From assembly GCF_014054725.1 (NCBI RefSeq), contig NZ_CP059563.1, positions 658,868-722,867 of the forward strand: a stretch of DNA of 64,000 bases. Direction: 5' to 3'. This document shows positions 1 through 64,000 of the stretch, piece after piece. Numbering within the stretch: the stretch's first letter is position 1; every line of letters begins with the position of its first letter. The notes under the pieces were generated by a model. That model saw nothing but the letters and a program-made list of their open reading frames with translations, ran no database searches and was not told where the DNA came from. Source of the DNA: Conchiformibius steedae (GTDB lineage Bacteria; Pseudomonadota; Gammaproteobacteria; Burkholderiales; Neisseriaceae). The position numbers and the translations under genes were made by a program.

Positions 1-523
1 CAGGGCGACCGCCGTGCAGGGCTTCCACACGCACTTTTGCCATGCCTTGTTTGACAAAACCCAAACGGGCGGCAGCGGCTTTAGACAAATCAATCACGCG
101 TTTGCCGTGGAAAGGTCCGCGGTCGTTGATGCGTACAATCACGTTTTTGCCGTTATCCAGATTGCTGACGCGTACCACCGTACCCAGCGGCAGGGTTTTG
201 TGGGCAGCGGTTAGGGCGTGCATATTGTAACGTTCGCCGTTGCTGGTTTTTTTACCGTGAAACCCCGGACCGTACCAAGAGGCTTTGCCGGTTTGGACAA
301 AGTTTTTGGCACTTGCCAAGGGGTGATAACGCACGCCTTTAACCACATAGCTGCGTTGGGTGGCTTTTTGGGCGCGTTTGGTTTTCAGTGCCTGTTTCAC
401 GGGTTTGACAGATTGCGCCCGCACGGTAAAGGTGGGTGCAGCTTGGGCGCGGTTAATCAATGCCGTACCGATTAACATCAGGGCAATCACGACTATAAAG
501 AAAATATCTTGTTTTTTAGACAA
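1..523 (-). CDS. rlpA: RlpA-like septal lytic transglycosylase / DPBB protein (partial, 3' end outside window)
   Basis: RlpA proteins are envelope proteins of the rare-lipoprotein-A family that bind or cleave denuded peptidoglycan at the septum. The visible 174 codons hold an N-terminal hydrophobic segment (about residues 7-24), a basic linker, then the double-psi beta-barrel: ASWYG at 81-85, followed by SNGE, LPLGT and RINDRGPF. There is no lipobox cysteine after the hydrophobic segment. No ATG opens the frame; I chose TTG at 523, with another TTG 12 bases further upstream. The gene runs the same way as trmL and begins about 50 bases after it, so co-transcription is likely. The C-terminus, including any SPOR domain, lies beyond base 1. 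Family is secure; the start is uncertain. Confidence 0.85.
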
Positions 524-571
524 GGGGTCATCCAATTCTTGAGTTGTTGAAGTGGGTAAAATCAGACGGGT

Positions 572-1036
572 TTACACGCCGCCGCGGTAGTCCAGCTGCC
601 GCCATGCTTCAAAAATGGTAACGGCAACGGTGTTGGATAAATTCATGCTGCGGCTGTTCGCCATCATGGGGAGGCGGATTTTGCGTTCGGGCGGCAGGCT
701 GTCGAGAATCTCGGCAGGCAGTCCGCGTGTTTCCGGACCGAACACAAACACATCGCCTTCGCCAAAACCTGCTTGGTCGGGGCGTGCCGTGCCTTTGGTG
801 GTCAGCGCGAAAATCCGTTTGCCTGCCAGCTGCTGCAGGCAGTCGGCAAAACTGTCGTGTACCACCATATCGGCAAACTCGCGGTAATCCAAACCCGCGC
901 GGCGCATTTTGGCGCTGTCGAGCGGAAAGCCCAAGGGTTTGACCAAATGCAGCTTGCAGCCGGTATTGGCACACAAGCGGATAATATTGCCCGTATTAGG
1001 AGGAATTTCTGGCTGATAGAGCACAATGCTGAACAT
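572..1036 (-). CDS. trmL: tRNA (cytidine/uridine-2'-O-)-methyltransferase TrmL
   Basis: TrmL (YibK) uses S-adenosylmethionine to 2'-O-methylate the wobble base of tRNA-Leu isoacceptors. The 154-residue protein is close to the 157 residues of E. coli TrmL and is a minimal SPOUT domain. [12 protein letters not shown] near the N-terminus, FGPETRGLP near residue 100 and RSMNLSN near residue 130 are the knot and cofactor motifs. A longer in-frame opening exists up to 1165, but [12 protein letters not shown] is where family members start and it follows a GGATAAACCC ribosome-binding stretch, so I took 1036. It is followed directly by rlpA on the same strand. Confidence 0.93.
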
Positions 1037-1354
1037 GGGTTTATCCAAAAAAACGCCGTTTGTTTTGTTGTTTTTAAACAACAAAGAAACAGCGAATGGG
1101 CGAATATAAACGCATTTTTCTTGAGCAGTCAATTTTTTTAAGGGATTTTTTACCAAAAACGGCAATAGGAATTTTTTAATATTTTGTTTTTAAAAAATAT
1201 TATTTTTTGATGGATGCTTTGTATCGGTAAGATGGTTTGTCAAGAGACAGCGGGATTTTTTGATGGTTTATTTTTCAATGATTTATGATTGGGTGTATCC
1301 GCATGCCCGTTTGCGGGCGCGGGTTGCAGCCGATTCAGCTAAAAAACAGGGCAA
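1037..1354. other. Intergenic region between trmL and comF
   Basis: These 318 bases hold no convincing gene. The part next to trmL is very AT-rich (runs of T and A around 1135-1210) and probably carries its promoter. A short GC hairpin, GCCCG-TTTG-CGGGC, lies at 1305-1318 downstream of the minus-strand comF, but no T-run follows on either strand, so I do not call it a terminator. Confidence 0.5.
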
Positions 1355-2047
1355 TCAGTCGTGATTTTTTGCCAGCACCCATGCGTAAACCTGTGCGCCG
1401 CCGCGTATCAGGGTGTGCGCCAGCGCGTACAGGCTGCTGCCTGTGGTCATCACATCATCTACCAGCAAAATATTTTGTCCGCGAATGTGGTGGTTGAGGC
1501 GGAAAACCTGACGGATATTGCGGGCGCGTTCTTCGCGTCCGAGCGTGCTTTGTGGGGGACGGTGGCGGCGCAAAACGGTATCACGCGGCAGCAGGGCAAA
1601 ACCGTATTCTTCTGCGATGCGCGCAGCCAGTTCTTCGCTTTGGTTAAAACCGCGCTGCAAACGCCGTTCTCGGCTAACGGGCATACCCAAAACCGCATCT
1701 ATTTCACTGTTTTCCAACCACGGCGGCGGCGCGTGGCGCATTGTCTGCCAAAAGGCTTCCAATAAGGCACTGTGTCCTTGGTGTTTCCAACGGTGCAGCA
1801 TAGCAGGAACGGGGGCTTGATAGCGCAAACTGCCCCACACGGCTTGCAACGGCGGCGGTTCGGCTTCGCAATCGGGGCAAACTTGAGCGTTGGCACTGTA
1901 TGCCATACATTTCGGACACAAATGTTCGCCCTGTGCACCCAAGTCCAATAAATCGTCTAAACAGGCTTGGCACAACGCGCCCGCTGCGGCGGCATCGTGG
2001 CATAATGCACACGTTTGTATGGTGGGAAAACGGAAGAACCACGGCAT
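1355..2047 (-). CDS. comF: ComF family protein (phosphoribosyltransferase-like)
   Basis: ComF proteins are amidophosphoribosyltransferase-fold proteins associated with natural transformation. This 230-residue protein starts with a double zinc-ribbon: four CxxC pairs (CALC, CQAC, CPKC, CPDC) within the first 70 residues. A type I PRTase domain follows, with the PRPP-binding loop ILLVDDVMTTGSS near the C-terminus. The start at 2047 follows AAGGGG at 8 bases and overlaps the ATG of the divergent bioH: the two start codons share CATG. An in-frame start at 2092 would extend into bioH and is less likely. Competence fits a lineage that carries DNA uptake words, although the biochemical role of ComF remains unclear. 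Confidence 0.9.
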   Translation of the reverse strand: MPWFFRFPTIQTCALCHDAAAAGALCQACLDDLLDLGAQGEHLCPKCMAYSANAQVCPDCEAEPPPLQAVWGSLRYQAPVPAMLHRWKHQGHSALLEAFWQTMRHAPPPWLENSEIDAVLGMPVSRERRLQRGFNQSEELAARIAEEYGFALLPRDTVLRRHRPPQSTLGREERARNIRQVFRLNHHIRGQNILLVDDVMTTGSSLYALAHTLIRGGAQVYAWVLAKNHD

Positions 2048-2804
2048 GACGATAACCCCTTCTCTTTGCCTGATACACGGTTGGGCAGCCAACGGGCGGA
2101 TTTTTGACGAATTAACACGACATCTGCCCGATACTTGGCAGCATCATGCCCCGCATCTGGCTGGACACGGTGGCACAGCACCAATGCGCCCGCATTTTAG
2201 CGTAAGTGCGGCAGCCGACCAAATCGCGGCGACTTTAAATGCGCCTGTACATTTATTCGGTTGGTCTTTGGGCGGGCTGGTGTCGTTGTTTTTGGCGGCG
2301 CAACATCCGCATAAAGTGAAAAGTTTAACCTTATGCAGCACCTTTGCCCGTTTTGATGCCGCGCCCGACTACCCCGAAGGCGTACAACAAAGCGTTTTGG
2401 ATAAAATGCTGACCCTGTTTCAACAAGATTACCCCAAACACATGAAGCAGTTTTTGCAATTGCAGCTGCTGCACACCCCCGAGCGCGAACAGATTTTGGC
2501 AAACGTATTGCCCGATATGTTGCGCCACGGCACGCCACAGGCTTTAGACGACGCCCTTGCTGCTGTGCGCCGCGCCGATGCCCGTGCTTTTTTGCCGCGC
2601 ATCCGTGTGCCTGTACTGCTGCTTTGGGGTGGGCGCGACAATGTTACCCCGCCGCGCATGGGAGATTATTTATTGCGCCACTTACCCGATGCCCGACTGC
2701 ACACCATCGCCCGCGCCGCCCATGCCCCGTTTTTAAGCCACAGCCGCGAAAGCGCACAGGTTTGGGCAGATTTTGTGCAAGCGGTAGAAACTTGTTGTCC
2801 TTAA
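2046..2804 (+). CDS. bioH: Pimeloyl-[acyl-carrier protein] methyl ester esterase BioH
   Basis: BioH releases methanol from pimeloyl-ACP methyl ester, ending the disguised fatty-acid route to biotin. The 252-residue alpha/beta hydrolase shows the oxyanion strand LCLIHGW (8-13), the nucleophile elbow GWSLGG with Ser74, the acid in GGRDNVTP near residue 205 and the catalytic His in RAAHAPF near residue 230. The start at 2046 follows GGAAG at 9 bases; it overlaps the comF start on the opposite strand by two bases. Upstream in-frame starts at 1890 and 2019 lie inside comF and are rejected. Other pimeloyl-ester esterases share the fold, but the neisserial context and sequence favour BioH. Confidence 0.88.
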   Translation: MTITPSLCLIHGWAANGRIFDELTRHLPDTWQHHAPHLAGHGGTAPMRPHFSVSAAADQIAATLNAPVHLFGWSLGGLVSLFLAAQHPHKVKSLTLCSTFARFDAAPDYPEGVQQSVLDKMLTLFQQDYPKHMKQFLQLQLLHTPEREQILANVLPDMLRHGTPQALDDALAAVRRADARAFLPRIRVPVLLLWGGRDNVTPPRMGDYLLRHLPDARLHTIARAAHAPFLSHSRESAQVWADFVQAVETCCP

Positions 2805-2874
2805 GCATTGCCAGCAATCCGCTTTTTGTGGTATAAACCGCCGTTTCTGTATTTAAAAATTTGGAGCAACCATT

Positions 2875-3111
2875 ATGGCACGAGTTTGCAAAATTACGGG
2901 CAAACGTCCGATGTCGGGCAACAACGTTTCCCACGCCAACAACAAAACCAAACGCCGCTTCCTGCCCAACCTGCAATCCCGCCGTTTTTGGGTAGAAAGC
3001 GAAAACCGTTGGGTGCGTTTGCGCGTTTCCAACGCCGCTTTGCGTACCATCGACAAAAACGGCATTGACGCGGTGCTGGCAGATTTGCGCGCCCGTGGTG
3101 AAGTAATTTAA
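2875..3111 (+). CDS. rpmB: 50S ribosomal protein L28
   Basis: L28 is a small basic protein of the large ribosomal subunit. The 78 residues are the full length for the family, beginning [20 protein letters not shown] and carrying the conserved KRRFLPNLQ and RFWV segments. The start follows TTGGAGCAACC. A TGGTATAAA extended -10 box lies about 40 bases upstream (near 2830), which would let this two-gene ribosomal unit be transcribed apart from bioH. rpmG follows after 31 bases and the pair ends at a hairpin terminator. Confidence 0.97.
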
Positions 3112-3142
3112 TTTGCCAATATTATTTTAAGGAATCAAAATC

Positions 3143-3298
3143 ATGCGCGATAAAATCAAATTGGAATCCACCGCAGGTACCGGTCATTTCTACACCACTA
3201 CTAAAAACAAACGCACCATGCCTGGCAAACTGGAAATCAAAAAATTTGACCCCGTTGCCCGCAAGCACGTTATTTACAAAGAAACCAAACTGAAATAA
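3143..3298 (+). CDS. rpmG: 50S ribosomal protein L33
   Basis: L33 is a 51-residue large-subunit protein. The reading frame from ATG at 3143 gives [20 protein letters not shown] and ends KETKLK, a textbook L33 of full length. The ribosome-binding site is AAGGAATC, 7 bases before the ATG. No zinc-ribbon CxxC pairs are present, so this is the zinc-independent (C-minus) form. It follows rpmB and precedes a terminator at 3311-3345. Confidence 0.97.
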
Positions 3299-3310
3299 TA
3301 TGGTTTTTGT

Positions 3311-3345
3311 CCCCGCTGCCTAATGGTTGGCGGGGATTTTTCTTT
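3311..3345 (+). terminator. Rho-independent terminator of rpmB-rpmG
   Basis: CCCCGC at 3311-3316 pairs with GCGGGG at 3330-3335 and is followed by a T-rich tract. It sits 12 bases after the rpmG stop. Confidence 0.85.
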
Positions 3346-3382
3346 TTTAAACAATAATTTTTGCAGATGATGATTTTTTTGC

Positions 3383-3411
3383 TTGTCAAAAATAAAATTC
3401 CTGCGTAAAAT
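3383..3411 (+). promoter_or_regulatory. Sigma-70 promoter of tRNA-Thr
   Basis: TTGTCA at 3383-3388 and TAAAAT at 3406-3411 are separated by 17 bases. The predicted start falls just before the tRNA at 3424. Confidence 0.75.
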
Positions 3412-3423
3412 ACACACTTCTTT

Positions 3424-3499
3424 GCCGGTGTAGCTCAGTTGGTAGAGCACCTGACTTGTAATCAGGGGGTCGCGAGTTCGATTCCTGCCGCCGGCACCA
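3424..3499 (+). tRNA. tRNA-Thr (anticodon TGT), CCA encoded
   Basis: The 76-base gene folds as a standard cloverleaf. The acceptor stem is GCCGGTG with CGCCGGC (one G-T pair), there is a D-loop AGCTCAGTTGGTAGAGC, an anticodon loop CTTGTAA with anticodon TGT, and a T-arm GTTCGATTC. The CCA end is encoded at 3497-3499. Its 3' part is the apparent integration target of the element that follows: the core TCCTGCCGCC (3483-3492) recurs at 13892-13901. The gene remains intact, as is usual when a tyrosine integrase uses a tRNA 3' end. Confidence 0.97.
3476..3492 (+). other. attL core (tRNA-Thr 3' end)
   Basis: AGTTCG (from 3475) then, two bases on, TCCTGCCGCC at 3483-3492 inside the T-arm and acceptor of tRNA-Thr. 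The same arrangement, with only the two middle bases changed, appears at 13884-13901. This is the likely left attachment core of the element. Confidence 0.7.
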
Positions 3500-3511
3500 C
3501 ACTATAAAAAA

Positions 3512-3536
3512 GCAGCCCTTTTCGGGCTGTTTTTTT
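3512..3536 (+). terminator. Terminator after tRNA-Thr
   Basis: CAGCCC, TTTT, GGGCTG and a seven-T run, directly downstream of the tRNA CCA end. A close relative of this hairpin with the same flanks (AAAAAAGCAGCC before, TTTTTTACGTCTT after) lies at 13909-13935 beyond attR. Confidence 0.85.
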
Positions 3537-3666
3537 ACGTCTTACACCGTCTATCTTTATCTACTAATCATTTGTTTTAAAAATATTTATCTAAAATCTT
3601 TGGCTGTGTTTTCCCCTGTTTGCCGTCTATTTTTGTCTATTGCCGCCTTATTGAAGCAACAAAACA

Positions 3667-3716
3667 TTGGGGGTATATTTGGGGGTACGAAAAAATCCAC
3701 CTGAAAAAATACCCCC
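3667..3716. repeat. Left-end GGGGGTA repeats (candidate integrase arm sites)
   Basis: GGGGGTA occurs at 3669-3675 and 3681-3687, with an inverted copy TACCCCC at 3710-3716 just before the integrase ATG. The 22 bases at 3667-3688 match 13811-13832 at the other end with one mismatch. Position next to each attachment core suggests integrase arm sites; overlap with the int leader would allow autoregulation. Confidence 0.6.
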
Positions 3717-3719
3717 ACC

Positions 3720-4916
3720 ATGCCCCTAAATGACCGCCAAATCAGGAATACCAAGCCCAAAGACAAACCGTATAAGCTGACCGATGCAAACGGCTTATTC
3801 CTGCTGGTTACGCCTGCAGGGGGCAAGCTGTGGCGTTTCAAATACCGTGTGGACGGTAAGGAAAAGTTATTGTCGTTGGGAAAATACCCCGATGTTTCGC
3901 TAATGGAAGCACGGGAAGCGAGAGAGCAGGCAAAGCAGATGCTGGCACAGGGTACAGACCCATCAGCAGCCAAGCAGCAAACCAAACGGGAGAAACAAGA
4001 CAGGCTTGCCAATACCTTTGCTAGCCTTGCCCGCGAATGGCACGAAAAGAACCGTTACCGTTGGAAGCCCAAACACGCAGAGCGGATATGGATTTACTTT
4101 GAAAACGATGTATTCCCCACCATTGGCAGCTTACCGATTAGCGAAATACGGGTAAAACACATTAAAGCCATGTTGGACGGTATCAGCGCAAGGGGTGTGT
4201 ATGAAACCGCCGAAAAAATCCGCCAATGGACGGGCGCGGTGTTTAAGTATGCCGCCATGTTGGAGCTGACCGAGAATAATCCCGCCATGCTGCTGCAAGG
4301 TTATCTAGCCAAGCAGGAAACCGAGCATATGCCCGCCTTACCGCATGGGGAATTGACGGAGTTTTACCGCCGTTTAAGCGTTGCCGATGCCGAGCCAGCG
4401 AATAAGCTAGGCATTATGATTCTGATGCTGGTGTTCGTACGCAATACCGAATTGCGCGGCGCACAATGGCATGAGATAGATTGGGCGCAGCGGCAATGGT
4501 TAATCCCCGCAGAGCGCATGAAAAAAACACGCGACCATGTTGTACCGTTGGCAGATTGGACGGTAGAGCTGCTGCATAAGCTGCAAGCCATAACGGGGCA
4601 TACGCCTTACCTGTTCCCCAGTCGCACCAAAAACGGCTATATCAGTGAAAATACATTTGGCAATATTATCAACAGCATGGGTTACAAAGGCATTGCCACC
4701 CCGCACGGCTTCCGCAGTCTAGCCAGCAGTACACTGAATGAGCAGGGCTTTAATCCCGATGCCATAGAGCGGCAATTAGCCCACGTTCCGCAAGACAAGG
4801 TACGCGCCGCATACAATAGAACGGAATATCTGACCGAAAGGATTGAGATGATGCAATGGTACGCCGACCACCTGAAGCAGTATTATGATGAAGCAGAGCG
4901 CAGCCCGATAGTGTGA
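3720..4916 (+). CDS. int: Tyrosine integrase, P4/DUF4102 family
   Basis: A 398-residue site-specific recombinase that should integrate and excise the element at tRNA-Thr. An N-terminal DUF4102 arm-binding domain covers about residues 1-90 (KPYKLTDANGLFLLV, LSLGKYPDVSLMEAR). A core-binding region covers about 98-195. The catalytic domain shows Arg246 (ELRGAQW), His329 and Arg332 in HGFR, His355 (LAHVP) and Tyr365 (AAYNRTEY), so all canonical residues are present. The ATG at 3720 has a poor ribosome-binding site, and the leader is occupied by GGGGGTA repeats, hinting at self-control. It lies 220 bases downstream of the tRNA in the usual orientation for a P4-type island. Confidence 0.95.
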   Translation: MPLNDRQIRNTKPKDKPYKLTDANGLFLLVTPAGGKLWRFKYRVDGKEKLLSLGKYPDVSLMEAREAREQAKQMLAQGTDPSAAKQQTKREKQDRLANTFASLAREWHEKNRYRWKPKHAERIWIYFENDVFPTIGSLPISEIRVKHIKAMLDGISARGVYETAEKIRQWTGAVFKYAAMLELTENNPAMLLQGYLAKQETEHMPALPHGELTEFYRRLSVADAEPANKLGIMILMLVFVRNTELRGAQWHEIDWAQRQWLIPAERMKKTRDHVVPLADWTVELLHKLQAITGHTPYLFPSRTKNGYISENTFGNIINSMGYKGIATPHGFRSLASSTLNEQGFNPDAIERQLAHVPQDKVRAAYNRTEYLTERIEMMQWYADHLKQYYDEAERSPIV

Positions 4917-4922
4917 AGCACC

Positions 4923-4954
4923 ACGCCCTTATGATAAACCGTAAGGGCGTTTTG
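4923..4954 (+). terminator. Terminator of integrase gene
   Basis: ACGCCCTTA at 4923-4931 pairs perfectly with TAAGGGCGT at 4942-4950, followed by TTTTGTG. It lies 7 bases after the int stop codon. Confidence 0.8.
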
Positions 4955-5803
4955 TGTGGGCGCGTGGGGCGCGGCTGGTGTTGGGGCAAGCCTTTGGAAA
5001 CAGTCTTTTAGCAGGCAGAGTGAGCCATATAGACCCCCACACGTGAGATTAAAATTGATGGGAATATGGGAATAAAGATTAAAAACAATCTATTTTTTAA
5101 AATAAGTTTTTTATAAACAGTAATTTAATTGTTTTTTCCTGTTCCCAAACGGTGTGGGAATCTTGTGGGAATGCGTGGGAATCTTGGGAATGTATTTAAA
5201 TACAAATGTTTATTGTGGGAATGTTTGCAATGGGGGTGGGGTTTGAGTTGTATGGTTTGGGGTTTCTAGACCCCACGCACTCTCATTGGTATTTTTTTGG
5301 CATTTTGGGCGGGTTTTGTTAAGGGGTTTTTTGTTAATGTTAGGGTGGGTGGTTTGCCTTTGCTGCCTGCTATGGGTTAGGTACTTCCCGCCGTTCCGAC
5401 CGTTCGGGTAGTTCAAGCCGCTTTTTTTGTGAAGTGTGGTGGGCTGCTGACTTCCTTCCTGTGTAAAAAATGATGAAAAACAAGGGGTATTGGGGAAAGT
5501 GGGGCAGGGCGGGGGTGCGTAAAGTTCGGCGGCGGGTGCGGCGGATACCGCATAGACCCTTATTCATGGAATTTTTTTCCCCTGTAAACGTGTTAAAGTT
5601 AATGGTTTAACAGTTGTTAATCAATGATTTGAGCGCAATTTTATTGCGTGGTTTTGAACGGGCTGCGGCGGTGTGGAAGATATGCAGGGCTTGCCCTTTC
5701 CCTGCCTGCCGCAGCGCAGCTTTCGGGTTTGAAATGAAAGGATTGTAGCCGTTATAGAATGCAGATAGAATGCGGCAGACACACCAGCAAAGGAAATCTT
5801 ATT
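4955..5803. other. 849-base non-coding region with TGGGAAT repeats
   Basis: No credible gene on either strand between int and the 368-aa protein. The region holds a TGGGAAT array (5059-5222), a hairpin GGGGTTTCTAGACCCC at 5259-5274 and a second hairpin GCAGGG/CCCTGC at 5684-5705. The length, repeats and AT-rich tract at 5075-5150 suit a replication or regulatory site, and a small RNA is possible. Confidence 0.6.
5059..5222 (+). repeat. Left TGGGAAT iteron array (direct orientation)
   Basis: Seven copies of TGGGAAT start at 5059, 5067, 5155, 5166, 5176, 5185 and 5216; four of them follow each other at 9-11 base intervals, about one helical turn. An AT-rich stretch separates the first pair from the rest. 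Copies in the opposite orientation cluster at 13146-13223. The pattern resembles initiator-binding iterons. Confidence 0.75.
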
Positions 5804-6910
5804 ATGGCAACGGCGGTTACTTCACGCGATACGGTAGCGGGAATAGGGGCAATGGCATTATTGGCGGCAGAGAAGCCGTTTTTTCAGTCGGCGGCGCAAT
5901 TAGTGGCAGAGCGGGGGCAGATGGTAAAAATGCAAAGCCAGCTTGTTGCTGAAGTGGAAAGGCAGCGTTATCAGGAAATGATGGGCGGTTTATCTGCGCA
6001 TGAACGTTTGGGAAGTATGCGGTATGAAAGCGTAAACAGCATGATGGCTAAATATAGCAGCATATTGGCGGAACGCGGTACGTTTTCTATGTGGAAACAA
6101 TTGGAAAAGATGCAAGCTGCTGAAGCGGAAAGGTGGCAGTGTTATCAGGGAATGGCGGGCGGTTTGGCTGAACATGAACGTTTTGGAAAAATAAGGCAAT
6201 TTGCTAAAACGGGAACACGGATAAGCGATTTAGCTGCTGCTGCTGAACACCTGACCCTGACGGGAACGCGGCGGGAAAGTTTGGCTAATATGGCGGCTGA
6301 ATATAGCGGTATATTGGCGGAACGCGGTATGTTTTCTATGCGGGAACACTTGGAGAAAATGCAAGCCGATGCCGCTAAAGTATGGCAGGAGAGCAAAGCC
6401 CGTTCCCTGTCTGAATGCGTTAAAGAGCATGAAGCCCGTTTAGAGCGGCTAATCCGCCCGAATCCTGCGATTTTGGCATTGATGCGGGGCAATCCCCCGT
6501 CCGAGCCGAAAACGCCCGTTTCCGAGCCGCTACGCACGCCGCCGCCACAAGCCCAATCCCCTTTGCCTGCCCCCCAGCCAGTGCCGCAGCCTGAAAACGG
6601 TATTTCTGCACGACACCAGCCGCCCGCGCCCGCTGTTTCCGAGCCACAGCCCGAGCCGCAGTTTGTGATTGACGGCAAAGCAGTAAGCGAAACGGAATAT
6701 CAAGATTGGGTGGTAAGTAACCATTATCGGACAATCGGGCAGAAAGGCAATTATGCACGCGGGGCAGTGAAGCGGCAGATTATCGCCGACTTTATTCGGG
6801 AAAACCGTGAATTTGGCACGTCTAAAAACCAGTTTGCTGCCAAGCACCATAAGCGGTACAGCCGTACCTACGCCACGATACGCAATATTTTGAAAAAAGT
6901 TACCGTTTAA
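5804..6910 (+). CDS. Unknown 368-aa element protein with internal repeat and proline-rich linker
   Basis: I do not recognise this family. The N-terminal two thirds is charged and probably helical, and contains a duplicated module: GGLSAHERLG ... SILAERGTFSM..LEKMQA recurs as GGLAEHERFG ... GILAERGMFSM..LEKMQA. About 225-295 is a Pro/Glu-rich linker (repeated SEP, PQP). The last 75 residues form a compact basic module (YQDWVVSNHYRTIGQKGNY ... YSRTYATIRNILKKV) that could bind DNA. ATG at 5804 follows AAAGGAAA, so an upstream in-frame ATG at 5759 is rejected. A terminator follows at 6926. It is a single-gene unit in the slot where P4-like satellites often carry accessory genes, but no defence or virulence motif is visible. 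Confidence 0.8.
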   Translation: MATAVTSRDTVAGIGAMALLAAEKPFFQSAAQLVAERGQMVKMQSQLVAEVERQRYQEMMGGLSAHERLGSMRYESVNSMMAKYSSILAERGTFSMWKQLEKMQAAEAERWQCYQGMAGGLAEHERFGKIRQFAKTGTRISDLAAAAEHLTLTGTRRESLANMAAEYSGILAERGMFSMREHLEKMQADAAKVWQESKARSLSECVKEHEARLERLIRPNPAILALMRGNPPSEPKTPVSEPLRTPPPQAQSPLPAPQPVPQPENGISARHQPPAPAVSEPQPEPQFVIDGKAVSETEYQDWVVSNHYRTIGQKGNYARGAVKRQIIADFIRENREFGTSKNQFAAKHHKRYSRTYATIRNILKKVTV

Positions 6911-6925
6911 ATGCTTTTCTTAACG

Positions 6926-6950
6926 CCGCCTTGAAAAAGGCGGTTTTTTT
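6926..6950 (+). terminator. Terminator after the 368-aa gene
   Basis: CCGCCTT at 6926-6932 pairs with AAGGCGG at 6937-6943, followed by seven T. Confidence 0.88.
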
Positions 6951-6996
6951 ACGTTTGAACAAACAGATAGGGGGGTATATTCGCAGGGTTTGTGCC

Positions 6997-7021
6997 ATGC
7001 ACAATCGCAAATATTGTGCAT
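6997..7021. promoter_or_regulatory. Perfect 9-bp palindromic operator candidate upstream of alpA
   Basis: ATGCACAAT at 6997-7005 and ATTGTGCAT at 7013-7021 are perfect inverted copies with a 7-base spacer. They lie about 80 bases before the AlpA start and 20 bases after a GGGGGGTA motif. This is a plausible operator for a dimeric regulator of the early operon; which protein binds is not known. Confidence 0.6.
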
Positions 7022-7097
7022 AGGCAAGGGGAAAAACAGGGCTTATGATGGCTGCCAATGCCTAACGGCGATTGTGATTAACCCAAAGGACACCAGC

Positions 7098-7325
7098 ATG
7101 AATGAAATTGTTTTTTTGCGTATGCCCGAAATGATGAAACGCACGGGCTTGAGCCGAGCAGCGATTTACTGCAAAGCCAATCCCAAAGACCGCCGCTTTG
7201 ACCCGCATTTTCCGCAGCCTGTGAAAATTACCGATACCGCTACGGGCTGGGTGGAAAGTGAAGTAAACGCATGGTTGGCGCACCGTATCGCTGTTTCTCG
7301 CCAAAAAGGGGGCAAACATGAATAA
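7098..7325 (+). CDS. AlpA-family helix-turn-helix regulator
   Basis: AlpA-like proteins are small MerR-fold DNA-binding proteins that activate or assist excision of P4-type islands. The 75 residues show the family core FLRMPEMMKRTGLSRAAIY, then FPQPVKI and a GWVESEVNAWLAHRI recognition and wing segment near the C-terminus. The start at 7098 follows AAAGGA at 9 bases. It is the first gene of an apparent operon and its stop overlaps the next gene by 8 bases. The 9-bp palindrome at 6997-7021 lies upstream. Role as activator or excision factor is inferred from family and position. Confidence 0.88.
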   Translation: MNEIVFLRMPEMMKRTGLSRAAIYCKANPKDRRFDPHFPQPVKITDTATGWVESEVNAWLAHRIAVSRQKGGKHE

Positions 7326-7782
7326 GCTGCCGCCGATTGCGCTGATGAGCCGAGACGATACGCATTTTTATGTTTTGCTGACCGATAAGGACAGCCTGAA
7401 GCAATGGTTTGAGAGCGGCAGACTGTGGCAGTATTCATCAGTTGCCAAGTTGATAAAAAGTGAAGCGCAAGAGCAGGGCTTGTTTAATCAAACCCTTGCG
7501 ATGGCGCACCATTATGATGCGCTGCTGTTTCATTTGTCTGCCCCTGCCTGCATTGATGATGCGCTGGCGCAAATGGCGTTTGTTTGCCGTTTGTATGATT
7601 TGTTTTTAGCGCGGAAAGTGCCGCCTATGCGGGCATTGCGCGAATGGCAGGCGCAGATTTGGGAAACGGGTGTTTTACCCTACGGGCAGCCGTGCCGTTC
7701 CCAATCCAGTTATTCACGGCTTGCCTGCGCCCTTGTACCACAGCTAAAGGGTGCGATGGGTAAAGCCCCGCGCCCGCACTAG
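7318..7782 (+). CDS. Unknown 154-aa element protein
   Basis: I do not recognise a family. It is a soluble, mixed-charge protein without signal peptide or membrane segment, with a helical middle (MAHHYDALLFHLSAPACIDDALAQ) and a basic C-terminal tail. The start lies within the last codons of the AlpA gene, so the two are probably translationally coupled. After its stop there is a 359-base gap that carries the C4-like RNA fold. Small uncharacterised proteins beside AlpA are common in P4-type islands; function cannot be stated. Confidence 0.7.
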   Translation: MNKLPPIALMSRDDTHFYVLLTDKDSLKQWFESGRLWQYSSVAKLIKSEAQEQGLFNQTLAMAHHYDALLFHLSAPACIDDALAQMAFVCRLYDLFLARKVPPMRALREWQAQIWETGVLPYGQPCRSQSSYSRLACALVPQLKGAMGKAPRPH

Positions 7783-8141
7783 CATTTACTGCCAAAAAAC
7801 ACACGGCTAGGGAAACCAATCCCCTAATTGCTTGACAGCCGCGCCCGCGCTTGGCAGAATCGGCGCATTGCTTTCAATCAAGCAATCGGGTTTAGCAGCC
7901 TGAACAAAGTGGCAAGCAAGCCGCCCATAAGCCCTGAATGCCTAGCGCATCAGAGAGCCAAAAGCGGCAGTGTTACGCTTGCATTCCCCCAGTTTTGCCT
8001 TTTTACGGGAAACGGGGGCGGGAGGCTTCGTGCCTGCTGGTATCACTTTGCCAGTCTGCTAACCCGCCCTTTGTTTCCCGCCTTGCGTTTAGCAGCGCGA
8101 AAGCGGGTGTATTAAACCAAAGTGAAAAGGTAAAACTTTCT
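7783..8141 (+). other. 359-base region without a supported gene, holding an RNA structure
   Basis: Open frames cross this stretch (for example 7828-8115 and 7938 onward) but have no ribosome-binding site and overlap a long nested stem-loop at 8006-8080. I treat the region as untranslated leader and RNA gene rather than protein-coding. Confidence 0.55.
8006..8080 (+). ncRNA. C4-like antisense RNA candidate
   Basis: The 75 bases form a nested three-way junction: outer stem CGGGAAAC (8006-8013) with GTTTCCCG (8073-8080); second stem GGGCGGG (8016-8022) with CCCGCCC (8063-8069); hairpin AGGC-TTCGT-GCCT (8023-8035); hairpin CTGG-10-CCAG (8037-8054). The loop segment TCACTTTG (8043-8050) is exactly complementary to CAAAGTGA (8118-8125), which lies at the ribosome-binding site of the next gene, and CTGCTAA (8056-8062) complements TTAGCAG (8089-8095). 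Phage P1/P7 C4 and P4 CI RNAs are small immunity RNAs of this general design. Structure and complementarity are seen; identity and function are inferred. Confidence 0.55.
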
Positions 8142-8369
8142 ATGAATCAATCTGATGCTTGCGGCGTATCTGTGCGCCGTTCCCGTTCCGTCCGTCAAGG
8201 CTTTACGCGCCCGCTGCTGGTGCAAACGCTGCGGACTTTTCCGAGCTTTCGTCAAGCCAGCGATTTTGTCGCTTTGCGCTTAAACAGCCGCCTGAATTAC
8301 CGTTTGGCAATCCAGCAAACGCCCGCAGGGGCATGGGCTGTGTGCCGTGTGATGCGCGGGGGTGTGTGA
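8142..8369 (+). CDS. Unknown 75-aa basic element protein
   Basis: A small arginine-rich protein (RRSRSVRQGFTRPLL near the start) of unknown family. ATG at 8142 follows AAAAGG at 11 bases; the bases just before that site, CAAAGTGA (8118-8125), are complementary to a loop of the upstream RNA fold, so translation may be controlled there. The stop TGA shares an A with the next ATG (TGATG), implying coupling. A longer frame upstream to 7938 is rejected because it runs through the RNA structure. Function unknown. Confidence 0.6.
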   Translation: MNQSDACGVSVRRSRSVRQGFTRPLLVQTLRTFPSFRQASDFVALRLNSRLNYRLAIQQTPAGAWAVCRVMRGGV

Positions 8370-8803
8370 TGGAAAAGCAAGTAAACAGAAAATCGGGTAT
8401 GTATAGCAGCCTTGCTATTCTGCTGGCTAATGCCCCTGCCGTTGCCATTTTTCAAGATGCTTCTTTGGTAAATCGTGGAGCTGCTTTACAAGGCTTCAGT
8501 ACCGATGATTGTGTCTTTTTGTCTTCTTTAGCCGAATGTGCACAACTTGATTTGGCAGAGCTGTTGAGTTTTGCTTCCTATTCCCAACAGGCATTTAATC
8601 ACAATCGCCCTTTGAGTGAATGGCTGGACAGCAAGCAGATGGCGGCGGCATTGTCCACCATTACACATCTTGTTGCCGATATGATGGGGCAGTTGTCTGA
8701 TTTGCGGGAGACTGCTTATAGTGAAGTGGCATTCCGTGAAGGCGCACAAACGCTGTATCCGTGCCAGTCCATTCCACCCCTTTCCAAAGAATCCCAATCC
8801 TAA
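8369..8803 (+). CDS. Unknown 144-aa element protein
   Basis: No family recognised. The sequence is mostly helical and soluble, rich in Leu, Ala and Ser, with a central stretch LSSLAECAQLDLAELLSFASYSQQAFNHNRPLSEWL. The ATG overlaps the stop of the previous gene by one base, so re-initiation is likely. It is followed by a hairpin at 8838-8859 that may end the alpA transcript. Co-transcription suggests a role in early control or replication, but nothing specific can be said. Confidence 0.65.
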   Translation: MEKQVNRKSGMYSSLAILLANAPAVAIFQDASLVNRGAALQGFSTDDCVFLSSLAECAQLDLAELLSFASYSQQAFNHNRPLSEWLDSKQMAAALSTITHLVADMMGQLSDLRETAYSEVAFREGAQTLYPCQSIPPLSKESQS

Positions 8804-8837
8804 CCCTGTGCGTTAAAAGGCTTTGCCAAAATGCGGC

Positions 8838-8866
8838 AAGGCTGTGTTTTTGCAGCCTTTTGATTT
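8838..8866 (+). terminator. Hairpin, possible terminator of the alpA operon
   Basis: AAGGCTG at 8838-8844 pairs with CAGCCTT at 8853-8859, followed by a T-rich but interrupted tract (TTTTGATTT). Confidence 0.5.
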
Positions 8867-8895
8867 GGTTATCTATTTGATTTAAAGGAAAAACC

Positions 8896-9108
8896 ATGTT
8901 TAAACTGTATGATGAAGTCCGCAATGTGGACGGTGTGAAACGGTATGCCTACAGCAGCCGCCGCAAAATGTATCTGCATTCGCTGTTTAATGTTTATGCG
9001 CTTTTGGGCTTTGTGGTGGGGAGCGGGCTGGTGTTGTTGGGAATGTGTTGGGCTGACCCTGATTTTTTGGTGTGGTTGGTAAGCGGCGTTACAGCGGCGT
9101 TACGATAG
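8896..9108 (+). CDS. Unknown 70-aa membrane protein of the element
   Basis: The first 28 residues are charged and basic (SSRRKMYLHS). They are followed by two hydrophobic segments, about 31-50 (VYALLGFVVGSGLVLLGMCW) and 54-69, separated by ADPD, so a two-helix inner-membrane hairpin is likely. The start follows AAAGGAAAAACC. The gene stops inside the beginning of the GTTAC repeat array. No family recognised. Confidence 0.65.
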   Translation: MFKLYDEVRNVDGVKRYAYSSRRKMYLHSLFNVYALLGFVVGSGLVLLGMCWADPDFLVWLVSGVTAALR

Positions 9109-9313
9109 CCGAAATCAATCGTAACGGGGTGGGTGTGGCGTTACGAAACCCCGTCCCAGCGTTACGAAATCCCCAAAACCAAGCGTAACGGTGTGATGAA
9201 TGGCGTTACAAAAGGCGTTACGCCAGTCTGAAAAACCGTTACGAAACCGTTACGAAAACCCCCTACCCCGCCGAATATGCCCCTTTTGCCGTTACGTTAC
9301 GTTTTACTGTAAC
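9088..9313. repeat. CGTTACGAAA iteron array
   Basis: GTTAC occurs ten times in direct orientation (9088, 9099, 9140, 9161, 9205, 9217, 9238, 9249, 9291, 9296) and three times inverted (GTAAC at 9121, 9185, 9309) within 226 bases. The wider word is near CGTTACGAAA(C/T)CCC; several copies are 11-12 bases apart. The array is intergenic except for its first two copies. It sits directly upstream of the membrane-protein/primase/ATPase operon, so it is a strong candidate replication origin or master operator. Confidence 0.85.
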
Positions 9314-9366
9314 GCCCTTGAAAGGGGTGGGGCAGGGTAAGGGATAAACAACAAGGAAAATGTGAG

Positions 9367-10080
9367 ATGACGATTGTAATTATTTATACGGCAGGCGCGT
9401 TGGCGTTGGGTGTGGTGCTGGTGTTTTTGGCGGTAAGGGCATTGCATCATCAGGAGTTGGAACGGCAGTTAGCACAGGCGGAATGGGAAGCGCGTTACCA
9501 CCAGCAGGAAACGGAAATCGCTTTGAGCGTGTCCCGCAGCATCAGCAATACGATTGCGGCGCGTTTGGCGGCGGTGTACGGCAGGGATTACGCGGATTAT
9601 CTGATTGCGCGGCAAATGTCCCTGCAAGCCCCTGAACAGCGGCAGCCACAAGAACAAATGCACATTACCATTAACCGCAATAGTGCGCCGTCTGCGATTG
9701 ACCTGTATGCAGACGAACACCGCGCCGATGAGCGGCAGCGGCGGGCGCGGGAACGTGAGCGGGAATATTCGGCGAATGTGCGCCATTCGGCAGGCTATAC
9801 GCCGCCGCATGAATGGCAGCCGAAACCACAAGCCCCCTACACCAGCCGCCCTATTCATGCGCCTTATGTTGATGATGATTGGCACGATGAGCCGCGCCGT
9901 CCGTTTCTGCCGCATTGGGCTGATGATGATGTGCTGGACGTGGACGTTTATCCGTCTGATGCGCCTGTTTATCCGCCTGCGCTGCTTGCGCCGCCGCCAA
10001 CGGGCAGACAGCGTAAATACGCCAGCAATGCGGAACGTCAACGGGCTTACCGTGCAAGACAGCGCGGCAGCCGTTATTAA
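9367..10080 (+). CDS. Unknown membrane-anchored, Arg/Pro-rich element protein (237 aa)
   Basis: One N-terminal membrane segment (about residues 3-25, VIIYTAGALALGVVLVFLAV) is followed by a charged helix that could form a coiled coil (HHQELERQLAQAEWEARYHQQETE). The middle is low-complexity and Arg-rich (RADERQRRAREREREY), the next part is Pro- and Asp-rich, and the tail is basic (ASNAERQRAYRARQRGSRY). The start follows AAGGAAAATGTGAG. Eleven bases separate it from the primase gene. It is not a known replication protein; membrane tethering of the replication complex is one guess without direct support. Confidence 0.7.
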   Translation: MTIVIIYTAGALALGVVLVFLAVRALHHQELERQLAQAEWEARYHQQETEIALSVSRSISNTIAARLAAVYGRDYADYLIARQMSLQAPEQRQPQEQMHITINRNSAPSAIDLYADEHRADERQRRAREREREYSANVRHSAGYTPPHEWQPKPQAPYTSRPIHAPYVDDDWHDEPRRPFLPHWADDDVLDVDVYPSDAPVYPPALLAPPPTGRQRKYASNAERQRAYRARQRGSRY

Positions 10081-10091
10081 GGGGGGTAAAG

Positions 10092-11147
10092 ATGAAAACG
10101 ATGTACACATTGGCAGACGTGAAAGCCGCTGCCAACGGTAATTGGGAAGCGATTTTATCGGCTTTGGGCGTTCCCCAACACCTGTTAAATAAAAACAAAC
10201 ACCAGCCTTGCCCTGCTTGTGGCGGCAAAAACCGTTTCCGTTTTACCGATAACGGCGGGCGCGGCTGGTTTATCTGCAACCAATGCAACCAAAAAGGCGG
10301 CAGCGGCTTTGATTTGCTGATGCTGGTGTTTGGCTGCACGTTTGATGAAGCCTTAAAGCGCGTGGCGGAATTATTGGGTATGAGCGGCGGCACACGCAGT
10401 CCCGCCCTTACCCTGCCAGCCCGTGAAACCGCACCGCCGACCGTACAGACGGACGAAAACCAACGGCAAAGGCTGCTGGAATGTTGGAACGGCTGCCAAT
10501 CGTGGCAGAGCGGCGGCGTGATTGCCGCGTATTTGAGCGGGCGCGGTATTCCCGAAGCGGGCAACCTGCCTTTTCAAGATGACGGGCTGCGTTTTCACAG
10601 CAGCTTGGCTTATTGGCATCAGGGCGCGTGTTTGGGGCGTTTTCCTGCGATGGTGGGCGCGTTCCGCCACGCAGACGGCACGTTTGCGGGTTTGCACTTA
10701 ACCTATCTGATGCAGCAGGGCGGCAAGGTGTTTAAGGCGGTATTGAAAGACCCGAAAACGGGGGAGCGTTTGGACGCGAAAAAACACCGTTCCATTCACG
10801 CGGGGGCATTGAGCGGGGCAGCCGTGCCTTTATTCGGACTGCCTGAAAACGGCTGTTTGGCGGTATGTGAGGGCATTGAAACGGCGGCGGCGGCGCATTG
10901 CGTGAGCGGCTTGAGCGTGTGGGCGTGCGGGGCGGCAAACCGTATTGCCGCATTTGCCCTGCCTGAAGCGGTGCGCCGTTTGGTGGTAATTGCCGACAAC
11001 GACCGCAACCAAACGGGCATTAACGCGGCGTATCAGCTGCAAAGGCGTTATTACAAAGCCTTAAACGGCAATATTGACGTTTGGCAGCCTGATGAAGCCG
11101 ATTGCGATGTATTGGATATTTTGGCACAGGAAACACAAGGGAAGTAA
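10092..11147 (+). CDS. P4-type zinc-finger / Toprim primase
   Basis: This 351-residue protein should make primers for replication of the element. Residues 36-70 form a zinc ribbon of the P4-alpha/DnaG kind (Cys40, Cys43, Cys62, Cys65 in CPACGG and ICNQC). The C-terminal half holds a Toprim domain, with the glutamate in CLAVCEGIETAAA and the DxD in VVIADNDRNQTG. In P4 the primase and helicase form one long alpha protein; here the helicase-like ATPase is the next gene, so the functions are split. ATG at 10092 follows GGGGGGTAAAG; a second ATG at 10101 is possible. The family assignment is firm. Confidence 0.92.
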   Translation: MKTMYTLADVKAAANGNWEAILSALGVPQHLLNKNKHQPCPACGGKNRFRFTDNGGRGWFICNQCNQKGGSGFDLLMLVFGCTFDEALKRVAELLGMSGGTRSPALTLPARETAPPTVQTDENQRQRLLECWNGCQSWQSGGVIAAYLSGRGIPEAGNLPFQDDGLRFHSSLAYWHQGACLGRFPAMVGAFRHADGTFAGLHLTYLMQQGGKVFKAVLKDPKTGERLDAKKHRSIHAGALSGAAVPLFGLPENGCLAVCEGIETAAAAHCVSGLSVWACGAANRIAAFALPEAVRRLVVIADNDRNQTGINAAYQLQRRYYKALNGNIDVWQPDEADCDVLDILAQETQGK

Positions 11148-11151
11148 CAGC

Positions 11152-12996
11152 ATGGAAAAAGTAATCAAACTGAATACACAAAACCGTTCTTTAAAGCGTT
11201 TGGCAAAGCTGGCAGATGAAAAGGGGCAGGGCAGCGATTTAAAGCCACATTTCATCACAGACGAAACGGGCGTATGGTTTCAGGCGGTGGGGCATGATAA
11301 GGACGGTACGCCCTTTCTCAAGCCTTTGGTGCGCGTGTGCGATGCGTTTAAAGTGATTGGGCGCGGGCAGAGCGCAGATGAGCGGGAATACCGCATTTTG
11401 GAATACCGCCGCAACGGGCGCGGGGCAATGAAGCAAGTGGCGTTTGCGATGGAAAACGTGGGGCGTAACGATGGCTTGAGCCTGCTGCGCAGTATGGGGA
11501 TTTCCATTAAGGAAAAACACAAAAGCGAATTGTGGGATTATATCCAATGGGGCGGCGACAGCACCGAATGGGAAATCGTATCACGCGGCGGCTGGACGGA
11601 TAAAAGCTGTACCGCCTATGTGCTGCCGAGCGGGGAAGTGATTGGCAATCCCGATAAAAACATTATCTATACGGGCGACACCAGCAAGCGTGAATCTTTT
11701 GAAGTTTCGGGCAGCCTGAAAGACTGGCAAGAACACGTTGCCCGCTATTTGGCAGGCAATTCACGCCCCCTGCTGGCGTTGGGAACGGTGTTTGCCGCGC
11801 CGTTTTTGGGGATTTTGCGCGATGAAAACGGCGGTTTTCACTTTTACGGCAGCAGTTCCATTGGCAAAAGCCTGTTGGGTATGGCGGCGATGTCGGCGAT
11901 GGGCGAGCCTGCGGGCTTAAAAGTGCAATGGAAAGGCACAAGTTTGGGCTTTGACAATGAAGCCGCCGCCAATAATGACGGCATTGTTTTTCTTGATGAA
12001 ATTGGCGAAGCAGAGCAAAAAACCGTGAAAGATGTCGGCTATTCGGTGTTTAACGGCGTTTCCAAGCTGCAAGGCGCAAAACAAGGCGGCAACCGCACAC
12101 GGATTACATGGCGGATTTTGGCGATTTCTACAGGGGAATTTGATGCCGCGCATTATCTGAAACAAGACGGCTTGGAGTGGAACGCAGGGCAAGCCGTGCG
12201 CCTGCCCGCCATTCCTGCCGATGCGGGCAAAGGTTACGGCGTGTTTGACACCCTGCACGGTTTTGGTACGTCCGCAGAATTGGCATTGCATTTGGGCACA
12301 GCCAGCAAACGGTTTTACGGAGCGGCGTGGCGGCAATACCTGACCGAATTAGCCCAGCGCATGAATAGCGAGCCTGAAAAACTGATTGGGCGCATTCATG
12401 CCCTGCAAGCCGAATTTGCCGCCATGCTGCCGCCGAAACTGGACAGCCAGCCCGCACGCGCTGCCAAACGCTTCACGCTGGCGGCTGCCGCTTTGGAGCT
12501 GGCAGGCGAGTGGGGAATTACAGGTTTTGCCAAAGGCACGGGATTTGCGGGCGTACACGCCTGTTTTCAGGCATGGTATGAACGCGATGGCAAAAGCAAC
12601 CGTGAAGAAGCGCAAATCATTAAAAATGCCAAAGACTTTTTACAGGTACACGGGCGCGGCGAGCGTTTTACCCGCCTGATTCAGAGCAGCTATGATGTGA
12701 TGCCTGCCACAGGGCGCAATCATGCGGGTTTTCGGATTGAAACCGCAGGCAATGATGCCATGCCGCGCTTTTATATCAATGATTCGGTGTTTGAACAGGA
12801 AATTTGCAACGGCTTTGATACCAAGTTTGTGTGTGATGTGCTGAAAAACTGCGGCTGGCTGCTGCGGGAAGCCAATAACCGCCAAAAGTTCAAACTGCCG
12901 CCGAAAATGTGCGATGCGCTGCGTTTGCCAAACAGTACCCGTATGTACTGCCTGCACGGATTCGCCCCGCCCGAAAAAGACGAAAAAGCGGATTAA
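11152..12996 (+). CDS. DUF927-domain ATPase (helicase-like) of the element
   Basis: A 614-residue protein of the DUF927 superfamily, found beside Toprim primases in phages, satellites and plasmids and presumed to be the replicative helicase. About 130-290 carries the core: WEIVSRGGWTD, then Walker A FYGSSSIGKS at 231-240 and Walker B GIVFLDEIGE at 277-286, followed by an RTRITWRILAISTGE sensor-like strand. The C-terminal third is helical and may be an initiator or DNA-binding part. The start at 11152 lies five bases after the primase stop, so the pair is co-translated. A perfect 9-bp terminator stem follows at 13017. Helicase activity is inferred from family. Confidence 0.9.
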   Translation: MEKVIKLNTQNRSLKRLAKLADEKGQGSDLKPHFITDETGVWFQAVGHDKDGTPFLKPLVRVCDAFKVIGRGQSADEREYRILEYRRNGRGAMKQVAFAMENVGRNDGLSLLRSMGISIKEKHKSELWDYIQWGGDSTEWEIVSRGGWTDKSCTAYVLPSGEVIGNPDKNIIYTGDTSKRESFEVSGSLKDWQEHVARYLAGNSRPLLALGTVFAAPFLGILRDENGGFHFYGSSSIGKSLLGMAAMSAMGEPAGLKVQWKGTSLGFDNEAAANNDGIVFLDEIGEAEQKTVKDVGYSVFNGVSKLQGAKQGGNRTRITWRILAISTGEFDAAHYLKQDGLEWNAGQAVRLPAIPADAGKGYGVFDTLHGFGTSAELALHLGTASKRFYGAAWRQYLTELAQRMNSEPEKLIGRIHALQAEFAAMLPPKLDSQPARAAKRFTLAAAALELAGEWGITGFAKGTGFAGVHACFQAWYERDGKSNREEAQIIKNAKDFLQVHGRGERFTRLIQSSYDVMPATGRNHAGFRIETAGNDAMPRFYINDSVFEQEICNGFDTKFVCDVLKNCGWLLREANNRQKFKLPPKMCDALRLPNSTRMYCLHGFAPPEKDEKAD

Positions 12997-13016
12997 AACC
13001 GCCATGCCCCCACCTG

Positions 13017-13054
13017 ACACCGTTACCGACTGATGCGCCGATAACGGTGTTTTT
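13017..13054 (+). terminator. Terminator of the primase-DUF927 operon
   Basis: ACACCGTTA at 13017-13025 pairs perfectly with TAACGGTGT at 13042-13050, then TTTT. Both arms contain the GTTAC/GTAAC word of the central array. Confidence 0.85.
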
Positions 13055-13067
13055 GCTAAAAAGGGCG

Positions 13068-13223
13068 TGGGAATCGGCAGACAGAAAAACGGGCTTTTTT
13101 GTGATTAATTTAATGATTTAAAATGTAAAATTAGTAACTATATTGATTCCCATGATATTCCCATAATTTAAGTAAAATATCTATATGTTTTTAAAAATTA
13201 TTCCCATATTCCCACGATTCCCA
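13068..13223. repeat. Right TGGGAAT array (mostly inverted orientation)
   Basis: One TGGGAAT (13068) and five inverted ATTCCCA copies start at 13146, 13157, 13200, 13208 and 13217, separated by AT-rich DNA. Related GGGAA words follow near 13332 and 13351. The left array (5059-5222) carries the same word in the opposite orientation. The surrounding 409 bases (12997-13405) have no gene. Confidence 0.75.
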
Positions 13224-13405
13224 CGCATTTTTACTATATATAGAAAAAATTTTTTGCACAAAAACGGATAAAAGTTATAAAATCAATGTGTTATAATAAA
13301 TAAAATTTAACATAATACAAAAATGCCTTTTGGGAACGGAAAAAACGGGCGGGAATGTGGGAACGGGCAATCAAGGGGGTATTTTTGACAAAAACGGAGT
13401 AAAAA

Positions 13406-13768
13406 ATGATTGACGGTATCGTGAGCGGTAAATTGCTGTTGAAGCCGAAACCGATGTACACCATACGGGGTACAGAGTACATGATTGCGAAAATGAACGT
13501 GTACGGTTATCCTGTCGGCAATTTGAAAGCAGACGATTTGGACGGCGATATTATCGCCTTTGATAAAAATGTGTGTGCAGAGCTGAAACGCTACAAGCAG
13601 GGCGATGTGATTTCCATATTGGGGATTATTACGCCAATATATGAGCCGAAAGCGGCGCAGCCCGTTCCCATTACGCTGAAAATTACCGCCCGCAGGCTGT
13701 ATGTGGGTTATTTGGATTTTCAGGCACACGGGAAAGGACTAATTTTTGAACAGTTGGGGTGCAGATAA
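13406..13768 (+). CDS. Small OB-fold-like protein, possible single-stranded-DNA-binding protein
   Basis: The 120 residues read as a run of beta strands: MIDGIVSGKLLLKPKPMYTIRG, TEYMIAKMNVYG, GDIIAFDKNV, GDVISILGIITPIY and ITLKITARRLYVGY. The pattern of an opening I-x-G-x-L strand, a 'same-gene' strand, then GD-V-x-G and a closing strand is that of SSB/PriB-type OB folds. There is no acidic C-terminal tip as in bacterial SSB. ATG follows ACGGAGTAAAAA. It stands alone at the right end of the element, just downstream of the inverted repeat array. The presence of primase and helicase genes makes a replication role plausible. Fold and role are inferred. Confidence 0.6.
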   Translation: MIDGIVSGKLLLKPKPMYTIRGTEYMIAKMNVYGYPVGNLKADDLDGDIIAFDKNVCAELKRYKQGDVISILGIITPIYEPKAAQPVPITLKITARRLYVGYLDFQAHGKGLIFEQLGCR

Positions 13769-13810
13769 TCGGGTGGTTTACCCTGCCTGAAAAATTGTGA
13801 ACTGTGCAAA

Positions 13811-13832
13811 TTGGGGGTATTTTTGGGGGTAC
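13811..13832 (+). repeat. Right-end GGGGGTA pair (candidate integrase arm site)
   Basis: GGGGGTA at 13813-13819 and 13825-13831; the 22 bases match 3667-3688 with one mismatch and in the same orientation. It lies 60 bases inside the attR core. Confidence 0.65.
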
Positions 13833-13883
13833 TTTCATTTTCAGTAAAAAATAAATCATTTTAAATAAGTTTGTTAGTTTAAT

Positions 13884-13901
13884 AGTTCGTGTCCTGCCGC
13901 C
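13884..13901 (+). other. attR core (partial tRNA-Thr 3' end)
   Basis: AGTTCG, two variable bases, then TCCTGCCGCC, repeating the T-arm and acceptor of tRNA-Thr. The rest of the acceptor end (GGCACC before the trailing A) is missing here, although the sequence beyond resumes like the DNA after the tRNA, including its terminator. So the copy looks decayed by a small deletion. Confidence 0.7.
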
Positions 13902-13908
13902 AAATTAA

Positions 13909-13935
13909 AAAAGCAGCCTTTATAGGCTGCTTTTT
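13909..13935. terminator. Bidirectional terminator at the element-dadA boundary
   Basis: AAAAAAGCAGCC, TTTATA, GGCTGCTTTTTT. It can end transcripts leaving the element and the dadA transcript from the other side, and closely resembles the hairpin after tRNA-Thr. Confidence 0.8.
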
Positions 13936-13943
13936 TACGTCTT

Positions 13944-15200
13944 TTATCTGCCGTAGCGTGATAAGCCCAAATCTGCCGTTTCAATTTCGGCTTTGCCGTG
14001 GCTGATTAAATCGGCAACGGTTTTGGCTGCGCCCAGCGACATGGTCCAGCCCAATGTGCCGTGTCCTGTGTTGATAAACAGGTTGTCAAACTGCGCTTTG
14101 CCGATAATGGGCGTGCTGTCGGGGGTCATGGGGCGCAAACCGCTCCAATATTCTGCTTGGGCAAAATCTCCGCCTTGCGGGAACAATTGTTGTGCCACCA
14201 TCAATAAGGTTTCGCGGTGTTCGGGCGGATGGCTTAAAACATAGCCCGATAATTCCGCCATACCGCCCACGCGCATCTGTGCGCCCAAGCGGGTAAGGGC
14301 AACTTTATAGGTTTCGTCCAATACTGTGGATTGCGGCGCAGCGGCATCATCGCGCACGGGCAGGGTAAGGGAATAACCTTTTACGGGATACACAGGCACG
14401 TCCAAACCGATTTGCGCCAGCATGGGACGGCTGAAACTGCCTAAGGCACACAAAAACACATCGCCTGTGTATTCGCCGTTTTGGGTGTGAACGGCGCGGA
14501 TGCGTTGTCCGTGGCTGTCAATGCGCGACAGGGTTTCGCCAAAGCGGAATTGTACGCCTTGCGCGGTGCAGTGTTCGGCGAGTTTTTGCGTGAACAAATA
14601 GCAGTTGCCCGTGCGGTCGTTGGGTAGGTGGAATGTGCCTGCGATTTGCTCTGCCATGTGGGCGAGGGCAGGTTCGTGGCGCACACAGCCTGCTGCGTCC
14701 AAAGTGGTGTAGGGAATATGAAATTGCTCCAACACGCCCATTTGCGTTTGGTGTTTGGCAAAGGCTTGGGCATCGCGGAACAGGTGCAGTGTCCCCAAGC
14801 TGCGTTGGTCAAACTGAATATGAGTTTCGTTTTCCAATTCGGTAAACAGGGCGCGGCTGTATTCGGAAATCCGCATCATGCGGGCTTGGTTGCGGGCATA
14901 GGCGGCATCGGTGCAGTTGGCAAGCATCATTGCCAGCCAGCGCAGTTGGTACAGTGAACCGTCGGGGCGGATAATCAGCGGTGAGTGTTTTTTAAACAGC
15001 CATTTGGCGGCTTTAAAGGGGATATTGGGCGCAGCCCACGGGGTGGTATAGCCAAACGAAAGCTGTCCTGCATTGCCATAGCTGGTTTCTTCGGCTACGC
15101 CTTGGGCGCGGTCTAATATGGTAACGTGATGCCCTTGTTTGCTTAAATAATAGGCAGAGGCAACGCCAGCTATGCCTGCGCCAAGGATAACGATGTTCAT
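13944..15200 (-). CDS. dadA: D-amino acid dehydrogenase, small subunit
   Basis: DadA is an FAD enzyme of the inner membrane that oxidises D-amino acids (chiefly D-alanine) and feeds electrons to quinone. The 418 residues are the normal length. The Rossmann dinucleotide motif is at the very start (IVILGAGIAGVASAYYL), followed by the DAO domain, including the family signature GNAGQLSFGYTTPWAAPNIPFKA and the C-terminal NTGHGTLGWTMSLGAAKTVADLI flavin-binding strand. Its ATG overlaps the stop of the upstream antiporter gene by four bases (ATGA), so the two are translationally coupled. It was probably the neighbour of tRNA-Thr before the element inserted. Confidence 0.93.
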   Translation of the reverse strand: MNIVILGAGIAGVASAYYLSKQGHHVTILDRAQGVAEETSYGNAGQLSFGYTTPWAAPNIPFKAAKWLFKKHSPLIIRPDGSLYQLRWLAMMLANCTDAAYARNQARMMRISEYSRALFTELENETHIQFDQRSLGTLHLFRDAQAFAKHQTQMGVLEQFHIPYTTLDAAGCVRHEPALAHMAEQIAGTFHLPNDRTGNCYLFTQKLAEHCTAQGVQFRFGETLSRIDSHGQRIRAVHTQNGEYTGDVFLCALGSFSRPMLAQIGLDVPVYPVKGYSLTLPVRDDAAAPQSTVLDETYKVALTRLGAQMRVGGMAELSGYVLSHPPEHRETLLMVAQQLFPQGGDFAQAEYWSGLRPMTPDSTPIIGKAQFDNLFINTGHGTLGWTMSLGAAKTVADLISHGKAEIETADLGLSRYGR

Positions 15201-16945
15201 GCGGGGGTGTCCTTATGGTCGGTTTTTTTTGGCATTTTCAAGCCCAGCCATTTGATGTGGCTTTGCTCGTCCAATTCTTTGACGGTGATGCGGAATCCGC
15301 CCAATTCAATGCGGTCGCCCGCCACAGGCACGTCGCCGAAACGTTCGCGGAACACGTCTGCCAAAGCGGCTTGTGCTTCGGTGTCATCTACTTTTAATCC
15401 GTAAGCGGCTGCCAGTTCGCCTACTTTAACATCGGGTTTCACCACAAATTCGCCGTAAAACTGCTGTTGGTTGTGGCGGTAATCGGCAAACTGCCGTGCA
15501 AACGCTGCGCCCAAATGTTCGGGCAACACATACCAAGCAATATCACCTGCTTGCATGCGCGTGGCAAGATTGACTTTAATGGTTTCGCCGTTGCGTATCA
15601 GTGCAAACAAACGCCCTTCGGCAAATTCGGCGGCGCGTGCCATGGCGTAAGGGTGGCTGTTTTCTGCTTCGGAAGCGGCTTCCACGCGAAACGACTGCAA
15701 ACCCACCGATAAACGGTCTGCCAACCAGATTTCACGGCTGTCCAAGGGTTCGGGTTGCGGTGGCAATACCATTTTGAATACTTTGGCAAAAAACGGAATG
15801 GTCGTTCCCTGAATCAGCAACGATAAAATCACCACGGCAAACACCACATCAAACACCACCTGCGCCCCCGGTACACCGTTCATCAGGGGCATAATCGCCA
15901 GCGTAACGGGTACGGCACCGCGCAAGCCTACCCAGCTGATGTAGGCGATTTCGCGGCGGGTGTAGCGAAACCATTTGATAGAGGTGTAAACGGCAAGGGG
16001 TCGTGCCACCAAAATCAAAAACGCGGCAATGACCAGTGCGGGTATGCCTTGGTCAATCAATCGCGAGGGCGTAACCAGCAAACCCAGCACCAAAAACATA
16101 CCTGCTTGTGCCAGCCACGCCAAACCGTCCATTACGTTTAAAACGTGTTCTACAGACGAATTGCGCGAGTTGCCCACCATCACGCCCGCCAAATACACGG
16201 CCAAAAAGCCGCTGCCGTCAAATAAATTGCTGACGGCAAACACCATCAGTCCGCCTGAGGCAATCATAATGGCATACATGCCTTCTGCCAGTCGGATTTT
16301 GGTGAGCAGCCACGCCAGCAGTTTGCCCGCTGCCAATCCGAACGCTAATCCGAAACCCAGTTGTTTTGCCAGCATGAGGGCGGTGGAAGCGGCGGTGGTT
16401 TGTTCGGGTTGCATAATCAGGCTGATTAATACGGTAACCAGCAAAATCGCCATCGGGTCGTTTACGCCGCTTTCCAGTTCCAGCGTGGCGCGGATACGGG
16501 CATTTAGGCGTACGCCGCTGTTACGCAGCAGCGAAAACACGGCTGCGGCATCGGTTGAACCGACAATCGCTGCCATCAGCAAGCCGATTTTCCAATCTGT
16601 TCCCAAATAAAACGCGGCAAATATCCCCAGCAGGGCAACGCTTGCCAATACGCCCCAGCTGGCGAGTACGGCGGCGGGTTTGAGGGCGATGCGGAAGGTT
16701 TCCAGTTTGGTACGCAAACCGCCGTCTAACAAAATAATCGCCAATGCCAATTGGCTGACCAAGGTAGCACCGAATAAGTCGTTAAACTTGATGCCGCCAA
16801 TGCCGTCTTCGCCTGCCAGCATGCCCACGCCTAAAAACGCCAGCAGCAGCGGCATACCCAAACGCGCCGACAAACGGCTGGCAATCACCCCTGCAAACAG
16901 CAAAATGGCGGTAATCAAAAAAAGAAAATTTAAGGTATTCATCAA
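15197..16945 (-). CDS. cvrA: K+/H+ antiporter of the CvrA/NhaP2 family
   Basis: A CPA1 cation/proton antiporter of 582 residues. About 12 membrane helices cover residues 1-390, with the family signatures GEDGIGGIKF, DGGLRTKLETFR and GSTDAAAVFSLLR, and the ESGVNDPMAI motif carrying the ion-binding Asn-Asp pair. A TrkA-C-like cytoplasmic regulatory region follows at about 405-490, then a CorC/HlyC-type domain (GDRIELGGFRITVKELDE). This architecture is that of potassium/proton antiporter CvrA rather than a plain Na+/H+ exchanger. The start may be 16945 or the next codon (MM). The stop overlaps dadA. Ion preference is taken from family, not from sequence alone. Confidence 0.88.
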   Translation of the reverse strand: MMNTLNFLFLITAILLFAGVIASRLSARLGMPLLLAFLGVGMLAGEDGIGGIKFNDLFGATLVSQLALAIILLDGGLRTKLETFRIALKPAAVLASWGVLASVALLGIFAAFYLGTDWKIGLLMAAIVGSTDAAAVFSLLRNSGVRLNARIRATLELESGVNDPMAILLVTVLISLIMQPEQTTAASTALMLAKQLGFGLAFGLAAGKLLAWLLTKIRLAEGMYAIMIASGGLMVFAVSNLFDGSGFLAVYLAGVMVGNSRNSSVEHVLNVMDGLAWLAQAGMFLVLGLLVTPSRLIDQGIPALVIAAFLILVARPLAVYTSIKWFRYTRREIAYISWVGLRGAVPVTLAIMPLMNGVPGAQVVFDVVFAVVILSLLIQGTTIPFFAKVFKMVLPPQPEPLDSREIWLADRLSVGLQSFRVEAASEAENSHPYAMARAAEFAEGRLFALIRNGETIKVNLATRMQAGDIAWYVLPEHLGAAFARQFADYRHNQQQFYGEFVVKPDVKVGELAAAYGLKVDDTEAQAALADVFRERFGDVPVAGDRIELGGFRITVKELDEQSHIKWLGLKMPKKTDHKDTPA

Positions 16946-17039
16946 AAATTCCCTGTTCTACGGCAAAGATAGACGGCGATAATGGCGGAAAAACAGTGAA
17001 TTATAACACAAAAGTATTTGTTTTTTGGTATAAAACGGC

Positions 17040-17045
17040 TATAAT
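17040..17045 (+). promoter_or_regulatory. -10 box of rnpB
   Basis: TATAAT at 17040-17045, with TTTGTT about 17 bases upstream, places the start near 17052, the predicted 5' end of RNase P RNA. Confidence 0.65.
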
Positions 17046-17051
17046 CGCCGC

Positions 17052-17406
17052 TGCAGGTAGAACAGGCAGCCGCCGCGTGGCAACACGGGGAGGAAAGTCC
17101 GGGCTGCACAGGGCAGGATGCCGGCTAACGGCTGGGCGCGGTAACGCGACGGAAAGTGAAACAGAAAGCTAAACCGCCGACGGCTTCCGTAAGGAAGATT
17201 CGGGCAAGGGTGAAAAGGTGCGGTAAGAGCGCACCGTGCCTCTGGTAACAGGGTGCAGCAGGTTAAACCCCATCCGCAGCAAGACCAAACAGAACGCATT
17301 GACGCGGCCCGCCGAGCGTTCGGGTAGGTTGCTTGAGCATATCGGTAACGGTATGCCTAGAGGAATGGCTGTCCGCGACAGAACCCGGCTTATCGTTTTG
17401 CCTGCA
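17052..17406 (+). ncRNA. rnpB: RNase P RNA (class A)
   Basis: The catalytic RNA that matures tRNA 5' ends. Conserved blocks are in order: GAGGAAAGTCCGGGCT near 17090, GGGTGAAAAGGTGCGGTAAGAGC near 17208, AGAGGAATGGCTGTC near 17360 and the 3' ACAGAACCCGGCTTATCG. The terminal helix P1 pairs GCAGG at 17053 with CCTGC at 17401-17405. At about 355 bases it has the size of a betaproteobacterial class A RNA. It lies divergent from the antiporter and convergent with tbpA. Confidence 0.95.
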
Positions 17407-17416
17407 CCCAAACATC

Positions 17417-17460
17417 AAGCTGCCTGAAAACCGATTGTTGGTTTTCAGGCAGCTTTTTTC
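17417..17460. terminator. Inverted-repeat terminator built from uptake-like words
   Basis: AAGCTGCCTGAAAACC (17417-17432) and its inverse (17440-17455) form a perfect 16-bp stem followed by six T. Each arm reads AAGCTGCCTGAA, two changes from the uptake word seen elsewhere. It separates rnpB from the converging tbpA. Paired uptake words as terminators are well known in Neisseriaceae. Confidence 0.9.
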
Positions 17461-17474
17461 TGTGCGCTCAGCTT

Positions 17475-20321
17475 TTAAAATTTGGCTTCCAGCGACAGGG
17501 TGTAGTTGCGCCCCGGTGCGGCGTAACTGGCGTGATTGCGCGTGCCGCCGTCGGGATTGACCGCGTTAATGGACGACTGGCGCACCGATTCCCAAGTGCT
17601 GTATTTGCGGTTGGTCAGGTTGTACACGCCTGCACGCAGGGTAAAGCGTTCTTTAAGGCGGTAGTAGCCGCTTAAATCGTGGGTGTACCAGCGTTTGCTG
17701 CGGTGGCGTGTGCCTTTGAGGGCAAGGGCTTTACCGTTGGCATAGTATTCCGTGCCGACCAAATCGCGGTTGTTTTTGGCGGCGGAATAGGTAAAGGTGT
17801 GGTTGAAACCCCATTTGCCTTCGGGGTGGTCGTAGCCGATGCCGAGTATGTAGCGGTCGGGCTGAAGGGTGTCCAGCAGCGGGCTGTCGGTAAAGCTGAA
17901 GCCTGCTTTGGTGCTGACTTTTTTGGCGCGGATGCGGCTGTAGGCGGCGTGGGTGTACAAGCCTTCAGGCAGTTTTTCGCTGATGCCGTCCCAATAAATT
18001 TTGCCCAAGAAATTCACGCCGCCCAAGCTGATGTTTTGCAGGTTGTGATAACCCCATTGGTCGTAACCGTCCACGCCGATTGGTTTGCCTTCGGTAATCA
18101 GGTCTTTGTAGCGGTTATGAAAATAAGAGGCTTCCAATGTGCCGAACGCGCCTTTGAAACCGACACCAAACTCTTGGTTCAAGGCTTTTTCGGGGCGGAA
18201 TTTGCCGACATAATGCCCAGGGTGGTCAATGCTGGCGGCAGGGTTGCGCCGTCCGAACAGCTCATAAAACGCGGGTACGCGGTAGCCGCTGGAAATGCGG
18301 TAGGACAGGGCGGTTTGGGGGGTGGGGCGCACGGTTAAACCGCTGTTCCAAGAGAAGTTGCGGAACGTGCCGGTGCTGGTCCACGGGTCGGACGATTTGA
18401 AGCGGTGGCGGTCGTAACGCAAACCGATGCCCCAGTCGGCAAAACGTCCGAAGGCAATGTGGTTGCGCAGGGCGACAAACTGGTTGCTGCCGTTAATCAG
18501 GCGCGGGCTGCAATCGTCCAAACCTTTGCTTTTGCCCGAATCATCGCACAGCTCGCGCCGCACGATAACGGGTTCGCGGCGGCGGTACACAAAGGGATTG
18601 TCGTAGCTGCCGTAATAACGAGTATCGGCGCGGATGTCTTCAAAACGGTTTTGGGCGTGTTCGGCAAAATAATCGCCGCGTTCCAGCTTGGAACGGAAAG
18701 CATCATGCCCTGCCAGCAGGTTCAGTTTATGGGTGGTCTTGCCCAGTTTGAAGGTTTTGCCCCATTGCAGTTGCAACAGGCGGTGGCGTTCGCTGTAGCG
18801 GTTGCGTTCGGATTCGGCAAACGACCACGGTTTGTCGGTGCTGACGCGGCAGTTTTTGTCCACAGTGGGGTAAACGCTGCAGTTAAGCTGTTGCCAGCGG
18901 CTGTTGATGCTGATGTTTTGCTGGTCAAAACGGACGGCGAAGTTGTCTGCCCAGCCTTTGTCGGCGGTGTATTCGTAATAAATGCCCTGACGACCTTTTT
19001 TATGGCGTTCGTCAAAAAAGTGGGTGCGACTCCATTGCAGGCTGCTTTTACGCGCTCCGCCCAAGCCTCTGTCGATAACCAAGCCTGCGGCAGGCTCGTT
19101 GCCCGAATACGCGCCGCCTGTGGCATAACGGATATCGTCGCGGTAATCCTGCGGCGTGTGGTAGGCAGGAACGGTCATGTCGCGGATATCATAACGCTGT
19201 GCGGTTTGTTCCACTACCGCGCCGATGCGGTGGCTGGGCGCAATGCGGTAACTGCCTTTTAACAGCAGCGAACGGCTGTTGTAGTCCATCGGATTGGGCG
19301 CAATCCTGTCGGGGCCGGTATAGTCTTTGGCGGAAACGGTTTCAGTAGGGTGCAGGCGTTTGGCATAGGCTTCGGCTTCGGCGGCGGTCAGCGGCGGGTC
19401 GGTGCGTGCGTCGCGGCGTGCGGACAGGGTTTGGCTGCCGCCTACGTCTTGATTGGTCAAACCGCGTGTGTGGGTGGCGTGGTATTTGGGGGTACAGGGC
19501 GAAGTTTCGTAGTTCGGGCATTCGTCCGCCAAGATAAACCAGCCTTTATCGCGCTGGTCGGGTGTAGAGCCTTTTTCTAACAGATAGCCGTCTGCTACTG
19601 CCCCCAAACGGGTAAACGATTGCTGCAGGCGTTCGGCATCGCGGTGGATGCGGGTTTCTTTGCCTTTGCGAATGGTGTATTGCAACAAACCTTCCCAACC
19701 CTGATGGCGTGCGGCAATGCCCAGCGACTGCATCACTTGACGGTTTTTGCTGCTGTAGGCGGTTTTGCTGTCTATGCCCCAGTTTTTGCCGTGCGCGAGA
19801 ATGTCGCGGGCTTCTTTGCTGCGGAAACCGACCGCGCCGCCCAGTGCGCCGTTGCCGTATTCGGCAGAACTGGCACCTTTGCTTAATTCAATGGAACGCA
19901 GGTTTTCGTATTCAATTTCGTTGACTGCGCCGCCGTTGGCTTTGGAATAACGGGTGGTGTAGGACTGGATTTGCGGCAGTCCGTCCACCAGCAGGGCAAC
20001 GCGGTTGCGGTCCACGCCACGCATGGAATAACCGCTGCTTGCGCCGCGCCCTTGTTCCACTACGGAAATGCTGGGGTCGTAGCGGGTCAGGTCGCGGATG
20101 CCGAAAATCTGTTCTTTGCGGATGTCGTCAGCATTTTTGGTGATTTTGCCCAAGCCTGTCACTTCATTGTCGCGGCGCGTGGCTTTGCGTTTGCCAACCG
20201 CAGAAAGGGCATCGAGAACAATTACTTTTTCTTGCTCTTCTTGGGTGTCTGCCGCGTGCAGATGCGGGGTAAACAGGGTGCTGCCCAGTGCCAGACAAAG
20301 CAGGGTAAGACGTGTACGCAT
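17475..20321 (-). CDS. tbpA: Transferrin-binding protein A (TonB-dependent outer membrane receptor)
   Basis: TbpA is the outer-membrane channel that strips iron from host transferrin using TonB energy. The 948 residues begin with a signal peptide (cut after PHLHA) and a TonB-box-like segment (EKVIVLDALSAVGK). The plug domain follows (RRDNEVTGLGK, NIRD-like GIRDLTRYDP, VVEQGRGASSGYSMRGVDRNRVALLVDG, INEIEYEN-like VNEIEYEN). The 22-strand barrel ends with aromatic YTLSLEAKF. The length fits TbpA (about 900-950). It starts 15 bases after tbpB, the gene order of tbp operons. LbpA (lactoferrin) is closely related; some plug residues (SSAEYGNGALGGAV) look LbpA-like, so the ligand should be confirmed. 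Confidence 0.88.
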   Translation of the reverse strand: MRTRLTLLCLALGSTLFTPHLHAADTQEEQEKVIVLDALSAVGKRKATRRDNEVTGLGKITKNADDIRKEQIFGIRDLTRYDPSISVVEQGRGASSGYSMRGVDRNRVALLVDGLPQIQSYTTRYSKANGGAVNEIEYENLRSIELSKGASSAEYGNGALGGAVGFRSKEARDILAHGKNWGIDSKTAYSSKNRQVMQSLGIAARHQGWEGLLQYTIRKGKETRIHRDAERLQQSFTRLGAVADGYLLEKGSTPDQRDKGWFILADECPNYETSPCTPKYHATHTRGLTNQDVGGSQTLSARRDARTDPPLTAAEAEAYAKRLHPTETVSAKDYTGPDRIAPNPMDYNSRSLLLKGSYRIAPSHRIGAVVEQTAQRYDIRDMTVPAYHTPQDYRDDIRYATGGAYSGNEPAAGLVIDRGLGGARKSSLQWSRTHFFDERHKKGRQGIYYEYTADKGWADNFAVRFDQQNISINSRWQQLNCSVYPTVDKNCRVSTDKPWSFAESERNRYSERHRLLQLQWGKTFKLGKTTHKLNLLAGHDAFRSKLERGDYFAEHAQNRFEDIRADTRYYGSYDNPFVYRRREPVIVRRELCDDSGKSKGLDDCSPRLINGSNQFVALRNHIAFGRFADWGIGLRYDRHRFKSSDPWTSTGTFRNFSWNSGLTVRPTPQTALSYRISSGYRVPAFYELFGRRNPAASIDHPGHYVGKFRPEKALNQEFGVGFKGAFGTLEASYFHNRYKDLITEGKPIGVDGYDQWGYHNLQNISLGGVNFLGKIYWDGISEKLPEGLYTHAAYSRIRAKKVSTKAGFSFTDSPLLDTLQPDRYILGIGYDHPEGKWGFNHTFTYSAAKNNRDLVGTEYYANGKALALKGTRHRSKRWYTHDLSGYYRLKERFTLRAGVYNLTNRKYSTWESVRQSSINAVNPDGGTRNHASYAAPGRNYTLSLEAKF

Positions 20322-20336
20322 GGCGTTTTTCCTTAT

Positions 20337-22097
20337 TTAGGGCGTGGTGGTTTGACGTTTGCCGCCGAATACGCCGCCAACTTGGTCTTGACCGTTTTCG
20401 CGGCTGTGAATGCTGCCGCCGATTTCGGCTGCGTTCGGACCGTAAAATCCGCCTTTCAGTTCGGCATCAATGTGAACGACGGCGCTGTTGCTGCCCGACG
20501 GGTCAAGGGTAAAACCGTTGCTGCCTGTGCGGGCGCGACCGTTGAAACCGTTGCCCGCAATGTCGCCGCTTAAGGTAAAGGTGGGGAAACGTTCGGCGCG
20601 TTCTTCGCCAATCAGGCTGCCTGAAAAGGTTTTTTTGCTGAAATCAAAGTCAAACAAGGCACGGCTGCCTGCTTCTTTGTTGTCTGCGCCCGTTGCCCAC
20701 ACGCGCCCGTCTTTGCTGATGATTTTTGCTGACCAGGTGCCGCGATAGTGTGCGTTGCCGCTGGTGGGGACGTTGGCGGTGGGGGTGCGTTCGCCGCTCA
20801 AGAAATAGTTGGCGTTTTGACCGTCAAGGCTGTAAGTGCCAAAACTGAAATAATCCAAATTGCTGCAACAGGTTTCGGTTTTTAAGGTTTTGCCGCCGAT
20901 GTCCTGCTGATGGCTGCGGACAAATGCCGCCACATCGCTGCCCGTGCTTTCAGGCAGCAGCGGAAAGGCGCGACCGTCTATCACCAAAGTACGGGCATTG
21001 CCAAAGGTATCGCTTTTTTGCCGTTCCAGCGTATCCAAGCTGATGCGTTCGGCATCAAAAGCGGCTTCGGCGGCGGCAGGCTGTGCTTGTTTGGCACCGA
21101 ATACGGCAAACAGAGACTGGTCGTCCGCCAAGAATTTGCCTGCCAATTCTTCGCCGTTCGGACCGAAAAATCCGCCTTCCAGCGATTGCGATGATGCACT
21201 GAAATATGGGTCGGCAGCATCGGCAGCGGTGGCGCTGCCACGGAAACGGTTGCCCGATACTTTGGCATCAATGCGGTAACGTTCGGTGGCGGTTTGGGCG
21301 TTGTCGCTGCCTGCGTGATGGCGTATCAGTTTGCCGTTTAAGGTTTTATCGGCAAAATTAACGGTAAACTCGCTGCGGTGTCCGACAGGACCTTTATTCG
21401 GGTCTTCGTTAATGGATTCGTTTTGTGAAGTCGCGCCGTAGTAGTCGCCGATATTGCGGGCAATGCCGTCAAACTGAGCGCGGTCGCGTCCTGATTTGGC
21501 GTGGCTGGTAAAGTCCCAAGTGCCTTCATAGCGTACGGTGGCAGTGGGCAAGCTGCTTGAAGGCTGTGTACCCTGATAATAAACATAGCCCACTTGACCG
21601 TATTCCACCCGTTTGGGCGGACCGTTGCTGATTTGCAATCCGACCAGCGGGTCCATTACCCAACCCGAGCGCACATATTGCAAATCGCGCTGGCGTACGG
21701 GTTTAAGACCATCATGCGAATGAATAATCGTGCCGCTGAATTTGGCATTTTTGCGGATTTCATCTTGATGGGGCGGTTCGTTCAGATTACCGTTTAACCT
21801 TTGAATACTTTCGGGTTTAACCGTTGCCGTTTCTTCCAATTCTGAACGGATTGCGCCCGTGCTGCGGCGCGGAATTTTGGCGGAAAAGCCCAAACCAGGT
21901 TGCATCAGTTCCGATAATTGCGCTTCAGTGGGGCGCGGTGTGGTTTTTTCGTCTGTATAACTGGGTTTATTGGGTTTGCTGTTTTGTGAGGACGGTGGTG
22001 GCGGCGCGTGTACTTCATCCAAAGTAAAACTGCCTTTATTGCCCGCGCAAGCTGCCAGCAGCAGGCTTAAGCAGCCCAAAAAGTATTTGCTTGTCAT
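20337..22097 (-). CDS. tbpB: Transferrin-binding protein B (surface lipoprotein)
   Basis: TbpB is the lipid-anchored co-receptor that captures iron-loaded transferrin and hands it to TbpA. The 586-residue precursor has a lipobox (LSLLLAACAG, lipidated Cys near residue 17), a proline-rich flexible anchor, then two lobes. Each lobe has a handle and a beta-barrel ending in the repeated GGFYGPNAAEIGG / GGFFGPNGEELAG motif typical of TbpB barrels. It lacks the acidic Asp/Glu runs of LbpB, which favours transferrin over lactoferrin. Start at 22097 gives a proper lipoprotein signal; the upstream in-frame ATG at 22184 would spoil it. At this length it belongs with the shorter TbpB isotypes. Confidence 0.9.
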   Translation of the reverse strand: MTSKYFLGCLSLLLAACAGNKGSFTLDEVHAPPPPSSQNSKPNKPSYTDEKTTPRPTEAQLSELMQPGLGFSAKIPRRSTGAIRSELEETATVKPESIQRLNGNLNEPPHQDEIRKNAKFSGTIIHSHDGLKPVRQRDLQYVRSGWVMDPLVGLQISNGPPKRVEYGQVGYVYYQGTQPSSSLPTATVRYEGTWDFTSHAKSGRDRAQFDGIARNIGDYYGATSQNESINEDPNKGPVGHRSEFTVNFADKTLNGKLIRHHAGSDNAQTATERYRIDAKVSGNRFRGSATAADAADPYFSASSQSLEGGFFGPNGEELAGKFLADDQSLFAVFGAKQAQPAAAEAAFDAERISLDTLERQKSDTFGNARTLVIDGRAFPLLPESTGSDVAAFVRSHQQDIGGKTLKTETCCSNLDYFSFGTYSLDGQNANYFLSGERTPTANVPTSGNAHYRGTWSAKIISKDGRVWATGADNKEAGSRALFDFDFSKKTFSGSLIGEERAERFPTFTLSGDIAGNGFNGRARTGSNGFTLDPSGSNSAVVHIDAELKGGFYGPNAAEIGGSIHSRENGQDQVGGVFGGKRQTTTP

Positions 22098-22441
22098 GGT
22101 TTTCACTCTGACTAAATAAAAATCATTCTTTTTTATTGTAAGGGTTTTAGTTGGTTTTTGTAAAGAAACAGCAAAGAAAAGCAAGGTAAATCGTTAAGAT
22201 ATAGGTTTATTGTGTTAAGTCGCGGGGGGCTAAATTTATTTAAAACCATTTTTATAGAAGAAAATAAAATTAAGTATACTGTTTTATATGGGCTATTTAA
22301 TTAATAAGAATTCTTATCATTATCACATGGAAAAATAAAGGCTTTTTATGCACCCTTGTCGCACGGATAACTTTCAAAAACGGCATAAATTCGTTAAAAT
22401 GTGCGGTTACTTAATTTTACATTTTCCGCAGGTGCGCAACC
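22098..22441. other. Divergent promoter region between tbpB and nuoA
   Basis: 344 AT-rich bases with no gene. They hold a Fur box at 22306-22324 and a second weaker AT-rich match near 22112-22130 next to tbpB. The nuoA side contains AAATTCGTTAAAATG about 45 bases before the start. Both transcripts must begin here. Confidence 0.6.
22306..22324 (-). promoter_or_regulatory. Fur box
   Basis: On the minus strand GATAATGATAA is followed by GAATTCTT, about 14 of 19 positions of the classical Fur consensus including the first 11 in a row. Located 209 bases before the tbpB start and 118 before nuoA. Iron-dependent repression of tbpBA is the expected role. Confidence 0.75.
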
Positions 22442-22810
22442 ATGTTGGCCAACTATTTTCCCGTATTGGTTTTTCTGATTGTCGGCTTGGCGGCGGGTAT
22501 CTTGTTTATCACGCTGGGCAATGTGCTCGGACCCAAACGCCACTATGCCGAAAAAGACACGCCGTTTGAATGCGGTTTTGAAGCATTTGAAAACGCGCGT
22601 ATGAAATTTGACGTGCGTTATTATTTGGTGGCAATTTTATTTATTTTGTTTGACTTGGAAGTGGCGTTTATGATTCCGTGGGCGGTGGTGTTTAAAGACC
22701 TGATGGCGGAAACGGGCGCGTATGCTTTCTGGTCCATGTTTGTGTTTATCGTGGTGCTCACGGTAGGCTTTGTTTACGAATGGAAAAAAGGTGCGCTGGA
22801 ATGGGAATAG
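22442..22810 (+). CDS. nuoA: NADH-quinone oxidoreductase subunit A
   Basis: NuoA (122 aa) is a three-helix membrane subunit of complex I at the junction with the peripheral arm. The conserved loop [13 protein letters not shown] with its cysteine sits between helices one and two, followed by [26 protein letters not shown]. It opens the fourteen-gene nuo operon on the plus strand and overlaps nuoB by 10 bases. Confidence 0.97.
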
Positions 22811-23280
22811 AAGGCGTTTTGAATAAAGGCTTCGTAACCGCCAGCGCGGATACGGTGCTCAATTATGTGCGTACCGGCTCGCTGTGGCCGGTAACCTTCG
22901 GTTTGGCGTGTTGTGCGGTAGAAATGATGCAGGCGGGCGCATCGCGTTACGACCTCGACCGTTTCGGCATTATTTTCCGTCCCTCGCCGCGCCAGTCCGA
23001 CTTGATGATTGTGGCGGGTACTTTGTGCAACAAAATGGCACCTGCGCTGCGCCGCGTTTACGACCAAATGGCAGAACCGCGTTGGGTATTGTCTATGGGT
23101 TCTTGTGCCAATGGCGGTGGTTATTACCATTATTCCTATTCTGTGGTGCGTGGTTGCGACCGCATTGTGCCCGTAGATGTGTATGTCCCTGGTTGTCCGC
23201 CCACTGCCGAAGCCTTGATTTATGGTCTGATTCAGCTTCAGGGCAAAATCAAACGCACTTACACCATCGCCCGTAATTAA
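22801..23280 (+). CDS. nuoB: NADH-quinone oxidoreductase subunit B
   Basis: NuoB (159 aa) carries iron-sulfur cluster N2, the last redox centre before ubiquinone. The four ligands are visible: the tandem cysteines in [10 protein letters not shown], Cys in [10 protein letters not shown] and Cys in [12 protein letters not shown]. The start at 22801 ([11 protein letters not shown]) matches family N-termini and overlaps the end of nuoA; an in-frame ATG at 22780 is rejected. nuoC follows after 9 bases. Confidence 0.97.
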
Positions 23281-23289
23281 GGATACGCC

Positions 23290-23877
23290 ATGCACAGCAA
23301 ACAGTTATACGAAACCGTGCAAACCGTGTTGGGCGCGAAGGCAACCAAAGTGGTTCACGCCCTTGATGAAGTGACCGTAGAATGCACGCCCGAACATTAT
23401 TTGGACGTGATGACCACCTTGCGCGACCACGAATCCCTGTATTTTGAATCGCTTGTGGATTTGTGCGGCGTGGATTACAGCACTTATAAAAACGAAGAAT
23501 GGCAAGGCAAGCGCTTTGCTGTGGTCAGCCAACTGGTTTCCGTTAAAAACAACCAGCGCATCCGTGTGCGCGTGTGGGCAGATGACGATAATCTGCCTTT
23601 GGTGGAATCAGTGGTAAATATTTACAACAGCGCCGATTGGTACGAGCGTGAAGCCTTTGACCTGTATGGCATTATCTTTAACAACCACCCCGATTTGCGC
23701 CGCATTCTGACTGATTACGGCTTTGTCGGCTATCCGTTCCGCAAAGACTTCCCCATTTCAGGCTATGTGGAAATGCGTTATGACGAAACGGAAAAACGCG
23801 TGGTTTACCAACCTGTAACCATCGAGCCGCGCGAAATTACCCCGCGCATCGTCCGTGAGGAGACCTACGGTGGCTAA
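23290..23877 (+). CDS. nuoC: NADH-quinone oxidoreductase subunit C
   Basis: NuoC (195 aa), the 30-kDa hydrophilic subunit of the peripheral arm, here separate from NuoD as in betaproteobacteria. The family signature [38 protein letters not shown] is present in full near residues 118-157, and the tail ends [13 protein letters not shown]. Its stop codon lies inside nuoD (8-base overlap), so the two should be made in equal amounts. Confidence 0.97.
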
Positions 23878-25123
23878 ACTGAGAAATTACACCATTAACT
23901 TCGGACCGCAGCACCCTGCCGCACACGGCGTATTGCGGATGATTTTGGAGTTGGAAGGCGAAACCATCGTCCGCGCCGACCCGCATATCGGTTTGCTGCA
24001 CCGTGGTACGGAAAAATTAGCGGAAACCCGCACTTATCTGCAAGCACTGCCGTATATGGACCGCTTGGACTATGTGTCCATGATGTGTAACGAGCAGGCA
24101 TATTGCTTGGCGATTGAAAAACTGGCGAATATTGACGTGCCCGAACGTGCCCAATATATCCGCGTGATGTTTGCCGAAGTCACCCGTATTCTCAATCACT
24201 TAATGGGTATCGGTTCACATGCTTTGGATATTGGTGCGATGACAATTTTCCTGTATGCCTTCCGCGAGCGCGAAGAGCTGATGGATTTGTATGAAGCGGT
24301 ATCGGGGGCGCGTATGCACGCTGCCTATTTCCGTCCGGGTGGCGTTTACCGCGATTTGCCCGATTTTATGCCCAAGTATGAATCCAGCAAATTCCGCAAT
24401 GCCAAAGTATTGAAAAAGCTGAATGAAGCGCGTGAAGGCACGATGTTGGACTTTATTGAAGCCTTTACCGAGCGTTTCCCTGCCTGCGTGGACGAATACG
24501 AAAGCCTGCTGACCGATAACCGTATTTGGAAACAGCGTACTGTAGGCATCGGCGTGGTATCGCCTGAACGCGCCCTGCAAAAAGGCTTTACTGGCGTGAT
24601 GTTGCGCGGTTCGGGCATTGAGTGGGACATCCGCAAAAAAGCCCCCTATGATGCTTATGCCAAAGTGGATTTTGATATTCCTGTGGGTGTAAACGGCGAC
24701 TGCTACGACCGCTATTTGTGCCGCATTAACGAAATGCGCGAGTCCAACCGCATTATCAAACAGTGTGTGCAATGGTTGCGTGAAAACCCTGGTCCCGTGA
24801 TTACCGAAAACCAAAAATTTGCCCCCGCCAAACGCACCGAAATGAAAACGGGTATGGAAGATTTGATTCACCATTTCAAATTGTTTACCGAAGGCATGCA
24901 CGTTCCCGAAGGCGAAACCTATACTGCCATCGAGCATCCCAAAGGCGAATTTGGCATTTACATGATTTCAGATGGCGCGAACAAACCTTACCGCCTGAAA
25001 ATCCGTGCCCCTGGTTTTGCCCATTTGCAAGGCATGGACGAAATGGCACGCGGTCATATGCTTGCCGATGTGGTGGCGATTATCGGTACGCAAGATATTG
25101 TATTCGGAGAGGTAGACAGATAA
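23870..25123 (+). CDS. nuoD: NADH-quinone oxidoreductase subunit D
   Basis: NuoD (417 aa) is the 49-kDa subunit that forms the quinone site with NuoB; it descends from the NiFe-hydrogenase large subunit. The N-terminal [14 protein letters not shown] and the central GVYRDLPDF segments are conserved. I chose the GTG at 23870: it follows GAGGAG and gives [16 protein letters not shown], the normal N-terminus, whereas ATG at 23855 adds five residues and skips that ribosome-binding site. The stop TAA shares its last A with the nuoE ATG. Confidence 0.95.
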
Positions 25124-25596
25124 TGTTATCCGCAGAATCTTTACGACAAATTGATGTGGAATTGGCAAAATATCCTGCCGACCAACGCCGTTCCGCCGTG
25201 ATGGGCGCATTGCGTATCGCGCAAACCGAAATGGGCTGGCTGAAACCTGAAACCATTGAATTTGTAGCGCAATATATCGGTATTCCGCCGATTGCCGCAT
25301 ACGAAGTCGCCACCTTCTATAATATGTACGACCTGCAACCCGTAGGCAAATACAAACTGACGGTTTGCACGAATTTACCTTGTGCTTTGCGCGGCGGGGT
25401 AAGCGCGGGCGAATATTTAAAAGAAAAACTGGGTATCGGCTATGGTGAAACCACCGCAGACGGTAAATATACGCTGGTGGAAGGCGAGTGCATGGGCGCG
25501 TGTGGCGATGCGCCTGTGATGCTGGTGAATAACCATAAAATGTGCAGCTTTATGACGGCTGAAGCGATTGATAAAAAATTGGCAGAATTGCAGTAA
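25123..25596 (+). CDS. nuoE: NADH-quinone oxidoreductase subunit E
   Basis: NuoE (157 aa) has a thioredoxin-like fold with one 2Fe-2S cluster (N1a) beside the FMN of NuoF. The ligand cysteines are in VCTNLPCALRGG and in VEGECMGACGDAP. AYEVATFYNMY, the helix typical of the family, is intact. It starts on the last base of the nuoD stop. After it the operon is interrupted by about 1.2 kb holding two non-nuo genes before nuoF. Confidence 0.96.
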   Translation: MLSAESLRQIDVELAKYPADQRRSAVMGALRIAQTEMGWLKPETIEFVAQYIGIPPIAAYEVATFYNMYDLQPVGKYKLTVCTNLPCALRGGVSAGEYLKEKLGIGYGETTADGKYTLVEGECMGACGDAPVMLVNNHKMCSFMTAEAIDKKLAELQ

Positions 25597-25620
25597 ATTT
25601 TGGTCTGCCTGAAACGAGCG

Positions 25621-25690
25621 GTGTAGGTTGGGTTGGGAAACTCAACGCAAGGTAAGGATTTTATTGGGTGACTAAGCAATCTAACCTACA
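25621..25690. repeat. Dispersed AGGTTGGGTT-type repeat
   Basis: GTAGGTTGGGTTGGG at 25625 and CTAACCTAC at 25681-25689 are the two ends of an imperfect palindrome of the same family as those at 36248, 36359 and 46393. It marks the left edge of the insertion between nuoE and nuoF. Confidence 0.55.
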
Positions 25691-25739
25691 TTGTTAATCA
25701 TGCAAAATGAGTTAATATCTTATTTTGGAAACTAAAAAA

Positions 25740-26102
25740 TTGAAAAAAATCATTTTATGTTTTTTGATTATTTTAATTTTTCCTGTATATGCAGATAATG
25801 AATTAAATCGTTCACGATATTTTTTGAAAAATTATGGGATTTCTTATTGCTTGGCAACTTTTAGCCTTAATGCAGAAATCAAAAATGATGCGGGTCATGC
25901 CGAAAGTTTTTATTTTCAATCCGGTAAACATCATGGCGATGCTTATCAGGCAGTGAGTGATTTTATGAAAAAAGAGTTTCCAAAAATGACGGTAACGGAT
26001 AGTGCTAATAATCCTTTGATTTTTTATAAATGTTTGGAACTTTATCATTCTAAAAAGTATAATCGCTTTATCCTTCAGTTGGATAAATATTATTTAAAAT
26101 AA
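25740..26102 (+). CDS. Small secreted protein, possibly Tai4-type T6SS amidase immunity protein
   Basis: About 120 residues, AT-rich unlike the flanking nuo genes. A signal peptide (MKKIILCFLIILIFPVYA) is followed by a helical periplasmic domain with two cysteines (ISYCLATFS, FYKCLELYHS). The pattern RYFLKNYGISYC ... AYQAVSDFMKKEF ... KCLELYHSKKYNRFI resembles Tai4 proteins, periplasmic inhibitors of type VI secreted peptidoglycan amidases. No amidase or secretion genes are nearby, so it would be an orphan immunity gene. There is no ATG; TTG at 25740 gives a clean signal peptide, while TTG at 25725 adds five residues. Family call is from memory of the pattern. Confidence 0.5.
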   Translation: MKKIILCFLIILIFPVYADNELNRSRYFLKNYGISYCLATFSLNAEIKNDAGHAESFYFQSGKHHGDAYQAVSDFMKKEFPKMTVTDSANNPLIFYKCLELYHSKKYNRFILQLDKYYLK

Positions 26103-26144
26103 AGTGTAATGGATTTGGGTTTACAACCCAGAGGAATCAAAATC

Positions 26145-26774
26145 ATGGAATTTTGGCAAGGCTTTGTATTGATTACAGGTGTGCATTTATTGGCAGCCAT
26201 GTCGCCCGGACCTGATTTTGTGTATGTGTCGCAGCAGACTTTGAGCCGCGGGCGCACAACGGGCTTAATTAGCAGCATCGGCATTGCTTTGGGCTTGGGC
26301 GTGCATATTGTGTATTCGGTGCTGGGCATGGCGGCACTGGTGGCATCTTCGGCATGGCTGATGACGGCGGTAAAAATTATCGGTGGTGCGTATTTGATTT
26401 ATTTGGGGATTCAAGGCATTCGGGCGCGGGCGAGAAGCACGGTAGATTTAAATGCAACCACTGCTGCGCCGCAGTCCGTATCCACGGCGTTGTGGAAAGG
26501 CGTTTTGTGTAATGTTTTGAATCCAAAAGCCCCTGTGTATTTTGTTTCGCTGTTTACGGTGGTGCTGTCGCCCGAAATGCCAATGTGGCAATTGGCGGTG
26601 TACGGGCTTTGGATGATGCTGTTGCAGGCGTTGTGGTTTGCAGCGGTGGTGTTTTTACTGTCGGTGCCGCGCATCAACCGCCGTTTTCAGGCAGCAGGGC
26701 ATTGGGTGGACAGAATTTTGGGGGTGGCAATGGCGGGCTTGGGTGTGAAAGTAATCAGCACAGTAGATGTTTGA
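26145..26774 (+). CDS. LysE-family amino acid / homoserine lactone exporter
   Basis: A 209-residue inner-membrane exporter of the LysE/RhtB superfamily. The signature MSPGPDFVYVSQQTLSRGRTTGLISSIGIALGLGVH spans helices one and two, and the expected six helices are present with the hydrophilic stretch IRARARSTVDLNATTAAPQS in the middle. Start at 26145 follows GAGGAATC. It lies between nuoE and nuoF on the operon strand, so it may be co-transcribed with complex I, but nothing links it to respiration. Substrate cannot be told from sequence. Confidence 0.85.
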   Translation: MEFWQGFVLITGVHLLAAMSPGPDFVYVSQQTLSRGRTTGLISSIGIALGLGVHIVYSVLGMAALVASSAWLMTAVKIIGGAYLIYLGIQGIRARARSTVDLNATTAAPQSVSTALWKGVLCNVLNPKAPVYFVSLFTVVLSPEMPMWQLAVYGLWMMLLQALWFAAVVFLLSVPRINRRFQAAGHWVDRILGVAMAGLGVKVISTVDV

Positions 26775-26829
26775 AATTTAATTATAAGGCGGCGTTTTTC
26801 AGGCTGTCTGGAAACTTTAGGCAAAGAAA

Positions 26830-28125
26830 ATGGCAATTTACCAATCCGGCGTGATTTTTGAAAACGTAGATACCCACAACCGCGACTGTTGGACGCTGGC
26901 AGCGTATCAGGCGCGTGGCGGCTATCAGGCATTGCGGAAAATTCTGAGCGAAAAAATCGCCCAAAACGATGTGATTGACGAAGTGAAGGCATCGGCTTTG
27001 CGCGGTCGCGGCGGTGCGGGCTTCCCCACCGGCTTGAAATGGAGCTTTATGCCGCGTTCCTTTCCGGGCGCAAAATATGTGGTGTGCAATACCGACGAAG
27101 GCGAGCCGGGCACGTTTAAAGACCGCGACATCATCAATTTTAATCCGCACGCGCTGATTGAAGGCATGATTATTGCCGGTTACGCCATGGGTGCGGAGGC
27201 AGGTTATAACTATATTCACGGCGAAATTTTTGAAGGCTATCAACGTTTTGAAGCTGCTTTGGCCGAAGCGCGTGCCGCCGGATTTTTAGGCAAAAACATT
27301 ATGGGGTCGGACTTTTCTTTTGAATTGTTCGCCCACCACGGTTATGGTGCATATATTTGCGGCGAAGAAACCGCCTTGCTGGAATCTTTGGAAGGTAAAA
27401 AAGGCCAGCCGCGCTTTAAACCGCCGTTCCCTGCATCATTCGGTTTGTACGGCAAACCGACTACCATTAACAATACCGAAACTTTTGCATCCGTACCGTT
27501 TATTATCCGCGACGGCGGCAAAACTTTTGCCGATAAAGGCGTGGAAGGGGCAGGGGGTACCAAACTGTTTTCCATTTCCGGCCATGTGGAACGCCCTGGT
27601 AATTATGAAGTGCCTTTGGGTACGCCGTTTGCCGAACTGCTGGAAATGGCAGGCGGTATGCGCGGCGGCAAAAAGCTGAAAGCCGTCATTCCGGGCGGTT
27701 CGTCTGCGCCGGTGCTGCCTGCCGAGATTATGATGGGCTTAACCATGGATTACGATGCCATCGCCAAAGCCGGTTCTATGCTCGGTTCGGGCGCGGTGAT
27801 TGTGATGGACGAAGATGTGTGCATGGTTAAAGCATTGGAGCGTCTGGCTTATTTCTATCATGAAGAATCTTGCGGACAATGTACGCCTTGCCGTGAAGGT
27901 ACGGGCTGGTTGTACCGCATCGTGCACCGTATTGCCACCGGCAAAGGCCGCAAAGAAGATTTGGATTTGCTTGATTCCATCGGCAACAATATGGCTGGAC
28001 GCACCATTTGTGCTTTGGCCGATGCAGCGGTGTTTCCCGTGCGCAGCTTTACCAAGCATTTCCGCCACGAATTTGAATATTATATTGAACACGGCAAACC
28101 GGCTAAAGAACATAAATGGTGCTGA
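26830..28125 (+). CDS. nuoF: NADH-quinone oxidoreductase subunit F
   Basis: NuoF (431 aa) binds NADH and FMN and holds 4Fe-4S cluster N3, so it is the electron entry point of complex [15 protein letters not shown] near residue 60 is the NADH loop, [15 protein letters not shown] the FMN region and [12 protein letters not shown] near residue 350 the cluster motif. The fourth ligand is in RTICALADA. The ATG is 55 bases after the LysE gene. An exact uptake word lies 6 bases after its stop. Confidence 0.97.
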
Positions 28126-28130
28126 GTTTC

Positions 28131-28142
28131 AGGCAGCCTGAA
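28131..28142 (+). other. DNA uptake sequence AGGCAGCCTGAA (copy 1)
   Basis: Exact Kingella-type uptake word directly after nuoF, followed by AA. A second exact copy in the same orientation lies after the next gene, so the DUF411 gene is bracketed by the only two exact copies I found in the window. Confidence 0.85.
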
Positions 28143-28166
28143 AACCAAAGTAGATTGTAAGAAGAT

Positions 28167-28697
28167 ATGAAAAAGATTAATTTTTTATTTAAAAAAACAG
28201 TATGGGTTTTAATGGTATTGGCAGTAGTTGCTGCGGCTGTGGTGTCGGGCATATTGTCGCCGCAAACAGAGGTCAGACACGGTGTGTCGGCTGATAAATA
28301 TACGGACGCACATCAAAATACTGGGCATATTGAGGTATGGAAAGATCCGAATTGCGGTTGTTGCACTGAATGGATAAATCACATGGAGAAAAATGGCTTC
28401 CGAGTAACGGTACACAATACCGGCAACAGCGAAATCCGCAAATCTTTCGGTATGCCGCAAAATTATGCTTCCTGCCATACAGCCAAAATAGACGGTTATA
28501 TTATTGAGGGACATACTCCGGCAGCCGATGTGCGCCGTTTGTTGAAAGAAAAACCCGATGCTTTAGGCTTGGCAACGCCGGGAATGCCTTTGGGTTCGCC
28601 GGGTATGGACGGTGAAATGTACCAAGACAGAACGCAGCCTTATGATGTTTTGCTGGTTGGCAAAGACGGCAGCAGCCAAGTTTATCAATCTTATTGA
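28167..28697 (+). CDS. DUF411 metal-binding protein
   Basis: A 176-residue exported or membrane-anchored protein with an N-terminal hydrophobic helix (about 12-30) and a DUF411 domain. The motif VWKDPNCGCCTEWINHM carries the CxCC cysteine cluster, HNTGNSEIRKSFGMP and SCHTAKIDGYIIEGHTPAADV follow, and the end is AYQ-like SQVYQSY. DUF411 proteins are linked to copper or other metal handling, often beside copper-resistance genes. Here the gene sits alone between nuoF and nuoG, bracketed by two exact uptake words, which suggests acquisition by transformation. Metal and partner are not known. Confidence 0.85.
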   Translation: MKKINFLFKKTVWVLMVLAVVAAAVVSGILSPQTEVRHGVSADKYTDAHQNTGHIEVWKDPNCGCCTEWINHMEKNGFRVTVHNTGNSEIRKSFGMPQNYASCHTAKIDGYIIEGHTPAADVRRLLKEKPDALGLATPGMPLGSPGMDGEMYQDRTQPYDVLLVGKDGSSQVYQSY

Positions 28698-28716
28698 ATA
28701 GGGCAGGCGGCATTGC

Positions 28717-28728
28717 AGGCAGCCTGAA
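28717..28728 (+). other. DNA uptake sequence AGGCAGCCTGAA (copy 2)
   Basis: Exact uptake word 19 bases after the DUF411 stop codon, in the same orientation as the copy at 28131. Confidence 0.85.
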
Positions 28729-28767
28729 AACAAATTTTTAAATTAAATATCGTAACTAGGAACAACC

Positions 28768-31038
28768 ATGTTACAAATTGAAATCGACGGTAAACAGATT
28801 GCAGTCAAGCAGGGCGTAACGGTAATGGAAGCTGCGCACCAGCTCGGTACCTATATTCCGCATTTCTGCTACCACAAAAAATTGTCTATTGCCGCCAACT
28901 GCCGTATGTGCTTGGTGGAAGTGGAAAAAGCCCCCAAACCCCTGCCTGCCTGTGCCACACCGGTAACAGACGGTATGGTGGTGCATACCCATTCGCCCAA
29001 AGCCAAACAGGCGCAGGAAGGCGTGATGGAGTTCCTGTTAATCAACCACCCCTTGGATTGCCCGATTTGCGACCAAGGCGGCGAATGCCAGCTTCAGGAC
29101 TTGGCGGTGGGTTATGGAAAATCGTCCAGCCGTTATCAGGAAGCCAAACGTTCCGTTGTCGGTAAAGACATGGGTCCTTTGGTGTCGGCAGAAGAGATGA
29201 GCCGCTGTATTCACTGTACCCGTTGCGTGCGTTTTACCGAAGAAGTGGCAGGTGTGCAGGAAATCGGCATGGCAAACCGTGGCGAGTTTTCTGAAATTAT
29301 GCCGTTTATCGGTAAAGCGGTGGAAACCGAATTATCGGGCAATGTGATTGATTTATGCCCTGTCGGTGCGCTCACCAGCAAGCCTTTCCGTTACGATGCA
29401 CGTTCTTGGGAATTGTCGCGCCGTAAAACCATTTCCGCGCACGATGCTTTGGGCAGCAATCTGATTGTTCAAACCAAAGACCACACTGTCCGCCGCGTTT
29501 TGCCTTTGGAAAACGAAGCAGTAAACGAATGTTGGATTAGCGACCGCGACCGTTTTGCTTATGAAGGTCTGTATCACGCCAGCCGTTTGAAAGCACCGAA
29601 AATCAAACATGGCGGCGAATGGCATGATGTGGATTGGCAAACGGCGTTGGAATATGTCCGCAAAACTTTAGATTGCATCAGCCGTGAAGACGGTAAAGAC
29701 GCGGTAGGCATTTGGGCGAACCCAATGAACACCGTGGAAGAGCTGTATTTGGCGAAAAAATTGGCAAAAGGCTTGGGCATTGGCAGTATGGACAGCCGTT
29801 TGCACCAACAGGACAACCGTTTAGCGGGCAGCTTCCGTGGGGCGCAATGGTTGGGTCAAAGCATTGAACAATTGGCGGCTTGTGATGCGGTGCTGGTGGT
29901 AGGCGCGAATTTGCGTAAAGAACAACCTTTGCTGACTGCTCGTTTGCGCCGTTCTGCCAAAAACGGCATGGCGTTAAGCGTAATTGCGGCTGCCAAAGAA
30001 GAATTACACATGCCGTTGCTCACGCAGGAAAGCCTGCATCCCGACCAATGGGCAGCGCATTTGGAAAGCCTGTACACCCACCCCGACAATGCCGTATCAG
30101 GCAGTTTGCGTAACGCACAAACCGCTGCCATTATTTTAGGCGCAGATGTACAAAATCATCCTGATTATGCAGCGATTTATGCGGCGGCACAGCGTTTGGC
30201 GGCGGTAAGCAACGCCACTTTGGGGGTGTTGCCGCAAGCTGCCAATAGCGTAGGCGCAGATTTGATGGGTTTTGCCCCGCAAGCAGGCAGTGCCGATTTC
30301 AATGAAATGTTGGCAAAACCGAAAAAAGCCGTTTTGCTGCTGAATGTAGAACCCGAAATTGACACCCGTGCAGGCGCACAAGCCATTGCTGCTTTAAAAC
30401 AAGCACAAAGCGTGATGGCGTTTACCGCGTTTGAAAGCGAAACCCTGCTGGACGTATGCGATATTCTGCTGCCGATTGCCCCGTTTACCGAAACATCAGG
30501 CACTTTGGTGAATATGGAAGGGCGTGTGCAGTCTTTCCACGGTGTCGTCAAAGGCTACGGAGATTCGCGCCCCTTGTGGAAAGTGTTGCGTGTATTGGGC
30601 AATGTGTTTGAATTGGAAGGCTTTGAATTTGACAGTAGCGAGCAGGTTGCTGCTGAAGCCTTGGGCGTGCAACCTGTGGTAGAACGTTTGGACAACCACA
30701 GCACATGGCGCGGAACAGCGGCATTCCGTGCGCCGCGTCTGCTGCGTACCGGTGGTGTGGGTATTTACCACAGTGATCCGATTGTGCGCCGTGCCGAATC
30801 GTTGCAGAAAACCGCTCACGCTGCTGCGCCTGAAGCGCGTTTGCACCCCGATACCTTATCTGCATTTGGCTTGAACAGCGGCGACCGCGCTGCCGTTCAT
30901 CATGGTGATGCAACTTTAACCCTAACGGTTTGTGCTGACAGCACCTTGCCCGAACACACCGTTTACCTGCCTGTTCACAGCAGCAACGCCGTTTTGGGCG
31001 GCATGCTGGACGTGCTTACTTTAGGAAAGGCTGAATAA
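28768..31038 (+). CDS. nuoG: NADH-quinone oxidoreductase subunit G
   Basis: NuoG (756 aa) is the largest peripheral-arm subunit, a molybdopterin-oxidoreductase relative carrying several iron-sulfur clusters. Within the first 160 residues are the 2Fe-2S ligands ([21 protein letters not shown]), the His/Cys set [20 protein letters not shown] and the 4Fe-4S set [11 protein letters not shown], with a further [16 protein letters not shown]. The rest is the degenerate molybdopterin-like body. The start follows CTAGGAACAACC. nuoH begins two bases after its stop. Confidence 0.97.
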
Positions 31039-31040
31039 TC

Positions 31041-32090
31041 ATGCAAGAATGGTTCCAAGCCCTGCTGGGCAACGAAATTGGCTGGATTGTATCAATCTTG
31101 CTGAAAATTGTGATTATTTTGCTGCCCCTGATTTTAACGGTGGCATACCTGACTTATTTTGAACGCAAAGTAATTGGCTATATGCAGTTGCGTGTCGGTC
31201 CGAACGTAACAGGACCGTTTGGTCTGATTCAGCCCTTTGCCGATGTATTGAAGCTGCTGTTTAAAGAAGTTACCCGTCCATCCGTATCCAATAAAGCCTT
31301 GTTTTATATCGGACCAATGATGTCGCTGATGCCCGCTTTTGCGGCTTGGGCAGTGATTCCGTTTTCCGATGAATGGCTGCTGACCAATGTGGACGCAGGT
31401 TTGCTGTATATTCTGATGATTACGTCCTTGTCGGTGTATGGCGTGATTATTGCAGGTTGGGCATCAAACTCTAAATACTCGTTTTTGGGCGCGATGCGTT
31501 CTTCCGCGCAAACCATTTCTTACGAAATTGCCATGGGCGCAGCCTTGGTGTGTGTGGTAATGGTTTCAGGCAGCATGAATTTTAACGATATTGTGGCTTC
31601 GCAAGCCAAAGGCATTGCAGGCGGTTCGATTTTCTCGTGGAACTGGTTTGCCTTGTTCCCCGTGTTTTTGGTGTATTTGATTTCCGCCGTTGCCGAAACC
31701 AACCGCGCCCCGTTTGACGTAGCAGAGGGCGAATCGGAAATTGTTGCGGGCTTCCATGTGGAATATTCGGGTTTTGCCTTTGCGCTGTTTTTCTTGGCCG
31801 AATATATCTTTATGATTTTAATTGGCGCATTAACCGCGATTATGTTTTTGGGCGGCTGGCTGTCGCCGTTTCCGCAAAGCTGGGGCTTTATCGGTGTACC
31901 AAGCGCGTTTTGGATGTTCCTGAAAATGGCGTTTATCCTGTACGGCTATTTGTGGATTCGTGCCACTTTCCCGCGCTACCGCTACGACCAGATTATGCGT
32001 TTGGGTTGGAAAGTATTGATTCCAGTAACTTTTGTCTGCATCGTGCTGTTGGGCTTGTGGATGATTTCGCCCTTAAGCCTGTGGAAATAA
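31041..32090 (+). CDS. nuoH: NADH-quinone oxidoreductase subunit H
   Basis: NuoH (349 aa) is the membrane subunit that completes the quinone chamber between the two arms. Eight or more helices are visible. The signatures are [35 protein letters not shown] and the acidic loop [27 protein letters not shown] with its conserved glutamates. The last helix ends [10 protein letters not shown]. An unrelated secreted protein follows before nuoI. Confidence 0.97.
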
Positions 32091-32093
32091 AGT

Positions 32094-32118
32094 AGGTGGG
32101 TGCTTGCACCCACTACTG
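32094..32118. repeat. Palindrome between nuoH and the inserted gene
   Basis: GTAGGTGGGTGCTTGCACCC, then ACTAC, is an imperfect palindrome like the other AGGTTGGGTT-type elements in this window, though with GTGGGTGC in place of GTTGGGTT. Confidence 0.5.
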
Positions 32119-32133
32119 CGGGAAGCCTGAAAG

Positions 32134-32643
32134 TTGAACTTTTACATATTGAAACCCATACTGTTACTGCTTGCTGTATTCAGTATTGCTCCCAGTTATG
32201 CGGTTTCAACTGAACCCAAACCAGATGGTGTGGCACGCATTGTTTTGAAAAATCAGCAGCCTTGTATTTATTTGAATAATGGCAAAATGATTTCACGGAT
32301 TGTGATTTCAGGCAGCCACACGATGTCGGTACAAGAAAAGGGCAATACTGAAAATAATTGCGTGGCAGTTGAGGGTATGGAATACAATCGCCCATATCAA
32401 ATTTTTGTGAGTCATTTAGGTGGCAACCAAAATATGGTAAAAGCACATATTTTTTCGGTTTGTTTGGAAAAAAAAGAAACGGTGCGTTTGGCTTTGGTTG
32501 AGCGTGATGAGCACGGCAGTCATTGCTCTGCACAAGATTGGCGTCCAACAAAACATTATGTTCGTGTGAATGAACGTTCAGCTTGGCTGGAATTGAAAGA
32601 TTGGTTTTTATCTTTTTTCAGGCAGTTTGAAAAGTCATTTTAA
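32134..32643 (+). CDS. Secreted protein of unknown function between nuoH and nuoI
   Basis: The 169-residue product has a signal peptide ending PSYA and a beta-rich periplasmic domain with four cysteines (QQPCIYL, NNCVAVEG, SVCLEKK, HCSAQDW). The run of short strands, CIYLNNGK ... CVAVEGMEYNRPYQIFV ... VCLEKKETVRLALV, recalls putative periplasmic T6SS immunity proteins, but this is a weak pattern match and there is no lipobox. No ATG is available: the frame opens at TTG 32134 or TTG 32149. Like the insertion after nuoE it is bordered by a palindromic repeat and is unrelated to complex I. Confidence 0.6.
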   Translation: MNFYILKPILLLLAVFSIAPSYAVSTEPKPDGVARIVLKNQQPCIYLNNGKMISRIVISGSHTMSVQEKGNTENNCVAVEGMEYNRPYQIFVSHLGGNQNMVKAHIFSVCLEKKETVRLALVERDEHGSHCSAQDWRPTKHYVRVNERSAWLELKDWFLSFFRQFEKSF

Positions 32644-32680
32644 ATAAAAAAACCACTACCAAAAGGGTAGGAGCAACATT

Positions 32681-33160
32681 ATGGCAAATTTAGTCAAAAC
32701 CTTTTTATTGGGCGAATTGGTGCAAGGTATGGGCGTAACGCTCAAAAACTTTTTCGCCCGCAAAGAAACCATTATGTTTCCCGAAGAAAAAACACCGCAA
32801 TCGGTGCGTTTTCGCGGTTTGCACGCACAACGCCGTTATCCCAACGGCGAAGAGCGCTGCATCGCCTGCAAACTGTGCGAAGCGGTTTGCCCCGCCATGG
32901 CAATCAATATTGAAAGCGAACAGCGTGAAGACGGTACGCGCCGTACCACTCGCTATGATATTGATTTAACAAAATGTATTTTCTGCGGTTTTTGCGAAGA
33001 GGCCTGTCCTGTTGATGCCATTGTGGAAACCCATATTTTTGAGTATCACGGCGAAAAACGCGGCGATTTGCACATGACCAAACCCATTTTGTTGGCAATC
33101 GGCGACCGTTACGAAGCCGAAATTGCCAAACGTAAAGCCGCTGATGCGCCGTACCGCTAG
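32681..33160 (+). CDS. nuoI: NADH-quinone oxidoreductase subunit I
   Basis: NuoI (159 aa) carries the two 4Fe-4S clusters N6a and N6b that connect NuoG with NuoB. Both ferredoxin motifs are complete: [17 protein letters not shown] and [17 protein letters not shown]. The N-terminal helix ([18 protein letters not shown]) packs on the membrane arm. The ribosome-binding site is TAGGAGCAAC. nuoJ begins 9 bases after its stop. Confidence 0.97.
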
Positions 33161-33169
33161 GAGTGTGTG

Positions 33170-33820
33170 ATGACTTTTTCCCTAATCATGTTTTATGTGC
33201 TGGCAGCGGTAATTCTGTTTGGCGCATTAAAAACCGTTACCGCCAAAAACCCTGTACACGCTTCATTGTATCTGGTGCTGACGTTCAGCATGAGCGCGAT
33301 GATGTGGATGCTGATGCAAGCAGAATTTTTGGGCTTGACCCTGATGGTGGTGTATGTGGGTGCCGTAATGGTGCTGTTCTTGTTTGTGGTAATGATGCTG
33401 AACATTGATATTGAAGAGATGCGTAAGGGCTTTTGGCGCAACGCACCCTCTGCCATGACGGTAGGCATTTTGATGGCGGTGGTGCTGGTGATGATTTTGC
33501 TTGCACCTGAAACCAAATTGTCTGCTTTTGGCGAAATGGCAGATGTGCCTGCTGATTACAGCAATGTGCGCGATTTGGGACGGCAGATTTACACCACTTA
33601 TTTATTGCCGTTTGAGCTGGCAGCGGTGCTGTTGGTTTTGGGTATGGTGGCAGCGATTGCCTTGGTGCACCGCAAATCCGAAAATCCCAAATACATCAAT
33701 CCTGCTGACCAAGTAAAAGTAGATGCCAAACAAGGTCGTGTGCGCATGGTCAAAATGGCAGCGGAAACCACTGTTGCGCCTGAAAATACAGACCAAGCCG
33801 AAGGGGAGGCAAAAGCATGA
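33170..33820 (+). CDS. nuoJ: NADH-quinone oxidoreductase subunit J
   Basis: NuoJ (216 aa) is a five-helix membrane subunit whose third helix ([23 protein letters not shown]) contains the pi-bulge involved in coupling. The ATG at 33170 follows AGGAG at 6 bases; a GTG one codon earlier is less well placed. A hydrophilic tail of about 40 residues ([15 protein letters not shown] at the end) extends beyond the last helix, longer than in E. coli. The stop overlaps the nuoK start by four bases. Confidence 0.95.
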
Positions 33821-34122
33821 TTACGATTCATCATTATTTGGTGTTGGCGGCGTTATTGTTCGGTATCAGTGCCATGGGCATTTTTATGAACCGCAAAAAC
33901 GTGCTGGTTTTGCTGATGTCGATTGAATTGATGCTGTTGGCGGTAAACTTTAACTTTATCGCGTTTGCCCAGTATTTGGGCGACACGGCAGGACAGATTT
34001 TTGTGTTTTTTGTCTTGACGGTAGCAGCGGCAGAATCTGCCATCGGTTTGGCGATTATGGTGTTGGTGTTCCGTAACCGCAATACCATTAACGTAACCGA
34101 ATTAAATACGCTGAAAGGCTAG
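33817..34122 (+). CDS. nuoK: NADH-quinone oxidoreductase subunit K
   Basis: NuoK (101 aa) is a three-helix subunit related to MrpC. The conserved glutamates lie in [16 protein letters not shown] and in [14 protein letters not shown]. It starts in the nuoJ stop (ATGA overlap). A strong hairpin follows before nuoL. Confidence 0.97.
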
Positions 34123-34125
34123 AGT

Positions 34126-34154
34126 TTTTAGGCAGTAATTGCTACTGCCTAAAA
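34126..34154. other. Perfect 12-bp hairpin between nuoK and nuoL
   Basis: TTTTAGGCAGTA and TACTGCCTAAAA flank the loop ATTGC. No T-run follows, so this may be a processing, stability or partial-termination site that sets nuoL-M-N levels. GGCAGT also resembles a truncated uptake word. Confidence 0.65.
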
Positions 34155-34182
34155 TCGGTTTTAAATTAAAGGGTTCAATCAA

Positions 34183-36198
34183 ATGAACGACATGACTTTA
34201 TATCTTATTATCGCACTCACGCCTTTGGCGGGTTCGCTGTTGGCGGGCTTGTTCGGTAAGCAAATCGGACGGCGTGGCGCACATTGTGCCACCATTGCAG
34301 GTGTAGCCGTTTCTGCGCTGTTGTCTTTGCAGGTGTTGTGGGGCTTTGTTTCAGGCAGCCGCACCAAGTTTGACGAAAATGTTTACACTTGGTTGAGCAT
34401 GGGCAATGTGGATTTTTCAGTCGGCTTTTTAGTGGACGGGCTGACCGCCATGATGATGGTGGTGGTTACGTCCGTATCGCTGATGGTGCATATTTACACC
34501 ATCGGTTATATGAAAGACGAAGAAGTCGGCTACCAACGCTTTTTTAGCTATATTTCCCTGTTTACCTTCAGCATGTTAATGCTGATTATGAGTAATAACT
34601 TTATCCAGCTGTTTTTTGGTTGGGAAGCGGTGGGCTTGGTGTCTTACCTGCTGATTGGTTTTTACTTTAAACGCGAAAGCGCGATTTTTGCCAACTTAAA
34701 AGCCTTTTTGGTAAACCGTGTCGGTGACTTCGGCTTTTTGCTTGGCATTGGTTTGGTGTTGGCGTATTTTGGCGGCAGCCTGCGTTATCAGGATGTGTTT
34801 GCCAATCTGCACATGGCAGAGGGCATGTCGTTTTTGGGTACGGATTTGATTACCGTAACCTGTCTGCTGCTGTTTGTCGGCGCGATGGGTAAATCGGCGC
34901 AGTTTCCCTTGCACGTTTGGCTGCCTGACTCTATGGAAGGTCCGACCCCGATTTCAGCTTTGATTCACGCCGCTACCATGGTAACTGCTGGTTTGTTTAT
35001 GGTATCGCGCATGTCGCCCATGTACGAAATGAGCACCACCGCTTTAAGCGTGATTATGGTGATTGGTGCGATTACTGCCTTGTTTATGGGCTTTTTGGGT
35101 ACGATTCAAAACGACATCAAACGCGTGATTGCTTATTCCACCCTGTCGCAACTGGGTTATATGACTGTGGCATTGGGCGTATCTGCCTATTCCATCGCCA
35201 TGTTCCATGTGATGACGCATGCTTTCTTTAAAGCCCTGCTGTTCTTGGCAGCGGGCAGTGTGATTATCGGTATGCACCACGACCAAGACATGCGTAATAT
35301 GGGTAATCTGCGCAAATATATGCCGATTACTTGGATTACCATGCTGATTGGTAACCTGTCGCTGATTGGTACACCCTTGTTTTCAGGTTTTTATTCTAAA
35401 GATTCCATTATTGAAGCGGTAAAATTCAGTAATTTACCGGGTAGCGGCTTTGCCTATTTCGCTGTGCTTGCCAGTGTGTTTGTGACTGCGTTTTACGCAT
35501 TCCGCCAATACTTTATCGTTTTCCACGGACCTGAACGCTGGCGTGAGGTCAAACACGACCACCATCATCACGATGATGAGCACGGACATCATCACGGTTT
35601 GTCGCCCAAAGACAATCCGCACGAAAGCCCGTGGGTGGTCACTTTCCCCTTGGCGTTTTTGGCTGTGCCTTCTGTAGTGATTGGTGCGCTGACCATTGAA
35701 CCTTTGTTGTTTGGCGACTTTTTGAAAGATGCCGTTTATGTGAATCACGAACTGCACCCCGTGATGAGCCAAATGGCTGAACATTTCCACGGCGTGTTTG
35801 GTATGGTAACACACAGTCTGATGTCGCCCGTGCTGTATTTGGCGATTGCAGGTGTGGCAGCGGCGTGGTTCTTGTATGTGAAATCCCCACATTTGCCTGC
35901 CAAAATCCACGCAGCTTGCAAGCCTGTGTATAACTTGCTGGATAATAAATACTATTTGGACGTGATTTATTTTAATGTCTTTGCTAAAGGCAGCCGCGCA
36001 TTGGGTAATTTCTTCTGGAAAGTGGGCGATACCGCCATTATCGACAACGGTATTGTCAACGGCGCAGCCAAAGCTGTAGGTAATATGGCAGCACAAGTGC
36101 GTAAAATGCAAACAGGTTTTATCTACACCTATGCTGCTGTGATGGTAACGGGCGTATTGGTGCTGGTGGTGGCGTTTTTTTGGCATTTGTGGTTTTAA
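34183..36198 (+). CDS. nuoL: NADH-quinone oxidoreductase subunit L
   Basis: NuoL (671 aa) is the distal antiporter-like proton-pumping subunit, with about 14 core helices and the long lateral helix at the C-terminus. The pump signatures are present: LFFGWEAVGLVSYLLIGF, PLHVWLPDSMEGPTPISALIHAATMV and DIKRVIAYSTLSQLGYM. Between the core and lateral helices there is a histidine-rich cytoplasmic loop, KHDHHHHDDEHGHHHG near residue 455, which could bind metal. A 320-base gap with repeats separates it from nuoM. Confidence 0.97.
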   Translation: MNDMTLYLIIALTPLAGSLLAGLFGKQIGRRGAHCATIAGVAVSALLSLQVLWGFVSGSRTKFDENVYTWLSMGNVDFSVGFLVDGLTAMMMVVVTSVSLMVHIYTIGYMKDEEVGYQRFFSYISLFTFSMLMLIMSNNFIQLFFGWEAVGLVSYLLIGFYFKRESAIFANLKAFLVNRVGDFGFLLGIGLVLAYFGGSLRYQDVFANLHMAEGMSFLGTDLITVTCLLLFVGAMGKSAQFPLHVWLPDSMEGPTPISALIHAATMVTAGLFMVSRMSPMYEMSTTALSVIMVIGAITALFMGFLGTIQNDIKRVIAYSTLSQLGYMTVALGVSAYSIAMFHVMTHAFFKALLFLAAGSVIIGMHHDQDMRNMGNLRKYMPITWITMLIGNLSLIGTPLFSGFYSKDSIIEAVKFSNLPGSGFAYFAVLASVFVTAFYAFRQYFIVFHGPERWREVKHDHHHHDDEHGHHHGLSPKDNPHESPWVVTFPLAFLAVPSVVIGALTIEPLLFGDFLKDAVYVNHELHPVMSQMAEHFHGVFGMVTHSLMSPVLYLAIAGVAAAWFLYVKSPHLPAKIHAACKPVYNLLDNKYYLDVIYFNVFAKGSRALGNFFWKVGDTAIIDNGIVNGAAKAVGNMAAQVRKMQTGFIYTYAAVMVTGVLVLVVAFFWHLWF

Positions 36199-36518
36199 GA
36201 AAAGCGTTTTAGGCAGTCTGAAATTAGGGGCTGTCTGAACAAGGCGTGTTGGGTTTGAGCTTCGCTTAACCCAACCTACGCTTGCTTAATTTTTATGTGT
36301 GAGTTGGTTTCAAGAAAAATAATAGGGTAGTCAATGATATTTGGCTTTGATGCAGCGAGTAGGTTGGGTTAGCGCAGCATAACCCATACGGTACATAAAA
36401 ATTTTAGATTGTTGGGTTTGTGCTTTGCTTCAATCCAAGCTACGATTAAAACAGAAATATTTTTCAAACTGCCTGAAACGGCGCACAGGTTTTAAAATAG
36501 GGAACACAGGTAAATACT
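36199..36518. repeat. Repeat-filled 320-base gap between nuoL and nuoM
   Basis: No gene. There are three members of the AGGTTGGGTT family: a palindrome GTTGGGTT...AACCCAAC at 36248-36275, AGGTTGGGTT...AACCCATAC at 36361-36390 and GTTGGGTTTGTGCTTTGCTTC from about 36410. Partial uptake-like words (AGGCAGTCTGAA near 36212; ACTGCCTGAAA near 36470) lie at the edges. nuoM may need its own promoter here. Confidence 0.7.
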
Positions 36519-38036
36519 ATGTTTTTTAATAATTTACTCAGCTTGGCAATTTGGGTGCCAGTGATAGCGGGGGTGCTGGTTTTAGCCACTGGCTCGGATG
36601 AACGTGCTGGTTTTGCCCGTATTTTGGCATTAATCGGGGCATTGGCGGGGTTTGTGGTAACGCTGCCGCTGTTTGTGCTGTTTGACCGCAGTAATGGCGG
36701 TTATCAGTTTACCGAGCTGCATCAATGGATTCCTGCGCTGAATGTGCATTACGCTTTGGGAGTGGACGGCATTTCCGTGCTGTTTGTGATTCTGAATGCG
36801 TTTATTACGCTGATGGTGGTGCTGGCAGGCTGGGAAGTGATTCAGAAAAAAACGGCGCAGTATATGGCGGCGTTCCTGATTATGTCGGGGCTGATTAACG
36901 GTGCGTTTGCGGCACAAGATGCTTTGTTGTTTTATGTGTTTTTTGAGGGCATGCTGATTCCGTTGTACCTGATTATCGGTATGTGGGGCGGTCCGCGCCG
37001 TGTGTATGCTTCGGTAAAACTGTTTTTATACACGCTGTTGGGTTCGCTTCTGATGCTGGTGGGTTTGGTGTATCTGTCGCATCAGGCGGGCAGCTTTGCG
37101 ATTGCCGATTTGCAAAATATCAAACACATTCCGATGGGCGTGCAACAACTGCTGTTTGTGGCGTTCTTTATGGCGTTTGCGGTAAAAGTGCCGATGTTCC
37201 CTGTGCATACTTGGTTGCCCGATGCACACGTTGAAGCGCCGACTGGTGGTTCAATGGTATTGGCAGCGATTACGCTGAAAATCGGTGCATACGGTTTCTT
37301 GCGCTTTATTTTGCCTGTGTTGCCTGATGCTTCACGCTTTTTTGCGCCTGTGGTGATTGTGTTGAGCCTGATTGCGGTAATTTATATTGGTATGGTGGCT
37401 TTGGTACAAACCGATATGAAAAAACTGGTGGCGTATTCGTCTATCAGCCACATGGGCTTTGTAACGCTGGGTATTTTCCTGTTTAGCGGTGTGTTTTCAG
37501 GCGGCGAGTTAGGTGAGTTGAATACTTGGGGCTTGAAAGGTGCGATTGTGCAGATGATTTCGCACGGTTTTGTGTCGGCGGCGATGTTTATGTGTATTGG
37601 TGTGATGTACGACCGTTTGCACACGCGCAATATTGCCGATTATGGCGGTGTGGTGAATGTGATGCCTAAGTTTGCGGCGTTTATGATGCTGTTTGGCATG
37701 GCAAACGCAGGCTTGCCTGCTACTTCGGGCTTTGTGGGCGAGTTTATGGTGATTATGGGCTCGGTGCAGGTAAATTTCTGGATTGGCGCACTGGCTGCTT
37801 TAACCTTGATTTATGGTGCATCTTATACGCTGTGGATGTACAAACGCACTATTTTTGGCGAGATTCACAATCCTGAAGTGCGTGAAATGAAGGATATTAA
37901 CTGCCGCGAATTTGCTGTGTTGGCGATTTTGGCGGTGGTGGTGCTGGGCATGGGTCTGTATCCCGAGCCGTTTGTGGCGGTGGTGCATGAAGCTGCCGAT
38001 GGTTTGATTGCCCAAGTGGCGCAAAGTAAGATTTGA
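36519..38036 (+). CDS. nuoM: NADH-quinone oxidoreductase subunit M
   Basis: NuoM (505 aa) is the second antiporter-like proton-pumping subunit. Signatures are FYVFFEGMLIPLYLIIGMWGG with the key glutamate, FPVHTWLPDAHVEAPTGGSMVLA with the lysine and histidine helices, and QTDMKKLVAYSSISHMGFV. Fourteen helices are apparent. It begins after the repeat-filled gap and is followed by nuoN 10 bases downstream. Confidence 0.97.
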   Translation: MFFNNLLSLAIWVPVIAGVLVLATGSDERAGFARILALIGALAGFVVTLPLFVLFDRSNGGYQFTELHQWIPALNVHYALGVDGISVLFVILNAFITLMVVLAGWEVIQKKTAQYMAAFLIMSGLINGAFAAQDALLFYVFFEGMLIPLYLIIGMWGGPRRVYASVKLFLYTLLGSLLMLVGLVYLSHQAGSFAIADLQNIKHIPMGVQQLLFVAFFMAFAVKVPMFPVHTWLPDAHVEAPTGGSMVLAAITLKIGAYGFLRFILPVLPDASRFFAPVVIVLSLIAVIYIGMVALVQTDMKKLVAYSSISHMGFVTLGIFLFSGVFSGGELGELNTWGLKGAIVQMISHGFVSAAMFMCIGVMYDRLHTRNIADYGGVVNVMPKFAAFMMLFGMANAGLPATSGFVGEFMVIMGSVQVNFWIGALAALTLIYGASYTLWMYKRTIFGEIHNPEVREMKDINCREFAVLAILAVVVLGMGLYPEPFVAVVHEAADGLIAQVAQSKI

Positions 38037-38046
38037 GGGGCAAACG

Positions 38047-39540
38047 ATGAATAACTGGAATCCGACTTGGAATTGGGCTGACCTGAATTTAACCGTTGCC
38101 GCGCCCGAAATCGTCTTGCTGACGGGTTTGTTTGCGGTGCTGCTGGCGGATTTGTGGACCAGCGACGACAAGCGTTACATCACGCATTGGCTGAGTGTGG
38201 GCGTGCTGTTAAGTGCTGCATTCGGACAATGGGGCGTGTGGCAGTCGCAAGGTGCAGTAGGTGCATTCAACAATATGTATATTGCTGACGGCTTGTCGCA
38301 ATTAACTAAAATTGCCGTGTATTTGGGTATGGCGGTGTTGTTTATCTATGCCAGACCGTATAACCAAATGCGCGGTATTGATAAAGGCGAGTTTTACACC
38401 CTGTCGCTGTTTGCCGTGAGTGGTATGAGCATTATGATTAGTGCCAACCACTTTTTGAGCGCGTACTTGGGCTTGGAACTGCTGTCTTTGGCATTGTATG
38501 CGCTGATTGCGCTGCGCCGTGATTCTGTCGTAGCTTCTGAAGCGGCGTTGAAATATTTTGTTTTGGGTGCGTTGGCATCGGGTTTGCTGTTATACGGTAT
38601 TTCCATGGTGTACGGCGCAACGGGTACGCTGGAATTCAGTCAGATTGTGGATTTGGCGCGTGCCGGTTCGGTAAATGGCTGGCTGTTGAAATTGGGCGTG
38701 CTGTTTATTGTGGCGGGTGTGGCGTTTAAATTTGGTGCCGTGCCGTTTCACATGTGGGTGCCTGATGTGTATCAGGGTGCGCCCACTTCTGTGGCTGCTT
38801 TGGTGGGTTCGCTGCCTAAAATTGCGGCAACCGTATTTGCCTTCCGCATTTTGGTGGGCGGACTGGTGCTGCAAAAAGGCGATTGGCAGCCGATGTTTGC
38901 GATTTTGGCGATTTTGTCGCTGCTGGTGGGTAATTTGGCAGCGATTATGCAAACCGACATCAAACGCATGTTTGCCTTTTCTACCGTATCGCACATGGGT
39001 TTTATTTTGCTGGCGTTTATCGGCAGCGTGATTGGCGTGGAAGCAGCGGTTTACTATGCCATTGCCTATGCACTGATGGCATTGGCGGGCTTCGGCGTAT
39101 TGATGCTGTTGAGCCGTGATGGACGCGAATGCGAAAATTTAAGCGATTTGGCAGGCTTGAACCAGCGCAATGCGTGGTATGCTTTTGTAATGCTGCTGGT
39201 AATGTTCAGCATGGCAGGTATCCCACCGCTGATGGGTTTTTACGCCAAATTTGCGGTATTAAAAGCCTTAATCAGCACCAATGCTTATGTTTGGGTCTTG
39301 CCTGTTGCCGTGTTTGCTGTGGTAATGTCGCTGGTGGGTGCGTTCTACTATCTGCGCGTGGTGAAAATCATGTATTTTGATGATAAAACCGATGACGCAC
39401 CCGTGCAAGGCGATTCTACTGCCAAGCTGCTGTTGTCTGCCAATGCCTTGTTGTTGTTGCTGTGGGGCGTGATGCCTGAACAGCTGATGGGCTGGATTCG
39501 CGTGGCGGTGGCAAACGCAGGTTTGACTTTGGGTAGCTAG
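38047..39540 (+). CDS. nuoN: NADH-quinone oxidoreductase subunit N
   Basis: NuoN (497 aa) is the third antiporter-like subunit. Conserved segments are FLSAYLGLELLSLALYALIALRRDS, FKFGAVPFHMWVPDVYQGAPTSVAA and QTDIKRMFAFSTVSHMGFI. ATG at 38047 follows GAGGGGCAAACG (start MNNWNPTWNWADLN); an earlier in-frame ATG inside nuoM is rejected. The operon ends at a hairpin terminator at 39568. Confidence 0.97.
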   Translation: MNNWNPTWNWADLNLTVAAPEIVLLTGLFAVLLADLWTSDDKRYITHWLSVGVLLSAAFGQWGVWQSQGAVGAFNNMYIADGLSQLTKIAVYLGMAVLFIYARPYNQMRGIDKGEFYTLSLFAVSGMSIMISANHFLSAYLGLELLSLALYALIALRRDSVVASEAALKYFVLGALASGLLLYGISMVYGATGTLEFSQIVDLARAGSVNGWLLKLGVLFIVAGVAFKFGAVPFHMWVPDVYQGAPTSVAALVGSLPKIAATVFAFRILVGGLVLQKGDWQPMFAILAILSLLVGNLAAIMQTDIKRMFAFSTVSHMGFILLAFIGSVIGVEAAVYYAIAYALMALAGFGVLMLLSRDGRECENLSDLAGLNQRNAWYAFVMLLVMFSMAGIPPLMGFYAKFAVLKALISTNAYVWVLPVAVFAVVMSLVGAFYYLRVVKIMYFDDKTDDAPVQGDSTAKLLLSANALLLLLWGVMPEQLMGWIRVAVANAGLTLGS

Positions 39541-39567
39541 TTAAATCCTTTAATCTGTCTGATTCAA

Positions 39568-39609
39568 ACAGACTGTCCGAACAGGCTTTCGGGCAGTCTG
39601 TTTTCTTTG
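39568..39609 (+). terminator. Terminator of the nuo operon
   Basis: AACAGACTGTCCGAA and TTCGGGCAGTCTG form a long stem with one mismatch, followed by TTTTCTTTG. The arms resemble diverged paired uptake words. Confidence 0.85.
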
Positions 39610-39640
39610 TTAAAATGCCCGATTCACTTGGAGATGCCCA

Positions 39641-39946
39641 ATGACTGCCTCAATGTACACTTTATTGGCACTGGCTGTGTTCTTTGCCAATTTTCCTTTT
39701 GTTACCCAACGTTTATTGGGTGTGTTTCCTGTGCGTGGGGGCAAAAAGCGTTTTCTCGTGCATTTGGGCGAATGGCTGTTGGGATTTGTGGTGTGTGGAT
39801 TGTTGGCGCGACTGCTGGAAGCACGGGCGGGAACGGTACATCCGCAGGATTGGGAATTTTATGCGGTGGTGTTGTGCTTGTATGCCGTGTGTGCGTTTCC
39901 CGCGTTTGTGTGGCGTTATTTTTGGCACGGGCGCAATCGTGAGTGA
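39641..39946 (+). CDS. DUF2818 family membrane protein
   Basis: A 101-residue protein with three hydrophobic segments (about 5-24, 42-62 and 75-93) and a conserved-looking basic loop PVRGGKKRFLVHLGEW. Proteins of the DUF2818 family are typically found right after nuoN in betaproteobacteria, and this one keeps that place, but behind the nuo terminator. A TTGTTAAAATG promoter-like element lies just upstream at about 39607. A role in complex I assembly or membrane-arm association is guessed from position only. Confidence 0.8.
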   Translation: MTASMYTLLALAVFFANFPFVTQRLLGVFPVRGGKKRFLVHLGEWLLGFVVCGLLARLLEARAGTVHPQDWEFYAVVLCLYAVCAFPAFVWRYFWHGRNRE

Positions 39947-40071
39947 ACGGCTTTGACGGTTTCCGCCGCACAAATGGGTAATTATCCCGTTTGTGCGGTA
40001 TTTTGTTGCGCCGCCGATGGGGGGAATCGTGGTAAAATACCCCGTTTTTTTAAACTGTTTCGGAATTTGCC

Positions 40072-42777
40072 ATGAGCAGCGTACACGACCATCAATTCGC
40101 TAAAGAAACCATTGCCGTCAGCCTTGAAGACGAAATGCGCCAGTCCTATTTGGACTATGCCATGAGCGTGATTGTCGGACGTGCGCTGCCCGATGTGCGC
40201 GACGGTTTAAAACCTGTGCATCGGCGTGTGTTGTATGCCATGCACGAACTGAAAAACAACTGGAACAGCGCCTATAAAAAATCCGCGCGTGTGGTCGGCG
40301 ATGTGATTGGTAAATACCACCCCCACGGCGATACCGCTGTGTACGATACCATTGTGCGCATGGCGCAGGATTTTTCGCTGCGCTATATGCTGGTGGACGG
40401 GCAGGGTAACTTTGGCTCGGTAGATGGCGACGGCGCGGCGGCGATGCGTTACACCGAAATCCGTATGGCAAAAATCGCCCACGAAATGTTAGCCGATATT
40501 GGCGAAGACACGGTGGATTTTGTGGATAATTATGACGGTTCCGAACAAGAACCGCATATTCTGCCTGCGCGTATTCCCAGCTTGTTGATTAACGGTTCGG
40601 CAGGCATTGCCGTGGGCATGGCAACCAATATTCCCCCGCATAATCTGAATGATACCGTTGATGCCTGCTTAAAACTGCTGGACGACCCCGAAACCGATAT
40701 TCAAACCCTGATTGACATCATCAAAGCCCCCGATTTTCCTACAGGCGCAACCATTTACGGCTTAAGCGGCGTACATGCAGGTTATCGCAGCGGGCGCGGG
40801 CGTGTGGTGATGCGCGCCAAAACCCATATTGAACCAATTGGCAAAAACGGCGAGCGCGAAGCCATTATCGTGGACGAAATCCCCTATCAGGTAAATAAAG
40901 CCAAGCTGGTGGAAAAAATCGGCGAATTGGTGCGCGAAAAAGTCGTAGAAGGCATTGCCGAATTGCGCGACGAATCCGATAAATCGGGTATGCGTATTGT
41001 GATTGAGCTGAAGCGCAATGAAAACAGCGAAGTCGTATTAAATCAACTGTATAAGCTGACCCAGCTGCAAGACAGTTTTGGCATCAATATGGTAGCGCTG
41101 GTGGACGGACAGCCGCGCCTGTTGAATTTAAAACAGATTTTAAGCGAATTTCTGCGCCATCGCCGCGAAGTGCTGACCCGCCGTACCCTGTTCCGCCTGA
41201 AAAAAGCGCGTGCCGAAGGGCATATCGCCGAGGGTAAAGCTGTTGCCCTGTCCAATATTGATGAAATGATTGCGCTGATTAAAGCCTCTGCCGATGCCGA
41301 TGCTGCGCGTGAAGCATTGTTGGCGCGGGCGTGGTCGTCTGAATTGGTCAGCACGATGCTGTCGCGCAGCGGTGTGGATTTGAGTATGGCACGTCCTGAT
41401 GACTTGCCCGAACATTGCGGTTTGCAGACAGACGGTTACCGTTTGAGCGAAGAGCAGGCGCGCGCCATTTTGCGGATGAGCCTGCGTAATCTGACGGGTT
41501 TGGACCAAGACGAAATTGTGCGCGAATACAAAAATATTATGGCACAAATTATTGACTTGCTGGATATTTTGGCGAAACCTGAACGCATCCGTGAGATGAT
41601 GGGCGAAGAGCTGGAAGCAGTTAAAACCCAGTTTGGCGATGAACGCCGCAGCGAAATCAATCCTTTTGGCGGCGGCGATATTGCCGATGAAGACCTGATT
41701 CCGCCGCGTGATATGGTGGTGACGCTGACCCACGGCGGCTACATCAAAACCCAGCCCACCAGCGATTATCAGGCACAACGGCGCGGTGGTCGCGGCAAAC
41801 AGGCTGCTGCCACCAAAGACGAAGATTTTATTGAAACTTTATTTGTCGCCAATACCCATGATTACCTGATGTGCTTTACCAATTTCGGGCGTTGCCATTG
41901 GATTAAGGTCTATCGTCTGCCCGAAGGCGGACGGCAGTCGCGCGGTCGTCCGATTAATAATGTGATTCACTTGGACGAGGGCGAAAAAGTAAGCGCGATT
42001 TTGGCGGTGCGCGATTTCCCCGAAGACGAATATGTGTTCTTTGCTACCGCGCAGGGCATGGTGAAAAAAGTGCAGTTGTCCGCCTTTAAAAACGTGCGCC
42101 GTGACGGAATCAAGGCCATTGCCCTGAAAGACGGCGACAGCTTGGTGGGCGTGGCGAAAACGTCGGGGCAGGACGATATTATGCTGTTTTCCAATTTGGG
42201 CAAGGCGATACGCTTTAACGAATATTGGGAAAAATCGGGTAGCGATGATGAAGTGGAAAATGAAGATTCCGCTAATTTGTCTGAAACTGAAGAAGAAAGT
42301 GCCGATACCCCGAAAGCCAACGGCGTGCGCCCGAGCGGACGCGGCAGCGGCGGTTTGCGTGGTATGCGTTTGCCTGAAAATGGGCGTATTGTGAGTTTGC
42401 TGGTGTCTGCACCCGATACGCCACAGCAGGTTTTAACCGCCACCGCCAACGGCTACGGCAAGCGCACGCCGTTTGCCGATTACAGCCGCAAAGGCAAAGG
42501 CGGGCAGGGCGTCATCGCCATTGATACGGGCGAGCGCAACGGCGAATTGGTCGCTGCCACGCTGGTGTGCGAAAGTGATGATGTGATGCTGATTACATCG
42601 GGTGGCGTGTTAATCCGCACCAAAGTGGAACAAATCCGCGAAACAGGACGTGCTGCTGCTGGCGTGAAACTGATGAATTTGGACGAAGGCGAAACCTTGG
42701 TTAGCTTGGAGCGTGTGGCGGAAGAAGCCGATGAAGACGTGACACAAGTGTCACAGACTGACACACACACGAATTAA
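40072..42777 (+). CDS. gyrA: DNA gyrase subunit A
   Basis: GyrA (901 aa) is the DNA-cleaving subunit of gyrase. The catalytic tyrosine is Tyr127 (AAAMRYTE). The quinolone-determining segment reads [11 protein letters not shown]: the position equal to E. coli Ser83 is Thr88 and that equal to Asp87 is Asp92. The C-terminal pinwheel starts with an intact GyrA box QRRGGRG near residue 567. It contains an acidic insertion at about 723-760 ([20 protein letters not shown]), a loop seen in neisserial GyrA. The tail is acidic. It stands alone with lolA 146 bases downstream. Confidence 0.97.
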
Positions 42778-42923
42778 AGTTCGGTTAAGTTTTTGCACGG
42801 TTTTTCTTTGAAATAAAAAACTTGTGATTTAATAAACCTTTACATGGGCGCTGTGGTCTTTTCAGCGGCGTGGCAAATATGTTACGGTGTAACATGTTTA
42901 TCAACCACGTTAGGAGTAAAATG

Positions 42924-43547
42924 ATGAAAACTTACCGTAAAGCAAGTGCTTGGCTGGCAGCGTGTGCTGTGTCTTTGTGTGCTGCGGCTGCACACGCGGG
43001 CGCGATTGACGATTTGAAACGCTTTAATAGCGATACCGATGGCTTGAGTGGCGGTTTTAGCCAAACCGTTAAATCCAAAAAGAAAAACCAAAGCAGTTCA
43101 GGTTCGTTTCAAATTCTGCGCCCTGGTTTGTTCAAATGGGATTACACCAAACCCTACCGTCAAACCATTGTGGGTGATGGCAAAACCATTTGGTTGTACG
43201 ACCAAGATTTGAAACAGGTAACCAAATCTGACCAAGACCAAACCATCGGCGACAGTCCTGCGGCGATTTTGTCCAATAAATCTGCTTTGGAAAGCAGCTA
43301 TTCGCTGAAAGAAGACGGCAGTGCAGGCGGAATCGATTATGTGCTTGCCACGCCGAAGAAAAACAATGCGGGCTATCAGTTTATCCGCATTGGTTTTAAA
43401 GGCGGACAACTGGCGGCGATGGAATTGAAAGACGGTTTCGGCAACCAAACCTCCATCCGTTTTCATGGCATCAATACCAAGCCCAATTTGTCTAAAGGCA
43501 CGTTTAAATTTGTTCCGCCCAAAGGTGTGGATGTGTTGAGCCAATAA
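42924..43547 (+). CDS. lolA: Outer-membrane lipoprotein carrier protein LolA
   Basis: LolA is the periplasmic chaperone that carries lipoproteins from the LolCDE complex to the outer-membrane receptor. The 207 residues begin with a signal peptide (MKTYRKASAWLAACAVSLCAAAAHA) and continue with the unclosed-barrel domain. Visible features are GGFSQTV, GSFQILRPGLFKWDYTKPYRQTIVGDGKTIWLYDQDLKQVT and a C-terminal GTFKFVPPKGVDVL. The start was taken as the second ATG of a pair (42921, 42924) because AGGAG then lies 7 bases away; upstream frame sequence lacks a signal peptide. Confidence 0.93.
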   Translation: MKTYRKASAWLAACAVSLCAAAAHAGAIDDLKRFNSDTDGLSGGFSQTVKSKKKNQSSSGSFQILRPGLFKWDYTKPYRQTIVGDGKTIWLYDQDLKQVTKSDQDQTIGDSPAAILSNKSALESSYSLKEDGSAGGIDYVLATPKKNNAGYQFIRIGFKGGQLAAMELKDGFGNQTSIRFHGINTKPNLSKGTFKFVPPKGVDVLSQ

Positions 43548-43613
43548 AGGCTATACATTTGGGCGTTGTCGTTTTGTTTTGTCTTTATTTTTATCAACTG
43601 TAGATTCACCAAC

Positions 43614-43643
43614 AGGGGAAAGTGTTTATTTAACTTTTCCCCT
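43614..43643. terminator. Hairpin between lolA and hsdM
   Basis: AGGGGAAAGT and ACTTTTCCCCT pair around a 9-base loop. There is little T-run, so termination is likely but not certain. Confidence 0.5.
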
Positions 43644-43679
43644 AATGATTAATAAAATTTATTTTTAGAGTTACTTATC

Positions 43680-45215
43680 ATGACGAGCCAACAGCAAAAA
43701 GCCGAACTTCACCGCCGCATTTGGCAGATTGCCAACGACGTGCGCGGCGCAGTAGACGGCTGGGATTTTAAACAATACGTTTTGGGCGCATTGTTTTACC
43801 GCTTTATCAGCGAAAACTTTTCCCGTTTTGTAGAAGACGGCAGCTTCCGTTATGCCCAATTACCCGACAACAACATCGCCCCCGAAATCAAAGACGACTT
43901 AACCAAAAGCAAAGGCTACTTTATCTACCCCAGCCAATTATTTGAAAACATTGTTAAAACAGCTAACACCAACGACAACCTAAACACCGATTTGGCAAAT
44001 ATTTTTCAAGCCATTGAATCTTCTGCCAACGGCTACCCGTCCGAACACGACATCAAAGGCTTGTTTGCCGATTTTGACATTACCAGCAGCCGCTTGGGCA
44101 ATACCGTTGCCGACAAAAACAAACGCCTTGCCGCCGTATTAACAGGCGTAGCAGAACTGGATTTCGGCAGCTTTGAAAACAATCAAATTGACCTGTTTGG
44201 CGATGCCTACGAATTTCTGATTTCCAACTACGCCGCCAATGCAGGCAAATCAGGCGGAGAATTTTTTACCCCGCAAAACGTATCCAAACTGATTGCCAAA
44301 CTGGCCCTACACGGACAAAGCAGTGTCAATAAAATCTACGACCCCGCTTGCGGTTCAGGCAGCCTGCTGCTACAAGCCCAAAAGCAATTTGACCAACACA
44401 TTATTGAAGAAGGTTTTTTCGGGCAAGAAATTAACCACACCACCTACAACCTTGCCCGCATGAATATGTTTTTGCACAACATCAACTACGACAAATTCAA
44501 TATTCAACTGGGCGACACCCTGCTCAAACCCCAGCTTAAAAACGACAAACCGTTTGATGCCATCGTTTCCAATCCCCCTTATTCCGTTAAATGGGTAGGT
44601 TCGGACGACCCCACCCTAATCAACGATGAACGCTTTGCCCCCGCAGGCGTGCTTGCGCCCAAATCCAAAGCCGATTTTGCCTTTATTTTGCACGCGCTTA
44701 ACTACCTATCGTCAAAAGGACGCGCAGCCATTGTTACCTTCCCCGGTATTTTCTACCGTGGCGGCGCAGAGCAGAAAATCCGTCAATATCTGGTGGACAA
44801 CAACTACATTGAAACCGTGATTGCCCTTGCCCCCAATCTGTTTTACGGCACCAGCATTGCCGTGAATATTTTGGTATTGTCCAAACACAAAAGTGATAAC
44901 CGCATTCAATTTATTGATGCCAGCAAATGGTTTAAAAAAGAAACCAACAACAATGTTTTAACCGAAGAACATATTGAACAAATCGTAAACTGCTTTGCCG
45001 ACAAGCAAGACATTGCCCATATTGCCAAATCGGTGGCGCACAACGACATTAAAGCCAATGATTACAATCTTGCCGTCAGTTCCTATGTAGAAGCGGAAGA
45101 CACTCGCGAAATCATTGATATTGAACAACTTAACCAAGACATTAGCCAAACCGTTGCCCGTATTGCACAATTACGCAACGAAATTGATGCCGTGATTGCG
45201 GAGATTAGCGCATGA
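43680..45215 (+). CDS. hsdM: Type I restriction-modification system, methyltransferase subunit M
   Basis: HsdM (511 aa) is the N6-adenine methyltransferase of a type I system. An N-terminal HsdM helical domain (about 1-140) precedes the N6-Mtase domain. The SAM-binding motif is [14 protein letters not shown] near residue 223 and the catalytic motif IV is VSNPPYS near residue 299. [17 protein letters not shown] is the usual entry to the domain. The last codons overlap the hsdS start by four bases. Sequence style is that of the type IC (EcoR124-like) group. Confidence 0.95.
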
Positions 45216-46390
45216 TAAATTATTTAGAAAAACTGCTGGATGGGCAGACAGTGGAATGGAAAGCGCTTGGGGAAATTGCCATCATTAAAACAGGGCAGGC
45301 AATTAGCAAGCAGAAAATTTCTGATAATGTTGGAGATTATCCTGTTATCAATAGTGGTCGTGAGCCGTTAGGCTATATCAATGAGTGGAATACTGAAAAT
45401 GACCCTATTGGCATTACAACTCGTGGAGCTGGTGTGGGTTCTGTTACTTGGCAAGATGGTAAATATTTCCGTGGAAATCTTAACTATTCGGTGACCATTA
45501 AGAATCAAGCTGAGGTAAATGTAAGGTTTCTGTATCACACTTTACTTTATTCACAAAGTGAAATACATGGTTTATGTACTTTTACGGGGATTCCAGCCTT
45601 AAATGCCAGTGAGCTAAAGACTTTAGAAATCCCAATCCCACCCTTATCCGTACAAAAAGAAATTGTAAAAATACTTGACAAAATGACAGAGCTGGAAGCT
45701 ACGCTGGAAGCTACGCTGGAAGCTGAACTTACCCTGCGTAACAAACAATATCACTACTATCGTGATAAATTGCTATCTGAAAATGAATTGGCAAAAGTTG
45801 GGTTTGAATGGAAAAGTTTGAATGATATAACATTTCCGACAAAAAATATTAAATGGAAAAGCCAAGATGGTATATTTAAGTATATTGATTTAACTTCCGT
45901 AGATTTAAAAAATAATTCAATCACGAAAACTACGGATATTGATGTAGATAATGCGCCGAGCCGAGCTCAAAAACTTGTTGCAACTGATGATATTATCTTT
46001 GCAACAACACGACCAACGCAAATGCGTGTAGCTATTATCCCTCAAGAATTTGATGGTCAAATAGCAAGTACAGGTTATTGCATTTTAAGGGCAAATAAAA
46101 TGCAAGTTTTGCCCAAATGGATTTATTTTAATTTATCCCATATATTATTTAAAGAATATTTGGAAGAGAATCAAAGTGGTTCTGCTTATCCCGCTATTTC
46201 GGATAGTAAATTAAAAGAGTTTCAAATCCCTGTCCCACCGCTTGCTCATCAAGCCAAAATCGTTGCCATTTTGGATAAATTTGACACCCTTACCCAATCC
46301 ATCAGTGAAGGTTTGCCGCGTGAAATCGCGCTGCGCCGCAAGCAATACGAATATTACCGCGAGCAGTTGTTAAGTTTTCCCAAATCATAG
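45212..46390 (+). CDS. hsdS: Type I restriction-modification system, specificity subunit S
   Basis: HsdS (392 aa) reads the bipartite DNA target. Two target-recognition domains (about 15-150 and 205-350) are each followed by a conserved helical spacer ending in near-identical sequence: [15 protein letters not shown] and [15 protein letters not shown]. The first spacer contains a tandem 12-bp repeat (45691-45726) giving [12 protein letters not shown]. In EcoR124-type enzymes such repeats set the distance between the two half-sites. The second recognition domain is visibly AT-richer than the first, a sign of exchange by recombination. Confidence 0.93.
45691..45726 (+). repeat. 12-bp tandem repeat in hsdS
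   Basis: GCTGGAAGCTAC occurs twice in a row (45691-45702, 45703-45714) and a third time with two changes (45715-45726). A change in copy number keeps the frame and would lengthen or shorten the helical spacer by four residues. Confidence 0.9.
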
Positions 46391-46392
46391 CA

Positions 46393-46468
46393 GGTAGGTT
46401 GGGTTGAGGCGAAGCCGTAACCCAACGTGTTTTGTTGGGTTTACACTGCGCTTCAACCCAACCTACTG
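46393..46468. repeat. Two AGGTTGGGTT-family palindromes between hsdS and hsdR
   Basis: AGGTTGGGTT...AACCCAACG (from 46394) is followed by TTGTTGGGTT...AACCCAACCTAC (from 46432). They fill most of the 116-base gap and split the hsd operon. Confidence 0.8.
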
Positions 46469-46506
46469 GTTAGTTTAATTTATTTTCCCATTAGACAGGA
46501 TGAACC

Positions 46507-49500
46507 ATGTTGGAAACCACCCCCGTCGCCGAAACCAATCAATTTATTGTTTTGGATAAATACGAAAAAATTGAGCAATCAGGCAGCTATCAAAGCGAAA
46601 ACGATTTGGAGCATGAGCTGATTGCCGATTTGCAAAACCAAGGCTATGAATACCGCCGCGATTTAAATACCCAAGCCAAGCTGTTGGATAATCTGCGCGA
46701 GCAAATTCAAGCTTTAAATAAAGTGGCGTTTTCTGATGGGGAGTGGCAGCGTTTTTTAGATGAATACCTAAATAAACCAAGCGATACGCTGATTGATAAA
46801 ACCCGCAAAATTCATCATGATTACATTTGTGATTTTGTGTTTGACAGCGGGCGCATTCAAAATATCGCCCTGCTGGACAAAACCCGTCTTGCCAATAATA
46901 AATTACAAATAATCAATCAGTTTGAACAAACCGGCAAACATGCCAACCGCTATGATGTAACGGTGTTGGTAAACGGTTTGCCTTTGGTGCAAATTGAGTT
47001 GAAGCGGCGCGGTGTGGCAATTCGGGAAGCGTTTAACCAAATCCACCGCTACAGCAAAGAAAGTTTTAACAGCGAATATTCTTTATTTAAGTATCTGCAA
47101 ATTTTTGTGATTAGCAACGGTACGGATACCCGCTATTTTGCCAATACCACGCAAAGAAATAAAAACAGCTTTGATTTTACAATGCAGTGGGCAAGGTCAG
47201 ACAATACGGTTATTAAAGATTTAAAGGATTTTACGGCAACGTTTTTTGATAAAAATACCTTGCTGAATGTGTTGGCTCATTATTGTGTGTTTGATGTCAG
47301 TAATACGCTGCTGATTATGCGCCCGTATCAAATCGCTGCTACGGAGCGTATTTTGCGAAAAATAAACAGTTCGTATCAGGCGCAAAATTGGAGCAACAGC
47401 GAAAGCGGCGGTTATATCTGGCATACCACAGGTTCGGGCAAAACGCTGACCAGCTTTAAGGCAGCGCAGTTGGCAACGCAATTGCCCTTTATTGATAAGG
47501 TCTTTTTTGTGGTGGACAGAAAAGACTTGGATTATCAAACCATGAAGGAATATCAGCGTTTCAGCCCCGACAGCGTAAACGGTTCGGACAGTACCGCAGG
47601 TTTAAAACGCAATATTGAACAAGACGATAATCGGATTATCGTTACCACCATTCAGAAGCTGAATAATCTGATGAAATCAGAAGACAAACTGGCGGTTTAT
47701 CAACGGCAGGTAGTGTTTATTTTTGACGAATGCCACCGCAGCCAGTTTGGAGAAGCGCAAAAAAACCTAAAACGGAAATTTAAAAAGTATTATCAGTTTG
47801 GGTTTACGGGTACGCCGATTTTTCCTGAAAATGCGTTGGGTGCAGAAACCACGCAAAGCGTGTTCGGACGCGAATTGCACACTTATGTGATTACCGATGC
47901 GATTCGTGATGAAAAGGTATTGAAGTTTAAGGTGGATTATAACGATGTGCGTCCGCAGTTCAAATCTTTTGAAACCGAAAAGGATTTGGAAAAACTGTCT
48001 GCCCACGAAACCAAGCAGGCGTTTTTACACCCCGAACGTATCCGCGAAATCAGCCGTTATATTTTGGATAATTTTAAATACAAAACCCACCGCACCAGCG
48101 CAACGGGCAAGGGCTTTAATGCCATGTTTGCCGTCAGCAGCGTGGATGCTGCCAAAGCGTATTATGAAGCGTTTAAACAGTTGCAGCAGGGCGCAGACAA
48201 GCCGCTGAAAGTGGCAACGATTTTTTCGTTTGCCGCCAATGAAACACAAGATGCCGTTGGCGATATTACCGATGAAGGCTTTGAAACCACGGCTTTAAAC
48301 AGCAGTGCCAAAGAGTTTTTACAGGCAGCTATCGGCGACTATAACCGTTATTTCAGTACCAATTACAGTGTAGACAGCAAGGAATTTCAAAATTACTACC
48401 GCGATTTAAGCCTACGGGTAAAAAATCAGGAAGTGGATTTGCTGATTGTGGTGGGGATGTTTTTAACGGGATTTGATGCGCCTGCCTTAAATACGCTGTT
48501 TGTGGATAAAAATTTGCGCTATCACGGTTTGATACAGGCGTTTTCGCGCACCAACCGCATTTATGATGCGACCAAAGCGTTTGGCAATATCGTTACTTTC
48601 CGCGATTTGGAGCAGGCAACCATTGACGCCATTACCCTGTTTGGCAAAGCCAGTACACGGCAGCAAATTTTGCAAACCAGCTATTCGGAGCAGTTGCACG
48701 GCTCGCAGGAGGATAATAAACGCGGGTATATTGAAATTGTGCGCGAATTGCAGGAACAATTTCCCCAGCCTGATGCCATTACGACCGATGCCGATAAAAA
48801 AGCGTTTGTGAAACTGTTTGGCGAATATTTGCGGGCGGAAAATATCTTAAAAAACTATGATGAATTTACTGTATTACAAGCCTATCAGGCAATTGACGGC
48901 AGCGATGCCCAAGCAGTTAAGCAGTTTCAGGAACAGCACCATTTAACTGATGAGGAAATGGCAAGGGTTCAAACCACGCCTGTTTTATCGGAGCGTACTT
49001 TACAAGACAGCCGTTCTACTTATAACGATATCCGCGATTGGCTGCGCCAGCAGCAAGACAGCCAATCACGGGAAAAAAGCGGGATTGATTGGAGTGATGT
49101 GGTTTTTGAAGTGGAGCTTTTAAAATCACAGGAAATCAATTTGGATTTTATTTTGGAGCTGATTTTTGATTACAACAAAAAGCATCAGAATAAAACCGCG
49201 CTTGCCGAAGAAATCCGCCGCACCGTTCGTGCCAGCATCAGCAACCGCGCTAAAGAAAGCCTGATTATGGATTTTATCGGGCAAACCGATTTGGATGCGC
49301 TTGAAGATAAAGCGACCTTGATTGATAATTTTTATGTTTTTGCTCAAGGCGAACAACGCAAGGAAGCGGAAGCGTTGATTAACGATGAAAAACTGAATAC
49401 CGAAGCGGCAAAACGTTATCTGACCGTGTCGCTCAAGCGCGAATACGCCAGCGAAAACGGTACGCAGTTACATGATATTTTGCCGAAAATCAGTCCGCTC

Positions 49501-49590
49501 AATCCGCAGTATTTGGGTTTAAAACAAAAGGTGTTTCAAAAAATTTCGGCGTTTGTGGAGAAATTTAAGGGAATTGGTGGCAGGATTTAG
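46507..49590 (+). CDS. hsdR: Type I restriction-modification system, endonuclease/translocase subunit R
   Basis: HsdR (1027 aa) is the motor and nuclease. The N-terminal nuclease has the PD-(D/E)xK-type core [23 protein letters not shown]. Superfamily 2 helicase motifs follow: Walker [10 protein letters not shown] near residue 315, DECHRS near 410, GFTGTPI near 437 and motif VI-like QAFSRTNR near 680. The C-terminal helical region binds the methyltransferase core. All motifs are intact, so the enzyme should be active. It belongs with hsdM and hsdS although repeats intervene, and it has its own ribosome-binding site (AGGATGAACC). Confidence 0.95.
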
Positions 49591-49662
49591 TTTGCAGAGT
49601 GAAGTTATACCCTAACCCGTTAGGCTATAACAAAACAAAAAATCAATTAAATCAAAAAGTTA

Positions 49663-49691
49663 TTGACATGACTGATTGGTGTGGTTAAGAT
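49663..49691 (+). promoter_or_regulatory. Sigma-70 promoter of the His-rich protein gene
   Basis: TTGACA at 49663-49668 and TAAGAT at 49686-49691 with a 17-base spacer. The gene follows about 30 bases after the expected start, with AGGAGCAGC as ribosome-binding site. Confidence 0.75.
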
Positions 49692-49728
49692 GACGTTTCT
49701 TGATTAAACACACTTTAGGAGCAGCATC

Positions 49729-50067
49729 ATGAGCCATTGCGACACCCATCAAAACCACGAGCACGTTCACGGCGAAGGCTGCGGACACACCGCCATCCGC
49801 CACGGCGACCATGTGGATTATCTGCACGACGGTCATTTACACCACGCACACAACGGTCATTACGATGAACACCGTTTGGATGTAAACGACACCAATCCCG
49901 ATGGTTGCCATCCTGTGCATGATTGTGCGGGACATGTTCACGGCGAAGGCTGCGGACACGAAGCCATACCGCACGGCGACCATGTGGATTACATCGTAAA
50001 CGGTCGTTTGCACCACCAGCACGGCGACCATTGTGATGACCATGGTCCTGTGGAAGTGGTAAAGTAA
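49729..50067 (+). CDS. Histidine-rich putative metal-binding protein (112 aa)
   Basis: A small cytoplasmic protein, nearly a quarter histidine. It contains a duplicated module: HVHGEGCGHTAIRHGDHVDYLHDGHLHH at about 12-39 and HVHGEGCGHEAIPHGDHVDYIVNGRLHH at about 69-96, each with one cysteine, then acidic linkers. Proteins of this type are often annotated as zinc-related, but no signal peptide or membrane helix is present, so it is not a transporter. Storage or buffering of zinc, nickel or copper is the likely role. It has its own promoter and a bidirectional terminator shared with tmk. Metal and partner are unknown. Confidence 0.8.
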   Translation: MSHCDTHQNHEHVHGEGCGHTAIRHGDHVDYLHDGHLHHAHNGHYDEHRLDVNDTNPDGCHPVHDCAGHVHGEGCGHEAIPHGDHVDYIVNGRLHHQHGDHCDDHGPVEVVK

Positions 50068-50083
50068 TCAATTGAATAAAATT

Positions 50084-50117
50084 AACGGACGGAAAATTTT
50101 TTCCGTCCGTTTTTTTA
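50084..50117. terminator. Bidirectional terminator between the His-rich gene and tmk
   Basis: AACGGACGGAAAA pairs with TTTTCCGTCCGTT, with A and T tracts on the two sides, so it works for both converging genes. Confidence 0.9.
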
Positions 50118-50121
50118 TGGT

Positions 50122-50742
50122 TTAAGCGGCAAACAGTTTATCCAACACGGCTTCTATCTCGTTGCGGACAAGGGCTTTGTCGCGGCTGCTGTCGATAATG
50201 GCGTAGCGTTCGGGGGCAGCGGCGGCGCGTTGCAGATAGCTTTGGCGCACGGCATGGAAAAATTGGGGGGATTCGCGCTCAAAACGGTCTTTGTCGCGGC
50301 TTTGTTCAAGGCGTTGTTGGGACAGGTCTATCGGAATATCCAGCAGAATGGTTAAATCGGGACGGAAATTGCCTTGTACCCATTGTTCTAATAGGGCGAT
50401 GTCGTCAGCAGGCACGCCGCGTCCGCCGCCTTGGTAGGCAAATGTGGCATCGGTAAAACGGTCGCAGACAATATGTGTGCCTGTTGCCAGCGTGGGCAGA
50501 ATCACGTCTTGCAAATGCTGTTGGCGGGCGGCGAACATCAATAGGGTTTCAGTGCGGATATGGGCGTGGGTATTAGGGTCAAGCAGCAGTTGGCGCAGGT
50601 TTTCGCCTAGGGGCGTGCCACCCGGTTCACGGGTAAAACGCACGGGCAGTTTTTGGCGTTCAAACCATTGGCGGATAACGTCTAATTGGGTGGTTTTTCC
50701 TGCGCCGTCAATGCCGTCTAAAGTAATGAATTTGGCGTTCAT
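50122..50742 (-). CDS. tmk: Thymidylate kinase
   Basis: Tmk phosphorylates dTMP to dTDP. The 206-residue protein starts with the P-loop FITLDGIDGAGKTTQ, followed by the DRX motif region FTREPGGTPLGENLRQLLL and CDRFTDATFAYQGGGRG. A LID with arginines follows (SRDKDRFERES). It is the only minus-strand gene between hsdR and ppk2. The ATG at 50742 follows an AAAGGAATCCCC site. Confidence 0.96.
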   Translation of the reverse strand: MNAKFITLDGIDGAGKTTQLDVIRQWFERQKLPVRFTREPGGTPLGENLRQLLLDPNTHAHIRTETLLMFAARQQHLQDVILPTLATGTHIVCDRFTDATFAYQGGGRGVPADDIALLEQWVQGNFRPDLTILLDIPIDLSQQRLEQSRDKDRFERESPQFFHAVRQSYLQRAAAAPERYAIIDSSRDKALVRNEIEAVLDKLFAA

Positions 50743-50822
50743 GGGGATTCCTTTGCTGATTTAGGGTGTGTTGTGTGGGGGATTGTTCGGTATGATACGG
50801 TTTTTTGCACAGGAAACCGATT

Positions 50823-51443
50823 ATGGCACAATTTTTCGCCATTCATCCCGATAATCCGCAAGAACGTTTGATTAAACAAGCGGTGAATATGATTCACAAT
50901 GGCGGCGTGGTGGTGTATCCCACTGATTCGTGTTATGCCTTGGGCTGCGAATTGGGAAATAAAGACGCGATGGAACGGATTTTACGCATTCGCGGTATAG
51001 ACCAAAAACACCATTTGACTTTAATGTGCGCTGATTTGGCGGAGTTGGGAACGTATGCCAAGGTGGATAATGTGGCGTTCCGCTTGTTGAAAGCGCTTAC
51101 CCCCGGTAGTTATACCTTTATTTTGCCTGCAACCAAAGAAGTCCCCAACCGCACCTTGCACCCCAAACGCAAAACCATTGGTTTGCGTGTGCCTGATAAT
51201 GCGGTGGCATTGGCACTGTTGCGTGAATTGGGTGCGCCCATGTTGTCGTGTACGCTGATGTTGCCCGAAGATGACGAACCGCCAACCGACCCTTACGAAA
51301 TCCGCGACCGTTTGGAACACAGCGTGGATTTGGTGATAGATGGCGGCTGGTGTGGCACAGACCCCACCACCGTGGTGGACATGACAGATGGCATTGAACT
51401 GATACGCGCAGGCAAGGGCGATGTGTCGCGCTTGGGTTTGTAA
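50823..51443 (+). CDS. Sua5/YciO/YrdC family protein (YciO-like)
   Basis: A 206-residue protein of the Sua5-YciO-YrdC fold. Such proteins bind RNA and nucleotides; the TsaC/Sua5 members make threonylcarbamoyl-AMP for tRNA t6A. This one shows GGVVVYPTDSCYALGCELGNKDAMERILRIRGID and HLTLMCADLAELGTYAKVDN. HPKRKTIGLRVPDN follows, and the overall pattern is that of the YciO branch rather than TsaC, so its activity may differ. The ATG at 50823 follows AGGAAACC; an in-frame start at 50805 is less well placed. It is divergent from tmk. Confidence 0.85.
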   Translation: MAQFFAIHPDNPQERLIKQAVNMIHNGGVVVYPTDSCYALGCELGNKDAMERILRIRGIDQKHHLTLMCADLAELGTYAKVDNVAFRLLKALTPGSYTFILPATKEVPNRTLHPKRKTIGLRVPDNAVALALLRELGAPMLSCTLMLPEDDEPPTDPYEIRDRLEHSVDLVIDGGWCGTDPTTVVDMTDGIELIRAGKGDVSRLGL

Positions 51444-51488
51444 TACAATCGCCGTTTTTAGTTGCTACACAAGAAAGGAAAGACCGAT

Positions 51489-51965
51489 ATGTTCAAACCC
51501 GTATTGTGCGCGTTGCTGCTGTGTGCTGCGCCTGCGTATGCTGTTTCCCCAGCCAAAGCCAACACGCAAGATGTGCGCGTAAGCGATGCTTATGCGCGTC
51601 CTACGGTGGCAGGACAGAGTCAGGGTGGAGCGTTTTTGCGCCTGCATAATCCCAGTACACGCGCCCAAACTTTGCTGTCTGCCGAAACCCCGATTGCGGC
51701 GCGTACCGAGCTGCACACCCATATCCATGAAAATGGCGTAATGAAAATGCGCCAAATCAAAGGCATCCGCATTCCTGCGCAAGGCACGGTGGTGCTGGAA
51801 CCGGGTGGCTTGCACCTGATGTTTTTTGATTTGAAACACACGCTGGAAGTGGGAAAAAGTTTCCCTGTGAAGCTGAAGTTTGATACAGGGCGCAGCCAAA
51901 CCGTTACCGTAACCGTACGTCCTTTGGAAAAAAACAAAACACAAGGGCATCACCACCATCATTAA
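51489..51965 (+). CDS. Periplasmic copper chaperone PCu(A)C
   Basis: PCuAC proteins deliver Cu(I) to the CuA centre of cytochrome oxidase. The 158-residue precursor has a signal peptide (MFKPVLCALLLCAAPAYA) and the cupredoxin-like DUF461 domain. The copper site follows the family layout: a His in ELHTHIHENG, Met-rich VMKMRQI ten residues on, then HLMFF about 20 residues later. The C-terminus ends in five natural histidines, an extra metal-binding tail not required by the family. The start at 51489 gives the correct signal peptide. A strong terminator follows. Confidence 0.9.
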   Translation: MFKPVLCALLLCAAPAYAVSPAKANTQDVRVSDAYARPTVAGQSQGGAFLRLHNPSTRAQTLLSAETPIAARTELHTHIHENGVMKMRQIKGIRIPAQGTVVLEPGGLHLMFFDLKHTLEVGKSFPVKLKFDTGRSQTVTVTVRPLEKNKTQGHHHHH

Positions 51966-51974
51966 GCAGCAATA

Positions 51975-52008
51975 GGGCAGACGGACATCTTCCGTTTGCC
52001 CTTTTTTT
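51975..52008 (+). terminator. Terminator of the copper chaperone gene
   Basis: GGGCAGACGGA pairs with TCCGTTTGCCC (one G-T pair) around CATCT, then seven T. Confidence 0.92.
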
Positions 52009-52088
52009 GTAAAGCAGCTTGACACAATCGTTAAATTTCTTAAAGATTATGCTGTCTTTTTCTGTTAAACCTTAAAAAGGATTTTACC

Positions 52089-53744
52089 ATGCACATCAAA
52101 CCTACCCCTGCTTTTTTGCTGTTGGCAACCGTATTGGGCTTGGCTGCCTGCGGCGGCGGTAATCAAAACACGCAAACCCCTGCTGCTTCCGGCAACGCCG
52201 CTACCAGCAATCCTGCTGACAAACAAGAAATTACCATTAACAATGGCGCAGAACCCGAATCGCTTGACCCGCATAAAATTGGTGGCGTACCTGAATCCAA
52301 TCTGTTGCGCCAAATGTTGGTGGGTTTGACCACCACCGATAATGATGGCAAAACCATTCCGGGTATCGCCGAAAAATGGGAAAGTGCCGACAATAAAGTG
52401 TGGACCTTTCACCTGCGCGATGCCAAATGGAGCAATGGCGACCCCGTTACCGCCGAAGATTTTGTCTATTCCATGCGCCGTTTGACCGACCCCGCCACCG
52501 CTTCGCCATATTCCAGCTATTTGGCAGATGTGGGCGTGGTGAATGCGCAAGAAGTGATGGACGGTAAAGCCAAGCCCGACACCTTGGGTGTAAAAGCCAT
52601 TGATGCCAAAACCCTTGAAATTACCTTAAAAGAGCCTGCGCCTTTCTTCCCTGATACGTTGATTCACTCATCTGTGAAGCCCGTGCATAAAGCCACCGTA
52701 GAAAAACACGGCGACAAATGGACACAGCCTGAAAACTTTGTCGGCAACGGCGCGTATCTGCCTAAATCATGGACGGTAAACGACCGCATTGTTTTGGAAC
52801 GCAATCCGCAGTATTACGATGATGCCAACACCAAAATCAACCGCGTAACGTTCTTGGCGATTACCCAAGCCACCACCGATATGGACCGCTTTAAAGCAGG
52901 CGAAGTAGATGTTACTTATAATGATGTGCCTAATCAGCAGTTTAAGCAAATTAAAGCCGAAATGGGCGACCAGTTGAAAGTTTCGCCGTTTTTGTGTACC
53001 TATTATTACGAGTTTAACCACACCAAAGCACCGTTTGACAATGCCAAAGTACGCAAGGCGTTGGCATTGACTTTTGACCGTGATTTGTTTGCTGAAAAAG
53101 TGGTGGGTCGTGGCGAAACACCTGCTTATCAGTTTACCCCCACTGCCACGCAGGGCATGAACAACTTTACCCCCGAATGGAAATCGTGGGACAAAGCCAA
53201 GCGTGTAGAAGAAGCGAAAAAACTGCTTGCCGAAGCAGGTTACAGCGAGTCCAATCCTTTGAAATTTGAGCTGTTGTATAACACCAGCGAAAACCACAAA
53301 ACCAATGCGGTGGCAGCGGCGCAGCTGTGGAAAGAAGCTTTGGGCTTTGTGGACGTTACCTTGAACAATCAGGAATGGAAAACCTATTTGGATACGCGCC
53401 GCAAACAAAATCATCAAATGGCGCGCGGCGGCTGGTGTGCGGATTACAACGAGGCTTCTACTTTCTTGAATACGTTTAAATCCACCAGTTCCAGCAATTA
53501 CGGTAAATACAGCAGCGCGGAATTTGATGGTTTGATTGCCAAAACTTTGGGCAGCGATGTAACGCCCGAACAACGCGGCGAACTGTACAAACAGGCAGAA
53601 GCGGTGTTGGATAAAGATGCGGCAACGATTTTTGTGTATCACTATGTGTCGCCGCGTTTGGTTAAACCGTATGTGATTGGTTATTCGGCTAAAGACCCGA
53701 TGGATAATTTCCAAGTGAAAAACTGGTCTATTGCACAACATTAA
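52089..53744 (+). CDS. oppA: ABC transporter peptide-binding lipoprotein (OppA-like)
   Basis: A 551-residue solute-binding protein of the SBP_bac_5 (cluster C) family that captures oligopeptides at the outer face of the inner membrane. It has a lipobox (LGLAACGGG, Cys near residue 22), a low-complexity linker, then the family opening EPESLDPHKIGGVPESNLLRQMLVGL. The signature EKWESADNKVWTFHLRDAKWSNGDPVTAEDFVYSMRR follows. The start follows AAAAAGGATTTTACC. oppB comes 77 bases later, but oppC, oppD and oppF are absent from this window. Confidence 0.9.
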   Translation: MHIKPTPAFLLLATVLGLAACGGGNQNTQTPAASGNAATSNPADKQEITINNGAEPESLDPHKIGGVPESNLLRQMLVGLTTTDNDGKTIPGIAEKWESADNKVWTFHLRDAKWSNGDPVTAEDFVYSMRRLTDPATASPYSSYLADVGVVNAQEVMDGKAKPDTLGVKAIDAKTLEITLKEPAPFFPDTLIHSSVKPVHKATVEKHGDKWTQPENFVGNGAYLPKSWTVNDRIVLERNPQYYDDANTKINRVTFLAITQATTDMDRFKAGEVDVTYNDVPNQQFKQIKAEMGDQLKVSPFLCTYYYEFNHTKAPFDNAKVRKALALTFDRDLFAEKVVGRGETPAYQFTPTATQGMNNFTPEWKSWDKAKRVEEAKKLLAEAGYSESNPLKFELLYNTSENHKTNAVAAAQLWKEALGFVDVTLNNQEWKTYLDTRRKQNHQMARGGWCADYNEASTFLNTFKSTSSSNYGKYSSAEFDGLIAKTLGSDVTPEQRGELYKQAEAVLDKDAATIFVYHYVSPRLVKPYVIGYSAKDPMDNFQVKNWSIAQH

Positions 53745-53821
53745 ACGGTATGGCAGTGTGAATGCCTTGCCCTTGCGTGGGGCGGGGTGTTTGCGCTGCT
53801 TTAATTGATTAGGGGGTTTGT

Positions 53822-54742
53822 ATGCTGAAATTGATTATACGGCGGCTACTGGAAGCCGTACCGACTTTGCTGGTGTTGATTACGGTATCGTTTTTTATGA
53901 TGCGCTTGGCACCAGGTAGTCCGTTTACAGGCGAACGCAACCTGCCGCCTGCGGTGTTGGCAAATATTGAAGCCAAATACCATTTAAATGACCCGATGTG
54001 GCTACAGTATTTAAATTATTTAAAACAATTGGCGCAAGGCGATTTTGGACCATCGTTTAAATATAAAGACCATTCGGTAAACGAGCTGTTGGCGCAGGCT
54101 TTGCCCGTGTCGGTGGAAATCGGTATATATGCGTTTGTGATTGCGCTGCTGCTGGGGGTAACGTTGGGCGTGTTGGCGGCGTTGCGGCAAAACTCTGCCA
54201 CCGATTACACACTGATGACGCTGGCAATGACAGGGGTCGTGATTCCCAGCTTTGTGAAAGCACCGCTGATGGTGCTGGTGTTTGCGGTAACGCTGAAATG
54301 GTTTCCCGCAGGTGGTTGGAACGGCGGCGCGTGGATGAATTTGGTGTTGCCTGTGGCGGCGTTGTCGATGGCGTATGTGGCGAGTATTTCGCGGATTATG
54401 CGCGGTTCCATGATTGAAGTGATGAACAGTCCGTTTATCCGTACGGCGCGGGCAAAAGGTTTGCCGATGCGCTATATTGTGTTCAAACACGCACTGCGTC
54501 CCGCGCTATTGCCTGTGATTTCCTATTTAGGACCTGCGTTTGTGGGGATTATCACGGGTTCCATTGTGATTGAAACCATTTTTGGCTTACCAGGTATCGG
54601 ACAACTGTTTGTAAACGGCGCACTCAACCGCGATTATGGCATGGTATTAAGCCTGACCATTTTGGTGGGCGTGCTGACCATTGCGTTTAATGCGCTGGTG
54701 GACATTCTATATGCGGTAATTGACCCGAAAATCCGTTATTAA
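53822..54742 (+). CDS. oppB: Oligopeptide ABC transporter permease OppB
   Basis: A 306-residue inner-membrane permease with six predicted helices. The first is MLKLIIRRLLEAVPTLLVLITVSFFMM, the cytoplasmic coupling loop is RTARAKGLPMRYIVFKHALRPALLPVI (the EAA-like motif) and the end is DILYAVIDPKIRY. It needs a partner permease (OppC) and two ATPases (OppD/F), none of which follows: the next gene is an M16 peptidase relative. Either those genes are elsewhere or the locus has been split. Confidence 0.93.
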   Translation: MLKLIIRRLLEAVPTLLVLITVSFFMMRLAPGSPFTGERNLPPAVLANIEAKYHLNDPMWLQYLNYLKQLAQGDFGPSFKYKDHSVNELLAQALPVSVEIGIYAFVIALLLGVTLGVLAALRQNSATDYTLMTLAMTGVVIPSFVKAPLMVLVFAVTLKWFPAGGWNGGAWMNLVLPVAALSMAYVASISRIMRGSMIEVMNSPFIRTARAKGLPMRYIVFKHALRPALLPVISYLGPAFVGIITGSIVIETIFGLPGIGQLFVNGALNRDYGMVLSLTILVGVLTIAFNALVDILYAVIDPKIRY

Positions 54743-54819
54743 AGCGAAGGGCGCACACCGTTTTGCCCTGTGTGCGCCGAAACTGCTATACTTTCCCTTT
54801 TGTCCTTATTGGGAGAAAC

Positions 54820-56145
54820 ATGGTGCGCTATCTGCCTCAAAAACTGTTTGCTTTGCTGGTGACTGCGTGCGCGGTGGCGCAGGCTGTGGATATCCAACGC
54901 TGGAAAACCGCAGACGGCGCACAGGTGCTGTTGGTGGAACGCCGTGAACTGCCGATGGTGGATGTAGCGGTTTTGTTTAAAGGCGCGGGTTCGGCTGCCG
55001 ACCCTGTAGGCAAAGACAATACCGCCAGCGCCGCCGCATCTATGCTGGTGTTGGGCAACCGCGATTGGAATGAAGAGCAGATTTCCGAAAAAATCAACGA
55101 TTTGGGCGCGAGTTTGTCGGGGAGTGCCTCATCTGGTTACGCATCGTTCCGTATGCGCAGCCTCAGCCACCCCGACAAACTGCAAGCTGCCAGTGATATT
55201 TTTGCCCAATCGCTGGCTTCCCCCCGTTTTGACGCCACTATTTTGCAACGCATCAAAAACCGTGCTGCGCTGGCATTGCAGCAAAGCGAACAATATCCGG
55301 GGTTTCTCGCTTCCCGCGCCCTTGAGCGTCTGAACTATCCCGACCACCCCTATGGCAAAAGCGCATTTCAAACCGTAGAAAAAATCCAAGCTGTTCAAAG
55401 CAAGGATTTGCATGATTTTTATCGCAAACATTATGCGCGAAGCAATGCCATTATCGCCATTGTTGGCGACATCGGGCGCGAACGTGCTGCGCGTTTGGCA
55501 GATGAATTATTACAGCCGCTGCCTGCCCGCCCTGCTGCCGATACGCGCTTGCCGCCTGTGCGTGTGCGCGGTGGACAATTTGAACATCTGCCCTATCCGC
55601 ACAATCAGCAGACCATTATTCAAATGGGTTTGCCCGTATTAAAAGCAGACGACCCCGATTATTTCGCCATGCTGGTGGGGAACTATATTTTAGGTGGTGG
55701 CGGTTTTGACAGCCGTTTGATGAAAGTATTGCGCGACCAACACGGTTACACCTACGGCGCAGGCAGCAGTTTGTCGCCCTATATTGAAGCAGGACCGCTG
55801 GAAATTTCCTTTGCCACCGAGCGCAAAAACGGACGCGCCGCGCTGAAAGCCGCGCAAAAAGTGCTGGCGGATTTTGTCGCACAAGGACCTAATGAAGAAG
55901 AATTAAAACAAGCAAAAGCCTATATTACAGGCAGTTTTCCGCTGCGTTTTGACACCAATGGCAAGCTGCTGGGACATTTAATCAGCGCAGCCTATTACAA
56001 CCGCCCCGATAACTGGCTGGATACCTACAACAGTAAAATCAATGCCTTGGATAGTGAAACCATTAAACACGCTTGGCAAAAACACATCCGCCCCGAGCAA
56101 ATGAATGTCGTAGTGGTAGGTGGTGCGAAAAAAGGCGAGTTCTAA
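54820..56145 (+). CDS. M16-family peptidase homologue lacking the zinc motif
   Basis: A 441-residue periplasmic protein: signal peptide (MVRYLPQKLFALLVTACAVAQA) plus two M16 half-domains. Where catalytic M16 peptidases have HxxEH, this sequence reads GKDNTASAAASMLVLG, so no zinc site is possible. The C-terminal half keeps the substrate-side Arg/Tyr region (LRDQHGYTYGAGSSL). It therefore corresponds to the non-catalytic subunit of two-gene M16B pairs. The catalytic partner normally lies next to it but is not present here. The start at 54820 follows GGGAGAAAC. Confidence 0.85.
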   Translation: MVRYLPQKLFALLVTACAVAQAVDIQRWKTADGAQVLLVERRELPMVDVAVLFKGAGSAADPVGKDNTASAAASMLVLGNRDWNEEQISEKINDLGASLSGSASSGYASFRMRSLSHPDKLQAASDIFAQSLASPRFDATILQRIKNRAALALQQSEQYPGFLASRALERLNYPDHPYGKSAFQTVEKIQAVQSKDLHDFYRKHYARSNAIIAIVGDIGRERAARLADELLQPLPARPAADTRLPPVRVRGGQFEHLPYPHNQQTIIQMGLPVLKADDPDYFAMLVGNYILGGGGFDSRLMKVLRDQHGYTYGAGSSLSPYIEAGPLEISFATERKNGRAALKAAQKVLADFVAQGPNEEELKQAKAYITGSFPLRFDTNGKLLGHLISAAYYNRPDNWLDTYNSKINALDSETIKHAWQKHIRPEQMNVVVVGGAKKGEF

Positions 56146-56173
56146 ATATTGATAAATAAAAGGAATGTTTATA

Positions 56174-56716
56174 ATGAAAAAAATTACCCTATTGGCTGCC
56201 GTGTTATTGCTGGCAGCTTGCGGCAAAAATACCGACAAAATCGGCGAAGCCGACACCGTTTTTCACCTGCTGGGCAAAAACGACCGCATTGAAATTGAAG
56301 CCTTTGACGACCCCGATGTGAAAGGCGTGGCGTGCTATCTTTCCTATGCCAAAAAAGGTGGTTTAAAAGAAACCGTTAATTTAGAAGAAGATACCAGCTA
56401 TTTTTCCGTATCCTGCGCCCAAACCGCGCCCGCGATTGAATACAACGAACAAACCGTTGCCAAGCCCAGCAAAGTGTTTAAACGCAGTGCCAGTTTTGCC
56501 TTTAAAACTATGCAGATTATCCGCTACTACGACAGCAAACGCCACACTTTCAGCTATATGGTGTACAGCGACCGCGTGATTGAAGGTTCGCCGAAAAACT
56601 CAATCAGTGCAATCTCTTGCCATAGCGGTGTGCCTGCCGATGCCCGTCGTTTGTTGGAAAACCGCCCCAACGCCAAAATTGTTGGCTCGTGCGTGGTAGA
56701 GGGCGCAGCCGCATGA
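56174..56716 (+). CDS. CreA family lipoprotein
   Basis: A 180-residue CreA-family protein. Conserved are the opening [55 protein letters not shown] and [36 protein letters not shown]. coli CreA is a secreted protein of unknown function; this one has a lipobox (LLLAACGK), so it is membrane-anchored. ATG at 56174 follows AAAGGA at 9 bases. Its stop overlaps the hisI start by four bases. Confidence 0.88.
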
Positions 56717-57099
56717 ATGCCGATGCCCTGATTGATGCCGTCAAATGGAATGCGGACGGTTTGGTGTGCGCTGTTGCCCAAGATTTTGAAACCAAAAAAG
56801 TTTTGATGTTGGCATGGATGAACGCCGAAGCCCTGCGCCGCACCGCCGAAACAGGTTTCGCCCACTATTACAGCCGTTCCCGCCAAGCCCAATGGAAAAA
56901 AGGCGAACAATCAGGGCATGTGCAGCAAGTACATGAAATGTATTTAGATTGTGACGGCGATGCCATTGTGATGCTGATTCGTCAGCATGGCGGCATTGCC
57001 TGCCACACAGGGCGTGAAAGTTGTTTTTACCGTGTATGGCGCAACGGTGAATGGCAGAACAACTTGCCTGTGCTGAAACCTGCTGATGAAATCTATTGA
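56713..57099 (+). CDS. hisI: Phosphoribosyl-AMP cyclohydrolase
   Basis: HisI opens the adenine ring of phosphoribosyl-AMP in the third step of histidine synthesis. The 128 residues contain the full zinc- and substrate-binding pattern: [36 protein letters not shown] and [29 protein letters not shown]. As in other betaproteobacteria it is separate from HisE, which follows 16 bases later. Translational coupling with creA is odd and probably reflects operon compaction. The start at 56713 was chosen over an in-frame codon at 56689. Confidence 0.96.
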
Positions 57100-57115
57100 T
57101 AATCAAGGAATAATA

Positions 57116-57442
57116 ATGAGTAGCGAGATTCTGCCCGCTTTGGCGGATTTGTTAGAACAACGCAAACATGCCGATGCCCAATCGTCTTACACCGCCAAAT
57201 TATTGCAAGGCAGCACCGACAAAATCCTCAAAAAAGTGATTGAAGAAGCAGGCGAAGTGCTGATGGCAGCCAAAGATGGCGACCGCGAACATCTGATTTA
57301 CGAAACCGCCGATTTATGGTTTCACAGCATGGTTTTACTGGCGCAGCAGGGCATTCGTGTAGAAAGCGTGTTGGCAGAATTGGCGCGGCGGCAGGGCGTA
57401 TCGGGTTTGGCGGAAAAAGCCGCACGCCAACATGCTGAATAA
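57116..57442 (+). CDS. hisE: Phosphoribosyl-ATP pyrophosphatase
   Basis: HisE removes pyrophosphate from phosphoribosyl-ATP, the second step of histidine synthesis. The 108-residue all-helical protein has the MazG-like metal-binding pattern KKVIEEAGEVLMAAKDGDREHLIYETADLWFHSMVLL. The ATG at 57116 follows AAGGAATAATA. The last 11 bases overlap a small membrane-protein gene. Confidence 0.95.
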   Translation: MSSEILPALADLLEQRKHADAQSSYTAKLLQGSTDKILKKVIEEAGEVLMAAKDGDREHLIYETADLWFHSMVLLAQQGIRVESVLAELARRQGVSGLAEKAARQHAE

Positions 57443-57602
57443 AATATTATTTTTTACCTTTTTTGTACTGATGGTTTACGGATTATTCCGTTTGTCGCCG
57501 CTGCGCCGCCACGCCCACGCCGTACACAGTGTGGTGGTGGTTTTAGCCAAAGTATTGTTAATCTTTGCTTTTATCCGCTTAATTATTGGAATATGGATAT
57601 GA
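57432..57602 (+). CDS. Small membrane protein (56 aa) overlapping hisE
   Basis: Two hydrophobic segments (about 3-18 and 34-55) flank a basic, His-rich loop (RLSPLRRHAHAVH), giving a helical hairpin with the loop probably inside. The start lies within hisE and the stop TGA overlaps the ATG of the glycosyltransferase, so it bridges two genes with no spare bases on either side. That tight fit supports it being real. No family is recognised. Confidence 0.7.
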   Translation: MLNKILFFTFFVLMVYGLFRLSPLRRHAHAVHSVVVVLAKVLLIFAFIRLIIGIWI

Positions 57603-58369
57603 CTTCGTCCGTTTTGCCTATCAGTGCCACAGTATTAACCAAAAATTCCGAACGCCATTTGGTGCGCGTACTCAATGCCTTGCGTGGTTTTGATGAAGTG
57701 GTGGTGCTGGACAACGGCTCGCAGGACAATACTTTGGCAATTGCCGGCGAATATGCCAATGTTTCTATACATCATCATGTTTTTGAAGGATTTGGCAAGC
57801 TGAAAAATCGGGCAGCGGCTCAAGCCCGCAACGGTTGGATTATGAACATCGACAGCGATGAAATCGTCAGCGATGAATTAATGCAGTCCTTGCAAAGAAT
57901 TGATTTTTCAGAAATAAATAAAATTTATACCGTGTCACGTTTAAACCATTACCGTGGTCGTCCCATTCGCGGCTGCGGTTGGTATCCCGATATGGTGCCG
58001 CGCCTGTATCACCGCAGCCATACCGCATTTTCTGATGTACCTGTGCATGAACGCATTGAAATTCAAAATGATAGCCAATTAACCGCTTTATCGGGCGAAT
58101 TGCTGCACTATTCTTATAACGGTGCAGGCGAACTGCTTGCCAAAATGCAGTTTTACAGTGATTTGTACGCCGAGCGTTATCGTGGCAAAAAATCCGCCAC
58201 CACTGCCCAAGCCGTTGCCCATGGTGCATTTGCCTTTTTAAAAAGCTATGTTTTCAAAAAAGGTTTTTTATACGGTGGCGACGGTTGGGTGATTTCTGCT
58301 TCAGTGGCTGCCAATTCCTATTATAAATATGTTAAATTAAAAGAAGCCAACGAACAGCCCAAGCCATAA
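57593..58369 (+). CDS. Family 2 glycosyltransferase, WaaE/KdtX/LgtF type
   Basis: A GT-A glycosyltransferase of 258 residues with ISATVLTKNSERHLVRVLNAL at the start, the nucleotide-sugar DNGSQDNT segment near 44-51 and the DxD-like NIDSDEIVSDEL near 92. WYPDMVPRLYHR, the family acceptor signature, follows. Relatives add the first glucose to heptose of the lipopolysaccharide core (LgtF in Neisseria, WaaE in enterics). The ATG is at 57593 or 57599, the latter overlapping the stop of the small membrane protein. Linkage and sugar are inferred from family. Confidence 0.88.
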   Translation: MDMTSSVLPISATVLTKNSERHLVRVLNALRGFDEVVVLDNGSQDNTLAIAGEYANVSIHHHVFEGFGKLKNRAAAQARNGWIMNIDSDEIVSDELMQSLQRIDFSEINKIYTVSRLNHYRGRPIRGCGWYPDMVPRLYHRSHTAFSDVPVHERIEIQNDSQLTALSGELLHYSYNGAGELLAKMQFYSDLYAERYRGKKSATTAQAVAHGAFAFLKSYVFKKGFLYGGDGWVISASVAANSYYKYVKLKEANEQPKP

Positions 58370-58759
58370 ATGGGGCAAAATATGGCAAATCCCAAAAAAT
58401 ATGCTAGAATACGGCTATGATGCAGTTTGGGTATTGTTTTTACAGCGGGTTGTGTGGCGTAAAATGTATGAAACACGCAACATAGGCTGTGGGAACGGTA
58501 TAGGTTCTTTTTGCCTGATTGGTTTGCATGGATTTGATTATTTGTTGTTTTTTTTGGATTTTGCAGCATTTGGCGCACCATCGGGCAACAAAAAAATCAA
58601 ATAAAACGCAAAAATTGATTTGTTTTTTTTGGGCGAAACCTTTATATTGTTACCTGAATTGAGGCGTTTCAACCGGCGGGTTGGGGCGTTTTGAAAACCG
58701 ATGCGGATTTTGCTGGTGCAAATTCGTTGTTTTGTTTCTAAATTTAAGGAATGACAGAA
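58370..58759. other. Leader region before the porin gene
   Basis: No convincing protein gene in 390 bases. A TAGAAT -10-like box at 58405-58410 and a TTTATATT element at 58641-58648 are two possible promoters; the first would give a leader or small RNA of about 350 bases. A purine-rich AAGGAATGACAG precedes the porin start. Confidence 0.45.
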
Positions 58760-59932
58760 ATGAAAAAAACTCTGATCGCGCTCACTTTGGCAGCTCTGCC
58801 TGTTGCTTCTATGGCTGAAGTCGTTCTGTACGGCCAAATCAAAGGCGGTGTAGAAGTTACCAAAGAAAAAGACGTCAAAGGCACTGTAACCAATATCGTG
58901 GACTACGGTTCGCGCATTGGCTTCAAGGGTCAAGAACAATTGTCTGACAACTTGAAAGCTATTTGGCAATTAGAGCAAAAAGTGGATATTGCTGGTGGCG
59001 CAGCTGGTACAAAAGTGGTTACTAATGTCGCTAAAAACGAAACTGCAGGTGTAAACGGTTTTGGTACCCGTAATTCGTTTGTTGGTTTGGAAGGTGGCTT
59101 CGGTCAAGTAAAAGCAGGTTACTTCCACAACCCCGTAGGTGAGTTGAATGGCGAACTGGATGTGTGGGAATACAACAGCGATGCTGCTGGTTTAGGTTTC
59201 TTTACCCGTGGTAACGATGTGGTAAAACGCCGTGTAGCCGTACAGTACACCACCCCCGATATGGGCGGTTTTACTGCCAAAGCCTATGTATCGCCCAGCG
59301 ATAACAACCGTATGGATGATCAAAACAGTGCCAGTGGCAACGGTGCAGATAACAAACGTGTTGACCGTCCTGTTTACGGTGCATCTGCCAGCTACCAGCA
59401 ACCCGGTGGTGGTTTCTTTGCAGATGTGGCGGGTACTGCAGTAAAACGTGGTGCAGGCAATGTTGAATTGGTGGCTCGTGAAGCCGATCCTAACAAAAAA
59501 GTAAGTGCCAAACACAAATATGGCTATCAGGCTTTGGCGCAAGCGGGTTTCCGTAATGACAACTTGACTGCAGGTTTGGCTTACCAATATTCACAAAATG
59601 TTGATGGTAAGATTGGTGACACAAGTGACAGAGGTACGGAATATTTGGCACGTTTCCATGAAGTGGCTGCAACTGCTGCTTATACCATTAACGACGCCGT
59701 AACTGTAAAAGGTAGTGCAGCCTATGGCTTTAATGCTAAAATCTTTGATACAGCAGATAATACCTTGACAAAAGATAAAGGTGTTAAATATGTTCAAGGT
59801 GTATTGGGTGCCGATTATCACCTGTCTAAACGTACCCAACTGAACAGCCAAATCGGTTATATTCAGTATGGTAGAAAAGAAGACAAAGACGCCATCGGTA
59901 CTATCGGCGTGGGTGTAAAACACAAATTCTAA
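58760..59932 (+). CDS. Neisserial-type trimeric porin
   Basis: A 390-residue Gram-negative porin of the neisserial PorB-like family. The signal peptide MKKTLIALTLAALPVASMA is followed by mature EVVLYGQIKGGVEV. The sequence alternates amphipathic strands and surface loops and ends with an aromatic VGVKHKF. Loop 3 candidates (GVNGFGTRNSFVGLEGGFGQVKAG) match the eyelet region. It has its own leader and terminator, as expected for a highly expressed gene. The start was set at 58760 because AAGGAA sits 9 bases upstream and the peptide is then a proper signal. Confidence 0.93.
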   Translation: MKKTLIALTLAALPVASMAEVVLYGQIKGGVEVTKEKDVKGTVTNIVDYGSRIGFKGQEQLSDNLKAIWQLEQKVDIAGGAAGTKVVTNVAKNETAGVNGFGTRNSFVGLEGGFGQVKAGYFHNPVGELNGELDVWEYNSDAAGLGFFTRGNDVVKRRVAVQYTTPDMGGFTAKAYVSPSDNNRMDDQNSASGNGADNKRVDRPVYGASASYQQPGGGFFADVAGTAVKRGAGNVELVAREADPNKKVSAKHKYGYQALAQAGFRNDNLTAGLAYQYSQNVDGKIGDTSDRGTEYLARFHEVAATAAYTINDAVTVKGSAAYGFNAKIFDTADNTLTKDKGVKYVQGVLGADYHLSKRTQLNSQIGYIQYGRKEDKDAIGTIGVGVKHKF

Positions 59933-59970
59933 TTTAATGCAGCATAAAGCTGTGTTGATTGGATAAAATC

Positions 59971-60002
59971 AAAAGGCTTGCAATCATTGCAGGCCTTTTT
60001 TA
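59971..60002 (+). terminator. Terminator of the porin gene
   Basis: AAAAGGCTTGCAA and TTGCAGGCCTTTT pair around TCA, followed by further T. It lies about 40 bases after the stop. Confidence 0.88.
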
Positions 60003-60016
60003 TATATGGATATAAA

Positions 60017-60703
60017 ATGAATGATTTATCAGCAAACCGATTAAAAGTGTTGGCACAAATTCAAATGGCAGCAGCGGCAGCGGGGCGCGATGCGGAAACC
60101 GTGCGTTTGATTGCAGTGGGTAAAACATTTCCCGCTGCCGATATTGCCACGCTGTATCGGGCAGGGCAGCGCGATTTTGGCGAGAATTATATTCAGGAAT
60201 GGCAGCAAAAAGCGCAAGATTTGCGCGACAGTTGTCCTGATTTGGTGTGGCATATTATCGGGCATATTCAGTCTAATAAAAGCCGTATGGTGGCAGGGCA
60301 GGCAGCGTGGGTGCATACGCTGGACAGCGTGAAACTGGCACGGCGTTTGAGCCATCAACGTCCCAGCCATTTACCGCCTTTGCAGCTGTGTATTGAAGTG
60401 AATACCAGCGCTTCCACAGCCAAACACGGCGTTGCCCCTAATGAAGTGATGGCATTGGCAGATGAAGTGGCTGCCTTGCCAAATGTGTGTTTGCGTGGGC
60501 TGATGTGTGTACCCACGGCGGATAACCGTGAACAGACTGTGGCAGAGTTTGCTTTAATGCGCGATTTATTGGCAGGTTTGCAGCAGAAGTATCATCAAGT
60601 GGATACTTTATCGATGGGCATGAGTGGTGATTTGGCAGATGCGGTGGCGTATGGTGCAACCATGGTGCGGATAGGGCGGGCGATTTTCGGCAGCCGCAGC
60701 TAG
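60017..60703 (+). CDS. yggS: YggS-family pyridoxal phosphate homeostasis protein
   Basis: YggS/PLPBP binds pyridoxal 5'-phosphate without catalysis and keeps vitamin B6 and amino acid pools in balance. The 228-residue alanine-racemase-type barrel shows the PLP lysine in RLIAVGKTFP near residue 36. FGENYIQEWQQK, WHIIGHIQSNK, IEVNTS and MSMGMSGDLADAVAYGATMVRIGRAIFG follow. The start at 60017 is chosen over an in-frame codon 39 bases earlier that lies in the porin terminator. Confidence 0.94.
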   Translation: MNDLSANRLKVLAQIQMAAAAAGRDAETVRLIAVGKTFPAADIATLYRAGQRDFGENYIQEWQQKAQDLRDSCPDLVWHIIGHIQSNKSRMVAGQAAWVHTLDSVKLARRLSHQRPSHLPPLQLCIEVNTSASTAKHGVAPNEVMALADEVAALPNVCLRGLMCVPTADNREQTVAEFALMRDLLAGLQQKYHQVDTLSMGMSGDLADAVAYGATMVRIGRAIFGSRS

Positions 60704-60798
60704 GTAAAACGGGGTAAAAGGCTGGCAAATTTCGCCGAGTTTCTATACAATAAGCATTGGATTTTTTTCCCCCAATCATGTTTTGAAAGGCATTGAAT

Positions 60799-61032
60799 AT
60801 GTTTCCCGAGTACCGTAATTTGATTACTGAATTGAAGAACAAAGACGCACATTTTACCCGTTTGTTTAATGAGCATAACGAATTGGATGAGAAAATTACC
60901 AATTTAGAAAAAGACCCTGTAACAGGTTCGTCTGCGGAAGAAGAAATTCATCAATTGAAAGTGAAAAAACTGGCTTTGAAAGACGAGCTGTATGTGATTT
61001 TGAAAAAAGCTGCAGATGAAGCAGCAGAATAA
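60799..61032 (+). CDS. DUF465 (YdcH-like) small protein
   Basis: A 77-residue, almost fully helical protein: MFPEYRNLITELKNKDAHFTRLFNEHNELDEKITNLEKDP, then a short turn and a second helix of about 30 residues. This is the DUF465/YdcH helical-hairpin family, common in proteobacteria and of unknown function. The ATG follows AAAGGCATTGAAT. It stands alone between yggS and pcnB. Confidence 0.85.
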   Translation: MFPEYRNLITELKNKDAHFTRLFNEHNELDEKITNLEKDPVTGSSAEEEIHQLKVKKLALKDELYVILKKAADEAAE

Positions 61033-61098
61033 GCGTTAAACCTTGTACAAACACCCGCTAATGTGTATTATCGGGTGTTTATTTATTTTTGATAAATT

Positions 61099-62424
61099 AT
61101 GATAAAACAATGGGTTAAGAAAAAATTGGCAAGAAATGCCGCTGCTGGGGAAGTGCGCCGTTCGGTGGATTTAATTGTGGAAGGAACGGCGGCGGTCAGC
61201 ATTATCCGCAAGCTGGTTCAGGCGGGTTATGAGGCGTATCTGGTGGGTGGTGCGGTGCGCGATTTGCTGCTGGGGGTGCAGCCGAAAGATTTTGATGTGG
61301 TGACCAATGCCACGCCCGAACAGGTTAAGGCATTGTTTCGGCGCAGTCGTATTGTGGGCAGGCGTTTTCCGATTGTGCATGTGCCGATGGGGGTGGAAAC
61401 GGTGGAAGTCAGCACTTTCCGCAGCGGGCAGGTGCGCCAAAACGATGCGGGCAGGGTGGTGCGCGACAATGCTTATGGCACAATGGCGCAAGATGCGGTA
61501 CGGCGCGATTTTACCTGTAATGCTTTGTATTACGATGTGATTAAAGGGGAGGTGATTGATTTTCATCGGGGCATGGACGATATTGCGGCGCGGCGGCTGG
61601 TGATGATTGGCGATGCGGCAGAGCGTTATTGTGAAGATCCTGTGCGGATTTTGCGGGCAGTGCGTTTGTCGGGCAAGCTGGGTTTTGAAGTGGCGGCGGA
61701 AACGGCTGCACCCATTGCCGCTGCGGTGCATTTATTGGCGCGTGAGCCGCAGTCGCGTTTGTTTGACGAATTATTGAAAATTTTATTCTGCGGTTATGCG
61801 GAAGCCTGTTTGCGCCAATTGGCAGTGCTGGGCGTGGGCGATGAAGTGCATCCGTTTTTATCGGTTTTGCAGCAGGGTTTGGAACAGGACACGGTGGTGG
61901 CGCAGGCTTTGCGCGGCACAGATGCGCGGGTGCGCGAAGGCAAAACCGTATCGGCGGGTTTTGTGTTGGCGGCTTTGCTATGGGCGCGGGTGCGTCCGTT
62001 GTGGCAGCACAATATCGGGCGCGGACAATCCCCCGCCGCAGCGATGGGCGATGCGGTGCTGCAGATTCGCGGCGGTTTTGAACGCGATTGGGGCGTGCCG
62101 CAGCGTTATTCGGCGGTAATGCGTGAGATTTGGCTGATGCAGCCGCAGTTTGCTCATCAGCGTGGTGGTCGTCCGTTTCGTCTTTTGGCACAACCGCGTT
62201 TTCGTGCTGCTTATGATTTTCTGCTGATTCGGGCGGCGGCGGGCGAAGCCGATGCACAAACGGCAGAATGGTGGACACGGTTTCAAGCAGCCAATGAAGC
62301 GCAACGCAAGCAGATGACCGCAGCCCAATCCAATACCTCTTCAGGCGATGCGCCCGCCAAGAAAAAGCGCCGCCGCAGACGGCGCAAATCGGCTGCTTCT
62401 GCGAATAAAGCATCAGAAAGTTAA
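61099..62424 (+). CDS. pcnB: Poly(A) polymerase I
   Basis: PcnB adds 3' poly(A) tails that mark RNA for decay. The 441-residue protein has the class II nucleotidyltransferase core: YLVGGAVRDLLLGVQPKDFDVVTNATPEQVK with the metal aspartates, then VEVSTFR and VRRDFTCNALYYD. The RNA-binding domain follows (YCEDPVRILRAVRLSGKLGF). The C-terminus is very basic (KKKRRRRRRKSA), as in PcnB and unlike CCA-adding enzymes. There is no HD domain. A terminator follows directly. Confidence 0.94.
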   Translation: MIKQWVKKKLARNAAAGEVRRSVDLIVEGTAAVSIIRKLVQAGYEAYLVGGAVRDLLLGVQPKDFDVVTNATPEQVKALFRRSRIVGRRFPIVHVPMGVETVEVSTFRSGQVRQNDAGRVVRDNAYGTMAQDAVRRDFTCNALYYDVIKGEVIDFHRGMDDIAARRLVMIGDAAERYCEDPVRILRAVRLSGKLGFEVAAETAAPIAAAVHLLAREPQSRLFDELLKILFCGYAEACLRQLAVLGVGDEVHPFLSVLQQGLEQDTVVAQALRGTDARVREGKTVSAGFVLAALLWARVRPLWQHNIGRGQSPAAAMGDAVLQIRGGFERDWGVPQRYSAVMREIWLMQPQFAHQRGGRPFRLLAQPRFRAAYDFLLIRAAAGEADAQTAEWWTRFQAANEAQRKQMTAAQSNTSSGDAPAKKKRRRRRRKSAASANKASES

Positions 62425-62428
62425 AAAA

Positions 62429-62459
62429 ATCCCCGTATGGTAAGCATACGGGGATGGGT
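62429..62459 (+). terminator. Terminator of pcnB
   Basis: ATCCCCGTATG and CATACGGGGAT form a perfect 11-bp stem with a GTAAG loop. A run of seven A precedes it and TTTT follows close by, so it may act on both strands. Confidence 0.8.
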
Positions 62460-62501
62460 TTTCATCTGATAGACAGTACACAACAATTTTTCAACACTGT
62501 T

Positions 62502-62527
62502 CCCTCCCCCGTTTTTACGGGGGAGGG
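62502..62527. other. Strong GC hairpin between pcnB and ppk2
   Basis: CCCTCCCCCGT and ACGGGGGAGGG pair perfectly around a 4-base loop. It lies downstream of both converging genes, but no T-run follows, so a transcript-stabilising role or an inserted repeat is as likely as termination. Confidence 0.6.
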
Positions 62528-62571
62528 CGTAATGGGCAAAGCAAATAGGGACACGCCCTAATCCGATTGCA

Positions 62572-63492
62572 TTAACCGCGGTCTTGCGTGGTTTTGTTCA
62601 TATCGGGGTGCATCACGATTTGCGGGTCCACTGCGCCGATGGCTTTCAGGTCTTTGCCCGGATAATCCAGCGTGTGCAGGAAATAGCGGATGCAGTTCAA
62701 ACGTGCACGTTTTTTGTCGTCCGATTTGATGATAACCCACGGAGAGTCTTTGGTGTGGGTGTGGAAGAACATGGCGTTTTTCGCTTCGGTGTAGTCGTTC
62801 CAACGGTCCAGTGATTGGATGTCAACGGGCGAGAGTTTCCAGTGTTTCAGCGGGTCGTCGTAACGCGACACAAAACGGCGCAGCTGTTCTTCTTGAGAAA
62901 CAGAAAACCAAAATTTAAACAAATGGATACCGCTGGATACCAGCATGCGCTCCAATTCGGGGGCTTGGCGCATAAACATCATGTATTCGTGCGGTTCGCA
63001 AAAGCCCATTACGCGTTCCACACCGGCGCGGTTGTACCAAGAACGGTCAAAAAACACGATTTCGCCGGCAGTGGGCAGGTTTTGGATATAGCGTTGGAAA
63101 TACCATTGTCCGCGTTCGGTTTCGGTGGGTTTTTCCAATGCCACCACGCGCGCACCGCGCGGGTTAAGATGTTCCATAAAGCGTTTGATGGTACCGCCTT
63201 TGCCTGCCGCATCGCGCCCTTCAAATAAACCGACAATTTTCTCGCCGCTGTCTTTTACCCAGCTTTGTACTTTCAGCAGCTCAACTTGCAGTTTTTTCTT
63301 TTCTTTTTCGTATTCGCGCCGTTTCATACGGGTTTTGTAGGGATAATCGGCGGGCAGGGGCGCACTGCCGCTGTCTTCCTTGCTGGCGCGTCCGCGGTGT
63401 TCGATAACAGCCTGTTTAAAAACGCTCAAGCTTTCTTGTTCCTGCTCGGTCAGGGCAATTTTTTCAAAGGGTTTCAGTTGCGGTTCGGTCAT
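62572..63492 (-). CDS. ppk2: Polyphosphate kinase 2
   Basis: PPK2 enzymes use polyphosphate to phosphorylate nucleoside diphosphates, mostly GDP to GTP. The 306-residue single-domain protein has Walker A GLFEGRDAAGKGG, IVFFDRSWYNRAGVERVMGF (Walker B region) and the lid motif SPVDIQSLDRWNDYTEAKNAMF. It is therefore a class I, one-domain PPK2. Start at 63492 follows AAAGGTACGACC; an upstream in-frame ATG at 63579 adds a poor N-terminus. It is divergent from pabB. Confidence 0.94.
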   Translation of the reverse strand: MTEPQLKPFEKIALTEQEQESLSVFKQAVIEHRGRASKEDSGSAPLPADYPYKTRMKRREYEKEKKKLQVELLKVQSWVKDSGEKIVGLFEGRDAAGKGGTIKRFMEHLNPRGARVVALEKPTETERGQWYFQRYIQNLPTAGEIVFFDRSWYNRAGVERVMGFCEPHEYMMFMRQAPELERMLVSSGIHLFKFWFSVSQEEQLRRFVSRYDDPLKHWKLSPVDIQSLDRWNDYTEAKNAMFFHTHTKDSPWVIIKSDDKKRARLNCIRYFLHTLDYPGKDLKAIGAVDPQIVMHPDMNKTTQDRG

Positions 63493-63633
63493 GGTCGTAC
63501 CTTTCAGTGGGGAAAAGGTGGCGCGGGTGCGCCTGTTGATTATAAAACCGATTTTAACACAAATTAACGTGTTTGACACGGGCGCATCCGCTATATAATC
63601 GCCCGTTTATCAAAATTAGGGAAAGGGTGTGTG

Positions 63634-64000
63634 ATGCAGCCGTTTGTGTTGTTTGACGATGCCGTAGCGGGGCAGGCAAAGCTGCTGCACGGTTTTGTTG
63701 ATGAAGATGTGTTGGACGTGTGGGCGGGTTTGGACGACTGTTTGCAGCGTGGTTGGGCGCAAGGGCATCATGCAGCATTGGCAGTGGATTATGCGTTTGC
63801 AGCGGGTGGGGTGGCGCGTGTGTTGTGGTTTACTCATCAAGAGCCTGTGGAAGATGTAAATACATGGTTGGCACAATACAGCGGCGATGCGGGGGTATCG
63901 TGTCCGCAGCCCAATATCAGCGAAAGTGAATATCTCGACACCGTGGCGCGGATTCAAGCTGCGATTGCGCGTGGCGAAACCTATCAAATCAACTATACCC
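63634..64000 (+). CDS. pabB: Aminodeoxychorismate synthase component I (partial, 5' part only)
   Basis: PabB converts chorismate and ammonia to 4-amino-4-deoxychorismate on the way to folate. Only the first 122 residues are present: FVLFDDAV, a variable region, then SESEYLDTVARIQAAIARGETYQINYT. That last segment is the highly conserved entry to the chorismate-binding domain of PabB/TrpE. The short N-terminal part before it points to PabB rather than TrpE. ATG at 63634 follows GGGAAAGGGTGTGTG; a GTG one codon earlier is possible. Confidence 0.88.
   Translation, partial: MQPFVLFDDAVAGQAKLLHGFVDEDVLDVWAGLDDCLQRGWAQGHHAALAVDYAFAAGGVARVLWFTHQEPVEDVNTWLAQYSGDAGVSCPQPNISESEYLDTVARIQAAIARGETYQINYT

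Follow-up and report, generated by a model that had tools for sequence, protein, structure and literature searches.

The C4 RNA of phages P1 and P7 and the CI RNA of P4 confer immunity through antisense pairing, and RNAs of the C4 family are processed by RNase P to about 77 nt and repress by antisense action in vivo. P4-like satellites are recognised by an integrase, an AlpA-type protein, an alpha-type primase-helicase and a CI-type RNA arranged in the order found in P4, and by the capsid-hijacking genes sid, psu and delta. Passages of a 2010 survey (PMC2864571) cover C4 and c4-a1b1, and parts of PMC5320573 describe RNase P processing of C4 together with the roles of its guides a' and b'. Parts of PMC4825925 set out the pairing of CI with seqA and seqC, and also the Gifsy-1 layout isrK-orf45-anrP, in which the antirepressor is translated through orf45.

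Here we analysed a 64,000-nucleotide stretch of Conchiformibius steedae DNA (contig NZ_CP059563.1, positions 658,868 to 722,867; hereafter the window), and found in it a genuine C4 antisense RNA accompanied by all of its cognate sites; the kind of RNA is known and the setting is new. The locus shares with P1/P7 C4 (RF01695) the fold, the guides a' and b', four flanking target sites and a small ORF1 that overlaps ORF2. It differs from P1/P7 in the guides themselves, in the products of ORF1 and ORF2, which share no family match with Icd or Ant1, and in genes that run on into replication genes, unlike the P1/P7 C4 operon. With P4, where CI acts with seqA/seqC, it has in common the Rfam family, an AlpA-type gene upstream, and C4, a small ORF, ORF2 and primase/helicase genes downstream, all in one direction; the differences from P4 are an island without a sid, psu or delta match among the ten proteins scanned, a primase and a DUF927 protein on separate genes, and an ORF2 that is not alignable with epsilon. 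A mobile element of the replication type, from the Neisseria family, is in this way shown to carry the C4/CI immunity module in complete form. A search of open-licence papers, in which absence is weak evidence, found no literature on C4 antisense RNAs in Neisseria.

The C4 RNA, its leader and its four target sites

The Rfam C4 model was searched against the whole window and matched over its full length (1-87) with 60.6 bits and E = 3e-9, compared with a curated cut-off of 45. Two further Rfam matches in the window pass their thresholds, an RNase P RNA and the tRNA. The C4 model also matches P1 C4 (68.8 bits) and P4 CI (74.9 bits), and the annotated c4 of P7 has a DNA similarity of 76% to the C4 of the window (E 4e-6). 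A preliminary description of this DNA had proposed a C4-like RNA at 8006-8125, folded as a nested three-way junction with stems of 8 and 7 bp and two hairpins, and the model match and the fold agree with both proposals. The outer stem (8006-8013/8073-8080) consists of eight Watson-Crick pairs and continues with two G-U pairs (8014-8015/8071-8072), the inner stem (8016-8022/8063-8069) has seven pairs with T8070 bulged, and the stems enclose two hairpins. The minimum free energy is -45.4 kcal/mol versus -26.7 +/- 3.4 for 200 dinucleotide shuffles, none of which was as good (z = -5.4). In an alignment of 39 sequences, hand-picked from the 62 C4 matches outside one C4-rich genome of the same family (G078), two-sided changes are present at 16 of the 23 pairs; the structure covaries among homologues.

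Four C4 target sites were found, b1 and a1 upstream of the RNA and b2 and a2 downstream, and the guide-target matches are perfect over 7-8 bases at all four (Table 1). The preliminary description had predicted the two downstream targets, and both stand by sequence: the loop at 8043-8050, in which CACTTTG begins at 8044, is complementary to 8118-8125 over eight bases with AAAAGG adjoining, and CTGCTAA (8056-8062) is complementary to 8089-8095 over seven. Its count of two targets did not stand, the upstream b1/a1 pair having been missed. Applied to P1 and P4, the script used for the window recovers a1, b1, a2 and b2 arranged as they are here.

Table 1 Coordinates, in the window, of the C4 locus and of the element that carries it
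Feature	Position	Strand	Basis and remarks
Likely attL core, 3' end of tRNA-Thr (3424-3499), TTCGATTCCTGCCGCC	3477..3492	+	14/16 bases identical to 13886-13901; tRNA by ARAGORN
Tyrosine integrase	3720..4916	+	Pfam Arm-DNA-bind_3, Phage_int_M, Phage_integrase
AlpA-type excisionase/regulator, ORF from first possible start	6990..7325	+	PF05930, E 4e-13
Leader promoter-like site TTGACA-17-CAGAAT, TG before -10	7832..7860	+	Sole such site in 7700-8200
Leader hairpin A, 6 pairs	7868..7885	+	De novo consensus fold of 26 leaders; two-sided changes at 6/6 pairs
Leader hairpin B, loop TTTAGCAG (7891-7898) = target b1	7887..7902	+	Consensus fold; Rfam c4-a1b1 sub-threshold
Target a1, CAAAGTG	7905..7911	+	Complement of C4 loop 8044-8050; cognate test
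Hairpin C	7912..7982	+	Consensus fold; outer stem 7912-7917/7977-7982, inner stem 7920-7924/7964-7968
C4 antisense RNA	8001..8085	+	RF01695, 60.6 bits, E 3e-9; guide a' in 8043-8050, guide b' 8056-8062
Target b2, TTTAGCAG	8088..8095	+	Guide complementarity; cognate test
Target a2, CAAAGTGA (CAAAGTG from 8118)	8118..8125	+	One-base overlap with AAAAGG Shine-Dalgarno 8125-8130
ORF1, 75 aa, proposed direct target, position of P1 icd	8142..8369	+	Shine-Dalgarno and a2 directly upstream
ORF2, 144 aa, proposed antirepressor-like effector	8369..8803	+	Position of P1 ant1 and P4 epsilon; family alignment
Toprim primase	10092..11147	+	Toprim_3, Zn_Ribbon_Prim, phrog_510
DUF927 protein, primase/helicase-type, ORF from first possible start	11074..12996	+	PF06048, E 3e-51; phrog_1139
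Likely attR core, TTCGTGTCCTGCCGCC	13886..13901	+	14/16-base repeat of tRNA-Thr 3' end

Upstream of the leader hairpins, 7700-8200 contains one site of the TTGACA-17-CAGAAT type on both strands together, where shuffles give 0.2 +/- 0.5, and a transcript start would thus be expected just 5' of the first leader hairpin. The best-scoring promoter-like site near the second C4 of this genome lies at a nearly equal distance from C4; in several other loci the top-scoring site falls at a different place, and the site is claimed for the window only, with the second copy noted. A consensus fold of 26 leaders, hand-picked from 64 segments and including four from G078, recovers hairpins A, B and C with two-sided changes at 14 of the 18 pairs, the outer stem of hairpin C included. 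The Rfam c4-a1b1 model (RF03163) scores 31.7 bits at 7854-7906 (cut-off 46.7; E 8e-6 in a 1301-base search), with b1/a1 in or beside the match; P4 scores 44.1, also below the cut-off, and P1 51.0, above it.

Hairpin C lies between a1 and C4, beyond the stretches of the window that match Rfam C4 or c4-a1b1; it is stacked and conserved and also folds in P1. It was defined by the consensus fold; a brute-force search for the longest stem conflated different stems and was set aside. A run of at least four T follows its inner stem in 19 of the 26 aligned leaders, and no such run was found after hairpin C in the window or in the sister copy.

The genes downstream of C4 and the host element

The ORF1 stop and the ORF2 ATG overlap by one base (TGATG), and a GTG three bases upstream would give an ORF2 product of 145 aa. 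P1 icd/ant1 (-4) and P4 ORF1/epsilon (-8) overlap as ORF1 and ORF2 do, and those of P7 as well. NCBIfam identifies the P4 ORF1 product as an Icd-like protein, whereas ORF1 of the window has no such match; neither ORF1 nor ORF2 matches Pfam, PHROGs or NCBIfam at E 0.1. An ORF1 homologue, 60% identical, follows the second C4 of the same genome, an alignment search with ORF1 matched three Neisseria loci and one viral contig, and tblastn found no match to ORF1 in the phage collection. The preliminary description had named both genes as targets of the RNA. This is supported for the 75-aa gene, with a2 at its Shine-Dalgarno sequence, and corrected for the 144-aa gene, which would be controlled via translational coupling or polarity and not via its own site.

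A search with the ORF2 alignment gave 20 hits in 13 of 83 genomes, and single-protein scans found no relatives in viral contigs. Our own model places a C4 in 11 of the 20 loci, five of them independent, since the other six are rows of the alignment and had been chosen for their position after C4. At L004 and L052, C4 is followed first by a gene of the ORF2 family. No alignment of the family to P4 epsilon was obtained with hhalign (probability 0.2%), and an AlphaFold2 prediction of ORF2 from the single sequence was too poor for a fold search (mean pLDDT 49). The ORF2 family is small and has no annotation.

Of the 57 genes in first or second place behind C4, 49 were scanned; the others were six second genes, one first gene nearly identical to another and one 46-aa fragment. 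Pfam matches were Bro-N (4), AntA (3), S24 (2), ORF6C (2) and Rha, KilA-N, ANT and Derepression (1 each); the rest of the 49, comprising most first and second genes, had no Pfam match at E 0.001. Among the PHROGs matches listed (25 families), the names are mostly anti-repressor. The guarded gene carries ANT in P1 and Derepression in P4, and in the relatives it carries AntA (L015, L025, L030), Bro-N (L054, L057, L065, L079) or Rha (L005), with an a2 site in each of these eight that matches its own guide at six or more bases. One further locus with KilA-N (L056), in which the script finds no a2 or b2, was not counted among them. So, judged by guide complementarity, C4 appears to guard an antirepressor of known type in eight relatives. 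Because the guarded genes of P1, P4 and these eight relatives belong to antirepressor families, the 144-aa protein may be an antirepressor as well, an assignment made from position; since the place behind C4 is conserved, ORF2 is a candidate for an antirepressor that has so far gone unrecognised.

In two loci (L022, L026), C4 and ORF1 are followed by an S24-peptidase-like protein of about 120 aa, that of L026 being just below the Pfam cut-off. This protein is perhaps a repressor fragment that acts as an antirepressor.

The host of the C4 module is a 10.4-kb element in a tRNA-Thr gene. Its order of AlpA, C4, small ORF, ORF2 and replication genes is that of P4, and integrase, AlpA, primase-helicase and CI-type RNA are all present in P4 order, with the primase and the DUF927 protein on two genes. 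Among ten island proteins scanned against Pfam and PHROGs, none matched the capsid-hijacking genes sid, psu or delta, and for this reason we do not call the element a P4-like satellite. A P2-type capsid gene, sought in this genome as a sign of a helper, was not found. The window also contains a 383-aa ORF (5759-6910) with internal direct repeats of 99 and 54 bases and a weak PHROGs match.

Guides and targets across the family

Matches to RF01695 are present in at least 39 of 83 genomes of the family, at least 34 of them above the cut-off, and in at least 55 of 399 genomes sampled from the order; these are lower bounds, with up to 45 (family) and up to 10 (order) candidates scored per genome. 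One family genome (G042) had no C4 in this survey and one in a later search. For the guide comparison we used all 62 loci outside G078, including matches below the cut-off, together with P1 and P4. These yielded 43 distinct guide strings, of which 41 are from the family (window and sister copy among them) and the others from P1 and P4. For every guide we measured how long an exact complement it has, at most, at sites in fixed positions, and compared cognate with all other pairings by 5000 permutations; each distinct guide was counted once, and since the loci are related, the permutation figure is not a strict probability.

Cognate complementarity was higher at all four sites, and no permutation of the 5000 reached the cognate mean at any of them. 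Average complement lengths for cognate versus non-cognate pairings were 7.49 versus 4.13 bases for a'-a2, 6.60 versus 3.70 for b'-b2, 6.70 versus 4.98 for a' upstream and 6.88 versus 4.98 for b' upstream. A cognate site of at least six bases is present in 40 of 43 loci for a2, 36 for b2, 35 for a1 and 40 for b1, leaving 3, 7, 8 and 3 loci, respectively, without a six-base match. Non-cognate pairs reach six or more bases in 9% (a2), 12% (b2), 25% (a' upstream) and 27% (b' upstream) of cases. This excess of cognate complementarity at all four sites indicates that guide and targets change together, and from this paired change, seen across 43 distinct guides, one can predict which elements would silence one another.

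The genome of the window has two C4 hits, the second at 57.5 bits and 70 kb away. For each of the two, complementarity reaches 8 and 7 bases at its own a2/b2, against 4 and 3 at those of the other, and by this measure the two look mutually orthogonal. Two natural, apparently orthogonal guide/target pairs in one genome make guide swaps simple. By eye, from its translations, the second locus (L032, G000:C3:731500-743500) looks like a second such element, beside a tRNA-Leu and with its integrase reading frame split in two.

The genome G078 contains 41 C4 RNAs (loci L033-L051 and L082-L086), several of them in tandem with spacings of a few hundred bases, and many units have, by eye, their own TTGACA-type site, b1/a1 and hairpin. 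Among 40 units examined there are 37 distinct guides. Both an own a2 and an own b2, of at least six bases each, are present in 22 units and not in the other 18, of which 14 lie in clusters. Five of these 18 units pass the threshold for another unit of the same genome: two of the cross-matches were counted as strong (9 and 7 bases), and the other three consist of a 7- and a 6-base match, all to one single unit. Two further genomes of the order have 29 (G179) and 14 C4 copies.

A broader idea, which we put forward as speculative and on the whole improbable, is that C4 serves as a swappable antisense incompatibility code with mutually blind groups, that genomes of the G078 type hold a repertoire acting in trans against incoming satellites or phages, and that the ORF2 family is a new kind of antirepressor. 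If this were true, mobile elements would diverge into immunity groups via joint change of guide and target, and two such groups would coexist in the genome of the window.

Proposed mechanism and alternative readings

It is very likely that this stretch serves an integrated satellite-like replicon as its immunity (maintenance) region, in which C4 silences ORF1, ORF2 and the replication genes; we infer the immunity function by analogy with P1/P7 and P4. The preliminary description had read the RNA as the immunity RNA of the element, and the C4 model hit, the covariation and the cognate-specific guide-target matches support it. A single sigma-70-type promoter (7832-7860) would produce a leader RNA that contains b1, a1, hairpin C, C4, b2 and a2, from which C4 would be processed to about 8007-8085, probably by RNase P. 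The junction guide b' would pair with b2, and the loop guide a' would pair with a2, where ORF1 has its ribosome-binding site. This would block translation of the 75-aa product and, by coupling and polarity, silence ORF2, which overlaps ORF1 and encodes the 144-aa product, and the primase/helicase genes that follow. When C4 pairs with a1/b1, the leader may in addition be stopped early or destabilised, as in P4. An incoming second copy of the element would then be silenced by the resident C4.

A different emphasis, tentative and in our estimate somewhat unlikely, is a switch of the IsrK type, in which a short leader RNA that ends at hairpin C and carries b1/a1 would soak up C4 or remodel the mRNA in trans and so turn ORF1 and ORF2 on. 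Parts of PMC4825925 report that IsrK activates anrP in trans and term it a structural homologue of P4 SeqA, and the Gifsy-1 locus described there (IsrK, STnc1160) shares with the window a hairpin leader, a processed RNA downstream, a small ORF and an antirepressor, the last being the proposed role of ORF2. The conservation of hairpin C favours such a switch, as do scores of the isrK model (RF01394), which matches the P4 leader upstream of C4 at 60.8 bits, above the threshold of 50, and P1 (35.1) and one relative (L019, 34.3) below the cut-off but significantly. The score of the window itself is insignificant (16.6 bits, E 0.82), however, and its hairpin C is among those with no T-run, while the short activating isoform is a feature of IsrK. 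A switch of this kind would add to the silencing mechanism and not replace it, making the region as much an induction switch as an immunity region.

The module could also be a decayed relic whose RNA was functional in an ancestor and which no longer works. The missing T-run and the sub-threshold a1b1 match would be compatible with decay, but the guides are perfectly complementary to all four sites, both outer C4 stems are perfect save for one bulge, and the frames of ORF1, ORF2, primase, helicase and integrase are all open, which makes this reading very unlikely.

We consider it highly improbable that C4 acts chiefly in trans, regulating other elements or messages of the host and not its own operon. 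These two roles are proposed for multi-copy C4-like RNAs of Acinetobacter baumannii in parts of PMC5320573, where the Group 1 sRNAs are described as C4-like and abundant; they share the C4 fold and, as in G078, occur in many copies per genome, and multi-copy C4s also exist in G179. The genome of the window differs in having two C4 hits only, each with full cis cognate sites that differ together with the guide.

That the stretch codes for protein, in a frame at 7828-8115 or in one at 7938-8369 that runs through C4 into ORF1, is extremely improbable and was rejected on frame evidence and covariation: both frames are open, the second genomic copy is also open through C4 into ORF1 (L032 5746-6297), and in P4 a 'cI' protein is still annotated (8168-8584) with a frame that was open in our own test, but among 39 loci only 14 keep the frame of ORF1 open across C4, which argues against coding constraint, and substitutions preserve RNA pairs and guide-target matches. 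By eye, the sister copy is open across C4 in a frame other than that of 7828-8115.
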